A stretch of DNA of 64,000 nucleotides from Thauera propionica (GTDB taxonomy: Bacteria > Pseudomonadota > Gammaproteobacteria > Burkholderiales > Rhodocyclaceae): positions 248,001-312,000 of the forward strand of contig NZ_NOIH01000003.1 in assembly GCF_002245655.1 (NCBI RefSeq), read 5' to 3'. The first letter of the stretch is position 1; the number at the start of each line of letters is the position of its first letter. A model generated the notes under the pieces. The model did no database searches. It was given only the letters and a program-made list of their open reading frames with translations, and was not told the origin of the DNA. This document shows positions 1 through 64,000 of this stretch, in pieces. Position numbers and translations under genes: made by a program.

Positions 1-1019
1 GCCAGGCCGCGATCATCGCGGTCGCCGTAACGGCGATGATGTGGCAGGCGGCGATCCGCGTGGCCAGCGGCGAGATGACGATCGGCGACATCGTCCTGGT
101 CAATGCCTTCCTGATCCAGCTCTATATTCCGCTGAACTTTCTCGGCGTGCTGTACCGCGAGATCCGCCAGTCTTTGACCGACATCGAGCGCATGTTCGGC
201 CTGATGCACCAGCACCGCGAGATCGCCGATGCACCCGACGCCCTGCGCCTGCCGGCTGGTCCGGCCAGCGTGCGCTTCGAGAATGTCAGCTTCGCGTATG
301 ACGCCAAGCGCCCGATCCTGTTCGACGTCGATTTCGACATCCCTGCCGGCAGCACGGTGGCGGTGGTCGGGCACTCCGGTTCGGGCAAATCGACGCTCGC
401 CCGCCTGCTCTACCGCTTCTACGACGTGCAGGGCGGCGCCATCCGCATCAACGGTTACGACATCCGTCAGCTAACGCAGGACAGCCTGCGCGCAGCCATC
501 GGCATCGTCCCGCAGGACACGGTGCTGTTCAACGACACCCTGCTCTACAACATCCAGTACGGCCGCCCGACAGCCACACGCGAAGAGGTCGAGACCGCCG
601 CGCGCGCCGCCCAGCTCGAGGACTTCATCCGCCAGCTGCCCGACGGCTACGAGACGCGCGTCGGCGAGCGCGGTCTGAAGCTGTCGGGCGGAGAGAAGCA
701 GCGTGTGGCGATCGCCCGCGCCCTGCTGAAGAACCCTGCCATCCTGATCTTCGACGAGGCCACTTCGGCCCTCGACTCCAAGACCGAGAAGGCGATCCAG
801 GCGCAGATCGAGCGCGCCGCGCAGGGCCGCACCGCGCTGGTCATCGCACACCGGCTGTCGACGATCATGGATGCGGACGAGATCATCGTGCTCGACGGCG
901 GGCGCATCGTCGAGCGCGGTCGCCACACCCCGCTGCTGGCGAAAGGGGGCGCCTACGCGCAGATGTGGCTGCTGCAGCAGCAGGAAGAGGCTGCGACGGG
1001 TGCGCCCGAGGCGCGCTAA
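1..1019 (+). CDS. ABC exporter, Atm1/heavy-metal type (3' part)
   Basis: The 5' end lies outside the window; the reading frame is open to the left edge, with the first full codon at base 3. The visible part holds the last transmembrane helices and the whole nucleotide-binding domain. The helix region carries the NxFLxQL and PLNFLG..YRE.RQ segments, which are typical of Atm1/HMT1-type exporters that move glutathione or glutathione-metal conjugates. The ATPase has Walker A (GHSGSGKS), a Q-loop (VPQDT), the LSGGEKQR signature, Walker B (ILIFDEATSALD) and the H-switch (IAHRLS). The subfamily is inferred from the helix motifs; the substrate cannot be read from the sequence. Confidence 0.9.
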   Translation, partial: QAAIIAVAVTAMMWQAAIRVASGEMTIGDIVLVNAFLIQLYIPLNFLGVLYREIRQSLTDIERMFGLMHQHREIADAPDALRLPAGPASVRFENVSFAYDAKRPILFDVDFDIPAGSTVAVVGHSGSGKSTLARLLYRFYDVQGGAIRINGYDIRQLTQDSLRAAIGIVPQDTVLFNDTLLYNIQYGRPTATREEVETAARAAQLEDFIRQLPDGYETRVGERGLKLSGGEKQRVAIARALLKNPAILIFDEATSALDSKTEKAIQAQIERAAQGRTALVIAHRLSTIMDADEIIVLDGGRIVERGRHTPLLAKGGAYAQMWLLQQQEEAATGAPEAR

Positions 1020-1080
1020 GTGCCGGAGCGAAGGCGGGAGCGTCACGTAAAATCAAACATTGGATCCATTTCCCGCCCTC

Positions 1081-2820
1081 ATGGACGCTCACGATTCGGT
1101 TCCCTTCCTGAAGGAAGTCATCCTCTTCCTCACCCTTGCCGGGGTACTGATACCTCTGCTCGGCCGGCTGAAGATCAACCCCGTGCTCGGCTTCCTGGCC
1201 GTGGGCACGCTGATGGGTCCCTATGGGCTGGCCTCGTTTGCGGCGGACCTCCCCTGGCTGGCGTGGCTGACCTTCGGCCGGCCGGAGGACGTGGAGTTTC
1301 TCGCCGAGCTGGGCGTGATCTTCCTGATGTTCATGATCGGCCTCGACATGTCGGTCGAGCGCCTGTGGTCGATGAAGCGGCTCGTCTTTGGCCTCGGCGG
1401 TTTGCAGGTACTGCTGACAGCGGTTGCGATCGGCCTCGTCTCCGCACAGTTCGGCAATGCGATCGAAGCGTCGGTGATCCTCGGTACGGTGCTCGCGTTC
1501 TCATCGACGGCGATCGTGATGCAGCTGCTGATCCAGCGCCGCGAGCTCGGCACCCCGCTGGGCCAGTCCTCGTTCGCCATCCTGCTGTTCCAGGATCTCG
1601 CCGTCGTCCCGCTGCTCGTGCTGATCAGCATCCTTGGCGCGACCGGTGGTGAAGGCAGCTTCGGCTCCCTGCTCGCATTGGCGGCGTTCAAGGGCGTGCT
1701 TACGGTGGTGGTGCTGTATCTCGTGGGGCGTCGCGTCATTCGTCCGCTCTTTCACCAGATCGCCTCCGACCGCCAGCCCGACACCTTTACCGCCCTCACG
1801 CTGCTGACGACACTGGGCGTCGCGGCCTTGACCTGGTCGGCGGGCTTGTCGATGGCGCTCGGCGCCCTGCTGGCCGGCCTGATCATCGCCGAAACCGAGT
1901 TCCGCCACGAGGTCGAGATCACCATCGAGCCCTTCAAGGGCCTGCTGATGGGGCTGTTCTTCCTGTCGGTGGGCATGGGCATCGACCTGCGAGCCCTCGC
2001 CGAACAGCCGGTGTGGATTCCGCTGTCGGTCCTCGGCCTGCTGGCCCTCAAGGGCGTCATCGTCGCCGTGCTGCTGCGCGTGTTCGGCATGTCATGGGGG
2101 CGTTCGGTCGAAGGCGGCCTGCTGCTCGGCCAGGGCGGCGAGTTCGCCTTCATCGTCATCGGCCTCGCCCTGGGGTTCGAGCTGATTTCGCGGCCGGTCG
2201 GCCAGTTCATGCTGATCGTCGTCGGCGTATCGATGCTGGTGACGCCGCTCGTTGCCCGCCTTGGCCAGGCGCTGGGCGACGCCTTGGACCGCAGCATCGT
2301 CCCCGATGCCCCGCCACCCGATGCGGAACTGGGCGAACTGCACGACCACGTGATCGTCGCGGGCTACGGACGGGTCGGCCAGATGGTGGGACAGATGCTC
2401 TCCGAGCAGGGGGTCTCCTTCATCGCGATCGAGCACGACACCAAGCTGCTCAACCGCCACCGTGGCGCGGGTACGCCCGTGGTGTTCGGAGATGCGAGCC
2501 GGCCGGAACTGCTGCGCAAGCTCCACATCGAGCGCGCACGCGCGGTGGTGCTGACCATGGACAATACCGCCGCGGCCACGCACGCAACGCAGGGCATTCG
2601 ACGCATCGCCCCGGAGATGCGTATCATCGCGCGCTCACGCGACGAGAAGCACGCGCTTATCCTGCGCGAGGCGGGCGCATCGGTTGTCGTGCCCGAGACG
2701 CTGGAGTCCGCCCTCAAGCTGGCGGGCGCCGCCCTCGAATCGCTCGGCGTGCCAGCCGAGGCGGCCGCGCGGCTCCTCGAACAGGAGCGTGAGCGGCGCA
2801 TCATGGCCTTGCGTGAATGA
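1081..2820 (+). CDS. Kef-type monovalent cation:proton antiporter with RCK domain
   Basis: A 579-residue CPA2-family protein. About 400 residues of hydrophobic helices are followed by a cytosolic TrkA-N/RCK domain starting near residue 420 (VIVAGYGRVGQ, a dinucleotide-binding fold). It is probably a glutathione- or nucleotide-gated K+/H+ or Na+/H+ exchanger of the inner membrane. ATG 1081 is chosen because homologues begin close to this point; an in-frame TTG at 1060 would add seven residues, and neither start has a clear ribosome-binding site. The C-terminus is short, with no RCK-C domain visible. It lies 61 bases after the ABC exporter, so they may be co-transcribed. Confidence 0.9.
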   Translation: MDAHDSVPFLKEVILFLTLAGVLIPLLGRLKINPVLGFLAVGTLMGPYGLASFAADLPWLAWLTFGRPEDVEFLAELGVIFLMFMIGLDMSVERLWSMKRLVFGLGGLQVLLTAVAIGLVSAQFGNAIEASVILGTVLAFSSTAIVMQLLIQRRELGTPLGQSSFAILLFQDLAVVPLLVLISILGATGGEGSFGSLLALAAFKGVLTVVVLYLVGRRVIRPLFHQIASDRQPDTFTALTLLTTLGVAALTWSAGLSMALGALLAGLIIAETEFRHEVEITIEPFKGLLMGLFFLSVGMGIDLRALAEQPVWIPLSVLGLLALKGVIVAVLLRVFGMSWGRSVEGGLLLGQGGEFAFIVIGLALGFELISRPVGQFMLIVVGVSMLVTPLVARLGQALGDALDRSIVPDAPPPDAELGELHDHVIVAGYGRVGQMVGQMLSEQGVSFIAIEHDTKLLNRHRGAGTPVVFGDASRPELLRKLHIERARAVVLTMDNTAAATHATQGIRRIAPEMRIIARSRDEKHALILREAGASVVVPETLESALKLAGAALESLGVPAEAAARLLEQERERRIMALRE

Positions 2821-2884
2821 GCACTGCAGCCTCGCCCTCCCCCGGAAGCCCTGTACCGAACCATCCACTGCGGACCACGACACC

Positions 2885-3886
2885 TTGAGCACGCGCAAGC
2901 CCCGCATCGCCCTGCTCGCCACCGGCGGCACCATTGCCGGTGTCGCCAGCTCGCCAACCGAAACGAAGGACTACGCCGCCGGCCAGCTTGGCGCGACCGA
3001 CCTGCTCGCGGCCGTGCCGCAACTGGCGACGCTGGCCGACATCCGCTCCGAGGAGCTGTTTGCGATCGACAGCAAGGACATGGGTCCGGCGCACTGGCTG
3101 ATCCTGCTGCGTCGCGTGCAGGCCCTGGCGGACGATCCGGAGATCGACGGCGTCGTGATCACGCACGGTACCGATACGCTCGAAGAGACCGCCTACTTCC
3201 TGCACATCACGCTCGCCACCGCCAAGCCGGTGGTGATGACCGCCGCGATGCGCCCAGCCACCGCGCTGTCGGCCGACGGCCCGCTGAACCTGTACCAGGC
3301 GGTGCAACTGGCCTGCCGCCCTGCCGCCGGCCGCGCCGGCGTACTCGCCGTGCTGGGCGACCGCATCCTGCCGGCCCCCCTCATCGCCAAGCGCCACCCC
3401 AGCGCCGTCGATGCGTTCAGCACGCCGGAGGCGCTCACCGTCAGCGCGTCCGACGCCCAACTGCAGGCCCTTGCGCCCTACCGCTACAGCCGCCTCAGCC
3501 TGCCCGACAGCGTGCAGGTGTTGCCCCCGGTCGAACTGCTCACCGTCGGCGCGGGCAGTTCCGCGGCGCTGGCTTCCGCCGTCGTGCGCGCACTGGCACG
3601 CGCCAGCCTGCTGACCGGCGCGGCCGGACTCGTGCTCGGGCTGCCGGGCAATGCGAGCCTGCCGCAAAGCTGGGAGACCGCCATCGAAGAAGAACTGCCC
3701 GCGTCGGTGCCGGTGGTACTGGCCAGTCGTTGCGGCAGTGGCGTGACCGCAGAGCTGACGGGCCGTCCCAACAACTGGCTGCAGTGCGTGGCGCTCGATC
3801 CACTGAAGGCCCGTGTCCGCCTCATCGTGGGCCTTGGCGCCGGCCTGCGCGGCGTGCGCCTGAAACGCTGGTTCGAGCGCGGCTGA
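2885..3886 (+). CDS. L-asparaginase (type II fold, no signal peptide)
   Basis: Hydrolyses asparagine to aspartate and ammonia. Both threonine motifs are visible: ATGGTIAG near the N-terminus (nucleophile Thr16 from the TTG start) and HGTDTLEE (Thr96-Asp97), plus the conserved MRP.TALSADGP.N stretch. At about 333 residues it matches bacterial asparaginases. No ATG fits. TTG 2885 starts just before the conserved core, and GTG 2813 would add 24 residues and overlap the antiporter stop. With either start there is no secretion signal, unlike periplasmic AnsB, so a cytoplasmic enzyme is inferred. It ends 24 bases from the convergent cysB. Confidence 0.85.
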   Translation: MSTRKPRIALLATGGTIAGVASSPTETKDYAAGQLGATDLLAAVPQLATLADIRSEELFAIDSKDMGPAHWLILLRRVQALADDPEIDGVVITHGTDTLEETAYFLHITLATAKPVVMTAAMRPATALSADGPLNLYQAVQLACRPAAGRAGVLAVLGDRILPAPLIAKRHPSAVDAFSTPEALTVSASDAQLQALAPYRYSRLSLPDSVQVLPPVELLTVGAGSSAALASAVVRALARASLLTGAAGLVLGLPGNASLPQSWETAIEEELPASVPVVLASRCGSGVTAELTGRPNNWLQCVALDPLKARVRLIVGLGAGLRGVRLKRWFERG

Positions 3887-3910
3887 CGCCTCACGGGCCC
3901 GCCGACCCGC

Positions 3911-4852
3911 CTACAGGCCGGCGTCCGTGCCGCCGCCGGCGAGCGCCGCATCCACGATGCGCCGCGTCAGGTGCGGCGCGAAGCCCTCGATGAAGGCATA
4001 TATATAGGCGCGCAGCCACGCGCGCTTGCGCAGCCCGATCCGCGTCGTGCTCGATTCGAACAGGTGCGACGCATCGACCATGCCCAGGCGCCGGTCCTCC
4101 TCCGGGTTGTAGGCCATGCGCGCGAGGATGCCAATGCCAAGATCCATCTCGACGTACTTCTTGATCACGTCCGAATCGATCGCCGACAACACCACGTTGG
4201 GCTTCAGCCCGCGCCCGAGGAAGGCCTTGTTGATCAGGCTGCGGCCGGTGAAGGCGTCGTCGTAGGTGATCAGCGGATAGCGCGCGATCGCCTCCAGCGT
4301 GAGCGGCGCCTCGCGCAGGATGGGATGGCGCGGCGTGGCGACGATGCAGCGGTTCCACTGGTAGCAGGGCAGCATCACCAGGTCGTCGTAGTCGGCGATG
4401 GCCTCGGTGGCAATCGCGATGTCGGCGGTGCCGTCGAGCACCATCTCGCACACCTGGCGCGGGCTGCCCTGATGCAACGACAGCTTTACCTGCGGGTAGC
4501 GCCGCATGAAGTCGCGGATCACCGACGGCAGCACATAACGCGCCTGGGTGTGAGTGGTGGCGATCGACAGGCTGCCCACACCTTCGTTGGCGAACTCGTC
4601 ACCCACCTGCTGCAGGTTGTCGAGGTCGCGCAACACACGCTCCGCGATCGCCAGCACCGCTCGCCCGGGCTGGGTCACGGCGACGAGGCGCTTGCCGTGG
4701 CGCTCGAAGATCTCGATGCCCAGCTCGGTCTCGAGTTGGCGGATCTGCTTCGACACGCCGGGCTGGGAAGTAAACAGGGCGTCGGCCGCTTCGGAGACGT
4801 TCAGCCCGCGTCGGGCGACCTCGTGGATGTAGCGCAATTGCTGCAGGTTCAT
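3911..4852 (-). CDS. cysB: CysB, LysR-type regulator of sulfur assimilation
   Basis: A 313-residue LysR-family protein. The N-terminus (MNLQQLRYIHEVARRGLNVS) and the helix-turn-helix with TSQPGVSKQIR..E are characteristic of CysB/Cbl. The rest is a periplasmic-binding-protein-like co-inducer domain that in CysB binds N-acetylserine or sulfate-type effectors. It is divergent from the cys operon, which it presumably activates under sulfur limitation. No Shine-Dalgarno sequence precedes the ATG, and a TATAAA-like -10 lies only about ten bases upstream, so its mRNA may have a very short leader. Confidence 0.93.
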   Translation of the reverse strand: MNLQQLRYIHEVARRGLNVSEAADALFTSQPGVSKQIRQLETELGIEIFERHGKRLVAVTQPGRAVLAIAERVLRDLDNLQQVGDEFANEGVGSLSIATTHTQARYVLPSVIRDFMRRYPQVKLSLHQGSPRQVCEMVLDGTADIAIATEAIADYDDLVMLPCYQWNRCIVATPRHPILREAPLTLEAIARYPLITYDDAFTGRSLINKAFLGRGLKPNVVLSAIDSDVIKKYVEMDLGIGILARMAYNPEEDRRLGMVDASHLFESSTTRIGLRKRAWLRAYIYAFIEGFAPHLTRRIVDAALAGGGTDAGL

Positions 4853-5025
4853 GACCGAACTTTTATAACTTTCAATTCTTAGAGTTTAACCCTGAACACC
4901 TTCTGAGCCCTAAGACAAGCCTCTACGATCGCGGCACTCCCAGGAATCGGTGCCCCGTCACGGCGCATCGGCCCAAAGAATCGCAATCCGGCGCCTCCGC
5001 GGCTCCCCTCGACGAGAGACAGAAC
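4853..5025. promoter_or_regulatory. cysB-cysI divergent regulatory region
   Basis: An intergenic stretch of 173 bases. Its cysB-proximal 40 bases (4861-4900) are unusually AT-rich for this genome, as expected of CysB-type sites. On the minus strand a TTAAAC-16 bp-TATAAA promoter-like pair (4884-4889 and 4862-4867) points to cysB. No clean -35/-10 pair was found for cysI, which would fit an activator-dependent promoter. Binding by CysB is inferred from the arrangement. Confidence 0.45.
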
Positions 5026-6714
5026 ATGTACCAATACGACGAATACGATCAACGCATCGTCGATGAGCGCGTTGCCCAGTTCGCCGACCAGACCCGCCGC
5101 TACCTCGCCGGCGAACTGACCGAGGACGAGTTCCGTCCGCTGCGCCTGCAGAACGGCCTCTACATCCAGCGCCACGCGCCGATGCTGCGCATCGCCGTGC
5201 CCTACGGCAACCTGAACTCGAAGCAGCTGCGCACGCTGGCGCACATCGCCCGCACCTACGACCGCGGCTACGGCCACATCACCACGCGTCAGAACATCCA
5301 GTTCAACTGGCCGCGCCTGGAGGACGTGCCCGAGATCCTCGACCTGCTGGCCAAGGTGCAGATGCACGCCATTCAAACCTCCGGCAACTGCATCCGCAAC
5401 GTCACCTCCGACCCGTTCGCCGGCGTGGCCGCGGACGAGATCGTCGATCCGCGCCCGTGGTGCGAGATCCTGCGCCAGTGGAGCACCTTCCACCCCGAGT
5501 TCGCCTTCCTGCCGCGCAAGTTCAAGATCGCGGTCAATGGCGCGAAGGAAGACCGCGCGGTGATCCGGGTGCACGACATCGGGCTGGACATCGTGCACAA
5601 CGCCGCTGGCGAACTGGGCTTTCGCGTGCTGGTGGGCGGTGGTCTGGGGCGCACGCCGATCATCGGCGAGGAAGTCGCCGCCTTCGTGCCGTGGCAGCAG
5701 ATCCTCAACTACTGCGAGGCGATCCTGCGCGTCTACAACCTGCACGGTCGTCGCGACAACGCCTACAAGGCGCGGATCAAGATCCTGGTGAAGGCGCTGG
5801 GCGTGCCCGAGTTCGCGCGCCAGGTCGAGGAAGAATTCGCCCACCTCAAGGACGGCCCGTCGACGCTGACCCAGGCCGAGATCGAGCGTGTCGCCAGCCG
5901 CTTCAACGATCCGGTGCTGAGCGCGCTGGCGCAGGATGCCGGCTATCGCGCGCGACTCGCCGAGGACAAGGCCTTCGCCGCCTGGGCGCGGCGCAACGTG
6001 CGCGACCACCGCGTGCAGGGCTACGCCAGCGTCGTGCTATCGCTCAAGCCCTACGGCGTGGCGCCGGGCGATCTCACGGCAGACCAGTTCGACGCCGTCG
6101 CCGAACTCGCCGACCGCTACGCCTTCGGCGAAGTGCGCAGCACCCATGAACAGAACATCGTGCTCGCCAGCGTGCGCGAAGCCGACCTCTTCGCACTGTG
6201 GCAGGACGCCCGCGCGATCGGCCTGGCGACGCCCAACATCGGCCTGCTCACCGACATCATCTCCTGCCCGGGCGGCGACTTCTGCGCGCTCGCCAACGCC
6301 AAGTCGATCCCGATCGCCAACGCCATCCAGGACCGCTTCGACAACCTCGACTACCTGTTCGACATCGGCGAACTGGAGATCAACATCTCGGGCTGCATGA
6401 ACGCCTGTGGCCACCACCACGTCGGCCACGTCGGCATACTCGGCGTCGACAAGAACGGCGAGGAGTTCTACCAGGTGACGATCGGCGGCGAACAGGGCAA
6501 CCAGACCACGCTGGGCAAGGTCATCGGCCCGTCCTTCGCCGCCGCCGAGATGCCGGACGTGATCACCTCGCTGATCAACAACTTCATCGACAACCGCCAG
6601 GACGACGAGCGCTTCATCGACACCGTCCGCCGCATCGGCGTGGAGTCCTTCAAGACCCGCGTCTATGCCGAGCGCGCCGCGCGCCTCGAAGCCAAGGAGA
6701 TCGCCCATGTCTGA
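5026..6714 (+). CDS. cysI: Sulfite reductase hemoprotein (nitrite/sulfite reductase family)
   Basis: A 562-residue siroheme enzyme of the sulfite/nitrite reductase family. It is expected to reduce sulfite to sulfide with six electrons in the cytoplasm. The [4Fe-4S]-siroheme ligands are present as C414-x5-C420 (CPGGDFC) and C457-x3-C461 (CMNAC). Two ferrodoxin-like half-domains (from about residues 50 and 325) bracket the siroheme domains. There is no cysJ flavoprotein nearby, so the electron donor is probably ferredoxin or a reductase encoded elsewhere. It is the first gene of the cys operon, with a GAGAGACAG-type ribosome site before ATG 5026; its stop overlaps the next start. Confidence 0.92.
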   Translation: MYQYDEYDQRIVDERVAQFADQTRRYLAGELTEDEFRPLRLQNGLYIQRHAPMLRIAVPYGNLNSKQLRTLAHIARTYDRGYGHITTRQNIQFNWPRLEDVPEILDLLAKVQMHAIQTSGNCIRNVTSDPFAGVAADEIVDPRPWCEILRQWSTFHPEFAFLPRKFKIAVNGAKEDRAVIRVHDIGLDIVHNAAGELGFRVLVGGGLGRTPIIGEEVAAFVPWQQILNYCEAILRVYNLHGRRDNAYKARIKILVKALGVPEFARQVEEEFAHLKDGPSTLTQAEIERVASRFNDPVLSALAQDAGYRARLAEDKAFAAWARRNVRDHRVQGYASVVLSLKPYGVAPGDLTADQFDAVAELADRYAFGEVRSTHEQNIVLASVREADLFALWQDARAIGLATPNIGLLTDIISCPGGDFCALANAKSIPIANAIQDRFDNLDYLFDIGELEINISGCMNACGHHHVGHVGILGVDKNGEEFYQVTIGGEQGNQTTLGKVIGPSFAAAEMPDVITSLINNFIDNRQDDERFIDTVRRIGVESFKTRVYAERAARLEAKEIAHV

Positions 6715-7258
6715 CATCATCAAGAACGGCCGCGTGCATGTAGACGAGTGGACCGTGCTGCGCCTTGCCGAGGGGGACGAAGCTGCCACCATCGTCCTGC
6801 CCGCCGGCCGCGTGATCGTGCCGCTGGCGGTGTGGCAGGCACGCCGCGAAGAACTGCTGCCCAAGGCCGAGGCAGGCGTACTCGGCGTCTGGCTGGCAGG
6901 CAACGAGGACCCGACCGAGCTGGCCGGGGACCTGTCGGCACTGCCGCTGATTGCGGTCGACTTCCCCAAGTTCGCCGACGGCCGCGGCTACTCGATCGCC
7001 ACCCTGCTGCGCACCCGCCTGGGCTATGGCGGTGAACTGCGTGCGATCGGCAACGTGCTGCGCGACCAGTTCTTCTTCCTGCTGCGCTGCGGCTTCAGCG
7101 TGCTGCAACCGCAGGAGGACAAATACACGCCGGCCCAGCTGGAGGCGGCACTCGCCAGCCTGATCGACTTCACCGAACCCTACCAGGGCGCGGTCGACCG
7201 CCCGGAACCGCTGTTCCGCCGCCAGCCTCGTCGTCCGCTGCACAAGGAAGCCGCCTGA
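6707..7258 (+). CDS. DUF934 protein of the cys operon
   Basis: A 183-residue cytoplasmic protein of the DUF934 family, which in many proteobacteria sits between cysI and cysH. Its function is not established; a supporting role in sulfite reduction (assembly or electron supply) is inferred only from this constant linkage. ATG 6707 overlaps the cysI stop by eight bases, and its own stop shares a base with the cysH ATG, so translation is coupled. The conserved core is IAVDFPKFADGRGYS, followed by the LLR.RLGY.GELRA..NVLRDQ..FL segment. Only one cysteine is visible, so it carries no obvious metal cluster. Confidence 0.88.
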   Translation: MSDIIKNGRVHVDEWTVLRLAEGDEAATIVLPAGRVIVPLAVWQARREELLPKAEAGVLGVWLAGNEDPTELAGDLSALPLIAVDFPKFADGRGYSIATLLRTRLGYGGELRAIGNVLRDQFFFLLRCGFSVLQPQEDKYTPAQLEAALASLIDFTEPYQGAVDRPEPLFRRQPRRPLHKEAA

Positions 7259-8028
7259 TGAACGCGAGCGTCTCCATCCTGCGTCCTGCTACGAGCAACC
7301 CGGCGACCCGCCCCGCGCTGACCGACGCGCTGCGCGCTACCGTCGGCGCCAAGGCGGCCGCCGCCCTGGCCCTGCTGCGCGAGGCAGTCGCGGAATTCGG
7401 TGGCCAGGGCGAGCTCGCCTTCGCCAACAGCTTCGGCGCCGAGGACATGGTGCTGAGCGACCTGATCCTGTCGAACGCGCTGCCGATCGAGATCTTTTCG
7501 CTCGACACCGGGCGCCTGCCGGCCGAGACCTACGCGCTGATCGGCGAGGTCGAGCAACGCTACGGCACCAAGCTGAAGATCTACTTCCCGGACGCGACCG
7601 CAGTGGAGACCTTCGTCCGCAGCCACGGCATCAACGCCTTCTACGACTCGGTCGAGCTGCGCAAGGCCTGCTGCGGCGTGCGCAAGATGGAGCCGCTGCG
7701 TCGTGCGCTCGCCGGCAAGAAGGCCTGGATCACCGGCCTGCGCGCCGCCCAGTCGGTCACCCGCAGCGGCCTGCCGCTGCGCGAATTCGACAGCGCCAAC
7801 GGGCTGGATAAGTTCAACCCCTTGTCGGACTGGAGCGAAACGGAAGTCTGGGCCTACATCCGCCTTCACGAGGTGCCCTACAACGCGCTGCACGACCAGT
7901 TCTACCCCAGCATCGGCTGTGCGCCCTGCACGCGCGCCATTGCCATGGGCGAGGACGTGCGCGCCGGCCGCTGGTGGTGGGAAGACCCCGCCTCCAAGGA
8001 GTGCGGCCTCCACGTCAAAAAGGGCTGA
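7258..8028 (+). CDS. cysH: Adenylyl-sulfate (APS) reductase, Fe-S type CysH
   Basis: Reduces activated sulfate to sulfite. The 256-residue protein has the PP-loop fold (SFGAEDMVL, with SLDTGRLP downstream) and the C-terminal catalytic cysteine in ECGLH (C249). It also has two cysteine pairs, C138-C139 (KACCGVRK) and C221-x2-C224 (CAPC). These four cysteines are the [4Fe-4S] ligands that mark APS reductases and are absent from E. coli-type PAPS reductase. The substrate is therefore inferred to be APS, in agreement with the lack of a cysC (APS kinase) gene in this operon. The start overlaps the DUF934 stop. Confidence 0.93.
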   Translation: MNASVSILRPATSNPATRPALTDALRATVGAKAAAALALLREAVAEFGGQGELAFANSFGAEDMVLSDLILSNALPIEIFSLDTGRLPAETYALIGEVEQRYGTKLKIYFPDATAVETFVRSHGINAFYDSVELRKACCGVRKMEPLRRALAGKKAWITGLRAAQSVTRSGLPLREFDSANGLDKFNPLSDWSETEVWAYIRLHEVPYNALHDQFYPSIGCAPCTRAIAMGEDVRAGRWWWEDPASKECGLHVKKG

Positions 8029-8032
8029 AGCG

Positions 8033-8185
8033 ATGGACGGCAAGCACCCCGCCCAGACCCCGCACGCGCCGGTCGTGGGCGCCGGTCGCCGCAGCCTGCA
8101 ACACCGCCTCGGCGCCCTGCGCGCCGGCCTCAAGGCCGCACTGCGCGCCTTCCGCACACACCCGAACAAGCATCCGCAACGGTAA
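8033..8185 (+). CDS. Possible small basic protein between cysH and cysD
   Basis: A 50-codon ORF starting four bases after the cysH stop and ending seven bases before cysD, so it fills the gap exactly. The product would be strongly basic and rich in His, Arg and Ala, with no recognisable domain. The upstream AAGGGCTGAAG could serve as a weak ribosome site. It may simply be spacer sequence that happens to be open. The packed arrangement is the only argument for it. Confidence 0.25.
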   Translation: MDGKHPAQTPHAPVVGAGRRSLQHRLGALRAGLKAALRAFRTHPNKHPQR

Positions 8186-8192
8186 ACTGATC

Positions 8193-9107
8193 ATGTCGAC
8201 GCTGACCAAACAGACGCTGTCCCACCTCGACTGGCTCGAGGCCGAAGCCATCCACATCCTGCGCGAAGTCGCCGGCCAATGCGCCAACCCGGTGCTGCTG
8301 TTCTCCGGCGGCAAGGATTCGATCTGCCTGCTGCGCCTGGCCGAGAAGGCCTTCCGCCCCGGCCGCTTCCCTTTCCCGCTGATGCACATCGACACCGGCC
8401 ACAACTACAAGGAAGTGACCGACTTCCGCGACAAGCGCGCCGCTGAGCTGGGCGAGCGCCTGATCGTGCGCTCGGTAGAGGACTCGATGGCGCGTGGCAC
8501 AGTGGTGCTCAAGCACCCAGGCGAGTCGCGCAACAAGCACCAGTCGGTGACGCTGCTCGAGGCGATCGAGGAATTCGGCTTCGACGCCTGCATCGGCGGC
8601 GCCCGCCGCGACGAGGAGAAGGCGCGCGCCAAGGAACGCATCATGAGCTTCCGCGACGAGTTCGGTCAGTGGGACCCGAAGAACCAGCGCCCGGAGTTGT
8701 GGAACCTGTACAACGCGCGCAGCCACAAGGGCGAGAACATCCGCGCCTTTCCGATCAGCAACTGGACCGAGCTCGACGTCTGGCAGTACATCCAGCGCGA
8801 GCAACTGAAGTTGCCGTCGATCTACTTCGCGCATGTGCGCCCGGTGGTGCGCAAGAGCGGGCTGCTGCAGCCTGTGACCGAGCTAACACCGGCCAAGGAC
8901 GGCGACGTGGTGGAGGAGGTGCTGGTGCGCTTCCGCACCGTGGGCGACATCACCTGCACGGCGCCGGTGGAGTCGGATGCGGATACGGTGGAGAAGATCC
9001 TGGCCGAGACGGCCACGACGACGATTACTGAGCGTGGAGCGACGCGGATGGATGACCAGACTTCGGAGGCGTCGATGGAGCAGCGGAAGAAGGAAGGGTA
9101 TTTCTGA
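8193..9107 (+). CDS. cysD: Sulfate adenylyltransferase subunit 2
   Basis: The small catalytic subunit of ATP sulfurylase, making APS from sulfate and ATP together with CysN. It has 304 residues, like E. coli CysD (302). It carries the PP-loop SGGKDS at residues 38-43 and the family blocks HIDTGHNY, GGARRDEEKARAKER and the C-terminal TERGATRMDDQ. ATG 8193 is chosen because the family N-terminus (LTHLDWLEAEAIHI-like) begins here; longer in-frame extensions run back into cysH. It is separated from its partner cysN by 276 bases that hold a large inverted repeat. Confidence 0.95.
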   Translation: MSTLTKQTLSHLDWLEAEAIHILREVAGQCANPVLLFSGGKDSICLLRLAEKAFRPGRFPFPLMHIDTGHNYKEVTDFRDKRAAELGERLIVRSVEDSMARGTVVLKHPGESRNKHQSVTLLEAIEEFGFDACIGGARRDEEKARAKERIMSFRDEFGQWDPKNQRPELWNLYNARSHKGENIRAFPISNWTELDVWQYIQREQLKLPSIYFAHVRPVVRKSGLLQPVTELTPAKDGDVVEEVLVRFRTVGDITCTAPVESDADTVEKILAETATTTITERGATRMDDQTSEASMEQRKKEGYF

Positions 9108-9152
9108 AGGTTTTTTTGGTGGCTTGAGTGTTGGTGCTCGGCGGCTCGTTGC

Positions 9153-9266
9153 GGGGACGCGCACGGGGTGTTCCTTCCGGGGCTGCGGAACTCGCTTCGC
9201 TCGGACAGTCCGAGCGAGGAATCGAGCGAGTTTCGCAGCCCCGGAAGGAATACCCCGCGCGTCCCC
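9153..9266. repeat. Large imperfect palindrome between cysD and cysN
   Basis: A 114-base inverted repeat. The centre TCGGACAGTCCGA (9201-9213) is perfect. After a short asymmetric interruption, the outer arms (about 9153-9196 and 9225-9266) pair over roughly 40 bases with only a few mismatches; the core is TTCCTTCCGGGGCTGCGGA against TTTCGCAGCCCCGGAAGGAA. There is no T-run, so it is not a standard terminator. It looks like a dispersed intergenic palindromic element, but no second copy is present in this window. In the operon mRNA it would form a long hairpin between two genes whose products work 1:1. Confidence 0.8.
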
Positions 9267-9383
9267 GGCGGATCGAAGATCCAAGACCGTATCACCCCCA
9301 AAGCTTCTGCCCCCAACACAACGCCCCAGAAAACTCACCACGCGCCACACAGAATTCAAAGCATGAGCAAAGGAATCCAAACC

Positions 9384-10664
9384 ATGTCCGCCCCTGAGAA
9401 CCTGCCCGAGATCGACAACGGCCTGCTGCGCTTCCTCACCTGCGGCAGCGTCGATGACGGCAAGAGCACCCTGATTGGCCGCCTGCTGTTCGATACCAAG
9501 ACCATCCTCGCCGACACCCTTAACGCCATCGAGAAGACCTCCGCCAAGCGCGGCATGAGCGCGGTCGACCTCTCCCTGCTCACCGACGGCCTGCAGGCCG
9601 AGCGCGAACAGGGCATCACCATCGACGTCGCCTACCGCTACTTCTCCACCGGCCGGCGCAAGTACATCATCGCCGACGCCCCCGGCCATGAGCAGTACAC
9701 CCGCAACATGGTGACCGCCGCCTCCACCGCCAACCTCGCCATCATCCTCATCGATGCGCGCAAAGGCGTGCTCACCCAGACCCGCCGCCACTCCTACCTC
9801 GCCAGCCTGGTCGGCATCCCCCACCTGCTGGTCGCGGTCAACAAGATGGACCTCGTCGACTATGACCAGGCCGTGTTCGAGCGCATCAAGGCCGAATACC
9901 TCGCCTTCGCCGCCAGGCTCGGCATCAAGGACGTGCGCTTCATCCCCATCTCGGCCCTGGAAGGCGACATGATCGTCGACCGCGGCGAGCGCCTGTCCTG
10001 GTACGAAGGCCCGACGCTGCTCGACATCCTCGAGAACGCGCCCGCTGCCCACACCGAGCAGGCCGAGGACTTCCGTTTCCCGGTGCAGTTCGTGTGCCGC
10101 CCGCAGGACTCCGCCAACCCGGATCTGCACGATTACCGTGGTTTCATGGGGCGTGTCGAATCCGGCGAGATCGCCGTTGGCGACGCCGTCACTGTGTTGC
10201 CCTCGGGAGCCACGAGCCGCGTCAGACGCATCGAGCTCGGCGGCGAAAATCTCCCGCGCGCGATCCATGAACAATCGGTGACCCTGCTGCTGGAAGACGA
10301 AATCGATATCTCGCGCGGCGACCTCATCGTCAAGTCCGCCGAGGCACCCGAACCCGTCAAGCAGATCGACGCCACCGTTTGCTGGCTGTCGGAGACCCCG
10401 CTGTCACCCGCTCGCACCTACCTCGTGCGCCACACCACGCGCGAGGTGAAGGCCAAGTTCGCGAAGATCGACTACCGGCTGGATGTGAACACGCTCGAGC
10501 ATGAGGCGACCACAGGCCTTGCTATGAACGACATCGCCCGCGTCACGCTCAAGCTCGCGCAGCCGATCGTCGCCGACCGGTACGCCGACAACCGCGCCAC
10601 CGGCGCCTTCATCATCATCGACGAGAGCACCAACAACACGGTGGGCGCGGGCATGATCGGCTGA
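9384..10664 (+). CDS. cysN: Sulfate adenylyltransferase subunit 1 (GTPase)
   Basis: The GTPase subunit that couples GTP hydrolysis to APS synthesis by CysD. Translation-factor motifs are G1 GSVDDGKS (residues 21-28), G3 DAPGH and G4 NKMD, followed by EF-Tu-like beta-barrel domains. At 426 residues it lacks any fused APS kinase. ATG 9384 is preferred over the in-frame ATG 9363 because AAAGGA lies nine bases upstream of it. The frame stays open back through the palindrome, but that part does not resemble the family. It is the last gene of the cys operon, directly followed by a terminator. Confidence 0.95.
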   Translation: MSAPENLPEIDNGLLRFLTCGSVDDGKSTLIGRLLFDTKTILADTLNAIEKTSAKRGMSAVDLSLLTDGLQAEREQGITIDVAYRYFSTGRRKYIIADAPGHEQYTRNMVTAASTANLAIILIDARKGVLTQTRRHSYLASLVGIPHLLVAVNKMDLVDYDQAVFERIKAEYLAFAARLGIKDVRFIPISALEGDMIVDRGERLSWYEGPTLLDILENAPAAHTEQAEDFRFPVQFVCRPQDSANPDLHDYRGFMGRVESGEIAVGDAVTVLPSGATSRVRRIELGGENLPRAIHEQSVTLLLEDEIDISRGDLIVKSAEAPEPVKQIDATVCWLSETPLSPARTYLVRHTTREVKAKFAKIDYRLDVNTLEHEATTGLAMNDIARVTLKLAQPIVADRYADNRATGAFIIIDESTNNTVGAGMIG

Positions 10665-10683
10665 ACGCCCCCTTCCCGCCCTG

Positions 10684-10729
10684 GGCCGGGTGACGACACC
10701 TCAGAAAGGTGCCGTCACCCGGCCTTTTT
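10684..10729 (+). terminator. Rho-independent terminator of the cys operon
   Basis: An 18-bp stem with one mismatch (10684-10701 against 10707-10724), a five-base loop and five T residues. It starts 20 bases after the cysN stop. Confidence 0.93.
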
Positions 10730-10978
10730 ACGTCCGCCCCTGCCCGCCGCAATCTGCCTGGCGTCGGTGTTTTTTACACACCACTCCAGCGGGCGCCCTT
10801 AGACCATTGAAAATTAAACGTTTTGCTACCCGGCATAAATAATGCTTCGAGCTCACGCCTCAGGCAAGGACATCGCGGTGAGCGGCATCGCGACAAAGGA
10901 GAGGGCCGCAGGGCATACCCACCGCCCCCTTTCCTGCGCAGTCTGAATCACGCACAAACCAACTCAAGGGGCTGAACA
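10730..10978 (+). promoter_or_regulatory. Leader/promoter region of the PEP-CTERM gene
   Basis: With the terminator, this forms a 314-base stretch without a gene. An AT-rich segment at about 10805-10845 (TTGAAA at 10807, TAAATA at 10836) suggests a promoter, but the hexamers are 23 bases apart, so no standard sigma-70 pair can be assigned. A search by eye for a sigma-54 (GG-N10-GC) element also failed. The remaining 100 bases before ATG 10979 look like an untranslated leader ending in a GGGG ribosome site. Confidence 0.35.
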
Positions 10979-11926
10979 ATGAAACGTCTTCTTCTCTCCG
11001 CGCTGCTCACGACCGGCTTTGCTGCAAGTGCCATGGCCGCGCCGCTCACCCTCACCGGTGACTACGTGCGCGTCGGCATCAGCGACTATGGCACCCTCGG
11101 CAGCAACGGCACCACGTCGCCCGGCATCCTGCACGACTCGACCGGCACCCAGAACTTCGCGCCCGGCGGCATCGCGAACGACTACCTGACCCCGGGCACC
11201 CCGAGCGAAGGCTTCGCGATCAACAGTGCGCAGACCGGATTCCGCGTCAACAACAATGCGTGGACTGAAGACTTCGGATTTGCCTCGCCGACGCTGCTGA
11301 CGGGCGGCGCCGCCCAAGGCTACGACAACGCGGCAAGCTGGACCGGCAGCCTCGCCGGTTCGCTGAGCATCACCAACAGCTACTTCTTCAACAACGGCGA
11401 CGAGCGCGTCGTCGTGCAGACGGTGATCACCGCCCTGCAGAGCCTCGGCGACCTGGTGTTCGGCCGCCACCTCGACCCGGATCCGGACGTCAACCGTTTC
11501 AACTCGTATGACACCCGGAACACGCGTGGCAACACCCTGTTTGCGCCCGAGGACCTCGTCTCCGCCGCGGGGCTGAGTACCGGTCTGACGATTGGCATCC
11601 TCGACCTGCAGAACGTCTACCGCTCGAACACCGGGATCAACACCTCCTGCTGCAACAACGATGATCCCTACAACGTTCTGGCCGGCTACGGCCCGGTGTT
11701 CGGTTCGGCCACCCCTTTCAACGACGGCGACTACGGCCTGCAGATGGCATGGTTCATTGGCGATCTTGAAGCGGGTCAGTCGGCAACCCTGACCTACGCC
11801 TATGTGATGGGCGCCCGTCAGTCGGACGTCGGTGGCGACAACGGCGGAACCGTCCCTGAGCCCGGCACGCTCGCCCTGCTCGGCCTCGGGCTGGCAGCCC
11901 TGGCGCGCCGCCGTCTGCGCCAGTAA
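10979..11926 (+). CDS. PEP-CTERM sorting-domain protein
   Basis: A 315-residue secreted protein. It has a cleavable signal peptide (KR, hydrophobic core, cleavage near SAMA-AP at 20/21). Its C-terminus is VPEPGTLALLGLGLAALARRR, which is the PEP-CTERM sorting tripartite signal: PEP, hydrophobic helix, arginine cluster. Such proteins are processed by exosortase at the inner membrane and exported, often with exopolysaccharide. The body is rich in Gly, Asn, Thr and Ser, like an extracellular beta protein, and has an unusual SCCNNDD cysteine pair. Its function is unknown. No exosortase or polysaccharide gene is nearby; it stands alone between two terminators. Confidence 0.93.
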   Translation: MKRLLLSALLTTGFAASAMAAPLTLTGDYVRVGISDYGTLGSNGTTSPGILHDSTGTQNFAPGGIANDYLTPGTPSEGFAINSAQTGFRVNNNAWTEDFGFASPTLLTGGAAQGYDNAASWTGSLAGSLSITNSYFFNNGDERVVVQTVITALQSLGDLVFGRHLDPDPDVNRFNSYDTRNTRGNTLFAPEDLVSAAGLSTGLTIGILDLQNVYRSNTGINTSCCNNDDPYNVLAGYGPVFGSATPFNDGDYGLQMAWFIGDLEAGQSATLTYAYVMGARQSDVGGDNGGTVPEPGTLALLGLGLAALARRRLRQ

Positions 11927-11952
11927 AGCCGGCAAGCTTCCCAGCAGACAGC

Positions 11953-11984
11953 ATCGGACCACCAAAGCGTGGTCCGATTTTTTT
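11953..11984 (+). terminator. Rho-independent terminator after the PEP-CTERM gene
   Basis: A perfect 10-bp stem (ATCGGACCAC, 11953-11962, with 11969-11978), a six-base loop and a seven-T run. It lies 27 bases after the stop. Confidence 0.93.
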
Positions 11985-12076
11985 GTACCGGTGGGTTGGC
12001 AGCGCTCGGGACGGCGCTGCTGTCCTCGTCCCCCGCACCCTCATCCTCCTTTGCGCGGGCGCCCTCACGGCAGATA

Positions 12077-12505
12077 ATGTCCCGACGATCCACTCGGCAG
12101 GACGACTTGCAGGTGACTGGCCCGGTACTCAGCACAACCCGTCTCGACAAATGGCTGTGGGCAGCCCGTTTCTTCAAGCATCGCACCGCGGCGACCGAGG
12201 CCGTCGATGGCGGCAAGATCAAGCTCAATGGCGCGGCGGTGAAGCCCGCTCGTGAGGTCAAGGTCGGCGACCGGGTCGACGTCACCATCGGTGAGGAGAC
12301 GCGCTCGGTCATGGTGCGCGCGATTGCCGACAAACGCGGATCGGCGACGGTTGCGCAAACGCTCTACGAAGAAACGACGGAAAGCGTCGAACAGCGCGAA
12401 CGCGGGCGCGAGCTGCGCAAGTTCGCCGCGCCACCGGGCGCAGACCTGCACGGCCGCCCGACGAAGCGTGATCGGCGTCGGATCGACCGCTTCGGCGGCT
12501 ACTGA
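12077..12505 (+). CDS. hslR: Hsp15-type S4 RNA-binding protein
   Basis: A 142-residue protein with an S4 RNA-binding domain at about residues 22-85 (TTRLDKWLWAARFFK, then G.IKLNG..VKPAREV..GD). It ends in a basic tail (RPTKRDRRRIDRF) as in Hsp15. The family binds stalled 50S subunits that carry peptidyl-tRNA and helps recycle them after heat shock. ATG 12077 gives a length close to E. coli Hsp15 (133 residues); GTG 12113 is an alternative. It lies alone between the PEP-CTERM terminator and nfeD. Confidence 0.9.
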   Translation: MSRRSTRQDDLQVTGPVLSTTRLDKWLWAARFFKHRTAATEAVDGGKIKLNGAAVKPAREVKVGDRVDVTIGEETRSVMVRAIADKRGSATVAQTLYEETTESVEQRERGRELRKFAAPPGADLHGRPTKRDRRRIDRFGGY

Positions 12506-12665
12506 GATCGCCGCGCGGCGGGCGGACATGTGGCATGACTGGCCCTGCCGGTCACCGGCACCATCGCCACAAAGACAACCGAAGCGCCGAACTTCGTCCC
12601 CCCTCCTATACTCCGATCATCAGGGTTCGCCACACTGATGCCGCGACCGCCCGAGGAGAGTGTCG

Positions 12666-14132
12666 ATGTCGACCCGCCGTGGGATTGTCTTCCGCCATGC
12701 CGTCGCCCTGCTGTTTCTCTTGCTCGGCGGTGCCGGCCTGACCCTCCTCGCCGCCAACGGCAGCTCCGGCTTCGCGCTTGTACTGCCGATCGACGGCGTC
12801 ATCGGCCCGGCCAGCGCCGACTACATCCACAAGGGACTGGCTCAGGCCACCGCGCGCGGCGCGCAGCTGGTCGTCATCGAGATGGACACCCCCGGCGGGC
12901 TCGACACCTCGATGCGCACCATCATCAAGGACATCCTCGCCTCGCCCGTACCGGTCGCAACTTTCGTCGCCCCGGAAGGCGCACGGGCGGCGAGCGCGGG
13001 CACCTACATCCTCTACGCCAGCCATATCGCCGCGATGGCGCCGGCGACCAACCTCGGTGCCGCGACGCCGGTCGCGATCGGCCTCGGCGGCCCGCAACCC
13101 GGCAGCACTCCGCCGCGGGAAGAAGAGACGGAGACCTCCGCCACGCCCGATGAGCGGACGACAGACAAGGCACCTGCCAGCCCCGCGACCTCACGCCCCG
13201 CACCGGCCCGCGGCCCGGCCGATGCCATGACCGCCAAGTCCATGTCCGACGCCACGGCCTACATCCGCAGCCTTGCGCAACTGCGCGGTCGCGATGTCGA
13301 TTTCGCCGAGCGCGCGGTACGCGAGGCGGCCAGCCTGTCCGCCGAGGAAGCGCTGGCGAAGGGGGTGATCGACATCATCGCCATTGACACCGTCGACCTC
13401 CTGCACAAACTCGACGGGCGGGAGGTCGCCGTCCTCGACGGCAAACGTACGCTCGCCACGGCGGGCCTTGCCATCGAACGGCAGGAACCGGACTGGCGCA
13501 ACCGCATCCTCGCCGTGCTCGCCAACCCGCAGGTGGCGCTGATCCTGATGATGATCGGCATCTATGGCCTGTTCTTCGAGTTCACCTCACCCGGCGTCGG
13601 CGTACCAGGCATCGCCGGGGCGATCTCGCTGCTAGTCGCGCTCTATGCCTTCCAGCTGCTGCCGGTCAATTGGGCCGGCGTGCTGCTGCTGGCGGTCGGC
13701 GCCGGCCTGATGCTGGCCGAGGCTTTTCTGCCCAGCTTCGGCGCGCTGGGCATCGGCGGCATCATCGCCTTCGTCGTCGGCGGCCTGTTCCTGATGGACG
13801 CCGAGGTGCCGGGATTCGGCATCCCGCTGGCACTGATCGTGGGCCTGGCCCTGGCCAGCGCCGCGATCCTGCTCGCCATCGGTAACCTCGCGGCACGCAG
13901 CCTGCGCCGCGCCGTGGTCAGTGGGCGCGAGGAGATGCTCGGCGCACGCGGCACGGTTATCGCCCCTGCACCGGACGGCACGTGGTGGATCGCGGTGCAC
14001 GGCGAGAACTGGCGCGCCCGGGCCAATCGCCCGCTCGTGCCCGGCGCCCTTGTCCGCGTCGAGCGCATGGAGGGCCTCGTCCTCCACGTTTCCCCCACCG
14101 ATACCACCCACCTTCCCGGGAGTACGCCATGA
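12666..14132 (+). CDS. NfeD family protein with ClpP-like serine protease domain
   Basis: A 488-residue long-form NfeD protein. An N-terminal signal or anchor ([20 protein letters not shown]) precedes a ClpP/SppA-like domain with [11 protein letters not shown] and the nucleophile region RAASAGTYI (Ser110). A low-complexity Pro/Thr linker (about 143-185) follows. Four to five membrane helices (about 280-420) and a C-terminal soluble NfeD OB-fold complete it. Such proteins partner with stomatin-like proteins in membrane quality control and cleave stomatin tails. ATG 12666 is chosen because GGAG lies seven bases upstream; GTG 12660 is too close to the same site. The stop overlaps the slipin start (ATGA). 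Confidence 0.92.
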
Positions 14133-14920
14133 TGCTCGATCTCCAGTTCGGCCTCGCGCCCTTGCTGGTGCTGCTGATCTTCCTCGTCGTCGCCTCGATC
14201 AAGATCCTGCGCGAGTACGAGCGCGGTGTAATCTTCCTGCTCGGCCGCTTCTGGCGCGTGAAGGGGCCGGGCCTGGTCATCGTGATCCCCGGCCTGCAGC
14301 AGATGGTGAAGGTCGACCTGCGCGTGGTGACGATGGACGTGCCGCCGCAGGACGTGATCTCGAAGGACAACGTCTCGGTGAAGGTCAATGCGGTGGTGTA
14401 TTTCCGCGTCGTCGATCCGCAGAAGGCCATCATCCAGGTGGAAAACTACCTGATGGCAACCAGCCAGCTCGCGCAGACCACACTGCGTGCGGTGCTCGGC
14501 AAGCACGAACTCGACGAGATGCTGGCCGAGCGCGAGAAGCTCAACCTCGACGTGCAGCAGATTCTCGACGCCCAGACCGACGCCTGGGGGATCAAGGTGG
14601 CCAACGTCGAGATCAAGCATGTCGATCTCAACGAGAGCATGGTCCGCGCCATCGCGCGTCAGGCGGAGGCCGAACGCGAACGTCGCGCCAAGGTGATCCA
14701 CGCGGAAGGCGAGAAACAGGCTGCACAATCGCTGCTCGAGGCGGCCGAAATGCTGTCGCGCGAGCCTGCGGCGATGCAGTTGCGCTACCTGCAGACCTTG
14801 ACCCAGGTGGCAGGCGACAGGACCTCGACACTGGTGTTTCCGGTGCCGGTCGACCTGATGGGTCAGTTGCTGGGGCAGGCAGGCAAATCCCGGGGCTCAG
14901 CCATGAAGGCGGAACCCTGA
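14129..14920 (+). CDS. Slipin (SPFH/band-7 membrane protein)
   Basis: A 263-residue stomatin-like protein. An N-terminal membrane helix ([19 protein letters not shown]) is followed by the SPFH domain ([36 protein letters not shown]) and a helical tail ([24 protein letters not shown]) that drives oligomerisation. It probably organises membrane microdomains and is a candidate partner or substrate of the NfeD protease encoded immediately upstream with overlapping codons. This NfeD-slipin pair is widely conserved. ATG 14129 is the start that couples translation. Confidence 0.93.
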
Positions 14921-14932
14921 CCGCCCCCCGGC

Positions 14933-15286
14933 TCAGTCGGCCGCCGCTTCCGATCGTGCGCCATGCACGGCCAGCCACACCGTCGCCGGAGCTGTCGACA
15001 GTACGCGGTGCCTGCAGCCGGCGGGAATCTCCACCCAGTCGCCGGGCGTCAGCGCAATTCGCCCGCCATCATCCAGGCCCAGTTCCGCCCTGCCCTGCAG
15101 CAGCACGACCCACTCGTCCTCGGCCTGCTCGTACCAGAATCCCGGCGGACTGGCATGGCGGTGCGACACGATGCGCTCGACCCGGCAAGCGGTTCCCGCG
15201 AAGAGCGTCTGGAAGTGCTCTTCGACGCCCGCTTCGGGCAAGGGCGCGTAGAGGTTGCCTCGCCGCAGGCTGCTCGCCTGAACCAT
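14933..15286 (-). CDS. Cupin-domain protein
   Basis: A 117-residue single-domain cupin. It has HRHASPPGFWYEQAEDEWV (metal-binding His pair with Glu) and GDWVEIPAGCRHRV (second cupin motif with His), so a metal-binding beta-barrel is expected. No substrate can be read from the sequence. It begins one base after the stop of the AEC carrier, so the two are an operon. It may act on the metabolite that the carrier transports, but that is inference. Confidence 0.88.
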   Translation of the reverse strand: MVQASSLRRGNLYAPLPEAGVEEHFQTLFAGTACRVERIVSHRHASPPGFWYEQAEDEWVVLLQGRAELGLDDGGRIALTPGDWVEIPAGCRHRVLSTAPATVWLAVHGARSEAAAD

Positions 15287-15287
15287 G

Positions 15288-16187
15288 TCAGTCCAGCACG
15301 AGCGCGAGCGCCAGCGGCAGGAACACCACCGCCGCGAGGTTGCCGATCAGCACCATCGACGCCACCTTGCCCGGCTCCTGCTGGTAACGCTCGGCGAACA
15401 TGAAGTTGAGCACCGCCGGCGGCAGGGCCCCGAACACCAGCACCAGGGCCTGTTCGCGCTGCGGCAGTTCGATCACCTGCAGCACCGCCCACGCCAGCGC
15501 AAGCCCGATCAGCGGACGCGCCAGGCCTCCGCCCAGCACTCCGATGCCAAGCGCGCTGATGCGCGAATCCGCAAGCCGCACGCCCAGCCCGAACAGCATC
15601 AGGGGGATGGAGATCTCGCCGAGCATGCGGATGGCCGTCAGCAGGGGCGGCCAGACCTCGAAGTGCGTCAGGCTGACCGCGAGGCCGAGGAAGGTCGCCA
15701 CCACCGACGGGACTTTCCACACCGTGAGCAGACGGACCCGGTGATCGAGCAACCAGGCGCCGAATGAAAAATGGATGAGGTTCGACACCATGAACAGCAC
15801 CACCATCGGTGCCAGCGCGGCCTCGCCGAAGGCCAGCACCGCCAGCGGCAGGCCCAGGTTGCCGCAGTTGTTGAACATGATCGGCGGCACCAGCGTCTTC
15901 GGATCGATGCCGATCGCGCGAGCCAACGCCCACGCCGCCAAGCCGGTGCCGACCACCATCAGCGTCGCCGCGCCGATCAGCGGCAGGAAGGCACCAATGT
16001 CGAACGCCTTGTTCGCCAGCGCCGCGAACACCAGCGCCGGCACGAACACATCCATGTTCAGCTTGTTGGCGTGGGACAGATCCGGTTTGACGCGGCGTCC
16101 GACGAAATAGCCGAGCGCGGTGATCGAGAACAGCGGGAAAAGGATTTCGACGATTCGGATCAGCATGGGAAATTTGCAAGGGGGCAT
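15288..16187 (-). CDS. AEC family transporter (auxin-efflux-carrier type)
   Basis: A 299-residue inner-membrane protein with about ten hydrophobic helices arranged as two halves, typical of the AEC (PF03547) family. Known members export malate or malonate-type organic acids. Features include NKLNMDVFVPALVF in the first half and PPIMFNNCGNLGLPL in the middle, a conserved unwound-helix motif. ATG 16187 has AGGGGCGG upstream; an inner ATG at 16166 has none. It is followed directly by the cupin gene. Confidence 0.88.
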   Translation of the reverse strand: MPPCKFPMLIRIVEILFPLFSITALGYFVGRRVKPDLSHANKLNMDVFVPALVFAALANKAFDIGAFLPLIGAATLMVVGTGLAAWALARAIGIDPKTLVPPIMFNNCGNLGLPLAVLAFGEAALAPMVVLFMVSNLIHFSFGAWLLDHRVRLLTVWKVPSVVATFLGLAVSLTHFEVWPPLLTAIRMLGEISIPLMLFGLGVRLADSRISALGIGVLGGGLARPLIGLALAWAVLQVIELPQREQALVLVFGALPPAVLNFMFAERYQQEPGKVASMVLIGNLAAVVFLPLALALVLD

Positions 16188-16224
16188 GAACCGCCCCTAG
16201 GGGCACGACGCATGCCAAAGCCAG

Positions 16225-16265
16225 AAAAAATGACGCCCCGGCTGCGGCCATCCGCCGCCGGGGCG
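16225..16265 (-). terminator. Rho-independent terminator of hslVU
   Basis: On the minus strand, CGCCCCGGC (16257-16265) pairs with GCCGGGGCG (16234-16242). The intervening bases extend the helix, and a T-run follows (A25-A30 on the plus strand). It lies 29 bases after the hslU stop. Confidence 0.85.
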
Positions 16266-16293
16266 CGTTCCGGGCAGGAAACCGCCCTGCCGC

Positions 16294-17628
16294 TCAGAGC
16301 ACGTAGCGCGCCAGGTCCTCGCGCTGTGCCAGCATGTCCAGACGTGAATCGACATACGCCGCATCGACCACCACCTTGTCGAGCGAGCCCTTGCCGGCTT
16401 CGAACGATACCTCCTCCAACAGCTTCTCCATCACCGTGTACAGGCGGCGAGCCCCGATGTTCTCGGTTTTCTCGTTGACCTGGAAAGCGATCTCGGCGAG
16501 CCGGCGGATGCCGTCGGCGGTGAAGCTCAGGGTCACGCCGTCGGTCGCCAGCAGCGCCTCATATTGGCGGGTCAGGCAGGCGTCGGTGCTCGTGAGGATG
16601 CGCTCGAAATCCTCCACCGATAGCGACTCGAGTTCGACCCGGATCGGGAAGCGGCCCTGCAGTTCCGGGATCAGATCACTCGGTTTCGAGAGGTGGAAGG
16701 CACCGCTGGCAATGAACAGGATGTGATCGGTCTTGATCATGCCGTACTTGGTGGAGATCGTCGTGCCTTCCACCAGCGGCAGCAGGTCGCGCTGCACGCC
16801 CTGGCGCGACACGTCGGCGCCATGCACGTCGCTGCGCGCGGCGATCTTGTCCACTTCGTCGAGGAAGACGATGCCGTTCTGCTCCACCGCGCGGACCGCC
16901 TCGAGCTTGACCTCCTCGTCGTTGATCAGGCGTGCGGCCTCCTCATCGGCGAGCAGCTTCAGTGCCTCGCGAATCTGCAGCTTGCGCTGCTTGCGCTTGC
17001 CGCCACCCAGGTTCTGGAACATGCCCTGGATCTGCTGGGTGAGTTCCTCCATGCCCGGCGGCGCAAAGATCTCGGCCTGCATGGACGGCGCGGCGACCTC
17101 GATGTCGATCTCCTTGTCGTCCAGTTCGCCTTCGCGCAGCTTCTTGCGGAATTTCTGCCGTGTCGCCGAATCGGGCGCGGGCTCCGGTTCCGCGTTGAAT
17201 GCAACGGGGCGGGCCGGCGGCAGCAGCGCGTCGAGCACGCGGTCCTCGGCGGCATCGAGCGCACGGTCGCGCACCGACTTCATCGCGCGTTCCCGGCCGT
17301 CCTTGATGGCGATCTCGATCAGGTCGCGGATGATCGTATCCACGTCGCGGCCGACGTAGCCCACTTCGGTGAATTTCGTCGCCTCGATCTTTATGAAGGG
17401 CGCGTTGGCCAGCCGTGCCAGACGACGGGCGATCTCGGTCTTGCCGACGCCGGTGGGCCCGATCATCAGGATGTTCTTGGGCGTAATCTCGCTGCGCAGC
17501 GGCTCGGCGACCTGGGCCCGGCGCCACCGGTTGCGGAGGGCGATCGCGACCGCCTTCTTGGCCTTGTCCTGCCCGACGATGTGCTTGTCGAGTTCGGAGA
17601 CGATCTCCGGCGGGGTCATCTGGGTCAT
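16294..17628 (-). CDS. hslU: HslU, ATPase subunit of the HslVU protease
   Basis: A 444-residue AAA+ unfoldase (E. coli 443) that unfolds substrates and feeds them to HslV in the cytoplasm. It has Walker A GPTGVGKT (57-64) and the pore loop GYVGRD. A variable I-domain of about 130 residues (acidic and Lys-rich, roughly 130-240) is followed by Walker [12 protein letters not shown]. The C-terminal ARYVL tail is the part that inserts into HslV. ATG 17628 ([10 protein letters not shown]) is preferred over the next ATG, 17619. It lies ten bases after hslV and ends before a terminator. Confidence 0.97.
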
Positions 17629-17638
17629 GCGTTCAACC

Positions 17639-18175
17639 TCAATCCAGCACTTCGATGGTGTGATGGTGATTGGTGTAGATGCAGAGGTCGGCGGCGATGC
17701 CAAGCGCCTTCGACACGACCTCCTTCGGCTCGAGCGCGGTGTTCTCGATGAGCGCACGCGCTGCCGACTGCGCGTAGGCGCCGCCACTGCCGATGGCCAC
17801 GATGCCTTGCTCGGGCTCGAGCACATCGCCGTTGCCGGTGATCACCAGCGAATGTTCGCGATCGGCCACCGCCAGCATGGCCTCGAGCCGCCGCAGCATG
17901 CGGTCGGTGCGCCAATCCTTGGCCAGTTCCACGGCACTGCGGAGCAGGTTGCCCTGATGCTTGTCGAGCTTGGCCTCGAAGCGCTCGAACAGCGTAAATG
18001 CGTCGGCCGTGCCCCCCGCGAACCCCGCGAGGATATTGCCGTTATAGAGCGTGCGCACCTTGCGCGCAGACGCCTTGATGACGATGTTGCCCAGGGTGAC
18101 CTGGCCGTCCCCGCCCAGCGCAACGCGATTGCCGCGCCGCACCGACAGGATGGTGGTGCCGCGATACTGTTCCAT
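17639..18175 (-). CDS. hslV: HslV, peptidase subunit of the HslVU protease
   Basis: A 178-residue threonine peptidase of the proteasome family. The active Thr lies in [10 protein letters not shown], so a propeptide MEQYRG must be removed. [19 protein letters not shown] and [14 protein letters not shown] are family blocks. It forms dodecamers capped by HslU. Just upstream of its GAGGAA ribosome site the leader holds a 7-bp hairpin (18186-18204, CGCCGGC with GCCGGCG). A leader stem-loop is also known in E. coli hslVU, where it stabilises the message; the parallel is suggestive only. Confidence 0.97.
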
Positions 18176-18222
18176 GCCGATTCCTCGCCGGCAGACGGCC
18201 GGCGTCGATGATGCGATGAGTT

Positions 18223-19398
18223 TTAACTGCGCAGCGTGACGTGCGCAACCTGGTCGACGCTCATGACCCGCAGCAGCGCGGCAACCATGGCATTGACGTT
18301 GCGAAGGCCCACGAGCTTACCCTGAGCCTGGAGCGTGGCGAGGATGTTGAACAACTGCCCCGCGCAGACGAAATCCAGCCGGCGCAACTGCGTACAGTCC
18401 ACCGCAACCTCACGCCTGTCGGCAACGTAGGCCGCAAAACGCTTGAGCGCGTCGTTCGAGGCGCCACAGAGTTCACCCTCCAGAACGAAGCCATCCTGTT
18501 CGTTAGCCGACTGTGGGGCGGGTGTCGTCACGGGGGCCGTCGCGGCAACGGGCGCCGCCGGGGGAGGCAGGTCCTTCCACGACGGCGGAGACTCCTCGAA
18601 CGTCACTGCATAATCGATCGCGAGGTTCTCGAAGCGCTCCTGATCGCCCGAATGCTGCAACAGTTCGAGCAGCAGCAGCCAGGTGTCCCGGTCTTCCGCG
18701 CGCCCGGCTTCGACGCGTTTTGCCAGCTCCTGCGCCAGCGGCCCCACATTGGCCAGCGTGACCTTAATGCGCTCGGCGGCAAGCTCGTCGAGCACCGCAC
18801 GCAGCTGCCCGCAGGCGCCATCACCCAGGCCCTTCAGACGACCCACGTCAATGCGGGCCGAACCCGTCCTGCGCGCGGCCACTGCAATCTGGCGCAACTG
18901 CGCCTCAGCCTGCGCCGAAAGGCTGCCCGCAAGGCTGACGGTCGAAGGCCGAGGCTGAGCAGGTTTCGCCACGCTTGCGGACAGATCCACCCAGGGCGGC
19001 GGCGAACGCTCGAAGCGCGTCGCGTAATCGAGCACCCGCGACTCGAACTGCTGGCGCTTGCCCGTCAAACGGTAGAGATCGAGCAGCATCATCCACAGCC
19101 CCTCGCCCGGGTTCGAAGAGGGCTCGTCGAGCGTGGCGACCAGCACCTGCTCCGCTTCAGCCACGTTGCCGTTCGCGTAGAGGACCGCCGCTTCCTCATA
19201 GGCTGCACCAATGCCTGCGCCGACCTCCTGAACCTCGACCGCGACCAGACCGCGCCCAGCCTCGGTCGCGGTGAAATCGAGTTCTGACAGCTCGGTAGGC
19301 GGCGGGGGAAGCGAGAAGCTGTCGCCTTTAGCGGACGGACCTTTCCCCTCAGGCGCGATGCTACCCGTTGGTTTCCGACCGAAAAAAGGAAGTGCCAC
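18223..19398 (-). CDS. Duplicated-STAS-domain protein with helical repeats
   Basis: A 391-residue cytoplasmic protein. After a Pro/Ser-rich start it shows a short helical repeat ([20 protein letters not shown], about 67-86). Two copies of one module follow: helical unit 101-139, STAS-like 152-232; helical unit 239-277, STAS-like 303-391. The helical units match closely ([19 protein letters not shown] against [19 protein letters not shown]). STAS domains serve in anti-sigma antagonism or protein scaffolding. Here the usual phosphorylatable Ser is not obvious: the second copy has [12 protein letters not shown] 19398 is chosen, giving the N-terminus [10 protein letters not shown]; upstream codons are unlike a protein. 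No partner kinase is nearby. Confidence 0.78.
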
Positions 19399-19566
19399 GC
19401 TGCCGTCCGTCCCGAATGTGTCGATGCAGTCCTGAGAGACTTTCGGCCAAGGATAGCACTTCCTGCAATACGGCTGGGCTGGCGGCGGGCACGGTTGATT
19501 ACGTTTTGCAAAACTCGGCATCGACACCCCCCTTCCCTTGCACGGGGGCTCGGATAGAATGCTGCG

Positions 19567-20028
19567 ATGCAACCGAATACCCCTGCCGCAGCGGCTGCGC
19601 AAGGCGACACGTCGCCTCCGCAGCCGTTCTTCATGCTGCCTGTCCGCGTCTACTATGAGGACACCGACGCAGCAGGCGTGGTCTATTACGCCAACTATCT
19701 GCGTTTCTGCGAACGAGCCCGCACCGAATGGCTGCGGGCGCTTGGCTTCGAGCAGCAGGCAATGATGTCATCCACCGGCACGGCCTTCGTCGTGCGGTCG
19801 GTCCACGCCGACTATCTCGTTCCCGCCCGTCTCGACGACGCGCTTGAAGTCGTCACCCGCATCGGGACGCTGCGTCGCGCCAGCCTCCTGTTCAACCAGG
19901 AGATCCGTCGCCAAGGGCAACTTCTGTTTACAGCGCAGGTCCTGGTGGCCTGCATCGACACCCATCGCCAGAAACCGGCCCCCATGCCGGCCAACCTGCA
20001 CGCCCTCTTCGAAAGAAGCTTCGCATGA
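19567..20028 (+). CDS. ybgC: YbgC, Tol-Pal-associated acyl-CoA thioesterase
   Basis: A 153-residue hot-dog thioesterase. It has VRVYYEDTDAAGVVYYANYL with the catalytic Asp, and RARTEWLR. It belongs to the tol-pal operon in most proteobacteria and acts on acyl-CoA/ACP in phospholipid metabolism. ATG 19567 gives a 22-residue Ala/Pro-rich extension; ATG 19633 (MLPVRV) would fit the E. coli length better. A TAGAAT hexamer at 19555-19560 could be a -10 and would then favour the shorter form. The stop overlaps the tolQ start. Confidence 0.92.
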   Translation: MQPNTPAAAAAQGDTSPPQPFFMLPVRVYYEDTDAAGVVYYANYLRFCERARTEWLRALGFEQQAMMSSTGTAFVVRSVHADYLVPARLDDALEVVTRIGTLRRASLLFNQEIRRQGQLLFTAQVLVACIDTHRQKPAPMPANLHALFERSFA

Positions 20029-20693
20029 CCGTCACTCACGATCTTTCCATCCTCAGCCTGATCAGCCAGGCCAGCGTCCTCGTTCAACTGGTGATGGCGC
20101 TGCTCGCCACCCTCTCTCTGGTCTCCTGGTACTGGATCTTCCGCAAATCGTTCCAGATCCGCGCCGCGCGCACCCAGACCGACGAGTTCGAGCGCGATTT
20201 CTGGAGCGGCGGCGACCTCAACACCCTGTTCGAGGCAGCGACCCGCCACGAGACCGGCGGCATGGAGCGCATCTTCGAGGCCGGCTACCGCGAATTCACC
20301 AAGCTGCGCGCCAAGGGGCACGACCACTCGGCCATCCTGGACGGTGCCCGTCGCGCCATGCGCGCTACCTACCAGCGCGAGGTCGATGATCTCGAGGCGC
20401 ATCTTGCCTTCCTCGCCTCGGTCGGCTCGGTGTCGCCTTACATCGGCCTGCTCGGCACCGTGTGGGGGATCATGAACTCCTTCCGCGGCCTGTCCAGCGT
20501 CGGCACGGCAACGCTCGCCCAGGTCGCTCCCGGCATCGCCGAAGCCCTCGTGGCCACCGCTATCGGCCTGTTCGCCGCGATCCCGGCCGTCGTCGCCTAC
20601 AACCGCTTCGCGCACGACATCGACCGCCTCGGCATTCGCTTCGAGAGCTTCATGGAAGAGTTCTCCAACATCCTGCAGCGCAACCTGCGCTGA
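20025..20693 (+). CDS. tolQ: TolQ, proton-channel subunit
   Basis: A 222-residue inner-membrane protein of the ExbB/TolQ family. Three transmembrane segments are visible (about 20-38, 128-150 and 165-187), with the conserved YIGLLGTVWGIMNSF and GIAEALVATAIGLFAAIPAVVAYN stretches lining the proton path. With TolR it forms the motor that energises TolA for outer-membrane constriction at division. The start overlaps the ybgC stop as ATGA, so they are translationally coupled. Confidence 0.96.
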   Translation: MTVTHDLSILSLISQASVLVQLVMALLATLSLVSWYWIFRKSFQIRAARTQTDEFERDFWSGGDLNTLFEAATRHETGGMERIFEAGYREFTKLRAKGHDHSAILDGARRAMRATYQREVDDLEAHLAFLASVGSVSPYIGLLGTVWGIMNSFRGLSSVGTATLAQVAPGIAEALVATAIGLFAAIPAVVAYNRFAHDIDRLGIRFESFMEEFSNILQRNLR

Positions 20694-20711
20694 CGGACCC
20701 GGAGGCTAGCG

Positions 20712-21125
20712 ATGCGCCAACGCCGTCTCATGAACCAGATCAACGTCGTGCCCTACATCGACGTGATGCTGGTCCTGCTCGTGATCTTCATGGTCACCGC
20801 GCCGATGATCCAGACCGGCACCATCAACGTGCCCTCGGCCGGACAGGTGTCGGCACCGCCGACCGAGGCGATCGTCATCGAGGTCAAGGCCGACGGTGCG
20901 CTGGCCCTTCGCGCCAGCACCAGCGGCACCTCGAGACCGGTGAGCAATACCGAGTTCCAGCGCGCAATCAGCGAAGCGCTGGCCAAGAACGCCGAGCAAT
21001 CCTTCCTCGTCGCGGCCGACAGCAAGCTGCCTTACCAGAAGGTCATCGACGTGCTCGAAGCCGCCCGTAACGCAGGCGTGCAGAAGATCAGCCTGCAGAC
21101 CCAGTCGAGCACCGCAAGTCGATGA
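20712..21125 (+). CDS. tolR: TolR, proton-channel subunit
   Basis: A 137-residue single-span inner-membrane protein. The helix [21 protein letters not shown] carries the essential proton-carrying Asp (D17). The rest is the periplasmic ExbD/TolR domain, ending in the [21 protein letters not shown] segment. It works with TolQ. CGGAGG lies before the ATG, and the gene starts 18 bases after tolQ. The stop overlaps the tolA ATG. Confidence 0.96.
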
Positions 21126-22000
21126 GGGAACGCGCAGCGCCGCCCCGCGAAGCGCCGGGCAAATGGCAATCGCTCGGGCTGACCATCGCGGTCCACCTGG
21201 GCCTGTTCCTTTTCCTGTTCTTCGGCATCCGCTGGCAGAGCGCACCGCCGGCCGCGCTGGAGGTCAGCCTTGCCAGCGCGCCACGCATCGCCGCGCCCGC
21301 CCCCGCCCCCGCGCCCAAACCTGAGCCTCCTCCGGCCTCCAAGCCCGAGCCGAAGCCCGAAGTGAAACCGGAGCCGAAGCCGGAACCCAAGCCGCAGCCC
21401 GAGCTCCCCAAGCCCGCGCCCAAGCCCGAGATCGCAACAAAGGCACCGGAGAAGAAACCGGAGCCGCCCAAACCTGCGCCAAAGCCGGAGCCGAAGCCGG
21501 AACCGAAACCCCAACCCAAACCGGAACCCAAGCCCGAACCGCCCAAGCCGCAACCCAAGCCGGAGCCGAAACCAACGCCCAAGCCGCAGGCCAAGCCCGA
21601 GCCCAAGCCGGTTCAGGACGACTACATGAAGCAACTGCTCGCGCAGGAAACCCAGGCCGCGCAGGACGCGCGCCTCGAGGGCCTGCTCAAGCAGGAATCC
21701 GCGCGCGCCGGCGCGCAGGGTGACATGGACAAGTACAAGCAGGCCATTGCCATCAAGGTGCGTGGCAACCTGCTGCGCCCGCCCGGCCTCAGCGGAAACC
21801 CGGAGGCCACATTCGAGGTCGATCAGTTGCCTTCGGGCGAGGTGCTGAACATCCGGCTCAAGCGCTCCTCGGGCGTCCCGGCGCTCGACGAGGCGATAGA
21901 GCGCGCGATACGGCGCTCGAGCCCGCTGCCGCTGCCCGCCAACCCGAGCTTGTTCCAGCGCACGATCGAGTTCAAGTTCCGCCCGTTGGCAGACGAGTAA
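21122..22000 (+). CDS. tolA: TolA, energy-transducing spanning protein
   Basis: A 292-residue protein with one N-terminal inner-membrane helix ([17 protein letters not shown], about 17-34). A long Lys-Pro-Glu-Pro repeat region (about 58-162) forms an extended periplasmic arm, and a C-terminal TonB/TolA-like domain follows ([26 protein letters not shown]...[18 protein letters not shown]). It links the TolQR motor to Pal/TolB. The arm here is a KPEP-type polyproline rather than the Ala/Lys alpha-helix of E. coli TolA, so it resembles TonB in this part. Confidence 0.94.
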
Positions 22001-22027
22001 GCCTGCCTTATCTACTTAATATGTCTA

Positions 22028-22033
22028 TATAAT
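22028..22033 (+). promoter_or_regulatory. Possible internal promoter (-10) before tolB
   Basis: A perfect TATAAT in a locally AT-rich gap between tolA and tolB, 21 bases before the tolB ATG. No good -35 lies at the correct distance (22005-22010 reads GCCTTA). An internal promoter that boosts tolB-pal is plausible but unproven. Confidence 0.4.
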
Positions 22034-22053
22034 CCGCGGCTGGAGTACCCCAC

Positions 22054-23334
22054 ATGACCCGATTCCTCACCGCTTTCCGCCTCCTGCTGGTCCTGGCGCT
22101 CGCCAGCCTCGCCTTCGGTGCCCGCGCCCAGTTGTCGATCGAGATCACGGGCGCAGGCGCTTCGCGTTTCCCGGTGATCATTCCGATCTTCGAGAATGAA
22201 GGTCAATTGCCGAACAGCGTCACCGACGTGGTACGCGCGGACCTCGACCGCAGCGGCCTGTTCCGCCTCGTTGACCTCGGCCCGCTTGCCCTGCCCGAAT
22301 CGGTCATGCCCGACCTGCCCGCCATGCGCGGCCGCGGCGCCGATGCGGTGCTGACCGGCAGCGTCATTGCGCTCGGCGGCGGACGCTACGACGTGCGCTT
22401 CCGACTGTTCGACACGCAGAAGCAACTAGAGCTCGGCGCCATGGCCATGCCAATGATGGCCTCGCAGAACCGCCTGATCGGACACCGCATCGCCGACTTC
22501 GTCTACGAGAAACTGACCGGGCAGCCGGGCTATTTCTCGACCCGTGTCGCCTACGTCATCAAGAGCGGCACCAACTACGAGCTGCAGGTCGCCGACGCCG
22601 ACGGCATGAACGCTGCCACGGCCCTGCGCTCGCGCGAGCCGATCATCTCGCCCGCCTGGTCGCCCGACGGCCAGCGCCTGGCCTATGTGTCCTTCGAACA
22701 GAAGAAGCCGATCGTCTATGTGCATACGTTGGCCACTGGCCAGCGACGCGTGGTTGCCAACTTCAAGGGCTCGAACTCGGCGCCCGCCTGGTCGCCCGAT
22801 GGCAATCAGCTCGCCGTCGTGCTGACCAAGGACGGTCAGTCCCAACTCTACATCCTCAACGCCGACGGCTCGGGCGTGCGCCGCCTGGCAAGCTCCTCTG
22901 GCATCGACACCGAGCCTTTCTGGGGCAACGACAGCAACATCTACTTCACCTCCGATCGCGGCGGCAGCCCGCAGATCTACCGTATCTCCGCTGGCGGCGG
23001 CAGTGCCCAGCGGGTGACCTTCGACGGCAGCTACAACGTGACTCCGCGCCTCTCGGCGGATGGCACGCTGCTGGCCTTCATCACCCGCAATGCAGGTCGC
23101 TTCCAGGTGGCCGTGCAGGACCTTGCCACCCGCCAGACGACGATCCTCACCGATTCGGCGCGTGACGAATCCCCCAGCTTCGCTCCCAACGGCCGCATGA
23201 TCCTCTACGCCACCGAAAGCGGTGGCCGGGGCGTGCTGTCCGCGGTGTCGTCGGATGGACGGGTGAAGCAACGCCTGACGGTGCAGGCAGCCGATGTGCG
23301 CGAGCCCGCGTGGGGCCCGCAGCCGCGGCAATAA
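22054..23334 (+). CDS. tolB: TolB, periplasmic beta-propeller
   Basis: A 426-residue periplasmic protein. A signal peptide (cleavage near GARA-QL) is followed by an N-terminal alpha/beta domain. A six-bladed propeller comes next, built from repeated SPAWSPDGQRLAYVS, APAWSPDGNQLAVV, TPRLSADGTLLAF and SPSFAPNGRMILYAT blades. It binds Pal and shuttles between Pal and peptidoglycan release. GGAG lies eight bases before the ATG. Confidence 0.97.
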   Translation: MTRFLTAFRLLLVLALASLAFGARAQLSIEITGAGASRFPVIIPIFENEGQLPNSVTDVVRADLDRSGLFRLVDLGPLALPESVMPDLPAMRGRGADAVLTGSVIALGGGRYDVRFRLFDTQKQLELGAMAMPMMASQNRLIGHRIADFVYEKLTGQPGYFSTRVAYVIKSGTNYELQVADADGMNAATALRSREPIISPAWSPDGQRLAYVSFEQKKPIVYVHTLATGQRRVVANFKGSNSAPAWSPDGNQLAVVLTKDGQSQLYILNADGSGVRRLASSSGIDTEPFWGNDSNIYFTSDRGGSPQIYRISAGGGSAQRVTFDGSYNVTPRLSADGTLLAFITRNAGRFQVAVQDLATRQTTILTDSARDESPSFAPNGRMILYATESGGRGVLSAVSSDGRVKQRLTVQAADVREPAWGPQPRQ

Positions 23335-23384
23335 AAAAGCTGTAATCACTGCTGTCTTCAACTCAAGTAACCGGAGCATCACCC

Positions 23385-23897
23385 ATGAAGAAACTCGCAC
23401 TCCCCGCCCTGCTGTCGCTCGTCCTCGCCGCGTGCTCGAGCACCGGCACCGATACTGCCTCCCAGGTCGAAGACCGCTCGGGCGCCGGTGTCACCACCGT
23501 CACCGCGGGTAGCCCGTCGGGTTCGGGCATCGCGGCCCTGACCGACCCGAACAACATCCTGTCCAAGCGCAGCGTGTTCTTCGACTTCGACAGCTACGTC
23601 ATCAAGTCGGAAGCCAAGCCGCTGGTCGAAGCCCACGCCCGCTTCCTGGTGCAGAACCCGCAGATGAAGATGCTCATCCAGGGCAACACCGACGAGCGCG
23701 GCAGCCGCGAGTACAACCTGGCGCTGGGCCAGAAGCGTGCCGACGTCATCAAGCAGGCGCTGATGCTGCTGGGTGCCAAGGAAGCGCAGATCGAGTCCGT
23801 CAGCCTGGGTGAAGAGAAGCCGCGTTGCGACGCCGCCTCGGAAGCCTGCTACGCCGAGAACCGTCGCGGCGACATGCTGTACTCGGGCGAGTTCTGA
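23385..23897 (+). CDS. pal: Pal, peptidoglycan-associated lipoprotein
   Basis: A 170-residue outer-membrane lipoprotein. The lipobox LAAC puts the lipidated Cys at 17. An OmpA-like peptidoglycan-binding domain covers about 60-170, with VFFDFDSY, GNTDERGSREYNLALGQKRA and the C-terminal NRRGD. It anchors the outer membrane to peptidoglycan and binds TolB/TolA. It is followed by cpoB after a single base. Confidence 0.97.
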   Translation: MKKLALPALLSLVLAACSSTGTDTASQVEDRSGAGVTTVTAGSPSGSGIAALTDPNNILSKRSVFFDFDSYVIKSEAKPLVEAHARFLVQNPQMKMLIQGNTDERGSREYNLALGQKRADVIKQALMLLGAKEAQIESVSLGEEKPRCDAASEACYAENRRGDMLYSGEF

Positions 23898-23898
23898 G

Positions 23899-24612
23899 AT
23901 GAAGCGCCTGCTGCCGCTGGCGGTGCTGCTCGCTCTGTCATCGACCGGACCCGCGCAAGCGGGTCTGTTCGATGACGCGGAGGCCCGTCGCCAGATCACC
24001 GACATGCGCCAGGATCTCGAAGGCCGGCTCGAAACCACCAGCCGTGGCCAACTCGAGCTCGCCAACCAGAACGAGCAATTGCGTGCCGAAGTGGCCCGCC
24101 TGCGGGGCCAGATCGAACTGCTGGTGAACGAGGTGGAAACCCTCAAGCAGCGGCAGCGGGACTTCTACGTCGATCTCGATACCCGTCTGCGCCAGCTCGA
24201 GAGCTCCGGCCCGGGCGCTGGCGCAGCCAATGCCGATCCGGCGGCGGAGTCCGGCGAGTACGAAGCCGCACTCAACCTGCTCAAGGACGGCAAGCACGGC
24301 GAGGCGCTCGCTGCCTTCGATGCCTTCGTCGCAAAGTACCCTTCGGGCAACTTCAGTGCCGGAGCCCACTTCTGGGCCGGCAACGCCGCCCTGCAGGCCA
24401 AGGACATCAATGCGGCAAACAAGCACTTCAACACCGTGCTGACGCGCTGGCCCAACGAGAACGTGGCGCCCGACGCCATGCTCGGCCTGGCCAACACCCA
24501 GCAGGCACTGGGCGATGCGCCCACGTCCCGTCGCACCCTGCAGGCGCTGGTCGACCGCTATCCGCAGAGCAACGCCGCACAGGTCGCCAGGCAGCGCCTG
24601 GGTCAGCGCTGA
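23899..24612 (+). CDS. cpoB: CpoB/YbgF, Tol-Pal coordinator protein
   Basis: A 237-residue periplasmic protein. A signal peptide (cleavage near PAQA-GL) is followed by a coiled coil (about 28-105, LANQNEQLRAEVARLRGQIELLVNEVE) that trimerises. A TPR domain follows (about 118-237: YEAALNLLKDGKHGEALAAFDAFVAKYP and two further repeats ending in YPQSNAAQVARQRL). It coordinates PBP1B activity with outer-membrane constriction. ATG 23899 follows the pal stop by one base. Confidence 0.94.
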   Translation: MKRLLPLAVLLALSSTGPAQAGLFDDAEARRQITDMRQDLEGRLETTSRGQLELANQNEQLRAEVARLRGQIELLVNEVETLKQRQRDFYVDLDTRLRQLESSGPGAGAANADPAAESGEYEAALNLLKDGKHGEALAAFDAFVAKYPSGNFSAGAHFWAGNAALQAKDINAANKHFNTVLTRWPNENVAPDAMLGLANTQQALGDAPTSRRTLQALVDRYPQSNAAQVARQRLGQR

Positions 24613-24621
24613 GGCGTCGAC

Positions 24622-25290
24622 GTGACGACAGCGACGATGACGGCACCTGCCGTCAAGCTGCGCATTACCGAAGTATTTGCCTCGATCCAGGGCGAGTCGA
24701 CGTGGGTCGGCCTGCCCACCGTGTTCGTCCGGCTCACCGGCTGCCCGCTGCGCTGCAGCTGGTGCGACACCGCCTACGCCTTCACCGGCGGTGAAAGCCG
24801 TTCGCTCGACGAGGTTCTCGCCGACGTTGCGCGCCACGGCCTCAAGCATGTGTGCGTCACGGGCGGCGAGCCACTTTCACAGAAAGGCTGCCTGCCGCTG
24901 CTGAGCGCCCTGTGCGACGCCGGATACGCGGTCTCGCTCGAAACCAGCGGCGCGCTCGACATCGGCGCGGTCGACCCCCGCGTTTCGCGCATCATGGACC
25001 TCAAGGCGCCCGGTTCAGGTGAAGTTGAGCGCAACCTGTACGACAACATTGCTCACCTGAAGGCCGACGACGAACTCAAGATCGTGATCGCCAACACGGA
25101 CGATTACGCGTGGGCGAAGCAGCAGATCGCCACCCATCGGCTGGCCGAGCGCTGCACCGTGCTGCTTTCTCCCGTTGCCGGCGAGATCGATCCGGCCCAA
25201 CTGGCCGAGTGGATCGTGCGCGACCGCCTGCCCGTGCGCTTCCAGCTGCAACTGCACAAGATCTTGTGGAACGACGCGCGCGGGCGCTGA
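24622..25290 (+). CDS. queE: QueE, 7-carboxy-7-deazaguanine synthase
   Basis: A 222-residue radical-SAM enzyme making CDG from 6-carboxytetrahydropterin in queuosine biosynthesis. The cluster motif is C41-x3-C45-x2-C48 (CPLRCSWC), preceded by ASIQGESTWVGLPTVFVRL and followed by VTGGEPL. GTG 24622 is used; ATG 24637 lies five codons in. It starts nine bases after cpoB, so it reads as an extension of the tol-pal operon. Confidence 0.93.
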   Translation: MTTATMTAPAVKLRITEVFASIQGESTWVGLPTVFVRLTGCPLRCSWCDTAYAFTGGESRSLDEVLADVARHGLKHVCVTGGEPLSQKGCLPLLSALCDAGYAVSLETSGALDIGAVDPRVSRIMDLKAPGSGEVERNLYDNIAHLKADDELKIVIANTDDYAWAKQQIATHRLAERCTVLLSPVAGEIDPAQLAEWIVRDRLPVRFQLQLHKILWNDARGR

Positions 25291-25331
25291 GCTGATCCGC
25301 GCTGCGTCCATCCCCTGCGGAACCCGTTTCA

Positions 25332-26024
25332 ATGAACCAAGCCAAACGCGCCGTCGTCCTGCTCTCGGGCGGCCTTGACTCCGCCACCTGCCTCGCCATC
25401 GCCCGCGACATGGGTTTCGAGACCTATGCGCTGTCGGTCGCCTACGGCCAGCGCCATGCCGCCGAGCTGACCGCATCGGCACGTGTCGCCCAGGCTCTCG
25501 GCGCGAAGGAGCACCGCCTGGCGCGCGTCAACCTCGGGCAGTTCGGCGGCTCCGCGCTGACCGACCCGGGCATCGCAGTCCCCGAGGACGAGGACAACAG
25601 CGGCATTCCTGTCACCTACGTGCCCGCCCGCAACACGGTGATGCTGTCGATCGCGATGGCCTGGGCGGAAGTGCTGGGCGCGCAGGACATCTTCGTTGGC
25701 GTCAATGCGGTGGATTACTCCGGCTACCCCGACTGCCGCCCCGAGTTCATCCGGGCCTTCGAGACCATGGCGAACCTGGCGACCAAGGCCGGCGTCGAAG
25801 GGGCAAGGCTGCACATCCACGCTCCGCTGATCCAGCTCAGCAAGGCCGAAATCATTCGCCGCGGCGTGGCGCTCGGAGTCGATTACGGCATCACCGTGAC
25901 CTGCTACCAGGCCGACGACGACGGCCGCGCCTGCGGCCGTTGCGAGGCCTGCCGCCTGCGCGCCGCCGGCTTCGAGGCTGCGGGCGTTCCCGATCCGACC
26001 CCCTATCAGCTGCGCACGGACTGA
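25332..26024 (+). CDS. queC: QueC, 7-cyano-7-deazaguanine (preQ0) synthase
   Basis: A 230-residue PP-loop ATPase turning CDG into preQ0 with ATP and ammonia. It has the PP-loop [11 protein letters not shown] at the N-terminus and [10 protein letters not shown] in the middle. Its C-terminal zinc site is made by the cysteines of [19 protein letters not shown]. It follows queE after 41 bases. The partners queD and queF are not in the window. Confidence 0.95.
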
Positions 26025-26132
26025 GCGCGCGCACACCCCGGGGAACGGGCGCTCCGACCGTGTGTCGGGCATCTTGCAACGAGACCGGTCTTTTAACCTA
26101 GAATGGCCGGCCATTTCGCCGCAGATCGCATC

Positions 26133-27239
26133 ATGGAAGAAACGCTCGTCTCCGCCTCCACCATCGTGTGGCTCGCCTTCGCCATCGGCACGGTATTCGG
26201 ACTCGTCGCCAACCGTACCAACTTCTGCACGATGGGCGCGGTCTCCGACATCGTCAACATGGGCGACTGGAGCCGCATGCGCATGTGGGCGCTGGCCGTC
26301 GCCGTCGCGGTCCTCGGCACCGCCGCGCTGCAACTCGCCGGCGTGTTCGATCCGTCCAAATCCATCTACACCGGCGGCCGGCTGATCTGGCTGTCGCACA
26401 TCGTGGGCGGCCTCGCCTTCGGCGTGGGCATGACGCTCGCCTCCGGTTGCGGCAGCAAGACGCTGATCCGCATCGGCGGCGGCAACCTCAAGTCGCTCGT
26501 CGTGTTCGTCTTTCTCGGCATCAGCGCATACATGACGCTGCGCGGCCTGTTCGGCGTATGGCGCGTGCGCTATCTCGACAGCGTCGCCACCGACCTGTCG
26601 CACGGGCAGGACATTCCCTCGTTCATTGCGGCCGCCGGCCTTGAAGCGTCAACTGCGCTGACACTGGCCGCAGGCGTCATCGGCGGCGCCCTGCTGATCT
26701 GGGCGCTCGCCAGTCGCGAGGCGCGTCGGGCTGACGTCCTGCTGGGCGGCGCCGTAATCGGTGCGACGGTCGTAGCCGCCTGGTACGTCTCCGGGCACAT
26801 CGGCTATGTCGCCGAACACCCCGAAACGCTGGAGGAAGCCTTCATCGGCACCAGCAGCGGTCGCGCCGAGTCGCTCACCTTCGTCGCACCGATGGCATTC
26901 ACGCTCGAGCTGCTGATGCTGTGGAGCGACAGCAGCCGGGTCGTCACCTTCGGCATCGCGAGCGCGCTCGGCGTCATCGCCGGCGCCGCGCTGCACGCTA
27001 TCGTCACGCGCAGCTTCCGCATCGAGGGATTCCGCGATGCGCCCGACCTCGTCCGCCACATGATCGGCGGCATCCTGATGGGCTTCGGCGGCGTCACCGC
27101 CCTTGGCTGCACCATCGGCCAAGGCATTACCGGTCTGTCTACGCTGGCGCTCGGCTCGGTCATCACGACCGCCGCCATCATCATCGGCTCCGCGGTGACG
27201 ATGAAGATCCAGTACTGGATGATGATGCGCGAAACCTGA
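26133..27239 (+). CDS. YeeE/YedE-family sulfur-compound transporter
   Basis: A roughly 368-residue inner-membrane protein with about nine or ten helices. It has the cysteine motifs of the YeeE/YedE (TsuA) family: RTNFCTMGAVSD, LASGCGSKTLIRIG and ALGCTIGQGITGLS. In TsuA such cysteines relay thiosulfate across the membrane, so import of a sulfur compound is inferred. ATG 26133 is assigned. An in-frame ATG at 26103 would add ten residues, but TTTAACCT just before it looks like promoter sequence. No TusA-like partner follows, because a tRNA comes next. Confidence 0.88.
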   Translation: MEETLVSASTIVWLAFAIGTVFGLVANRTNFCTMGAVSDIVNMGDWSRMRMWALAVAVAVLGTAALQLAGVFDPSKSIYTGGRLIWLSHIVGGLAFGVGMTLASGCGSKTLIRIGGGNLKSLVVFVFLGISAYMTLRGLFGVWRVRYLDSVATDLSHGQDIPSFIAAAGLEASTALTLAAGVIGGALLIWALASREARRADVLLGGAVIGATVVAAWYVSGHIGYVAEHPETLEEAFIGTSSGRAESLTFVAPMAFTLELLMLWSDSSRVVTFGIASALGVIAGAALHAIVTRSFRIEGFRDAPDLVRHMIGGILMGFGGVTALGCTIGQGITGLSTLALGSVITTAAIIIGSAVTMKIQYWMMMRET

Positions 27240-27301
27240 CCAGCGCCGGCATTACGAGATTTCCCCGCACTGGCCCCACACGGCGGCGCGCAAATCCGAA
27301 C

Positions 27302-27330
27302 TTGACGCGCATCGCCTGGAGTCCTAAAAT
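27302..27330 (+). promoter_or_regulatory. Sigma-70 promoter of tRNA-Lys
   Basis: TTGACG (27302-27307), a 17-base spacer and TAAAAT (27325-27330). The predicted start is near 27337, a few bases before the mature tRNA. Confidence 0.85.
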
Positions 27331-27344
27331 TCGCGCTCGCTTTT

Positions 27345-27420
27345 GGGTCGTTAGCTCAGTTGGTAGAGCAGCGGACTTTTAATCCGTTGGTCGCAGGTTC
27401 GAGTCCCGCACGGCCTACCA
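27345..27420 (+). tRNA. tRNA-Lys (anticodon UUU)
   Basis: A 76-base cloverleaf with the encoded CCA end. The seven-base acceptor stem GGGTCGT pairs with ACGGCCT, including G-T wobbles. The D-loop is AGCTCAGTTGGTAGAGCA. The anticodon stem GCGGA/TCCGT surrounds the loop CTTTTAA, giving anticodon TTT at 27378-27380. The T-arm contains GGTTCGAGTCC. Confidence 0.97.
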
Positions 27421-27430
27421 GAATCAGGAA

Positions 27431-27463
27431 AATGCCTCGGCTTCGGCCGGGGCATTTTCTTTT
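27431..27463 (+). terminator. Rho-independent terminator after tRNA-Lys
   Basis: An 11-bp stem with one wobble (27431-27441 with 27446-27456), a TTCG tetraloop and TTTTCTTTT. Confidence 0.9.
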
Positions 27464-27480
27464 CCAAGGACGCTCGCGCC

Positions 27481-27933
27481 ATGCACATCTGGGTCGATGC
27501 CGACGCCTGTCCCGTCGTCGTCAAGGACATCCTTTTCCGGGCAGCCGAGCGTACGAAACGGCACCTGACGCTGGTCGCCAACCAGTACCTGCGCGTGCCG
27601 GCCTCGCCGCTGATCCGCATGATCCAGGTGCCCGGCGGCTTCGACGAAGCAGACAAGTACATTGCCGCCCATGTCGCGACGGGCGACCTCGTGATCACCG
27701 CCGACATTCCTCTGGCAGCCGAGATCGTCGCCAAGGGTGCCCACGCGCTTTCCCCGAGAGGCGAGCTCTACGGCAAGGAGAACATCCGCGAGTTGCTGGA
27801 CATGCGCAACTTCATGGACACGCTGCGAAGCACCGGCGTCGACACCGGCGGGCCCGCTGCCTTCGGTGCCAGCGACCGCCAGGCCTTCGCCAACCGGCTC
27901 GACAACCTCCTGCGCCAGCGCCCACAGCACTGA
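27481..27933 (+). CDS. YaiI/YqxD family protein (UPF0178, DUF188)
   Basis: A 150-residue cytoplasmic protein of the UPF0178 family. It shows the NYN/PIN-like acidic pattern of that family: [15 protein letters not shown] at the N-terminus, [11 protein letters not shown], and [10 protein letters not shown] with a further Asp. Nuclease activity is suggested by the fold but has not been established. It has a good AAGGA ribosome site just after the tRNA terminator. It appears to be monocistronic. Confidence 0.9.
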
Positions 27934-28475
27934 ACCGGGACCGGCCTACAACCGCCGATTGGACAGGCCACCCCCACGGCGGGTATTATGTCGGGTGCAG
28001 AGGACTGGCCTTTGAAGCGTTGAACCCGGGATCAAGCCGGATTTGCGCCAAGGCCGCAGCGGCATCGTGCACACGTGATCTGGATGACATCGCGTGGCGT
28101 GCGAAGTTGTTCTCCTCCCCCGCAACCCACTGCCGTGTCATCCGGCGTTCCCTCGAGGGACAGCCCGGTTTCTCCGAGACACCTCCGGCTGCGCCGATGC
28201 GCCGCTGGACAGATGCGATCCTCCTTCACAGGCAGGATCGCCCGTAATGCAGCGCGCCACCGGTATCCAACGCGCCGCTCACGTCCGTGCCTTGTGGCGC
28301 ATGCGTGCAATCGTTCCAGATTTTCGTGCGGCCTGCCCCTTTTTCGCAGGCCCGGCCGGTCCGCCCGCTGCGCCACACGCGCAGCCCTCCGGCCTCATGC
28401 TCGCCCCGGCGGAGACGAGCGCCTAGCCGCCGCACACTTCAGGCATGCGCCGGCACAACGACAAGGAGCCCGAAC
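27934..28475 (+). other. 542-base gene-free stretch before infA
   Basis: No convincing gene is seen; the open frames here are Pro/Arg/Ala-rich GC artefacts without a ribosome site. A possible promoter is TTGGAC (27959-27964) with TATTAT (27984-27989), but the spacer is long (19 bases). If used, it would give infA a leader of nearly 480 bases. No terminator for the preceding gene is obvious. Confidence 0.4.
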
Positions 28476-28742
28476 ATGGCCAAGGAAGAACTCATTGAAA
28501 TGCACGGATCGGTTACCGAAGTCCTGCCCGACGGACGCTATCGCGTCACGCTGGACAACGGCCACAACCTGATCGCCTACTCTGGCGGCAAGATGCGCAA
28601 GCACCATATCCGCATCATCGCCGGTGACAACGTCTCGCTCGAGATGTCGCCCTACGACCTGTCCAAGGGGCGGATCACCTTCCGCCACCTGCCCGGCCGC
28701 CCGGCCGGTACGGCCTCGGCACCGCCGCCGCGCCGTCGCTGA
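28476..28742 (+). CDS. infA: Translation initiation factor IF-1 (second-copy type)
   Basis: An 88-residue S1-like OB-fold protein ([21 protein letters not shown], then SGKMRK-like [12 protein letters not shown] and [21 protein letters not shown]). It extends past the usual 72-residue IF-1 with a Pro/Arg/Ala tail, typical of the extra, non-ribosomal-operon infA of betaproteobacteria. It binds the 30S A site. AAGGAG sits seven bases before the ATG, and a terminator follows. Confidence 0.94.
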
Positions 28743-28758
28743 ACCCGTTCGCACCCGC

Positions 28759-28791
28759 AAAGCCCCTGCCGATAACGCAGGGGCTTTTTTT
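28759..28791 (+). terminator. Rho-independent terminator of infA
   Basis: A perfect 11-bp stem (AAAGCCCCTGC, 28759-28769, with 28777-28787), a seven-base loop and a seven-T run. Confidence 0.93.
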
Positions 28792-28839
28792 CGTTTACTG
28801 ACCGCTTCACCGGCGAGCTCCGCAAGACAGTACGCCTGG

Positions 28840-28912
28840 ATGTATACATAAAAAATATAAAAACACCATTTACGCAGATAAATTGGGCGTATAGACTTTT
28901 AGATGTATACAT
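28840..28912 (+). promoter_or_regulatory. Promoter with twin ATGTATACAT operators
   Basis: Two identical 10-bp palindromes ATGTATACAT lie at 28840-28849 and 28903-28912, 63 bases apart centre to centre, which is six helical turns. Between them is AT-rich DNA with a candidate promoter: TTTACG (28869-28874), a 17-base spacer and TAGACT (28892-28897). The downstream palindrome would cover the start site. This suggests repression, possibly by looping, by the GntR protein whose gene begins 13 bases later. Confidence 0.75.
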
Positions 28913-28924
28913 CAGGAAGCCGCC

Positions 28925-29683
28925 ATGCCTGAAACACCTACACCCTCTAGCGAAGAAAACGCCTCCCAGACGGTACGCGCGCTGCTTCGCCTGCGCGAAA
29001 TGATCCTCGATGGTGAGCTCTCCGCTGGCGAGCGAATTTCGGAGCCCGTCGTTGCCGAGCTGACCGGCATCTCGCGTACCCCTATCCGGACTGCTCTGGT
29101 CCGGCTACAGGAAGAAGGACTGCTCGAGCCGATTCGCTCGGGTGGATTCCGTGTGCGCGCCTTTTCACTCGACGAGATTCGCGATGCGATCGAGATTCGC
29201 GGCACGATGGAAGGACTCGCCGCCCGACTGGCGGCCGAACGCGGCGTCTCGTCCGAACGGCTGGCCCGCCTGACGGCCTGTGTCGACGAGATCGACGCCG
29301 TGCTGGCGGACGACAGCGGCCTCAGTGACACGCGCTTCGCCGCCTACGTCGCCGGCAACGCCCGTTTTCACGAACTGCTCGAGCAGGCCTGCGACAGCGA
29401 CGTGCTACGTCGCCAGCTCGACCGTGCCAAATCCCTGCCCTTCGCCTCCCCCAATGGTTTCCTGCGCGTGCAAGCCGTCGCCCCCGACGCCTTGAACACC
29501 TTGCGCATCGCCAATGCACAGCACCGCGCCTTGGTCGAGGCGCTGTCTGCGCGTGAGGGAAGCCGTGCGGAAGCCCTGATGCGCGAGCACGCGCGCATTG
29601 CACAACGCAACCTGCACGCCACCCTCGCCAACCCCGGCATCAAGGCGCTGATCCCGGGCGCCAGCCTGATCGTCGATAGCTGA
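28925..29683 (+). CDS. vanR: GntR/FadR-type regulator, probable VanR
   Basis: A 252-residue one-component regulator. It has an N-terminal winged helix (LRLREMILDGELSAGERISEPVVAELTGISRTPIRTAL, about 20-80). An all-helical FCD ligand domain follows (IRDAIEIRGTMEGLAARLAAERG and HARIAQRNLH), where the FadR/VanR subfamily binds its effector through metal-bound acids. Its place next to vanA and vanB suggests it senses vanillate. The name rests on this context. It probably represses its own promoter through the twin palindromes. Confidence 0.82.
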   Translation: MPETPTPSSEENASQTVRALLRLREMILDGELSAGERISEPVVAELTGISRTPIRTALVRLQEEGLLEPIRSGGFRVRAFSLDEIRDAIEIRGTMEGLAARLAAERGVSSERLARLTACVDEIDAVLADDSGLSDTRFAAYVAGNARFHELLEQACDSDVLRRQLDRAKSLPFASPNGFLRVQAVAPDALNTLRIANAQHRALVEALSAREGSRAEALMREHARIAQRNLHATLANPGIKALIPGASLIVDS

Positions 29684-29756
29684 ACCACGCTGCCGGACAG
29701 CGGAACCGGCAGTGCAACGCATTCCATCCGCCCCCCACAACGAGAGGAGACATACC

Positions 29757-30773
29757 ATGCGTCTGAAACAGACCCTGATCGCCACGGCCCTGCTCGGCCT
29801 CGCCCTGCCCGCCACTGCCCAGAACGAGCCGATCGTGCTCAAGCTGGCGCACTCCCTGCCGCCGATCTCGGCGGCCCACACCAAGTTCATCGTGCCCTGG
29901 TGCGAGAAGATCGAAGCCGCGTCGCAGCAGCGCCTGAAGTGCCAGATCTACCCGGCGATGTCACTCGGCGGCGCGCCAGCGCAGTTGTTCCAGCAGGTCC
30001 GCGATGGTGTGTCCGACATCACCTGGACCCTGCCTGGCTGGACCGCCGGCCGCTTCCCGGTATCGGAAGTGTTCGAGCTGCCCTTCTTCACCGCCGACCG
30101 CGAAGGCTCGTCGCGTGCGCTGTGGGATTTCGTGCAGAAGAATGCGATGAGCGAGTTCGCCGGGGTGAAGCCGATCGCCACCTGGGTGACAGGGCCCTAC
30201 GTCTTCCACTTCCGCGACAAGGAAGTAAAGACACTGGCCGACCTGAAGGGCATGAAGGTGCGCGCCCCCTCGCGCCTGGGTAACAAGCTGCTCGCCTCGC
30301 TGGGCGCGGTGCCGGTCGGCATGCCGGTGCCGCAAATGCCGGAAAGCCTCGCCAAGGGCGTGATCGAAGGCGCGCTGGTGCCATGGGAAGTGGTGCCGCC
30401 GACCAAGACTCACGAACTGACCAAGTTCCACGCCGAGGTCGCCAACGAACGCACGATGACCGCCGCGACGATGATCTTCGTGATGAACCAGAAAAAGTAC
30501 GACAGCCTGCCGGCGGACCTGAAGAAGGTCATCGACGACAACAGCGGACGCGACACCTCGGCCTGGGTGTCGGCCCAGTTCGCACCGTCCGATGTTGCCG
30601 CACGAGAAATGACCGTGGCGCGCGGCAACACGGTGTATGCGATCCCGCAGGACGAACTCGCCAAGTGGGACGCCGCCAGCCGTGTCGTCACCGAAGAATG
30701 GATCAAGGAAGTCGCCGACGGCCAGCGCCTGCACGACGAAGCCGCTGCCCTCGTCAAACAGTATTCCAAATAA
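29757..30773 (+). CDS. TRAP transporter substrate-binding protein (DctP type)
   Basis: A 338-residue periplasmic solute receptor. It has a signal peptide (cleavage near ATAQ-NE), LKLAHSLPP at the start of the mature protein, SLGGAPAQLFQQVRDGVSDI and the DctP Arg-containing segment KGMKVRAPSRLGNKLLASLGAVPV. It presumably binds an aromatic acid such as vanillate, given that vanA follows within 18 bases. No TRAP membrane subunits are in this cluster, so it must use permeases encoded elsewhere. GAGGAGA lies before ATG 29757. Confidence 0.92.
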   Translation: MRLKQTLIATALLGLALPATAQNEPIVLKLAHSLPPISAAHTKFIVPWCEKIEAASQQRLKCQIYPAMSLGGAPAQLFQQVRDGVSDITWTLPGWTAGRFPVSEVFELPFFTADREGSSRALWDFVQKNAMSEFAGVKPIATWVTGPYVFHFRDKEVKTLADLKGMKVRAPSRLGNKLLASLGAVPVGMPVPQMPESLAKGVIEGALVPWEVVPPTKTHELTKFHAEVANERTMTAATMIFVMNQKKYDSLPADLKKVIDDNSGRDTSAWVSAQFAPSDVAAREMTVARGNTVYAIPQDELAKWDAASRVVTEEWIKEVADGQRLHDEAAALVKQYSK

Positions 30774-30791
30774 AATCCGGAGGAGAACCGA

Positions 30792-31841
30792 ATGTTTCCG
30801 AAGAACGCCTGGTACGTCGCCTGTACGCCCGACGAAATCGATGACAAGCCGCTCGGTCGCATGATCTGCGGTGAACGGATCGTGTTCTACCGTGCTCAGG
30901 AAGGCGCCGCCGCCGCGGTGGAGGACTTCTGCCCGCACCGTGGTGCACCGCTGTCGCTGGGCCGCGTGGTCGAAGGCAAGCTGGTGTGCGGCTACCACGG
31001 CCTGGAAATGGGCTGCGACGGCAAGACCATCGCCATGCCCGGTCAGCGGGTGCGCGGCTTTCCGTGCATCCGCAGCTTTCCGGTCATCGAACGCTACGGC
31101 TACATCTGGGTGTGGCCGGGCGACGCGGCGCAGGCCGACCCCGCCAAGCTGCCGCATCTGGCCTGGGCCGAAAGCCCGGACTGGGCCTTCGGCGGCGGTC
31201 GCTATCACATCCACTGCGACTACCGCCTGATGATCGACAACCTGATGGACCTGACGCACGAGAAGTACGTGCACGCCACCAGCATCGGCCAGAAGGAACT
31301 CGACGAGGCACTCCCGACCACCAAGGTCGACGGCGACACCGTCATCACCAGCCGCTACATGGAAAACGTGATGCCGCCGCCGTTCTGGCAAGCCGCCCTG
31401 CGTGGCAACCATCTGGCCGACGACGTGCCCTGCGATCGCTGGCAGATCTGCCGCTACACCGCGCCCGGCCAGATCCTGATCGACGTCGGCGTTGCCCATG
31501 CCGGCAAGGGCGGCTTCGACGCCGACCCCGCATTCAAGGCATCGGGCATCGTGGTTGATTTCATCACCCCCGAGACCGAGACCACCATGTGGTACTTCTG
31601 GGGTCTGGCGCGCAACTTCCAGCCGCGCGACAAGGCGCTCACCGCCAGCATCCGCGAAGCACAAGGCAAGGTCTTCGCCGAAGACCTGGAGATGCTCGAG
31701 TCGCAGCAGCGCAACCTGCTGACCTGGCCCGAGCGCAAGCTGCTGAGCCTCAACACTGACGCCGGTGGCGTGCAGGCCCGACGCATGCTGGACAAGATGA
31801 TCGAGCAGGAACGCGACGCGGCCGCAGAAGCCAGCGCCTGA
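30792..31841 (+). CDS. vanA: Vanillate O-demethylase oxygenase subunit
   Basis: A 349-residue Rieske non-heme iron oxygenase. The [2Fe-2S] Rieske ligands are C47, H49, C66 and H69 (CPHRGAPLS and CGYHGLEM). The mononuclear iron site follows in NLMDLTHEKYVHA (Asn/Asp-x-x-His-x4-His type). The N-terminus MFPKNAWYVACTPDEI is typical of VanA. It removes the methyl group of vanillate as formaldehyde, yielding protocatechuate, with electrons from VanB. AGGAG lies before the ATG, and vanB follows after 52 bases. Confidence 0.93.
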   Translation: MFPKNAWYVACTPDEIDDKPLGRMICGERIVFYRAQEGAAAAVEDFCPHRGAPLSLGRVVEGKLVCGYHGLEMGCDGKTIAMPGQRVRGFPCIRSFPVIERYGYIWVWPGDAAQADPAKLPHLAWAESPDWAFGGGRYHIHCDYRLMIDNLMDLTHEKYVHATSIGQKELDEALPTTKVDGDTVITSRYMENVMPPPFWQAALRGNHLADDVPCDRWQICRYTAPGQILIDVGVAHAGKGGFDADPAFKASGIVVDFITPETETTMWYFWGLARNFQPRDKALTASIREAQGKVFAEDLEMLESQQRNLLTWPERKLLSLNTDAGGVQARRMLDKMIEQERDAAAEASA

Positions 31842-31893
31842 TCTCCCCGCGGTGGATGACCCGGCGTCATCCACCCAGCCAGGAAGCCCCAAC

Positions 31894-32859
31894 ATGAAGA
31901 CACCCACCCTTACCGTGCGCGTCGTGCGCAAGACGGCCGAAGCGACCGACATCGCCACCTTCGAACTGGTCGATGCCCAAGGTGACGCCCTGCCACCCTT
32001 CTCTGCCGGCGCCCACATCGACGTGCACCTGCCCAACGGCCTGGTGCGCCAGTACTCGCTGTGCAACGACTCCGCCGAAACCCACCGCTACCTGATCGGC
32101 GTGCTTCGCGACCCGGCCTCGCGCGGGGGCTCGCTGGCCATGCACGACCTCGTGAATGAAGGCGACATCCTGCAGATCAGCGCACCGAAAAACCATTTTC
32201 CGCTTGCCCACGAAGCCCGCCGCAGCCTGTTGCTGGCTGGCGGCATCGGCATCACCCCCATCCTGTGCATGGCCGAGCGCCTGGCCATCAGCGGCGCCGA
32301 ATTCGACCTGCACTACTGCACACGTTCGCCCGCGCGCACGGCCTTCCGCAACCGCATTCGGGGCTCAGCCTTCACCTCACGCGTGCATTTTCATTTCGAC
32401 GATGGCGACGCGGCGCAAAAGCTCGACATCGCCGCGACGCTGGACAAGGTGGAGGATGGCACGCATCTGTATGTCTGCGGCCCCAAGGGCTTCATGAACG
32501 CCGTGCTCGACACCGCCCGCGCCGCAGGCTGGCCCGAGGCACAACTGCATTACGAGTTCTTCGCGGCCGATGTCGGCCCGTCGGACAGCGACGAAAGCTT
32601 CGAAGTCAAGCTTGCCAGCTCGGGCCGCGTCATCAAGGTCGAAAAGGACAAGACGATCATCACCGCGCTCGCCGCGGCCGGCGTGGAGATTCCGTTCTCC
32701 TGCGAACAAGGCGTGTGCGGCACCTGCCTGACCCGCGTGCTCGAAGGGGTGCCCGACCACAAGGACAACTATCTCACCCCGGAAGAGCAGGCGGCCAACG
32801 ACCAACTCCTGCCGTGCTGTTCGCGCGCCAGAAGCCCGATGCTGGTACTGGATCTCTGA
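31894..32859 (+). CDS. vanB: Vanillate O-demethylase reductase subunit
   Basis: A 321-residue class IA-type reductase. It has an FMN-binding barrel ([18 protein letters not shown]), an NAD-binding domain ([17 protein letters not shown] and [13 protein letters not shown]) and a C-terminal plant-type [2Fe-2S] domain with C270, C275, C278 and C308. It passes electrons from NADH to VanA. Domain order and length match VanB. A 9-bp hairpin follows before the next gene. Confidence 0.93.
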
Positions 32860-32907
32860 GGTCATTCCATTTCCGGGAACATCCTTATGGCAGCATGGTC
32901 AGCCCAA

Positions 32908-32929
32908 GGCCTCGATGGTTCGAGGCCTG
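32908..32929 (+). other. Hairpin between vanB and the dienelactone hydrolase gene
   Basis: A perfect 9-bp inverted repeat AGGCCTCGA (32908-32916) with TCGAGGCCT (32921-32929) and a four-base loop. No T-run follows, so it is more likely an mRNA-stability or attenuating structure than a full terminator. Confidence 0.5.
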
Positions 32930-32966
32930 CGTGGCCCCCTTAACTGCCTCTCACCGGGAGAAGAAT

Positions 32967-33848
32967 ATGAACGTACGCGATACCGATCTCTCCACGACCG
33001 AATTCGACAGCCTGCTGCCCGCCGCGCGCATGGATCGTCGCGGCTTCGTCACTACCGTCGCAGCAGCGGGTTTCGCCCTTGCCGTGCAGCCGGTCCAGGC
33101 CAGCACCGTGATCAGTACCGACGCTGCAGGCCTCGATGCCGGCAATGCCTCGGTCAAAGTCAGCGGCGGCGAGCTACCCCTCTACTTCGCCCGCCCGGCA
33201 CAAGGCGACAAGCTGCCGGTCGTGCTGGTTGTCCAGGAAATCTTCGGCGTGCATGAGCACATCCGCGACGTCTGCCGCCGCCTGGCCAAACAGGGTTACC
33301 TGGCGATCGCGCCCGAGCTGTTCTTCCGCCAGGGCGACCCGACCAAGCTCGAGAACGTGGCAGACATCCTGTCCTCGATCGTATCGAAGGTGCCGGACGC
33401 GCAGGTCATGGCCGACCTCGACGCCTGCGCCGAGTGGGCCGCCACCCGTGGCGGCGACGCTGCACGCCTTGCCATCACCGGCTTCTGCTGGGGTGGGCGC
33501 ATCACGTGGCTGTACGCCGCGCACAACCCGAGGCTGAAGGCCGGTGTCGCCTGGTACGGCCGCCTCGACGGCGCGCCGTCCGACAACCAGCCCAGGCATC
33601 CGATCGACATCGCAGCAAACCTGAATGCACCGGTGCTCGGCCTCTACGGCGGGCAGGACCAGGGGATTCCGCTCGACGATGTCGAAGCCATGCGCGAGGC
33701 CATCAAGGCGGCAGGCAAGCCGGGCGATATCATCGTCTATCCCGACGCCCCGCATGCCTTCCACGCCGATTACCGCCCGAGCTTCCGCAAGACCGAAGCC
33801 GAGGATGGCTGGAAGCGCCTGCTGGAGTGGTTCTCGAAGAACGTCTGA
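32967..33848 (+). CDS. Dienelactone hydrolase family protein with Tat-like signal
   Basis: A 293-residue alpha/beta hydrolase. The nucleophile is Cys174 in [10 protein letters not shown], as in dienelactone hydrolases, with [23 protein letters not shown] and the Asp and His ([18 protein letters not shown]) of the triad. Unlike the classical cytoplasmic enzyme, it has an N-terminal DRRGFV followed by a hydrophobic stretch (24-44), which resembles a twin-arginine export signal. ATG 32967 has GGGAGAAG upstream. It follows vanB after 107 bases and may belong to the vanillate operon. Its substrate is unknown. Confidence 0.87.
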
Positions 33849-34006
33849 TCGGCGTCCGTCACACCGACAACCCGGGCGGCGGGCTCGCTCGCCGCCACGA
33901 GAGGGGAATCCGCGCGCGCCACACCGACGCCCGCCACCCAGCCGAATGCAACTCCGCACACTGCCGCAATCGCAGCGGACAACCAGCGCCACCAGCCACC
34001 CTTCAT
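33770..34006 (-). CDS. Possible small secreted protein
   Basis: A 78-codon ORF. A strong GGAGG lies five bases before ATG 34006. The product opens with [20 protein letters not shown] and continues hydrophobic to VARA-DS, a credible signal peptide; the remaining 45 residues match nothing I recognise. It lies 57 bases after the Gx transporter stop on the same strand, so it could end that operon. Its last 79 bases overlap the 3' end of the dienelactone hydrolase gene on the other strand, which is a reason for doubt. Confidence 0.42.
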
Positions 34007-34063
34007 GCGTGCCTCCATCCTTGCCTTGCACCCCGAGGTGCCAGGTTGGACGCAAGTGCGCCG

Positions 34064-34627
34064 TCAGCGTTCCGGGCTTGTCGCTGAAGCTTTCGACGCG
34101 GCGGGCGCAGCGCCGTGCAGCTCCTCGAGCAGACGCGCCGCGACCAGGCCATTGACCAGCCCGAAAACCACGGCAGCCAAGGCGAAGACCGGCAGCAGAT
34201 AGAACACGCCGTCGTGCGGCACCAGCCACAGGCGGGCCACGACGAGCTGCGCGCCGATATGCGCAAACGCGGCCAGGATGCTGTGACTGACCGGTCCGAA
34301 CCAGCGTCGCGGCAAGTGCATCGCCACGCCCAGCACGACAAGGCTGGCAATGGCGCCCGACAGGCTCAGGAAAAAGCCGGGCGCCAGAAACTGTCCCAGC
34401 AGCAGGCTGCCCGCCAGCACGCGCAGCAGCGCCACCCACACCGCCTCGCGCCATCCCCAGCGCGCCAGGACGATCAGCGTCACGATGTTCGCCAAACCCG
34501 GCTTCACGCCCGGCAGGGGCAGCGGGATGGCCGCCTCGGCCACCGTCAGCACGATCGCCGCCGCCGCATGGCGGGCAATACGGCGGTCCTTCTCCGTGGG
34601 TACGAGTTCAATAGTTGAGCGAGTCAT
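34064..34627 (-). CDS. Gx transporter family protein
   Basis: A 187-residue inner-membrane protein with five to six helices, of the family named Gx transporter/heptaprenyl diphosphate synthase component I. The IPLPLPGVKPGLANIVTLIVL motif and the glycine-rich helix are visible. The substrate is unknown; the fold resembles ECF/RnfD-like small transporters. Its start overlaps the NusG_II gene stop by 20 bases. The pair NusG_II-Gx is commonly found together and may serve redox or flavin-linked membrane processes. Confidence 0.87.
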   Translation of the reverse strand: MTRSTIELVPTEKDRRIARHAAAAIVLTVAEAAIPLPLPGVKPGLANIVTLIVLARWGWREAVWVALLRVLAGSLLLGQFLAPGFFLSLSGAIASLVVLGVAMHLPRRWFGPVSHSILAAFAHIGAQLVVARLWLVPHDGVFYLLPVFALAAVVFGLVNGLVAARLLEELHGAAPAASKASATSPER

Positions 34628-34997
34628 AGTCCGCCCCCCGGCCGCTCAGGCTCAGGCTGACCTCGTTCGGTGCGCAGATCGCCACCGCCCCCGCCTGTGT
34701 CAGCCAACCCTGGCGCACGCAGTACTGTCGCGGCCCCGGGTCTGCCGCAACGCGGGCGCGGCCGGGCTGGATCTCGATGCGGGTGGTGCCGATCGGGCCG
34801 GGCACGTCAATGATGCGGGCAGTTCTCAGATCGACCTCGGCGACGACCTTGCCACCCGCGCGGACAATGGCGGCGTCCGGCCGCCCTCCCTGCCACAGCA
34901 CCATCAGCGAATACCCGCACAACAGCAGACCGCCCAGCACGACAAGCACGTCGCCCGGGCGCAGCAAGGCCCGCCAGGCGGCAGGCGCAAGACTCAC
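34608..34997 (-). CDS. NusG domain II-containing membrane-anchored protein
   Basis: A 129-residue protein. One N-terminal helix ([22 protein letters not shown]) anchors an extracytoplasmic NusG-domain-II beta-barrel, identified by [26 protein letters not shown] and the C-x-P-type segment [12 protein letters not shown]. Despite the name it is not a transcription factor. GTG 34997 forms a GTGA overlap with the rapZ stop, so it is translated with rapZ. Its role is unknown; it usually accompanies a Gx transporter. Confidence 0.85.
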
Positions 34998-35899
34998 GAC
35001 GCCGGCGGGGCGACCGGCCCGGCGGACTGCGCGGCGGCCGCCTCGCGGTCTGCCGCACGCCGCGCGGCGGACCGATGGCGGACGATCACCCGCACCTGGT
35101 CGCGGAAGCGCGCCGCCAGCCATTCGGCCAGATAGACCGAGCGGTGCTGCCCACCGGTACAACCGATCGCCACCGTCAGGTAGCTGCGGTTGTCCCGCAC
35201 GTAAGCCGGCAGCCAGTTGCCGATGAACTTGCGGATATCCTCCGCCATCCTTCCGACTTCAGGCAGCTTCTGCAGGAACTCGATCACGGGCACATCGCGG
35301 CCGGTCAGCGGACGCAAAGCCGGATCGTAGTGGGGGTTCGGCAGGCAACGTACATCGAACACGAGATCGGCATCGAGCGGAATGCCGTACTTGAAGCCGA
35401 AGGACTCGAACATCAGGGTCAGGCCTTCGCTGGCCTCGATCTGGATGAAATCCTTCACCCAGGCACGCAGCGTATTGGGATGCAGGTCGCTGGTGTCGAT
35501 GCGGTGGCCGAGCTCGGCGATCTCCGCCAGGGCGTCGCGCTCGCGCTGGATGGCCTCCTCGACCGTGACGCCCTCGCCTGCCAGCGGATGGCGCCGCCGC
35601 GTTTCCGAAAAGCGCGCCAGCAGCGCGTCGTCGCGCGCCTCGAGGAAGATGAAGCGCAGGTCGTGCCCGGCTTCACGCAAGGCATCGACCTGGTTCGGCA
35701 GGGCCGCGATGCTCGCCCCCGAGCGCATGTCGACCGCAATGGCCACGCGCTTCCAGCCGCCCCCTCGCAGATGCGTCACCAGCTGCGGCAACAACGCCGC
35801 TGGCAGGTTATCCACGACGTAGTAAGCGGCATCCTCGAGCACGTTGAGCGCAATGCTCTTGCCCGAACCCGACAGGCCGCTGATCAGTACGATCTGCAT
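34994..35899 (-). CDS. rapZ: RapZ, RNase adapter protein
   Basis: A 301-residue P-loop protein (YvcJ/RapZ). Walker A is GLSGSGKS at residues 8-15. Other family blocks are [33 protein letters not shown], the [24 protein letters not shown] signature and [19 protein letters not shown]. In E. coli it directs RNase E to the GlmZ sRNA and so controls glucosamine-6-phosphate synthesis. Here it heads an operon with the NusG_II and Gx genes rather than lying in an rpoN/pts cluster. Confidence 0.95.
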
Positions 35900-35959
35900 G
35901 CTTCTCCTTCAGCCACGATCGGCGCGAACCGGCACGTACCGATTCGCACCGACCGCCGA

Positions 35960-37414
35960 TCAAGCGCGACCGTTGCGCTTCTCTGCGCGTTCGACCCACA
36001 GGTCCGCATTTTCGATCCCCAGCGCGCGCGGATCGAACTCGGGCTGCAAGCGCCCCTTCTCCTGCTGCGCCTCATAGTCCTTCAGCGCCAGCAGCGCAGG
36101 CTTCTGCAGCACCAGGATGGCGACAATGTTGAGCCAGGCCATGACACCCACGCCGATGTCGCCCATGCCCCAGGCGAGATCGCTGGTACGCACGCAGCCG
36201 TACAGTGCCGAGCCGATCAGTGCGATCCGAAGCACGAACATCAGCGCATCGGAGCGGATGTTGCGGGTGAGATAGGCGAGATTCGTCTCGGCGATGTAGT
36301 AGTAGGCCAGCACCGTGGTGAAGGCGAAGAAGAACAGCGCGATCGCCACGAACACGGCGCCGAAACCCGGCAGCACCGCTTCCATCGCGGCCTGCGTGTA
36401 GCCGGTGCCTGCAGCAATGTTGGCCAGGCCGGTGAACACCTGGGTGCCGTCCGCCCCTGTCACGTTGTAGGTGCCGGTGATCAGGATCATGAAGGCCGTC
36501 GCCGTGCACACGAAGAGCGTGTCCACATACACCGAGAACGCCTGCACCAGGCCCTGCGCCGCCGGATGGCTGACTTCGGCCGCGGCCGCAGCATGCGGGC
36601 CGGTACCCTGGCCGGCTTCGTTCGAATACACGCCGCGCTTCACGCCCCACTGGATCGCCAGGCCGATCATTGCGCCGAAACCGGCCTCGATGCCGAACGC
36701 CGACGACAGGATCAGCGTGATCACGCCCGGCAGCTTCTCGATGTTCAGCAGCACGACCACCGCCGCAGCGAGGATGTAGCCCAGCGCCATGAAGGGCACC
36801 ACGATCTGCGTGACCTGCGCGATGCGGCGCACGCCACCGAAAATGATCAGGCCCAGCAGGATGACGATGATGGTGCCGGTGACCGCCGGTGCAACGCCGA
36901 AGGCATTCTGCATGCCGGCAGCGATGCTGTTCGTCTGCACGCCCGGCAGCAGGATGCCGCAGGCGATCATCGTCGCCACCGCGAACACGATCGCGTACGC
37001 GCGCCAGCCCAGTCCCTTCTCGATGAAGTAGGCCGGACCGCCACGATAGAGGCCATGGTGCTCGGTCTTGTAGATCTGGCCCAGCGTCGACTCGATGTAG
37101 GCCGTCGCCGCGCCGAGGAAGGCGACCATCCACATCCAGAAGATCGCGCCCGGACCACCGAAACCGATCGCGGTGGCGACGCCGGCGATGTTACCGGTAC
37201 CCACGCGCCCGGACAGGGCGATCGTCAGCGCCTGGAAGGACGACACTCCGGCCGAAGAACTCTTGCCGGTGAACATCTGCCTGACCATCTCGCCCATGTG
37301 GCGAACCTGCATGAAACGGGTGCGAACCGAGAAGTACAGGCCCACGATGAGGCACAGGTAAACGAGTGCCGGGCTCCACACCCAGCCGTTGATCCAATCC
37401 ACTGCTGCTTGCAT
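35960..37414 (-). CDS. Alanine/glycine:cation symporter (AGCS)
   Basis: A 484-residue inner-membrane sodium:amino-acid symporter with about eleven helices. Family signatures are SFQALTIALSGRVGTGNIAGVATAI, GGPGAIFWMWMVAFLGAATAYIESTLGQIYK, NEAGQGTGPHAAAAAEVSHPAAQGLVQ and FVDTLFVCTATAFMIL-like YVDTLFVCTATAFMIL. It probably imports alanine or glycine with Na+. It is 60 bases upstream of rapZ with no clear terminator between. Confidence 0.93.
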   Translation of the reverse strand: MQAAVDWINGWVWSPALVYLCLIVGLYFSVRTRFMQVRHMGEMVRQMFTGKSSSAGVSSFQALTIALSGRVGTGNIAGVATAIGFGGPGAIFWMWMVAFLGAATAYIESTLGQIYKTEHHGLYRGGPAYFIEKGLGWRAYAIVFAVATMIACGILLPGVQTNSIAAGMQNAFGVAPAVTGTIIVILLGLIIFGGVRRIAQVTQIVVPFMALGYILAAAVVVLLNIEKLPGVITLILSSAFGIEAGFGAMIGLAIQWGVKRGVYSNEAGQGTGPHAAAAAEVSHPAAQGLVQAFSVYVDTLFVCTATAFMILITGTYNVTGADGTQVFTGLANIAAGTGYTQAAMEAVLPGFGAVFVAIALFFFAFTTVLAYYYIAETNLAYLTRNIRSDALMFVLRIALIGSALYGCVRTSDLAWGMGDIGVGVMAWLNIVAILVLQKPALLALKDYEAQQEKGRLQPEFDPRALGIENADLWVERAEKRNGRA

Positions 37415-37492
37415 GCGTGTGATTCCAGAAGCTCAGAAAGTACGATTGTATCCGCTTGTTGCAGCTGGTCTAAAGCGGAATGGCAGTCGTTC

Positions 37493-38413
37493 TCAGCAGA
37501 TTTCGAGCTGTGCGCCCTGCCGGCGGGCCACGCCCGCGCGCTCGAGCTCCTTCACCAGCCAGCTGGCGAGCGCCTCGGGGTCGAGGCCGAGGAAGCGCTG
37601 GTTGGCTTCACGGTACAGCGGCGTCTCGTCGAGATGGCGCGGCAGCTCATCGAGCGCCATGCTGCGCACGTCCAGCAGCTTGAAGGTGACGCAGGCGCGG
37701 ATGGCATTGCGCGCCATCCGGGCACCGTCGGCCTCGAAGGCCTGCAGGCGGGCGAAGGCGCGCTCGAGGGCGTCGTCGAACTCGGTGAAAGGCGCGCCGT
37801 GGCCGGGGATGACGACATCCACCGCGAGCCGACCGATGCCTTCCAGCGTGCGCCGCGCCTCGCCGAGGCCATCGCCGGTGCCGAGCACGTCGGCGAACAG
37901 GATGCCGAAGCCGTCGCGCCACAGCGCATCGCCCGACATCAGGATGCGGCGCTCGGCGTTGTAGTAGGCGAGCGCGTCCATGTCGTGGCCGGGCGCGGCG
38001 ATGGCCTGCCATTCGAGTTCGCCGGCGACGAAGCGGTCGCCGGGGGCGAGCGTGGCGTCGGCCTCGAAGCGCTCGCCATGCTGCGCGGCGGTGGACAGCA
38101 GCAGCGCAGCCTCGTCCCAATGCCGCACCGCCTGTGCCATGCCGACCGGCACCGTGATCGTGCAGCCGAAGCTACGCTGAACGCTGGCATTGCCGCCGAT
38201 GTGGTCGGAATGCGAGTGGGTGTTGATCAGCCGCCCGAGCTGGCGCCCGTCGAGCGCGGCACGAACCAGCGCCACCGTCTGCCCGGCATGCGTTACATAG
38301 CCGCTGTCGACCAGCGTCGCCTCGCCGCCGTCGAACAGCAGCACGTTGTTGGCCGACAGCCAGCCACGCTCGAAGACCTGCAGCGTGTCGGGCAGGCGCG
38401 GGGGCGCGCTCAA
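37493..38413 (-). CDS. MBL-fold metallo-hydrolase
   Basis: A 306-residue metallo-beta-lactamase-fold hydrolase. It has the metal motif H66-S-H68-S-D70-H71 (THSHSDHIGG), a further His in PGHDMDALAYY, and HGAPFTEFDDALERAF with a late His. A 70-residue C-terminal helical part resembles the tail of LACTB2-like MBL proteins. The substrate is unknown. The start overlaps the stop of the upstream DUF1289 gene (ATGA), so it is translated with the two small DUF1289 genes. Confidence 0.88.
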   Translation of the reverse strand: MSAPPRLPDTLQVFERGWLSANNVLLFDGGEATLVDSGYVTHAGQTVALVRAALDGRQLGRLINTHSHSDHIGGNASVQRSFGCTITVPVGMAQAVRHWDEAALLLSTAAQHGERFEADATLAPGDRFVAGELEWQAIAAPGHDMDALAYYNAERRILMSGDALWRDGFGILFADVLGTGDGLGEARRTLEGIGRLAVDVVIPGHGAPFTEFDDALERAFARLQAFEADGARMARNAIRACVTFKLLDVRSMALDELPRHLDETPLYREANQRFLGLDPEALASWLVKELERAGVARRQGAQLEIC

Positions 38414-38607
38414 TCGCTACCCTCCCCGACCTGCGCCGCCACGTTAGGTGGCAGCGCGGCGGGCTCCCCGGAAGCGGGCTGCAAGGCTTCGGGCGGCGGC
38501 GCGACCGGCACGCCGTTGATCTCGTCCGCCGTGCGGCCGCAACCCAGGCAAACCCCCGAATCCCAGTCGATCATGCACACGCCGACGCACAGCGCGTCGC
38601 CGCTCAT
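38410..38607 (-). CDS. DUF1289 small cysteine protein (copy 2)
   Basis: A 65-residue protein with C7-x3-C11-x8-C20-x2-C23 followed by RTADEI, the DUF1289 pattern, which suggests a small zinc or iron-sulfur site. The C-terminal 35 residues are Pro/Ala/Glu-rich. It is flanked by overlapping ATGA junctions on both sides: copy 1 upstream and the MBL hydrolase downstream. Its function is unknown. Confidence 0.85.
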   Translation of the reverse strand: MSGDALCVGVCMIDWDSGVCLGCGRTADEINGVPVAPPPEALQPASGEPAALPPNVAAQVGEGSD

Positions 38608-38804
38608 GCCCGCGTCTCCACGCCCTGGCCGGCCTCGGCCAGCCACTCTCGGCGCTCGGCCACCGCAGCCAGGATGGTGCGGCGGTCGTCGTCGCTGGTC
38701 CGGCTCCAGCGCGTGATCTCGTCGATCGTGCGCTGGCAGCCCTCGCACCAGCCCGTGTCCGGGCTCATGCGGCAGATGTTGGTACAGGGGGAAGGAATAC
38801 TCAT
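38604..38804 (-). CDS. DUF1289 small cysteine protein (copy 1)
   Basis: A 66-residue protein. Its four cysteines fall at exactly the same positions as in copy 2 (7, 11, 20, 23), followed by RTIDEITRW, the fuller DUF1289 signature. A helical tail (DRRTILAAVAERREWLAE) completes the family's usual form. It is the first of three overlapping genes (DUF1289, DUF1289, MBL hydrolase). Its function is unknown; it lies 98 bases after the HMG-CoA lyase stop and may be read with the liu operon. Confidence 0.88.
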   Translation of the reverse strand: MSIPSPCTNICRMSPDTGWCEGCQRTIDEITRWSRTSDDDRRTILAAVAERREWLAEAGQGVETRA

Positions 38805-38902
38805 TGCGACAGTCTCTGCAGGGGTTTGGACGGCGCATCCATGCGCACCGTCTCCATAAAGAAGCCCTGATTATGAACGAGTCCGCCGCGACACGTTCCC
38901 GA

Positions 38903-39838
38903 TCAGGCGCAGGCGGCCTTGGCCCGCTTGGCCAGCACCGCGCGCGCCACGCGCGAGGCCGGTTCGCGGCCGAGCTGGGCGCTGATCCACGCCGCAGTAT
39001 CCACCAGGGCATCGAGGTCGATGCCGCTGTCGACGCCGAGGCCGTTGAGCAGCCAGACCACATCCTCGGTGGCCACGTTCCCCGAGGCGCCGGCCGCGTA
39101 GGGGCAGCCGCCCAGCCCACCGACCGAGGCATCGAACACGGCCACGCCCATCTGCAGCGAGGCATGGACGTTGGCGACCGCCATGCCGTAGGTGTCGTGA
39201 TAGTGGCCGGCGAGCTTTTCGACCGGCACACGCTTCGCCACCGCCTCCAGCATGCGGACGATGCTCGCCGGCGTGCCGACGCCGATGGTGTCGCCGAGCG
39301 AGACCTCGTAGCAGCCCATCTCAATCAGCGTCGCCGCCACGTCCGCCACTGCCTGCGGCGCCACCGCGCCCTCGTAGGGGCAGCCGACCACGCAGGAGAC
39401 ATAGCCGCGCACCTTCACGCCCGCCGCCTGCGCCGCCTCGGTGACGGGACGGAAGCGCTCGAGCGACTCGGCGATGGAGCAGTTGATGTTCTTCTGGCTG
39501 AAGGACTCGGAGGCGGCGCCGAACACCGCGACCTCCCGCGCACCGGCCGCCAGCGCGGCCTCGAAGCCCTTCAGGTTGGGCGTCAGCACCGGATAGGCGA
39601 CGCCGAGCGCGGCAGCGGCGAGCACGCGGGTCAGCACCTCGCTGTTGTCGCCCATCTGTGGCACCCACTTTGGCGACACGAAGGAGGTGGTCTCGATCGC
39701 CTTCAGCCCGGCGCGTTCGAGGCGGCGCACGAGCTCGACCTTGGTGTTGGTGGAAACGAGCTGCTTCTCGTTCTGCAGGCCGTCGCGGGGGCCCATCTCG
39801 ACGATGCGGACGGTGGCGGGCAACTTGGATGTGGTCAT
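38903..39838 (-). CDS. liuE: Hydroxymethylglutaryl-CoA lyase
   Basis: A 311-residue TIM-barrel lyase that splits HMG-CoA to acetyl-CoA and acetoacetate, the last step of leucine catabolism. It has [15 protein letters not shown] (catalytic Arg/Asp), [11 protein letters not shown], the metal-binding HYHDTYGMA and the catalytic-Cys loop [20 protein letters not shown]. It lies 16 bases after the acyl-CoA ligase gene in the liu operon. Confidence 0.95.
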
Positions 39839-39854
39839 GGATGCGTCCTCGATG

Positions 39855-41546
39855 TCAGGCGGTCTGCGCCTCGTCCAGCCCCAGCTCTTCTTTCATCTTC
39901 TGGCGGATCTGGAACTTCTGGATCTTGCCGGTCACGGTCATCGGGAAGCTGTCGACGAAGCGGATGTAGCGCGGAATCTTGTAGTGCGCGATCTGCCCCT
40001 GGCAATAGGCACGCACCTCGTCTTCAGACAGGCGCTCGCCCTCGCGCACGATGATCCAGGCGCACAGCTCCTCGCCGAACTTCTGGTCGGGGATGCCCAC
40101 CACCTGGACGTCGAGCACCTTGGGATGGGCGTAGAGGAACTCCTCGATCTCGCGCGGATAGATGTTCTCGCCGCCGCGGATCACCATGTCCTTGATGCGG
40201 CCGACGATGTTGCAGTAGCCCTCGTCGTCGATCACCGCCAGGTCGCCGGTATGCATCCAGCCGCCGGCGTCGATCGCCTCCCGGGTCTTGGCTTCGTCGT
40301 TCCAGTAGCCGAGCATCACCGAGTAGCCGCGGGTGCACAACTCGCCCGGCGTGCCGCGCGGCAGGATGCGGCCTTCGGTATCGACGATCTTCACTTCCAG
40401 ATGGGGCTGGATGCGGCCCACCGTCGACACCCGGCGATCGATGGGGTCGTCGGTGCCGCTCTGGAAGCTCACCGGCGAGGTCTCGGTCATGCCGTAGGCG
40501 ATGGTCACCTCGGCCATGTTCATCTTGCCGATCACCCGCTTCATGACCTCGATCGGGCACGGGCTGCCGGCCATGATGCCGGTGCGCAGGCTCGAGAGAT
40601 CGAAGTCGGCGAAGCGCGGATGGTCGAGCGCGGCGATGAACATCGTCGGCACGCCGTAGAGGCCGGTGCATTTTTCCTGCGCCACCGTCTCCAGCACCGC
40701 CAGCGGCTCGAAGGCCTCGGCCGGGTAGACCATGGTGGCGCCGTGGGTCAGGCAGCCGAGGTTGCCCATCACCATACCGAAGCAGTGGTAGAGCGGCACT
40801 GGAATGCACAGGCGGTCGCCCGGCACCAGCTTGATCGCCTCGCCGACGAAGTAGCCGTTGTTGAGGATGTTGTGGTGCGACAGCGTCGCGCCCTTGGGGT
40901 GGCCGGTGGTGCCGGAGGTGAACTGGATGTTGATCGGGTCGTCGAACTGCAGCCTGTCGGACAGTCCCTCGAGCGCAGTCAGTTCGTCGCGCGTCGGCGC
41001 ACGCAGCAGGTCATCGAAGTTGAGCATGCCGGGCGAGGTGTCCGCACCCATGCGGATCACCATCTCGAGCGAAGGCAGCCGATGGCTGCGCAACAGGCCG
41101 GGTTCGCAGTGGCCGAGCTCGGGCGCGAGGTCGGCGATCATCTCGAGGTAGTTGCTGGACTTGAACGCCGGCGACAGCACCAGCGCGCGGCAGCCGACCT
41201 TGTTGAGCGCGTACTCGAGCTCGGAACGGCGGTAGGCGGGGTTGATGTTGACCAGTACCAGTCCGGCCTTGGCGGTGGCGAACTGGGTCAGCGCCCACTC
41301 CATGGTGTTCTGCGACCAGATGCCGATGCGCTCGCCCGGTTCGAGGCCAAGGCGCATCAGGCCGCAGGCAAGCGCGTCGACCTTGCTCTTCAGCTGCGCA
41401 TAGGTGAGGCGCACGTTCTGGTGGCGCACGACCAGCGCCTCGCGCTCGGCATGACGCGCGCAGGCCTCGTCGAAGAAGCGGCCGATGGTCTGGCCGATCA
41501 GCTGCTTGTCGGACGCGCCATGGACGTAACTCTGGCTGCTGCTCAT
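39855..41546 (-). CDS. AMP-binding acyl-CoA synthetase of the liu operon
   Basis: A 563-residue ANL-family ligase. It has the P-loop [16 protein letters not shown], the adenylate motif YGMTETSP, the [22 protein letters not shown] hinge and the C-terminal [11 protein letters not shown] with the catalytic Lys. It activates a medium- or branched-chain acid (isovalerate is plausible) or acetoacetate; the substrate is not certain. It lies between the carboxylase alpha subunit and HMG-CoA lyase on the same strand. Confidence 0.9.
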
Positions 41547-41648
41547 CGCGTTCTATCTCCTCTGCATCCGGGGCGCGCCGGCTCTTGCGGCCGGGTCGCG
41601 CCCGAGGTCCAACTCCTTACCCTGCGCTCGGTTGTGACGCCCCGGCGG

Positions 41649-43649
<2,001 letters not shown>

Positions 43650-43717
43650 GTTGTCTCCAGCGTGTCTTGTGTCGGTTCGGCGCGAGGCTGGGCGCAATTT
43701 CGGCCCAATTCCGGCGT

Positions 43718-44509
43718 TCAGCCCTGCGCGATCCAGGCTGCGGGGCGCTTGTCGAGGAAGGCGGCGAGCCCCTCCTTCGCCTCGGGGGTGGCGCGCAGGC
43801 TGGCGATGCGGCGTGCGGTATCCATGACCAGCGCGTCACTCACCGGCCGGTTGGCCACTGCGCGGATCAGGTCCTTGGCCGCGGCCTGCGACTTCGGGCC
43901 GCCCTGCAGCAGGGCCTCAACCACTTCCTTCACCTTGGCATCCAGCTCCTCCGTGGCGACGGCATCGTGCGCCAGCCCCAGCTCGGCCGCGCGTGTCGCA
44001 TTGATGCGCTCGGCCGTCTGGAAGTAGCGGTAGGCCTGGCGCTCGCCGATGGCGCGGAGCACGTAGGGGCTGATCGCCGACGGGATGATCCCGAACTTGA
44101 CCTCGGAGGTCGCGAAAACCGCCTTGTCGCCGGCCATACAGATGTCGCAGGCGCTCGCGAGGCCCATGCCGCCGCCCAGCGCCGCGCCATGCACGCGGGC
44201 GATGGTGGGCTTCTTCATCTCGGCCAGGGTGCGCAGCATGCCGGCGAGCTTCATCGCATCGGCGAAGTTCTCCGCCTCGCTCGCCTCGCCGGCGGCCTTC
44301 ATCCAGTTGAGGTCGGCACCGGCCGAAAAGCTCTTGCCCCGCCCGGCCAGCACCACCGCCCGCACCGTGTCGTCGGCATCGAGCTCGATGCAGGCAGCGG
44401 TGAGATCGGCGATCAGCTGCGCGTTGAAGGCGTTGTGTACGTCCGGACGATTCATCCAGATCGTCGCGACGCCGGCTTCGCGGACGATCTCCAGGGTCTC
44501 GTAGCTCAT
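43718..44509 (-). CDS. liuC: Methylglutaconyl-CoA hydratase
   Basis: A 263-residue crotonase-fold enzyme hydrating 3-methylglutaconyl-CoA to HMG-CoA. The oxyanion-hole motifs are FSAGADLNWM and HGAALGGGMGLA. The ADLNWMK stretch is typical of LiuC rather than general enoyl-CoA hydratases. It starts nine bases after liuB and precedes liuD by 68 bases. Confidence 0.92.
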   Translation of the reverse strand: MSYETLEIVREAGVATIWMNRPDVHNAFNAQLIADLTAACIELDADDTVRAVVLAGRGKSFSAGADLNWMKAAGEASEAENFADAMKLAGMLRTLAEMKKPTIARVHGAALGGGMGLASACDICMAGDKAVFATSEVKFGIIPSAISPYVLRAIGERQAYRYFQTAERINATRAAELGLAHDAVATEELDAKVKEVVEALLQGGPKSQAAAKDLIRAVANRPVSDALVMDTARRIASLRATPEAKEGLAAFLDKRPAAWIAQG

Positions 44510-44518
44510 CTTGCCCCC

Positions 44519-46126
<1,608 letters not shown>

Positions 46127-46241
46127 GTCCCCTCGTCCTCGTATCTCGTCCTGCGTGGCTGATCTCGGTCGCCCCCGCAGTCCGGCCGTTACTTGATTCA
46201 GGCTCGCCCCGGGCTACGCAGCCGGCACGGCGCCTCCAATG

Positions 46242-46844
46242 TCAGAACCCGCCCGTCTGCAGCCAGCGCTCGATCTGCGGGATGCGGTCAACGCCCCAGA
46301 AAGGCTCACCGTCGATGATGACGAAGGGCGAACCGAACACGCCGCGCGCGATGGCCTGGGCACACTCATCCTTCAGCCGGTTGCGGACGGCTTCGCCGGC
46401 AAGCGCCTCGGCCAACCCGGCACGGTCGGCACCGTGGGCCGCCGCGAGGTCGAGCACCGCCGTCTCCTGCGAGATGTCGCGCCCCTCGCCGAAATAGGCA
46501 CGGTAGGCGGCCAGCGCGAAGGCGCGTGCTGCGACCGGGTCACGCTCGTCGAGCCAGTAGAAGGCGCGCGCCGCGATTTGGGTGCCGATCGGAAAGGCCT
46601 CGGGAATGCGGCACGACAGGCCGAGGAAACGGGCCGAGCGCTCGAAATCATGCTTCGAGTAGTCGCCCTTGAGCGGCTTCGAGGGCAGCGGAACCTCGCC
46701 CGTCACCTTGTACACCGCCCCCAGCAGGAAGGGATGCCAGCGCACGCTGCGGCCGTGGGCCGCCGCCAGTGCGTCGATCTTCTCCGCCATGAAGTAGCCG
46801 TAGGGCGAGGAGAAGTCGAAATAGAAGTCGATCGGCTCGGCCAT
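46242..46844 (-). CDS. 2-hydroxychromene-2-carboxylate isomerase-like (DsbA/kappa-GST) protein
   Basis: A 200-residue thioredoxin-fold protein of the kappa-GST/HCCA isomerase group. IDFYFDFSSPYGYF holds the catalytic Ser, and VFGSPFVIIDGEPFWGVDRIPQIERWL is the C-terminal signature. The family uses glutathione to isomerise aromatic intermediates, a step not known in leucine breakdown. It nevertheless sits tightly inside the liu operon, 20 bases after liuA. ATG 46844 is used because upstream codons overlap liuA. Confidence 0.9.
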   Translation of the reverse strand: MAEPIDFYFDFSSPYGYFMAEKIDALAAAHGRSVRWHPFLLGAVYKVTGEVPLPSKPLKGDYSKHDFERSARFLGLSCRIPEAFPIGTQIAARAFYWLDERDPVAARAFALAAYRAYFGEGRDISQETAVLDLAAAHGADRAGLAEALAGEAVRNRLKDECAQAIARGVFGSPFVIIDGEPFWGVDRIPQIERWLQTGGF

Positions 46845-46864
46845 CTTTCCGCTCCGTCGGAGAC

Positions 46865-48046
46865 TCAGCGCGTTTCGGAGAACAGTTCGCGGCCGATCAG
46901 CATGCGGCGGATCTCGCTGGTGCCGGCGCCGATCTCGTACAGCTTGGCGTCGCGCCACAGGCGGCCCACCGAATACTCGTTGGTATAGCCCACGCCGCCC
47001 AGCGCCTGGATCGCCTCGCCCGCCATCCAGGTAGCCTTCTCGGCGGTGTAGAGGATCACGCCGGCGGCGTCCTTGCGCAGCGTGCGCGCATGGTCGGCGC
47101 GGTCGCAGGCCTGGCCCACCGCGTAGGCATAGGCGCGGCAGGCGCTCCAGGTGGAGTACATGTCGGCGATCTTGCCCTGCATGAGCTGGAACTCGCCGAT
47201 CGGGGTGTCGAACTGCTTGCGCTCGTGCATGTAGGGCACGACCACGTCCATGCACGCGGCCATGATGCCGAGCGGGCCGCCCGACAGCACGGCGCGCTCG
47301 TAGTCCAGGCCGCTCATCAGCACCTGCACGCCACGGCCGATGTTGGCCTCGCCGCCTAGCACGTTCTCGACCGGCACCTCGACGTCGTCGAAGAAAAGCG
47401 GATAGGTGTTGGAGCCGCGCATGCCGAGCTTGTCGAGGTGGGTGCCGTAGCTGAAGCCCTTCATGCCCTTCTCGATGATGAAGGCGGTGATGCCCTTGGG
47501 GCCGGCATTGACGTCGGTCTTGGCATAGACCACCAGGGTGTCGGCGTCGCCGCCGTTGGTGATCCACATCTTGCTGCCGTTGAGCACGAAATGGTCACCC
47601 TTGCGGTCGGCGCGCAGCTTCATGCTCACGACGTCGGAACCGGCATTGGGCTCGGACATCGCCAGCGCGCCGACGTGGTCGCCCGAGATCAGCTTGGGCA
47701 GGTACTTCTGCTTCTGCGCCTCGGTGCCGTTGCGGCGGATCTGGTTGATGCACAGGTTGGAGTGCGCACCGTACGAGAGGCCGACCGAGGCCGACGCGCG
47801 CGAGATCTCTTCCATCGCCACGATGTGGGCCAGGTAGCCCATGTCGGTGCCGCCGTACTCCTCGCTCACGGTCATGCCATGCACGCCGAGGTCGCCGAGC
47901 TTCTTCCACAGGTCGGCAGGGAACTCGTTGACGCGGTCGATCTCGGCCGCGCGCGGGGCAATCTCTGCCGCGCAGAAGGCCTGCAGCGTGTCGCGCAGCG
48001 CGTCGATGGTCTCGCCGAAGTGGAAGTTCAGGCTGGGCACGTTCAT
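46865..48046 (-). CDS. liuA: Isovaleryl-CoA dehydrogenase
   Basis: A 393-residue acyl-CoA dehydrogenase. FAD and substrate motifs include [35 protein letters not shown] and the C-terminal [34 protein letters not shown]. The Glu in [18 protein letters not shown] lies where isovaleryl-CoA dehydrogenase places its catalytic base, unlike straight-chain enzymes. It is the first gene of the liu operon; ATG 48046 with GGAGACACC upstream is the family start. Confidence 0.94.
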
Positions 48047-48207
48047 GGGGTGTCTCCTTCTCAAGGTTGTCCTGGCGCGACGGGCGTCTTGCGCAAATCC
48101 ATTATGGACGGCGCATGCCCGAGGATGGACCGAGATTAGCGGCGCACCGCGGTCCATGAGTGCCATCATGGTTGCAATTCGTGCCACACCAGCTAGCATT
48201 CCGGCAC

Positions 48208-49275
48208 ATGAAGATCCTGACCCCATCGCCTGCCGAACTGACCCTTGGTCGCGCGGCCACGCCGATCGCTTTCATCCGCGCGATCGTCACCGGCTACCGC
48301 CGACTGGGCATGGATCCCGCCAAGGCGCTCGCCCAGGCGCAGATCCCGCCCGCACTGCTGGACGACCCCGACGCACGCGTTACCGCGGCGCAGATGGAAG
48401 TGATGTCGGGCGCGGCGATGCAGGAACTCGACGACGAGACCCTGGGCTGGTTCTCGCGGCGGCTGCCCTGGGGCAGCTACGGCATGCTGTGCCGCGCCTC
48501 GCTCACCGCGCCGACGCTGGAAGTGGCGCTCAAGCGCTGGTGCCGGCACCACCGCCTGCTCACCGACGACATCGTGCTCACGTTCAACCAGCAGCGCGGC
48601 AGCGCCACCATCCGCATCGTCGAGCACACCGCGCTGGGCGAGTTGCGCGAGTTCTGCCTCGTCTCCACCCTGCGCTACCTGCTGGGCTACGCCTGCTGGC
48701 TGGTGGATTCGCGCATTGCGCTCGCCGAGACCACCTTCCCCTTCCCCGCCCCGCGCCACGCCGACGCCTACCACTACCTGTTCCCCGGCCCGGTGCGTTT
48801 CGACGCCGATGCCGCGAGCCTGTCTTTCGATGCGCGCTATCTCGAACTGCCGGTGCGGCGAGACGAAAAGGCGCTGCAGGCCATGCTTCAGCGCGCGCTG
48901 CCACTCACCGTGCTGCAGTACCGCCGCGACCGCCTGCTGGTCCATAGCGTCGCCCAGATCCTGGTCGCCGATGCCGCGGCCGCGCACACCGCCGAGGACG
49001 TCGCCGCCCAACTCAACACCTCGGTCCGCACCCTGCACCGGCAGTTGAAGGAAGAAGGCGTGTCACTGCAGCGGCTGAAGAACGAGGCCCGACGCGAACG
49101 CGCAATCAAGCTGCTGCTACAGACCCGCAAGCCGGTGAAACAGGTCGCGGCCGCGGTGGGTTTCGACAGCGAGAAGAGCTTCGCGCGGGCGTTCCGGGAG
49201 TGGACCGGAGTGGCGCCGAGCGCCTACCGGACGGGCGCTCCAGCGAAAACGTCGCAGCCTGCGCCGCCGCGCTGA
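48208..49275 (+). CDS. AraC-family regulator divergent from the liu operon
   Basis: A 355-residue regulator. The large N-terminal arabinose-binding-like domain (PF12625 type; ...[22 protein letters not shown]) senses an unknown ligand. The C-terminal double helix-turn-helix (about 255-345) contains [32 protein letters not shown] and [29 protein letters not shown]. The divergent position 161 bases from liuA suggests it controls leucine degradation, whereas many other bacteria use a MerR-type LiuR. ATG 48208 is preferred over GTG/ATG codons at or after 48160. Confidence 0.88.
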
Positions 49276-49286
49276 TTTCGCCAGAC

Positions 49287-50357
49287 TCACCCCGACGAGG
49301 GCGTCAACACCGCATCGATTGCCCTCACCACCGCCGCACTCACCGCCTGCCAGTTGGCGTTGTCGATGCGCGGGGTCTGGTAGCGCAGCAAGGGCCTGAG
49401 CGCCTCGGGCAAGGCGTCTTCCGGGGGCAACTGGGCGTCGTCCACCAGCACGGGCAGGATGCGCTTCTGCCCTGCAAGCAGGGACTCGATTTCGAACCGC
49501 AACACGTCGCCCTCGTCCCACAATCGCGGCCGGCCCTGTGCGTCAGCCGCCATGAAGCCGCGCCCGATCAGCACCACGCCGACCTTGCTTGCCGCGATCG
49601 CCCCACCGATCGTCTCGCGCCAGTCCGCACTCGGGTCGATGCCGTGCAGGTCCATGAACACGCGACGCGCGCCGAAATGCTCGATCAGGTCGTCGCGCAG
49701 GCGGCCGGCGGCCATGCCGGTGTCCGCACGGCGGTAGGAGATGAAGATGTCGGCCTGCCCGGCAAGCGTACCCAGCAGTAGCCGCGCAAGCGGCCCGGTG
49801 CTGTTGATCCAGGGCACGGCCAGGCTCAGGAACTGCGTCTGGCTCAGCCCCGGCACGGGCGCCTCGCCCCAGGTCCGCAGGATCTCGTGGAACACCTCGC
49901 GCGACTCGCCGCCGGCGAAGGGAATCGGCAGCACCGGCTTGCCGGCGTCGATGAAGCGCCGCGCAATGGCAAGCGAGCCACTGCGCCCGCCGATCATCAC
50001 CGCGGCGCCGGCACGCCCGATCGCCTGCTCGATCCAATCGTCGTAGTCCGACAGGCGCACGGTGCACTCGGCCGGCGCGGCAAAGCCCTCGCCCGGCAGG
50101 AAGTAGCCACGCTGGAAGTGCGGCAGCCACAGCTGCAGGTAGCCCGACCCCGGCGCCAGGCCCCGGCGCAGGCATTCCGCCCAGAAGGCACGCGCGGCGA
50201 CGCTATCCACCCCCGGCGTGTTGCCGGTGATCAGCCCGAATCCGCTGCGCGCCAGCTCGCGCCCCACCATGTCGGCCAGGCGTCGGAACGGCCGATACCA
50301 CGGCAGCGGAAGGCTGAAGGTGGTGCCAACGACGAGGATGTAAGGGTAGGCCGGCAT
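49287..50357 (-). CDS. SLOG-TIR fusion protein, putative nucleotide-signalling/immune protein
   Basis: A 356-residue cytoplasmic protein with two parts. Residues 5-150 form a Rossmann-like domain of the SLOG/LOG type: YILVVGTTFS, ELARSGFGLITGNTPGVD, a Trp/Tyr-rich insert, AVMIGGRSGSLAIARRFIDAGKPVLPIPFAGGES. After a linker (about 155-200), residues 203-325 are a TIR domain: DIFISYRRADTGMAAGRLRDDL, RRVFMDLHGIDP, WRETIGGAIAASKVGVVLIG, and VLRFEIESLL with the likely catalytic Glu289. TIR domains of this class cleave NAD+ or make cyclic ADP-ribose isomers, and SLOG domains bind such products. Its activity here is inferred. It is convergent with the AraC gene, with an 11-base gap. Confidence 0.82.
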   Translation of the reverse strand: MPAYPYILVVGTTFSLPLPWYRPFRRLADMVGRELARSGFGLITGNTPGVDSVAARAFWAECLRRGLAPGSGYLQLWLPHFQRGYFLPGEGFAAPAECTVRLSDYDDWIEQAIGRAGAAVMIGGRSGSLAIARRFIDAGKPVLPIPFAGGESREVFHEILRTWGEAPVPGLSQTQFLSLAVPWINSTGPLARLLLGTLAGQADIFISYRRADTGMAAGRLRDDLIEHFGARRVFMDLHGIDPSADWRETIGGAIAASKVGVVLIGRGFMAADAQGRPRLWDEGDVLRFEIESLLAGQKRILPVLVDDAQLPPEDALPEALRPLLRYQTPRIDNANWQAVSAAVVRAIDAVLTPSSG

Positions 50358-50519
50358 GGTGGCATTGCCTCGGTGAGTCGCACGTCGTTCAACCTAAGCA
50401 TAGACGGAGCAGCGCGCTCCATGCGCACGCGCACTTTGAAGTCCCGCATGGCATGTGCTAGATCGCACTATGTGGCCCGGATGAGCTGTGCCGGAGTCGT
50501 TTCAGAGGAGGAACTCGCC

Positions 50520-51305
50520 ATGTCACGCACGCCGCTGCTGTTACTTCTCGTCCTGGCGATGCTGTCCTCACCCGTCGCATGGGCCGCGGATAAATCCTGC
50601 GCAATCGTGCTGATGCACGGCAAATGGGGCAATCCACGCTTCGTGGCCGGCTTCGGTGAAGCCCTGTCGGACCTGTGCGAGTACGAGTCGCTGGAAATGC
50701 CGTGGTCGCAGCGGCGCAACTACGACGCCGACTACACCGAGGCCTTGGCCGAGATCGCGCGCCAGGTCACGCGTTTCCGCGAGCAGGGCTTTCAGCGAGT
50801 CATCGTGGCGGGGCACAGTTTCGGCGCCAATGCGGCGATCGCATACATGGCAAACCACGGCGACGCGGATGGCGTCATGGCGATCGGCCCGGGGCATACA
50901 CCGGAGATCTTCTACGAGCGCGGGCGGACCCGCGAGTCGGTCGACCAGGCCCGCGCGATGGTGAATGAGGGCAAGGGCGAAGAGACCTCAGGCTTCCACG
51001 ACATTAACCAGGACAGGGAGCAGAAGATCCGGATGCGTGCCCGCATCTACCTGAGCTACTTCGACCCGGACGGGATCGGCAACATGGGGCGATCGGCAGA
51101 TGGCTTTTACAAGGCGGTTCCGTTCGCATGGATCATCGGCACCAGCGATCGACTCAGCAGGGGCGGTCCGCAATACGCGCACGCCCGCGCCCCGGAACAC
51201 CCGAAAAGCGCCTACCTGGAGGTCTCCGCGGACCATGTCAGCGTACTCGACGCGCCGGGCCGGCAAGCGGCGCGGGAATGGCTGCTGAGCCTCGACGCGA
51301 ACTGA
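50520..51305 (+). CDS. Secreted alpha/beta hydrolase
   Basis: A 261-residue exported protein. The signal peptide (PLLLLLVLAMLSSPVAWA-AD) is cleaved near residue 22. The hydrolase fold follows, with IVLMHGKWG as oxyanion loop, nucleophile Ser100 in VIVAGHSFGANAAIAYMA, and a C-terminal SADHVSVLDAPG with the triad His. The substrate is unknown. AGAGGAGG nine bases before ATG 50520 fixes the start; an upstream ATG at 50481 lacks one. It is divergent from the SLOG-TIR gene across 162 bases. Confidence 0.86.
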   Translation: MSRTPLLLLLVLAMLSSPVAWAADKSCAIVLMHGKWGNPRFVAGFGEALSDLCEYESLEMPWSQRRNYDADYTEALAEIARQVTRFREQGFQRVIVAGHSFGANAAIAYMANHGDADGVMAIGPGHTPEIFYERGRTRESVDQARAMVNEGKGEETSGFHDINQDREQKIRMRARIYLSYFDPDGIGNMGRSADGFYKAVPFAWIIGTSDRLSRGGPQYAHARAPEHPKSAYLEVSADHVSVLDAPGRQAAREWLLSLDAN

Positions 51306-51340
51306 GACGGTTGGCGCGCGAGGGATGGCACGGGTTAAGC

Positions 51341-51706
51341 TCAGCCCATCTCGCCGCGCTTCACGAACACATAGTGCTTCGTCACCGCCTCCAGCACCTC
51401 GAACACGCCCTTGAAGCCCGCCGGAATCACGCAGGCCTCGCCCGGCCCGAAGACGCGCGTCAGCCCGCCTTCGTCGGTGATGCGGATGCGGCCGGACAGC
51501 ACGTGGAAGAACTCGTCGGTATCGTCGGCAAAGGCGATGCGCCACGCCCCCGGCTCGCAGGACCACAGGCCGGCGGACATGCCGTCGCGTTCGAAGTGGT
51601 TCCAGGTGGTACGCAGCGGGTTGCCGTCGACCAGGCGGTCGGGGCGCGGGTGGTCGAAGCTGGCGGGGGTGTCGGCGTGGGCGAAGGCGGTGAGGGTCTT
51701 GTGCAT
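51341..51706 (-). CDS. Cupin-domain protein (DUF861 type)
   Basis: A 121-residue small cupin of the Cupin_3/DUF861 group. WSCEPGAWRIAFADDTDEFFHVLSGRIRIT and FGPGEACVIPAGFKGVFEVLE are the two cupin motifs. The usual metal His residues are partly replaced (one is kept in EFFHVLSG), so metal binding is uncertain. Its function is unknown. It is convergent with the secreted hydrolase gene. Confidence 0.85.
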   Translation of the reverse strand: MHKTLTAFAHADTPASFDHPRPDRLVDGNPLRTTWNHFERDGMSAGLWSCEPGAWRIAFADDTDEFFHVLSGRIRITDEGGLTRVFGPGEACVIPAGFKGVFEVLEAVTKHYVFVKRGEMG

Positions 51707-51812
51707 GGCTGCGGACGGACTCGATCAGGAGCCGAATTCTAGCCTTGCGCCACGCTTCGCCAGGGGCGACACTGCGCCGCCCTCATCGATCACCCAAGCC
51801 AGAGACACCGCA

Positions 51813-52295
51813 ATGGACCTGCCCGCCCACCAGCTCACCATGACCGTCCTGATGACGCCCGACACCGCCAACTTCTCGGGCAAGGTGCACGGCGGCGCCA
51901 TCCTCAAGCTGCTCGACCAGGTCGCCTACGCCTGCGCCGCGCGCTACGCCGGCCACTACGTCGTCACGCTCAGCGTCGACCAGGTGATGTTCCGCCAGCC
52001 CATCCACGTCGGCGAACTCGTCACCTTCCTCGCCTCGGTCAACCACACCGGCAATTCGTCGATGGAAGTCGGCATCAAGGTCGTCGCCGAGGACATCCGC
52101 GGCAAGGTCGTGCGCCACGTCAATAGCTGCTTCTTCACCATGATCGCGGTCGACGACGAAGGCCGCCCGACCAAGGTGCCGACGCTGGAACCCAGTACCC
52201 CGGACGAGCGCCGCCGTTTCGCCGAAGCCGAAGTGCGCCGCGCGATGCGGCGCGAGATGGAGCGCAAGTTCGCCGAGGTACACGGCGGGGAGTGA
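51813..52295 (+). CDS. Acyl-CoA thioesterase (YciA/BACH type hot-dog)
   Basis: A 160-residue hot-dog thioesterase. It has MTPDTANFSGKVHGGAILKLLDQVAY with the catalytic Asn/Asp region, VSVDQVMFRQPI-like LSVDQVMFRQPIHVGELV, and a basic helical tail. It hydrolyses acyl-CoA in the cytoplasm; the chain length cannot be inferred. ATG 51813 begins the family N-terminus (MDLPAHQLTMTVLMTP). It is an independent unit between the cupin and sdaA. Confidence 0.9.
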   Translation: MDLPAHQLTMTVLMTPDTANFSGKVHGGAILKLLDQVAYACAARYAGHYVVTLSVDQVMFRQPIHVGELVTFLASVNHTGNSSMEVGIKVVAEDIRGKVVRHVNSCFFTMIAVDDEGRPTKVPTLEPSTPDERRRFAEAEVRRAMRREMERKFAEVHGGE

Positions 52296-52417
52296 GCGCC
52301 GGGGTGCACGCAGCGACCCGCTTCGCCAGAATCCAGGGGCGGGAAACAACCGATTGAGGCTGTGTCCGCGCGGACGCAGAATGCGGCATCGAAGTGGAAT
52401 TGCCCCCGGAAACACCC

Positions 52418-53800
<1,383 letters not shown>

Positions 53801-53840
53801 ACCATTCCCGGGCCACGATCCGGCAACAGGACACCCGACG

Positions 53841-54764
53841 ATGGAACTGAAGTGGCTCGAAGACTTCCTCAGCCTGGCCGAGAGCGGCAGCTTCTCGCGC
53901 TCGGCCGAGCAACGCCACGTGTCGCAGCCGGCCTTCTCGCGCCGCATCCGCGCGCTCGAGGCCTGGCTGGGCGTGGCGCTGGTCGACCGCAGTACCTATC
54001 CGACCCGGCTGACCGAAGCCGGCGAGGCCTTCAAGGGCCCGGCGATCGACCTGCTCAACCGTCTGCACGCCGCACGGGCGCAGGTGCGCGGCCACCAGGC
54101 CATCGCCAGCGAGGCGCTGGTGGTGGCCGTGCCGCACACGCTCGCCTTCGCCTTCTTCCCGGCCTGGGTCGGCCGCCTGAAGGCGAGCTTCGGCGAGGTG
54201 CCGACGCGCCTGGTGGCGGGCAACGTCCACGACGTCGTGATGATGCTGGTGGAAGGCGGCTGCGACCTGCTGCTGTGCTACCACCATCCGGCACACCCGG
54301 TATGGCTCGACCCCGGGCGCTTCGAGGGCCTGAGCCTGGGGGTCGAGCATGTCCGCCCCTACCTGCCGCGCCGCCTCGCCGGCAGCGCTCGATGGCAGTT
54401 GCCGGGCACGGCCGCCGCGCCCATTCCCTTCCTGCGCTACGGCCCCAACACCTACCTGCGACGCATGGTCGACACCATCCTCGACCGCGCCAGCCAGCCC
54501 GCACACCTCGCGCTGCAGTACGAATCGGACATGGCCGAGAGCCTGAAGGCGATGCTGCTGGCCGGCCACGGCCTCGCCTTCCTGCCCGCCAGCGCCGTCA
54601 GCCGCGAACTCGAGCGTGGGGAGGTCGTGAGCGCGGGCGGCCCGGAGTGGAGCCTGGAGATGGAGGTGCGCCTGTACCGTGACCGCGCCAATGCCCGGCC
54701 CGAACTGAACCGGCTGTGGGAACACCTTGCCGCACAGGTCGAGCAACCCGTCCGGCAAGGCTGA
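53841..54764 (+). CDS. LysR-family regulator (HypT/YjiE-like)
   Basis: A 307-residue LysR protein. The N-terminal HTH reads [37 protein letters not shown], and the [11 protein letters not shown] core and overall layout resemble the HypT/YjiE branch. A co-inducer domain covers about 90-300 ([27 protein letters not shown]). Its effector is unknown. Lying between sdaA and gdhA, it may govern amino-acid deamination; an ATGC-N7-GCAT element downstream of it is a candidate site. Confidence 0.88.
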
Positions 54765-54793
54765 AGCGGCCCGCGCGACAATGCGCCAAGGTT

Positions 54794-54808
54794 ATGCATC
54801 CAACGCAT
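54794..54808 (+). promoter_or_regulatory. Candidate LysR-type operator before gdhA
   Basis: The inverted repeat ATGC-N7-GCAT contains the T-N11-A spacing of LysR sites. It lies 82 bases before the gdhA start and just after the LysR gene. A second, 16-bp perfect palindrome GCGGCCCCGGGGCCGC follows at 54830-54845. Binding is inferred only. Confidence 0.35.
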
Positions 54809-54889
54809 GACCCAATGAGGCAACGGCATGCGGCCCCGGGGCCGCGAGGGTCAGAATTCGCGCATCACCCCTGCCCCGGAGAGGCGAAC

Positions 54890-56200
54890 ATGAGCGCGAC
54901 ACCCAACACCCAGCAAGGCTTCGAGCGGCTTGCCGGCCTGTCCTACCTGAACCCGGCCGCACCGGAACCCTGGGCCAGCTTCGTCGAGCAGATCGAGCGC
55001 GTGCGCCCCTACCTGGGTTCGCTGGAGCGCTGGATCGAAACGCTGAAGCACCCGAAGCGCACGCTGATCGTCGATGTGCCGATCGAGCGTGACGACGGCA
55101 CTGTGGCCCACTACGAGGGCTACCGCGTGCAGCACAACCTGTCGCGCGGCCCCGGCAAGGGCGGCGTGCGCTTCCACCCGGACGTCACGCTCAACGAAGT
55201 CATGGCGCTGGCCGGCTGGATGACGGTCAAGAACGCCGCGGTCGGCCTGCCCTTCGGCGGCGCCAAGGGCGGCATCCGCGTCGATCCGACGACCGTCAGC
55301 AAGGGCGAGCTGCAGCGCATCACCCGCCGCTACACCTCCGAGATCGGCATCATCATCGGCCCCGACAAGGACATCCCCGCGCCCGACGTCGGCACCAACG
55401 CGATGACGATGGCGGTGATGATGGACACCTTCTCGATGAACCGCGGCGGCACCGCTACCGGCGTCGTCACCGGCAAGCCGATCGCACTGGGCGGCAGCCT
55501 CGGGCGGCAGGAAGCGACCGGGCGCGGGGTGTTCATCACCGCGCGCGAGGCAGGCCGCCAGATGGGTGTGCCGATCGAAGGCGCGCGGGTGGTGGTGCAA
55601 GGCTTCGGCAACGTCGGCGGCATCGGTGCGCGACTGTTCCACGCGGCCGGTGCGCGCGTGATCGCAGTCGCCGATCACACCGCAACGCTGGTGAACGAAG
55701 CCGGCATCGACATCCCGGCGGCGATGGCACACGCCGCAGAAAACGGCGGCCTGAAGGGCTTTGCAGGCGCCTCGCCGATCGACATCGAGGATTTCTGGCG
55801 GCTCGAGTGCGAGTTCCTGGTCCCGGCCGCGCTCGAAGGGCAGCTCACGGTCGAGCGCGCCGCCGGCGTGCGTGCCCGCATCGTGGTCGAAGGCGCCAAC
55901 GGCCCGACGACCCCGGCGGCGGACGACGTGCTGCGCGAGCGCGGCACCCTCGTCGTGCCCGACGTGCTCGCCAACGCGGGCGGCGTGACCGTGTCGTATT
56001 TCGAGTGGGTGCAGGACTTCTCGAGCTTCTTCTGGACCGAGGACGAGATCAACGAGCGCCTCGAACGCATCATGGTCGGCGCCTTCTCTGCGATCTGGAA
56101 GCTCGCGCAGGAAAAGCACGTTTCGCTGCGGACCGCTGCCTTCATCATCGCCTGCCAGCGCGTGCTGGAAGCGCGCGCCGAGCGCGGGCTTTACCCCTGA
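54890..56200 (+). CDS. gdhA: Glutamate dehydrogenase (Glu/Leu/Phe/Val family)
   Basis: A 436-residue NAD(P)-dependent dehydrogenase of the GdhA/GudB type. The substrate domain has [12 protein letters not shown] (Lys90), MTVKNA (Lys114) and the catalytic Lys126 in [10 protein letters not shown]. The Rossmann domain has [34 protein letters not shown] and [15 protein letters not shown] complete the signature. It interconverts glutamate with 2-oxoglutarate and ammonia. GGAGAGG lies six bases before ATG 54890. A perfect 24-bp hairpin follows the stop. Confidence 0.95.
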
Positions 56201-56213
56201 TCGGACGTACGCA

Positions 56214-56265
56214 GTCCAGCAAAAGAGGAACGGGGCCGCAAGGCCCCGTTCCTCTTTTGCTGGAC
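56214..56265. terminator. Bidirectional terminator hairpin
   Basis: A perfect 24-bp inverted repeat (56214-56237 with 56242-56265) closed by a GCAA tetraloop. An AAAAGAGG/CCTCTTTT segment in the stem gives a T-tract in either direction. It lies between gdhA and the convergent gene at 56282, 14 bases from the gdhA stop and 17 from the other. Confidence 0.85.
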
Positions 56266-56281
56266 TAGAACGACAGAGACA

Positions 56282-56665
56282 TCAGCCGCGCAACAGGCTG
56301 GGGGCCTGCTGGCCCGGCGGCGTGGCGGCATCGCGTGCGACGGCAGCCTGTTCGACGTCGCGGTAGGCCTCCACTGCGCGCTGCGCCGTGTAGCTGACCT
56401 GCCCATCCTCAGCCGGCGCCCCCTGCACGGCCGCAGCGGCGCGGGCTTCGGGCGTGTTCTGGTCGGGCTGCGCGGGGCGGCTGGCCTGGCTGCGCGCCCC
56501 ATCACTGAGCGTAACGACGGCACTGGCCGGTTCCGAAGCAGCAGGCAAAGCCGGCGCGTCGGGCCGCGTGGGCGCCTGCAAGGCGCGGGGATCGGTGATC
56601 CGCGCCTCGGACTGGCGCATCAGCTCGCGCGGCTGCATCGCGGCACTGCTCGAGATTCCGTCCAT
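56282..56665 (-). CDS. Uncharacterised Ala/Pro/Gln-rich protein
   Basis: A 127-residue hydrophilic protein that I do not recognise. It has no signal peptide and no cysteine. The sequence is dominated by Ala, Pro, Gln, Ser and Arg and is probably disordered, apart from a possible C-terminal helix (VSYTAQRAVEAYRDVEQAAVARDA). Ala-rich AAMQPRELMRQSEARITDP near the start could form a second helix. The C-terminal region is reminiscent of small proteins linked to surface appendages, but nothing can be claimed. It has its own terminator and a short AGGTGTAG site before the ATG. Confidence 0.65.
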   Translation of the reverse strand: MDGISSSAAMQPRELMRQSEARITDPRALQAPTRPDAPALPAASEPASAVVTLSDGARSQASRPAQPDQNTPEARAAAAVQGAPAEDGQVSYTAQRAVEAYRDVEQAAVARDAATPPGQQAPSLLRG

Positions 56666-56857
56666 GGCTACACCTCGTCGGGTTCGTTACGACTGACAGT
56701 TTAGACCTGCCGGTCACCGGATACGACAACAAACCGCACACATCGATCCAGGATGCGCCTAGCCAGCGCGAGGCGTCCTGTCACGACATCGAAGCGCCCG
56801 AGCGACGCAAGCCCCTCTAGAATGAAGCATGCATGTCACCAGGAACGGGAAACGACG

Positions 56858-57355
56858 ATGAATGCGACGATCCGCTTCGCCAGCCTGATGCTCGGCACGA
56901 CCCTGCTATCCCTCCCCGCTTCCGCGGACGAGGTCGACTGCAGCGGCAGCATGGGCGCTGTCTCCATCGACGGCGACATCCGCGTGCCCTCGGGCCGCAC
57001 CTGCACGCTGAACGGCACGCGCGTCGACGGCAACGTCAGGGTTGCCCGCGCAGCCACCCTGCTGGCCCGCGACGTGAAGGTCGAAGGCAACATCCAGGCC
57101 GAGGGCGCACGCCAGGTGTCCTTGCTTGGCGGCTCCTACATGGGCGGCAATGTCCAGCTCGAACAGGGCAGTTCGGTGAAGGTGGATGCCGCCGAGGTCG
57201 ACGGCGACCTCCAGCTGTTCGCGAACAGCGGCGCGGTGCATGTGAATCGCAACCGGGTGGATGGCAACCTGCAGTGCAAGTCGAACCAGCACCCGATCAC
57301 CGGCGGCGGCAACCGCGTGCGCGGCAACAAGGAGGATCAGTGCGCCGGGCTGTGA
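56858..57355 (+). CDS. Secreted repeat protein, predicted beta-helix
   Basis: A 165-residue exported protein with a signal peptide cleaved near ASA-DE (23). The mature part is a periodic repeat with seven x-G-N/D turns whose glycines lie at 39, 58, 77, 97, 116, 136 and 156, a 19-20 residue step (IDGDIRV, VDGNVRV, VEGNIQA, MGGNVQL, VDGDLQL, VDGNLQC, VRGNKED). This spacing predicts a single-stranded beta-helix, as in polymer-forming or adhesin-like proteins. Four cysteines (28, 49, 140, 162) could cap it by disulfides. Its function is unknown. ATG 56858 is chosen because it starts the signal peptide. Confidence 0.75.
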   Translation: MNATIRFASLMLGTTLLSLPASADEVDCSGSMGAVSIDGDIRVPSGRTCTLNGTRVDGNVRVARAATLLARDVKVEGNIQAEGARQVSLLGGSYMGGNVQLEQGSSVKVDAAEVDGDLQLFANSGAVHVNRNRVDGNLQCKSNQHPITGGGNRVRGNKEDQCAGL

Positions 57356-57365
57356 CGCGCGCTGT

Positions 57366-58265
57366 TCAGGGCGCCGTGCCCGACGGCGCTGCAGCGGAGA
57401 ACGCCTGCCGGAACTCGGTGGGCGTGAGCCCCTGGTGCCGCGCGAAGAAGCGCGAAAAGTAGGCCGGATCGCGGAAGCCGAGGGAGTAGCCGATGCCGGT
57501 CACGTCGAGATCGGAATACGCGAGCAAGCGTCGCGCCTCCAGCAGCAGGCGTTCGTGGATCAGGTTCTGCGCATTGGTGCCGGCCTCGCGCCGGCAGCTC
57601 GCGTTGAGCTGCTGGGGCGACACGCCCAGGCGCTGCGCGTAGAAGCTCACCGGCTGCCAGTCGCGGAAGTGCTGCTCGATGAGCATGTGGAAGCGCTCCA
57701 CGCGCTGCCGGATGCGGTCCTGCGACGCGCGCTCGGCGGTTGCCCCGCCGGCGCGGGCAAGCTCCACCACCACCAGTCCGAGGATCGCCATCAGCATGCT
57801 GATGCGCCCGGGCTGATGGCCCGCGTACTCCCGTCCGAACTGCTCGAAGCGCAGTCGCATGCGTTCGACACTTTCCTCGCCCTCGGCCAGCGGCAGGTAG
57901 CGCAGCGAGTCGAATGCCACCCGCAGATCAGGCGAAAGTGCAAGCAGTTCGCCCAGCAGCGCCTGCGGCAGCGTCACGATGTGCCCCACCATGTCAGGCG
58001 AAAAGCGAAAGCCGTGGATATGGCGCGCCGGCACCATGACCAGGCACGGCGTCTGCAGCTCGAAGCTGCGCGTCTCGAAGGTCATGCGCGCCTCGCCCGA
58101 AAGCAGAAACACGATCTGTATCAAGCCGTCATGGCTGTGGGGGGTGATTTCCCAGTCATGCAGCGCGCTGCGCGCGGCAATCGTCTCATAGTGCACCGGT
58201 TCGGGCGTCGGCCACAGTTCCTTCTCGCCGAACAGCTTGTAGGTGGGCACGCCGGGCAGGGCCAT
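57366..58265 (-). CDS. pobR: PobR-type AraC regulator
   Basis: A 299-residue AraC/XylS regulator. The N-terminal cupin-like ligand domain (HDWEITPHSHDGLIQIVFLLSGEARMTFE) is followed by a C-terminal HTH (about 200-290) with PVSFYAQRLGVSPQQLNASCRREAGTNAQNLIHERLLLEARRLL and GIGYSLGFRDPAYFSRFFARHQGLTPTEFR. Being divergent from pobA, it is very likely the 4-hydroxybenzoate-responsive activator. ATG 58265 is used; an open extension to 58409 would overlap the promoter region. Confidence 0.9.
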   Translation of the reverse strand: MALPGVPTYKLFGEKELWPTPEPVHYETIAARSALHDWEITPHSHDGLIQIVFLLSGEARMTFETRSFELQTPCLVMVPARHIHGFRFSPDMVGHIVTLPQALLGELLALSPDLRVAFDSLRYLPLAEGEESVERMRLRFEQFGREYAGHQPGRISMLMAILGLVVVELARAGGATAERASQDRIRQRVERFHMLIEQHFRDWQPVSFYAQRLGVSPQQLNASCRREAGTNAQNLIHERLLLEARRLLAYSDLDVTGIGYSLGFRDPAYFSRFFARHQGLTPTEFRQAFSAAAPSGTAP

Positions 58266-58321
58266 CGCTTCGTCCTTGATCCATGTGAAAAGGGCACAGG
58301 CAGCATGCCACGACTTTCTAA

Positions 58322-59611
<1,290 letters not shown>

Positions 59612-59648
59612 GCCTCATCGCGCGCCGGAAAGCGGCGCCGCATGTCAG

Positions 59649-59687
59649 AACGGGCGTCACCCACAAGGTGTCGCCCGTTTTCTGTTT
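59649..59687 (+). terminator. Rho-independent terminator of pobA
   Basis: A 13-bp stem with one mismatch (59649-59661 with 59667-59679), a five-base loop and a TTTTCTGTTT tail. Confidence 0.85.
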
Positions 59688-59726
59688 GTCTCGGCCGGCC
59701 GTGCACGACATTGCCGCATCAGGCCC

Positions 59727-60578
59727 TCACAGCCGCAGCGCCTCCGCCGCCTCCCGCAGCAGCGGGAGGAAGCGCGTGCGCATGTGTTCGATGCCCATGC
59801 GCGAGGTCGGGCCGATGATGTTGATGCCGCTGACGACCGTGCCGGCCTTGTCGCGGACCGGCACTGCGATCGAGCGCAGACCGATCTCCATCTGCTGGTT
59901 GGCGATGGCGTAGCCTTGCGTCCTCACCTGCTGCAGCACCTTGCGCAGCTCGGCGGGCGAGACGATGGTGTTCTGGGTGAAAGGCAGGAAGCTCGTGCGC
60001 TCCAGGCAGGCGTCGAGTTCGGCCTCGGGAAGGTGGGCCAGCAGCACCATGCCGATCGAGGTCGCATAGGCGGGCAGGCGGTTGCCGACGTTCAGCGACG
60101 GCGACATGATCCGCGACGCCGCCGCGCGGGCGATATAGACGATGTCCGTGCCGTCGAGCACCGCCATCGAGCAGGCTTCGCCCACCGTCTCGCTGAGCTT
60201 GTCCAGCACCGGCTGCCCCTTGCCCGACAGCGGCGTACCCGAGAGATAGGCATTGCCCAGTGACACGGTCTTGGGCGTCAGCGAGAAGCGGGTGCCGTCA
60301 TGGCAGCGCGCGTAACCCAGTGCGGTGAGCGTGTGCAGGTAGCGCCGCACCGCCGCGCGTGTGATGCCCGTGCGGTAGCTGATCTGCGAGATCGACATCT
60401 GCCGGCCCTGGTTGGTGAAGGCCTGGATCACCGCCAGCCCGCGTGCCAGTGCGGTCACGAAGTTGCGATCGGTGGCGTAGTCCGCGAGGTCATCGCCCTC
60501 GGGCACCTCGGCATCCGGCTCGCCCGGCAGCGCGCCGCCGTTTGGCGCACCGGCACTCCTGTTCGGCACATGCTTCAT
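59727..60578 (-). CDS. IclR-family regulator (PcaU/PcaR-like)
   Basis: A 283-residue IclR protein. The N-terminal winged helix (FVTALARGLAVIQAFTNQGRQMSISQISYRTGITRAAVRRYLHTL) is followed by an effector domain (MAVLDGTDIVYIARA and LRSIAVPVRDKAGTVVSGINI). The Pca/PobR branch of this family senses protocatechuate, quinate or adipate. It is divergent from the TRAP/dehydrogenase operon, and a 19-bp palindrome between them is its likely operator. ATG 60578 has AGAGGGGG upstream. Confidence 0.9.
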   Translation of the reverse strand: MKHVPNRSAGAPNGGALPGEPDAEVPEGDDLADYATDRNFVTALARGLAVIQAFTNQGRQMSISQISYRTGITRAAVRRYLHTLTALGYARCHDGTRFSLTPKTVSLGNAYLSGTPLSGKGQPVLDKLSETVGEACSMAVLDGTDIVYIARAAASRIMSPSLNVGNRLPAYATSIGMVLLAHLPEAELDACLERTSFLPFTQNTIVSPAELRKVLQQVRTQGYAIANQQMEIGLRSIAVPVRDKAGTVVSGINIIGPTSRMGIEHMRTRFLPLLREAAEALRL

Positions 60579-60611
60579 GTCGCTGCCCCCTCTGTTGGCG
60601 CCACCCGGTAT

Positions 60612-60630
60612 TTGTGCGCACTGCGCACAA
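60612..60630. promoter_or_regulatory. Probable IclR-family operator
   Basis: A perfect 19-bp inverted repeat TTGTGCGCA-C-TGCGCACAA, centred in the 138-base gap between the IclR gene and the TRAP permease operon. The size and the GCGCA core fit IclR-type sites. Confidence 0.75.
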
Positions 60631-60716
60631 TAGGGACAATGCAGCCTTTCACGCAAGTCTCCCGAAGACTAGAGTTCGGGCACATCCAGGCGGGACTCCG
60701 CCACCCAGGAGGAACA

Positions 60717-61295
60717 ATGAAAACACTCGTCGATGGCTACTTCCGGCTGCTCAAGCTGCTGATGTTCCTGTGCATGGTCGGCATGGTCGTCATGGTGTTC
60801 GGCAACGTGGTGATGCGCTATGCCTTCAACTCGGGCCTGACCATGTCCGAAGAGCTGGCCCGCTTCCTGTTCGTGTGGATGACCTTCCTCGGTGCCATCG
60901 TGGCGTTGCGCGAACATGCCCACCTCGGTGTCGACACGCTGATCCGCCGCCTGCCGCCGCTGGGCCGCCGCTTCGCCCTGCTGCTCGGCCACACGCTGAT
61001 GCTGTATGTCTGCTGGCTGATCACCACCGGCAGCTGGCAGCAGACGCAGATCAACCTTTCCGTCCCCGCACCCGCAACCGGCCTGTCCATGGGCGCGTTC
61101 TATGGCGTGGGCGTGCTGTTCGGCATCTCGGCCGCGGCCGTCCTGCTCTACGAGGCGGTGCGCATTGCCTTCGGCCGTACCGGCGATCACGAACTGGTCA
61201 TGGTCGCCAGCAACGACGCAGCCGAGGAAGTCGAGCGCCTGCAGCACGAACAACAACACGCGGGCAAAAGCAGTGCGCCCGGCGCCAAGGCCTGA
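60717..61295 (+). CDS. TRAP transporter small permease (DctQ type)
   Basis: A 192-residue inner-membrane protein with four helices and the DctQ signatures MRYAFNSGLTMSEELARFLFVWMTFLGAIVALREHAHLGVD. It is the small membrane component of a sodium-driven TRAP importer, with a His/Gln-rich cytosolic tail. Perfect CAGGAGGAACA before ATG 60717. It is the first gene of an operon with DctM, a shikimate/quinate dehydrogenase and a Usp; quinate or shikimate is the inferred substrate. Confidence 0.92.
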   Translation: MKTLVDGYFRLLKLLMFLCMVGMVVMVFGNVVMRYAFNSGLTMSEELARFLFVWMTFLGAIVALREHAHLGVDTLIRRLPPLGRRFALLLGHTLMLYVCWLITTGSWQQTQINLSVPAPATGLSMGAFYGVGVLFGISAAAVLLYEAVRIAFGRTGDHELVMVASNDAAEEVERLQHEQQHAGKSSAPGAKA

Positions 61296-61306
61296 GGAGA
61301 CACGAC

Positions 61307-62584
61307 ATGGCCGTCACCATCTTCATCACCTCGCTGATCGGCACCATCGCCCTCGGCCTGCCCATCGCCTTTGCCCTGCTGCTGGTGGGCGTGGCGATGA
61401 TGATGCACCTCGACATGTTCGACGCCCAGATCGTGGCGCAGAACCTGATCAACGGCGCCAACAGCTTCCCCTTGCTGGCCGTGCCCTTCTTCATGCTGGC
61501 GGGCGAGATCATGAACGCCGGCGGGCTGTCGAAGCGCATCGTCAACATCGCGCTCGCCACCGTCGGCCACGTCAAAGGCGGCCTGGGCTACGTCGCCATC
61601 CTCGCGTCCTGCATCCTCGCCTCGCTGTCCGGCTCCGCGGTGGCCGACGCCGCTGCGCTGTCTGCACTGCTGGTGCCGATGATGGTCGCCGCCGGCCACG
61701 ACAGGAAGCGCTCCGCAGGCCTGATTGCCGCCGGTGGCATCATCGGCCCGGTGATCCCGCCCTCGATCGGCTTCATCGTGTTCGGCGTCGCCACCGGCGT
61801 GTCGATCTCCAAGCTCTTCCTCGCCGGCATCCTCCCCGGCCTGATGATGGGCCTGGCGCTGGCGGCAGCGTGGTGGATCTACTCCCGCAGCGAAGACGTG
61901 CAACCCCAGCCGAAGAAATCCGCACGAGAAATCCGCCGTGCGGTCATCGAGGGCAGCTGGGCGCTGGGCCTGCCGCTGATCATCATCCTCGGCCTCAAGT
62001 TCGGCATCTTCACGCCGACCGAGGCGGCCGTGGTCGCGGCTGTCTATGCGCTGTTCGTCGCCATCGTCATCTACCGCGAGCTCAAGCTGTCGCAGATCTA
62101 CGACGTCGTGGTGTCGGCCGCCAAGACCACCTCGGTGGTGATGCTGCTGGTCGCCGCGGCGATGGTGTCGTCGTGGATGGTGACGGTGGCCGAGCTGCCC
62201 TTCCTGCTGGTCGAGCTGCTCGAGCCCTTGCTCGACAGCCCGACGCTGCTGCTGCTGGCGATCATGATCACCATCATCCTGGTCGGCACCAGCATGGACA
62301 TGACGCCCACCATCCTGATCCTCGCACCGGTGCTGATGCCGGTGGTGAAGGCTGCGGGCATCGACCCGGTGTATTTCGGCGTGCTGTTCATCATCAATAC
62401 CTCGATCGGCCTCATCACCCCGCCGGTCGGCACCGTACTCAACGTCGTGGCCGGCACCGGAAAGATGAGCATGGACGAGATCGTGCGCGGCGTCTGGCCC
62501 TTCCTGCTCGCCCAGTTCGCGGTGCTGTTCCTGCTCGTGCTTTTCCCCGAGCTGATCCTGACCCCGCTGCGCTGGCTGACCTAG
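61307..62584 (+). CDS. TRAP transporter large permease (DctM type)
   Basis: A 425-residue inner-membrane protein with about twelve helices. Family motifs are NGANSFPLLAVPFFMLAGEIMNAGGLSKRI, GSAVADAAALSALLVPMM, GIIGPVIPPSIGFIVFGV and NTSIGLITPPVGTVLNVVAG. It forms the translocation path with DctQ and takes substrate from a DctP receptor. No receptor gene lies between the promoter and this gene; the gene starting at 63969 may encode it. ATG 61307 is preceded by GAGGAGA, 11 bases after dctQ. Confidence 0.94.
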   Translation: MAVTIFITSLIGTIALGLPIAFALLLVGVAMMMHLDMFDAQIVAQNLINGANSFPLLAVPFFMLAGEIMNAGGLSKRIVNIALATVGHVKGGLGYVAILASCILASLSGSAVADAAALSALLVPMMVAAGHDRKRSAGLIAAGGIIGPVIPPSIGFIVFGVATGVSISKLFLAGILPGLMMGLALAAAWWIYSRSEDVQPQPKKSAREIRRAVIEGSWALGLPLIIILGLKFGIFTPTEAAVVAAVYALFVAIVIYRELKLSQIYDVVVSAAKTTSVVMLLVAAAMVSSWMVTVAELPFLLVELLEPLLDSPTLLLLAIMITIILVGTSMDMTPTILILAPVLMPVVKAAGIDPVYFGVLFIINTSIGLITPPVGTVLNVVAGTGKMSMDEIVRGVWPFLLAQFAVLFLLVLFPELILTPLRWLT

Positions 62585-62620
62585 GCACGCACCCACAACG
62601 CCTCTCCAAGGAAACACCCG

Positions 62621-63505
62621 ATGAGCAATACGCCGAACACGCCTTCGCTTCCCTCCATGGTCTGCGGCCTGATCGGCTCGGGCATCCAGGCCTCGCTGAC
62701 GCCGGCAATGCACGAGCAGGAGGGCGAAGCCCAGGGCTTCCGCTACGTCTACAAGAAGATCGATCTCGACCCGCTGGGCCTGACGGCCGACGACCTGCCC
62801 GAGTTGCTGACCGCCGCCCGGCGCATGGGCTTCTCGGGACTGAACATCACCTTCCCGTGCAAGCAGGCGATCGTGCCGCTGCTCGATGAATTGTCGGACG
62901 AGGCGCGTGCACTCAATGCGGTGAACACCGTGGTGATCAGGGACGGCCGCCTGATCGGACACAACACCGACTGCTCGGGCTTTGCCGAGGGTTTCCGCCG
63001 CGGCCTGCCGGGCGCGAAGATGGACAGGGTGGTGCAGCTCGGTGCCGGCGGCGCCGGTGCCGCGGTGGCGCATGCGGCGCTCGGGCTGGGCGCGCGGCAA
63101 CTGACGGTGTTCGACATCGACCCGGCGCGCGCGCGCGAGCTCGCGGCCAGCCTGTGCGCGCGCTTCGGCGCCGGGCGCTGCATCGCGGGCAATGACCTCG
63201 CGACCGCAATGGCCGAGACCGACGGCCTGATCCACTGCACCCCCACCGGCATGGCCAAGCTGCCCGGCCTGCCGTTGCCGGCCGAGCTGATCGACGGCCG
63301 CATCTGGGTGGCGGAGATCGTCTACTTTCCGCTCGAGACCGAACTGCTGCGCGTGGCCCGCGCCAAGGGCTGCCGCACGCTCGACGGCGGCGGCATGGCG
63401 GTGTTCCAGGCCGTCGGCGCCTTCCGCCACTTCACCGGCCTCGAACCCGACGCCGAACGCATGCGCGCGCACTTCCTGTCGATGGTCGCGAACAAGAAGG
63501 ACTGA
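62621..63505 (+). CDS. Shikimate/quinate dehydrogenase (AroE family)
   Basis: A 294-residue AroE-fold enzyme. The shikimate-binding motifs are GSGIQASLTPAMHE (Ser-x-Ser position changed to Ala-Ser-Leu-Thr) and GLNITFPCKQAI with the catalytic Lys. NTD at HNTDCSGF and the nucleotide loop QLGAGGAGAAVAHA complete the fold, with Asp at FDID favouring NAD over NADP. With the TRAP genes and the IclR regulator, a catabolic quinate/shikimate role is more likely than aromatic biosynthesis. Confidence 0.88.
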   Translation: MSNTPNTPSLPSMVCGLIGSGIQASLTPAMHEQEGEAQGFRYVYKKIDLDPLGLTADDLPELLTAARRMGFSGLNITFPCKQAIVPLLDELSDEARALNAVNTVVIRDGRLIGHNTDCSGFAEGFRRGLPGAKMDRVVQLGAGGAGAAVAHAALGLGARQLTVFDIDPARARELAASLCARFGAGRCIAGNDLATAMAETDGLIHCTPTGMAKLPGLPLPAELIDGRIWVAEIVYFPLETELLRVARAKGCRTLDGGGMAVFQAVGAFRHFTGLEPDAERMRAHFLSMVANKKD

Positions 63506-63510
63506 TCACC

Positions 63511-63933
63511 ATGTACAAGCACATCCTGATTCCGATCGACGGCTCCGACATGTCGACCGACGCCGCCAGGCGCGCCCTCGACTTCGCCAAGATCCACGGA
63601 GCCCGCGCCACCGTGCTCTACGTGCTGACCGACAGCGCCGTGGCGGCCGGCCTGGGCAAGTCCACCCGCGACGAGGCCGCCCGCACGGAGATGGCGCAGG
63701 GCTTCCTGCGCCCGGTCGGCGCGCTGGCGCGACAGGCCGGAGTCGAGGCCGAGTGCTTCTACGTCGAGAGCGACTCGCCCGCCGACGAGATCGTCGAAAC
63801 CGCACGCAAACGCGGCTGCGACCTGATCCACATGGCCTCGCACGCCCGCCGCGGCGTCGTCGAGCTGTTGCTCGGCAGCGTCACCGCCGACGTCCTCAAG
63901 CGCACCAGCGTACCGGTGCTGGTGGTGCGCTGA
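63511..63933 (+). CDS. Universal stress protein (UspA family)
   Basis: A 140-residue single Usp domain. It starts MYKHILIPIDGSDMSTDAAR and ends with the ATP-binding G-x-x-(x)n-GS pattern (LLLGSVTADVLKRTSVPVLVV). It begins five bases after the dehydrogenase stop, so it is in the same operon. Such Usp copies often accompany TRAP transporters and may modulate transport by binding ATP. Confidence 0.92.
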   Translation: MYKHILIPIDGSDMSTDAARRALDFAKIHGARATVLYVLTDSAVAAGLGKSTRDEAARTEMAQGFLRPVGALARQAGVEAECFYVESDSPADEIVETARKRGCDLIHMASHARRGVVELLLGSVTADVLKRTSVPVLVVR

Positions 63934-63968
63934 CGCGGCCTCCCGCCTCGACCCAGGAAACCCGACCG

Positions 63969-64000
63969 ATGCGTCGTTCCATCGCCACCGTGTGCCTCAG
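63969..64000 (+). CDS. Start of a further operon gene (cut by the window edge)
   Basis: ATG 63969 is preceded by AGGAAA, and ten codons are visible (MRRSIATVCL), resembling the start of a signal peptide. Since this TRAP operon lacks its substrate-binding protein so far, a DctP-type receptor is a reasonable guess. It cannot be confirmed from 32 bases. Confidence 0.45.
   Translation, partial: MRRSIATVCL

Follow-up and report, generated by a model that had tools for sequence, protein, structure and literature searches.

Results

A SLOG-type fold and a TIR domain in one chain

The window, by which we mean the whole 64,000-nucleotide stretch of Thauera propionica DNA that was analysed, carries a gene for a protein of 356 amino acids on its reverse strand. 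The single intact chain has a SLOG-type fold at its N-terminus and a TIR domain at its C-terminus, and we call it SLOG-TIR. The gene, its motifs and its closest neighbours are as follows.

48208..49275, forward strand: AraC-type regulator, one edge of a variable slot, convergent on the SLOG-TIR gene and 11 bp from it
49287..50357, reverse strand: SLOG-TIR coding sequence (P0001), 356 amino acids, ATG start, no internal stops
49302..49751, reverse strand: TIR domain, residues 203-352
49491..49493, reverse strand: codon of Glu289, the predicted catalytic residue
49503..49505, reverse strand: codon of Val285, at position -4 from the predicted catalytic Glu; 7/7 SLOG-TIR members have Val here
49728..49739, reverse strand: SYRR motif, residues 207-210, the same as in SARM1
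49761..50357, reverse strand: residues 1-199, comprising the SLOG-type domain and its C-terminal extension
49956..49964, reverse strand: invariant ARR, residues 132-134, directly after Ile131, which aligns with ThsA E403
49977..49991, reverse strand: GG-x-x-G loop (GGRSG), residues 123-127, with one Arg at 125 or 126 in 7/7 members
50205..50216, reverse strand: PGVD motif, residues 48-51, after strand 2, with G49, V50 and D51 invariant in 7/7 members
50520..51305, forward strand: alpha/beta hydrolase, divergent neighbour within the slot
51813..52295, forward strand: thioesterase-like gene (named by eye), the other edge of the slot

The flanking genes of the window are metabolic: an acyl-CoA dehydrogenase, the AraC regulator, the alpha/beta hydrolase and a cupin were assigned with Pfam, the thioesterase and a serine deaminase by eye. 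A scan for promoters and terminators found none. The alpha/beta hydrolase gave no tblastn match in eight homologue loci, and nothing ties it to the switch proposed below. An initial annotation had described a SLOG and a TIR domain in one protein among metabolic genes; the intact reading frame, the score of the TIR half and a SLOG fold recovered by both profile and model bear this description out.

The TIR half keeps the predicted catalytic glutamate

Residues 204-312 match the Pfam family TIR_2 with 46.2 bits, above its curated cut-off of 28, which places the product among TIR domain proteins. SARM1 is the nearest solved TIR both by sequence (E 0.007) and by fold (TMt up to 0.89). Glu289 aligns with SARM1 E642 and fills the place where the catalytic Glu of TIR NADases is expected. 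This place, pointed out by the initial annotation, holds Glu in all seven full-length family members, and no loss was found across homologues. The same residue is present in 40 of the 40 TIR alignment rows that reach the position; these stand for 35 distinct places, five rows repeating a place and the script skipping rows that end short of the Glu. Y208-R209-R210 and Val285 are likewise invariant in 7/7 members. A search of PHROGs profiles with the window protein gave an E-value of 0.03 at best, for the TIR part only.

The residue four positions before the Glu sets the family apart. All 12 SLOG-TIR rows, 7 of them distinct, have Val here; among the other 28 TIR rows, Phe occurs in 16, Met in 4, Trp and His in 3 each, and Pro and Tyr in 1 each. 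The Trp that occupies it in AbTir-type makers of cADPR isomers is thus missing, Val285 standing in its place in 7/7 members. We take family position 285 to be that of the AbTir Trp, an equation that rests in part on the SARM1 alignment. Replacement of this Trp in AbTir strongly cut the formation of 2'cADPR, with some product remaining, as PMC10937652 describes.

The SLOG half resembles ThsA, LOG and DprA

Sequence kinship of the N-terminal half emerges at the level of the family. Against the Pfam family LDcluster4, the window protein scores 22.3 bits and its SLOG half 23.5 bits, under the curated cut-off of 26.3. At E <= 1, LDcluster4 is matched by 6/6 SLOG halves of the family (best E 2e-6), Cap17-like_N also by 6/6 (best E 5e-4) and DprA by 3/6. 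A profile built from six SLOG halves, of which conflict-system proteins contributed two, finds in the PDB the LOG-like entries 1rcu (E 1e-7) and 1wek (2.5e-4), as well as SeThsA 7uxt, with a whole-sequence E of 6e-4 and 0.008 for the best stretch alone. In hhalign, the family profile matches the ThsA SLOG profile with a probability of 89-91%.

Structure prediction points the same way. The AF2 models were built on six sequences; that of the SLOG half reached a pLDDT of 80.6 and a pTM of 0.83. The full-length model is weaker (pLDDT 74.9, pTM 0.56), and we therefore draw nothing from it on the packing or arrangement of the domains. Among the best 50 PDB rows returned by Foldseek for the SLOG model, the highest TMq, 0.68, belongs to the SLOG domain of BcThsA with 3'cADPR (7uxs_A); LOG enzymes in the same rows reach up to 0.63, so the lead of ThsA is slight, and the best E-value goes to the LOG-like plant protein 1ydh. 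Chains of the channel TRPM2, which contains an ADP-ribose-binding domain, also appear as weak matches. The predicted fold resembles the SLOG of ThsA, LOG and DprA, and fold and sequence kinship together place the domain in the SLOG superfamily. The likeness to ThsA-SLOG that had been proposed from the letters alone is supported by the model, and nothing in the residues or the predicted fold speaks against a SLOG-like pocket.

The ThsA ligand residues are not kept

ThsA R371, K388 and E403 coordinate 3'cADPR, according to PMC10022894. We aligned the SLOG set (the family with the two conflict-system SLOGs) to three ThsA SLOG segments, profile against profile, with BcThsA residue numbers counted by hand from 6lhx. 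The counterpart of R371 is residue 109, which reads I/I/I/T/K/K/K across the members. K388 has none and falls in an insertion just after residue 125. E403 corresponds to residue 131, which reads I/I/I/V/I/I/I. A basic group in this loop may persist through the Arg at 125 or 126, to judge from the alignment. Invariant in 7/7 SLOG halves are G11, T12, R25, R26, G45, G49-V50-D51, W108, G123, G124, G127, R133, R134 and W163.

The position of ThsA E403 is presumably also that of the catalytic Glu in the LOG motif PGGxGTxxE. This place is Ile or Val in 7/7 members, which does not agree with a LOG phosphoribohydrolase. LOG-type chemistry therefore looks lost, a replacement that argues for a non-catalytic SLOG sensor. 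The unconserved ThsA residues and Val285 together lower the probability that the protein makes and senses 2' or 3' cADPR, and would leave room for another ligand.

A small family with both halves under constraint

Six full-length homologues were found, with 93, 78, 60, 49, 47 and 49% identity to the window protein. Since all six keep both halves in the same order, the co-occurrence of the two domains is, judged from these sequences, not a product of chance. Eight loci of the family are known, seven of them full length: the window, G017, G001, L041 (an Acidobacteria MAG), L042 (Cognatazoarcus halotolerans), L043 (a Rhodocyclaceae MAG), L044 (a Zoogloeaceae MAG) and the partial G021/L040. Taken by itself, this set of relatives would probably make the host of the window gene a betaproteobacterium of the same circle.

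The family is rare. Of 200 related genomes, 51 match the window protein at E <= 1e-5, and in five of these the SLOG half is matched, the others being reached through the TIR part only: the own genome (G000), G017 (93%), G001 (78%), G076 (49%) and G021 (89%, cut by a contig end). At the level of the genus, the gene is present in 4/29 genomes, the own included. A pattern scan of the genome contigs returned 105 stretches matching a pattern and five confirmed loci, two of which are those of G021 and G076. In 398 genomes of the phylum, the N-terminal profile revealed no further member; at most eight candidates per genome were scored, so that misses are possible, and the three genomes with a match owe it to the own gene, to DprA (L038) and to a YHS-LOG protein (L039), the latter two named by eye. 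Viral contigs and phage collections held no confirmed match to SLOG-TIR, leaving a viral origin unsupported.

Both halves look to be under purifying selection. Between the window and G017 (93% identity), dS is 0.217 and dN/dS 0.158, with 0.130 for the SLOG and 0.201 for the TIR half; between the window and G001 (78%), dN/dS is 0.285. The AraC neighbour has nearly the same values between window and G017 (dS 0.237, dN/dS 0.155), and the two genes seem to have been inherited together since the split of window and G017. The cupin and the thioesterase have a lower dS, 0.072 and 0.093, and the slot may therefore have recombined.

A variable slot between AraC and thioesterase

The AraC and thioesterase genes enclose a variable slot. 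In 15/29 genomes of the genus the two genes share a contig and lie at most 10 kb apart; gaps between them measure 181 bp (G003), 215 bp (G007), 2,537 bp (window) and 8,975 bp (G016). The SLOG-TIR gene sits inside the slot in G000 and G017. In the 13 remaining loci, the slot is free of genes in two (G003 and G007) and occupied by other genes, as seen by eye, in 11. In G021 the SLOG-TIR gene is 6.4 kb from the thioesterase, on the side facing AraC, with a trio of genes between the two; the end of the contig truncates it there. G001 has other flanking genes.

The slot also houses, in several genomes other than that of the window, a conserved gene for a protein of about 370-400 amino acids (L033:7190-8305, and by eye in L045, L048, L051, L053 and L054); its L033 copy has no Pfam match.

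Gene calls by eye and tblastn revealed no tie of the homologues to one housekeeping pathway. The relatives occupy different loci and most of them stand alone, in keeping with the stand-alone gene first suggested for the window.

Neighbours of the relatives

No defence gene and no signal-making cyclase was recognised by eye among the called genes of the window. The earlier remark that no defence gene flanks SLOG-TIR is thus right for the window but does not extend to relatives such as G017, G021, L042 and L043. Past the thioesterase, G017 carries type I restriction genes along with a gene for a Fic protein. L042 is surrounded by a patatin, a TPR-S protein and an nSTAND6 metallophosphatase. L043 has an integrase and a PrimPol nearby and, 46 bp upstream, a second TIR protein. 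In G021, a trio of co-directional genes precedes SLOG-TIR; it encodes a patatin, a 968-aa protein and an LmuA/Avs1a-like MBL protein, and the spacers after the three genes measure 94, 13 and 23 bp, the last between MBL and SLOG-TIR. No defence neighbour was recognised near G001, L041 and L044, where the neighbours were scanned in part and L041 ends 215 bp past the gene.

Two possible partners were considered and set aside. In G003 and G009, two genomes that lack SLOG-TIR, the trio is found outside the slot, beyond the thioesterase, and it is probably a separate system. The second TIR protein is not a fixed partner either, a like protein lying about 7.7 kb away in L036/L042. Defence-like genes thus occur beside the slot in genomes free of SLOG-TIR, for which reason we treat the neighbourhood as weak evidence and claim no enrichment.

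Some of these neighbours deserve a record of their own. The set of patatin, ~970-aa protein and MBL protein recurs near the thioesterase (L035:756-6001 in G021, L059:4959-10142 in G009 and, by eye, L058:31-5151 in G003) and is a candidate defence system; its ~970-aa protein has no Pfam or PADLOC match in the L035 copy and no PDB match in the L059 copy. A DUF4062 protein is encoded outside the slot, beyond the thioesterase, at L060:7255-8325 (G026, scanned) and L061:8478-9548 (G007, with a similar start), both in genomes without the SLOG-TIR gene. The TIR protein with a C-terminal part that is hydrophobic by eye (L043:6740-7915, L036:3911-4897) has Trp where SLOG-TIR has Val.

The nearest kin found lie in conflict systems

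Seven plasmid records match the window protein in tblastn, four through the TIR alone and three through the SLOG half. The latter, from two strains of Rhizobium phaseoli and one of Burkholderia stagnalis, show 33-35% identity (E 3e-12). These three are the closest SLOGs found outside the family. They form part of large proteins, with a SAV_2336-type annotation in Rhizobium, and both large proteins (L031:5865-9074 and L032:5352-9881) pass the LDcluster4 cut-off. Next to them are genes for VMAP-C proteins, of which the Burkholderia one has a caspase-like domain, and for an AAA/MoxR-type ATPase; the Rhizobium locus also has an EAD5-trypsin protein. The large Rhizobium protein has, in addition, a weak receiver-domain match.

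In PMC7159879, the vWA-linked domains of NTP-dependent conflict systems include SLOG and TIR. The large SLOG proteins are taken to be the vWA-side component of such systems; Pfam called no vWA domain in them. In the Burkholderia protein, TIR_2 lies upstream of the SLOG in the same chain. As the SLOG comes first in our family and the TIR first in Burkholderia, LDcluster4-like SLOG and TIR domains appear to have been joined at least twice, in opposite orders. The strongest sign of an immune role of SLOG-TIR is that the nearest kin found have biological conflict as their context, a sign that speaks of kinship and not of function.

Discussion

A putative one-chain sensor-effector

SLOG-TIR looks like a single-gene switch, rare and movable, with an antiviral or stress role. 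The best explanation is a one-chain sensor-effector in which the SLOG binds a nucleotide, the TIRs assemble and NAD+ is hydrolysed; weighing sequences and models, we give it about an even chance. In the mechanism that we infer, which runs from ligand binding and oligomerisation through NADase activity to an antiviral role, the SLOG would act as a nucleotide-binding, probably non-catalytic sensor. It would bind a signal arising in phage infection or stress, our guess being a ligand of the ADP-ribose or adenine-nucleotide type. The bound SLOG would change shape or drive oligomerisation, bringing the C-terminal TIRs together, and the assembled TIR would cleave NAD+ via Glu289, so that growth stops. 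Cat1, a CARF-TIR protein, could serve as a working model for such a chain (PMC12162218).

The initial annotation had left two roles for the single chain, either to make and sense its own signal or to sense a nucleotide and then destroy NAD+. The latter fits the sequences better, and the former is weakened by the unconserved counterparts of R371, K388 and E403 and by Val285 in 7/7 members at the presumed cyclisation Trp; the one-chain sensor-effector is preferred to a protein that responds to cyclic ADP-ribose of its own making. The same residues count against a self-amplifying switch, whose SLOG would bind an ADP-ribose derivative made by its own TIR in a positive feedback. It could appeal to the ThsA-SLOG likeness and to the TRPM2 chains in the fold list, but we hold it very unlikely. 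There is also a slim chance of a self-contained switch whose SLOG responds to a nucleotide derived from NAD, possibly non-cyclic and self-made, and ignites NAD+ hydrolysis by the TIR; maker, sensor and killer would then share 356 residues, with a pocket unlike that of ThsA. That the TIR supplies an ADP-ribose-derived messenger to a receptor whose gene lies elsewhere, gated by the SLOG and comparable to Thoeris ThsB-type proteins, strikes us as unlikely: most relatives stand alone, the host genome G000 has no STALD match at E <= 0.001, and the presumed place of the AbTir Trp is Val. In its favour are the TIR protein with a hydrophobic C-terminal part just upstream in L043 and the products of Thoeris TIRs, namely 3'cADPR, N7-cADPR or His-ADPR (PMC12847820).

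There are two further readings. The protein could be triggered by a phage or host protein or by DNA, recognised by a DprA-like SLOG, or it could be a house-keeping stress regulator that monitors NAD or nucleotide pools outside immunity. The DprA likeness of the SLOG half suits such a role, as do the metabolic neighbours, and the two other TIR genes of the host genome that we looked at also lie among metabolic genes; yet the patchy presence in the genus, the different loci of the relatives and the kin in conflict systems make it improbable. An enzyme pair, with the SLOG as an active nucleosidase or nucleotide hydrolase making the trigger and the TIR as effector, sits badly with the Ile or Val at the presumed LOG-Glu position, and we rate it as decidedly unlikely. 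It draws on the LOG-like fold, on the weak match of 6/6 SLOG halves to the Cap17-like ATP-nucleosidase domain and on a suggestion, in PMC7159879, that SLOG is a possible signal maker in vWA-MoxR systems.

Comparison with known systems

With Thoeris type I, in which ThsA is a SIR2-SLOG and ThsB a TIR protein, SLOG-TIR shares a SLOG of similar fold, a TIR and a likely NAD+ target. It differs in being one chain with the SLOG first, in having no SIR2 match and in not keeping the 3'cADPR residues. A STALD-type ThsA, which is absent from G000 by the search given above, was matched in 4/398 genomes searched, and the locus does not qualify as Thoeris type I. The STALD family of Burroughs et al. 2015 is said to underlie the naming of a SLOG-TIR class; STALD is absent from the Pfam matches of the window protein.

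The best NCBIfam match of the window protein is ThcB4 of Thoeris type III (NF058526, E 4e-9), but its 35.7 bits lie far below the cut-off of 220. Seven true ThcB4 members were found. Their TIR is of the same Pfam family, whereas the six members compared by eye are shorter at the N-terminus and extended at the C-terminus, TIR_2 occupying residues 129-217 of 369 in one member. Given score and layout, we rejected an identity with ThcB4; NF058526 has no match in G000 at E <= 1e-15.

The VMAP/MoxR/vWA systems share with SLOG-TIR the SLOG kinship and, in Burkholderia stagnalis, a chain with both TIR and SLOG. They are multi-gene systems with VMAP-C and MoxR, whereas the SLOG-TIR gene is small, stands alone and has its domains in the reverse order; no adjacent VMAP-C or MoxR gene was seen in the window, where four nearby genes were searched with Pfam and the others viewed by eye. 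A further comparison is with Cat1 of type III CRISPR, a nucleotide sensor fused to a TIR NADase (PMC12162218). Like SLOG-TIR, it joins a nucleotide-sensing domain and a TIR in one chain, but its sensor is a CARF served by Cas10 as signal maker; no such maker was recognised for SLOG-TIR.

The initial annotation was right that maker and sensor are separate proteins in Thoeris, but 'SLOG-TIR' immune systems had already been named as a class in print (PMC7824862), so the kind is already known. The shared idea is that of SLOG and TIR together in immunity, in a passage that does no more than name the class. A search of open-licence papers showed nothing on the present family, which is no proof of absence. 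What seems new, in the sense of not having come up in the open-licence literature searched, is the combination of an LDcluster4-like SLOG first and an SYRR-type TIR second in a stand-alone gene in which the ThsA pocket is not kept. PADLOC models match this single-gene candidate weakly and in part (best E 7e-5). Thoeris splits messenger maker and sensor between proteins; the compact SLOG-TIR with its altered pocket would be a simple system in which to learn which other nucleotides SLOGs sense and how sensing switches a TIR on.
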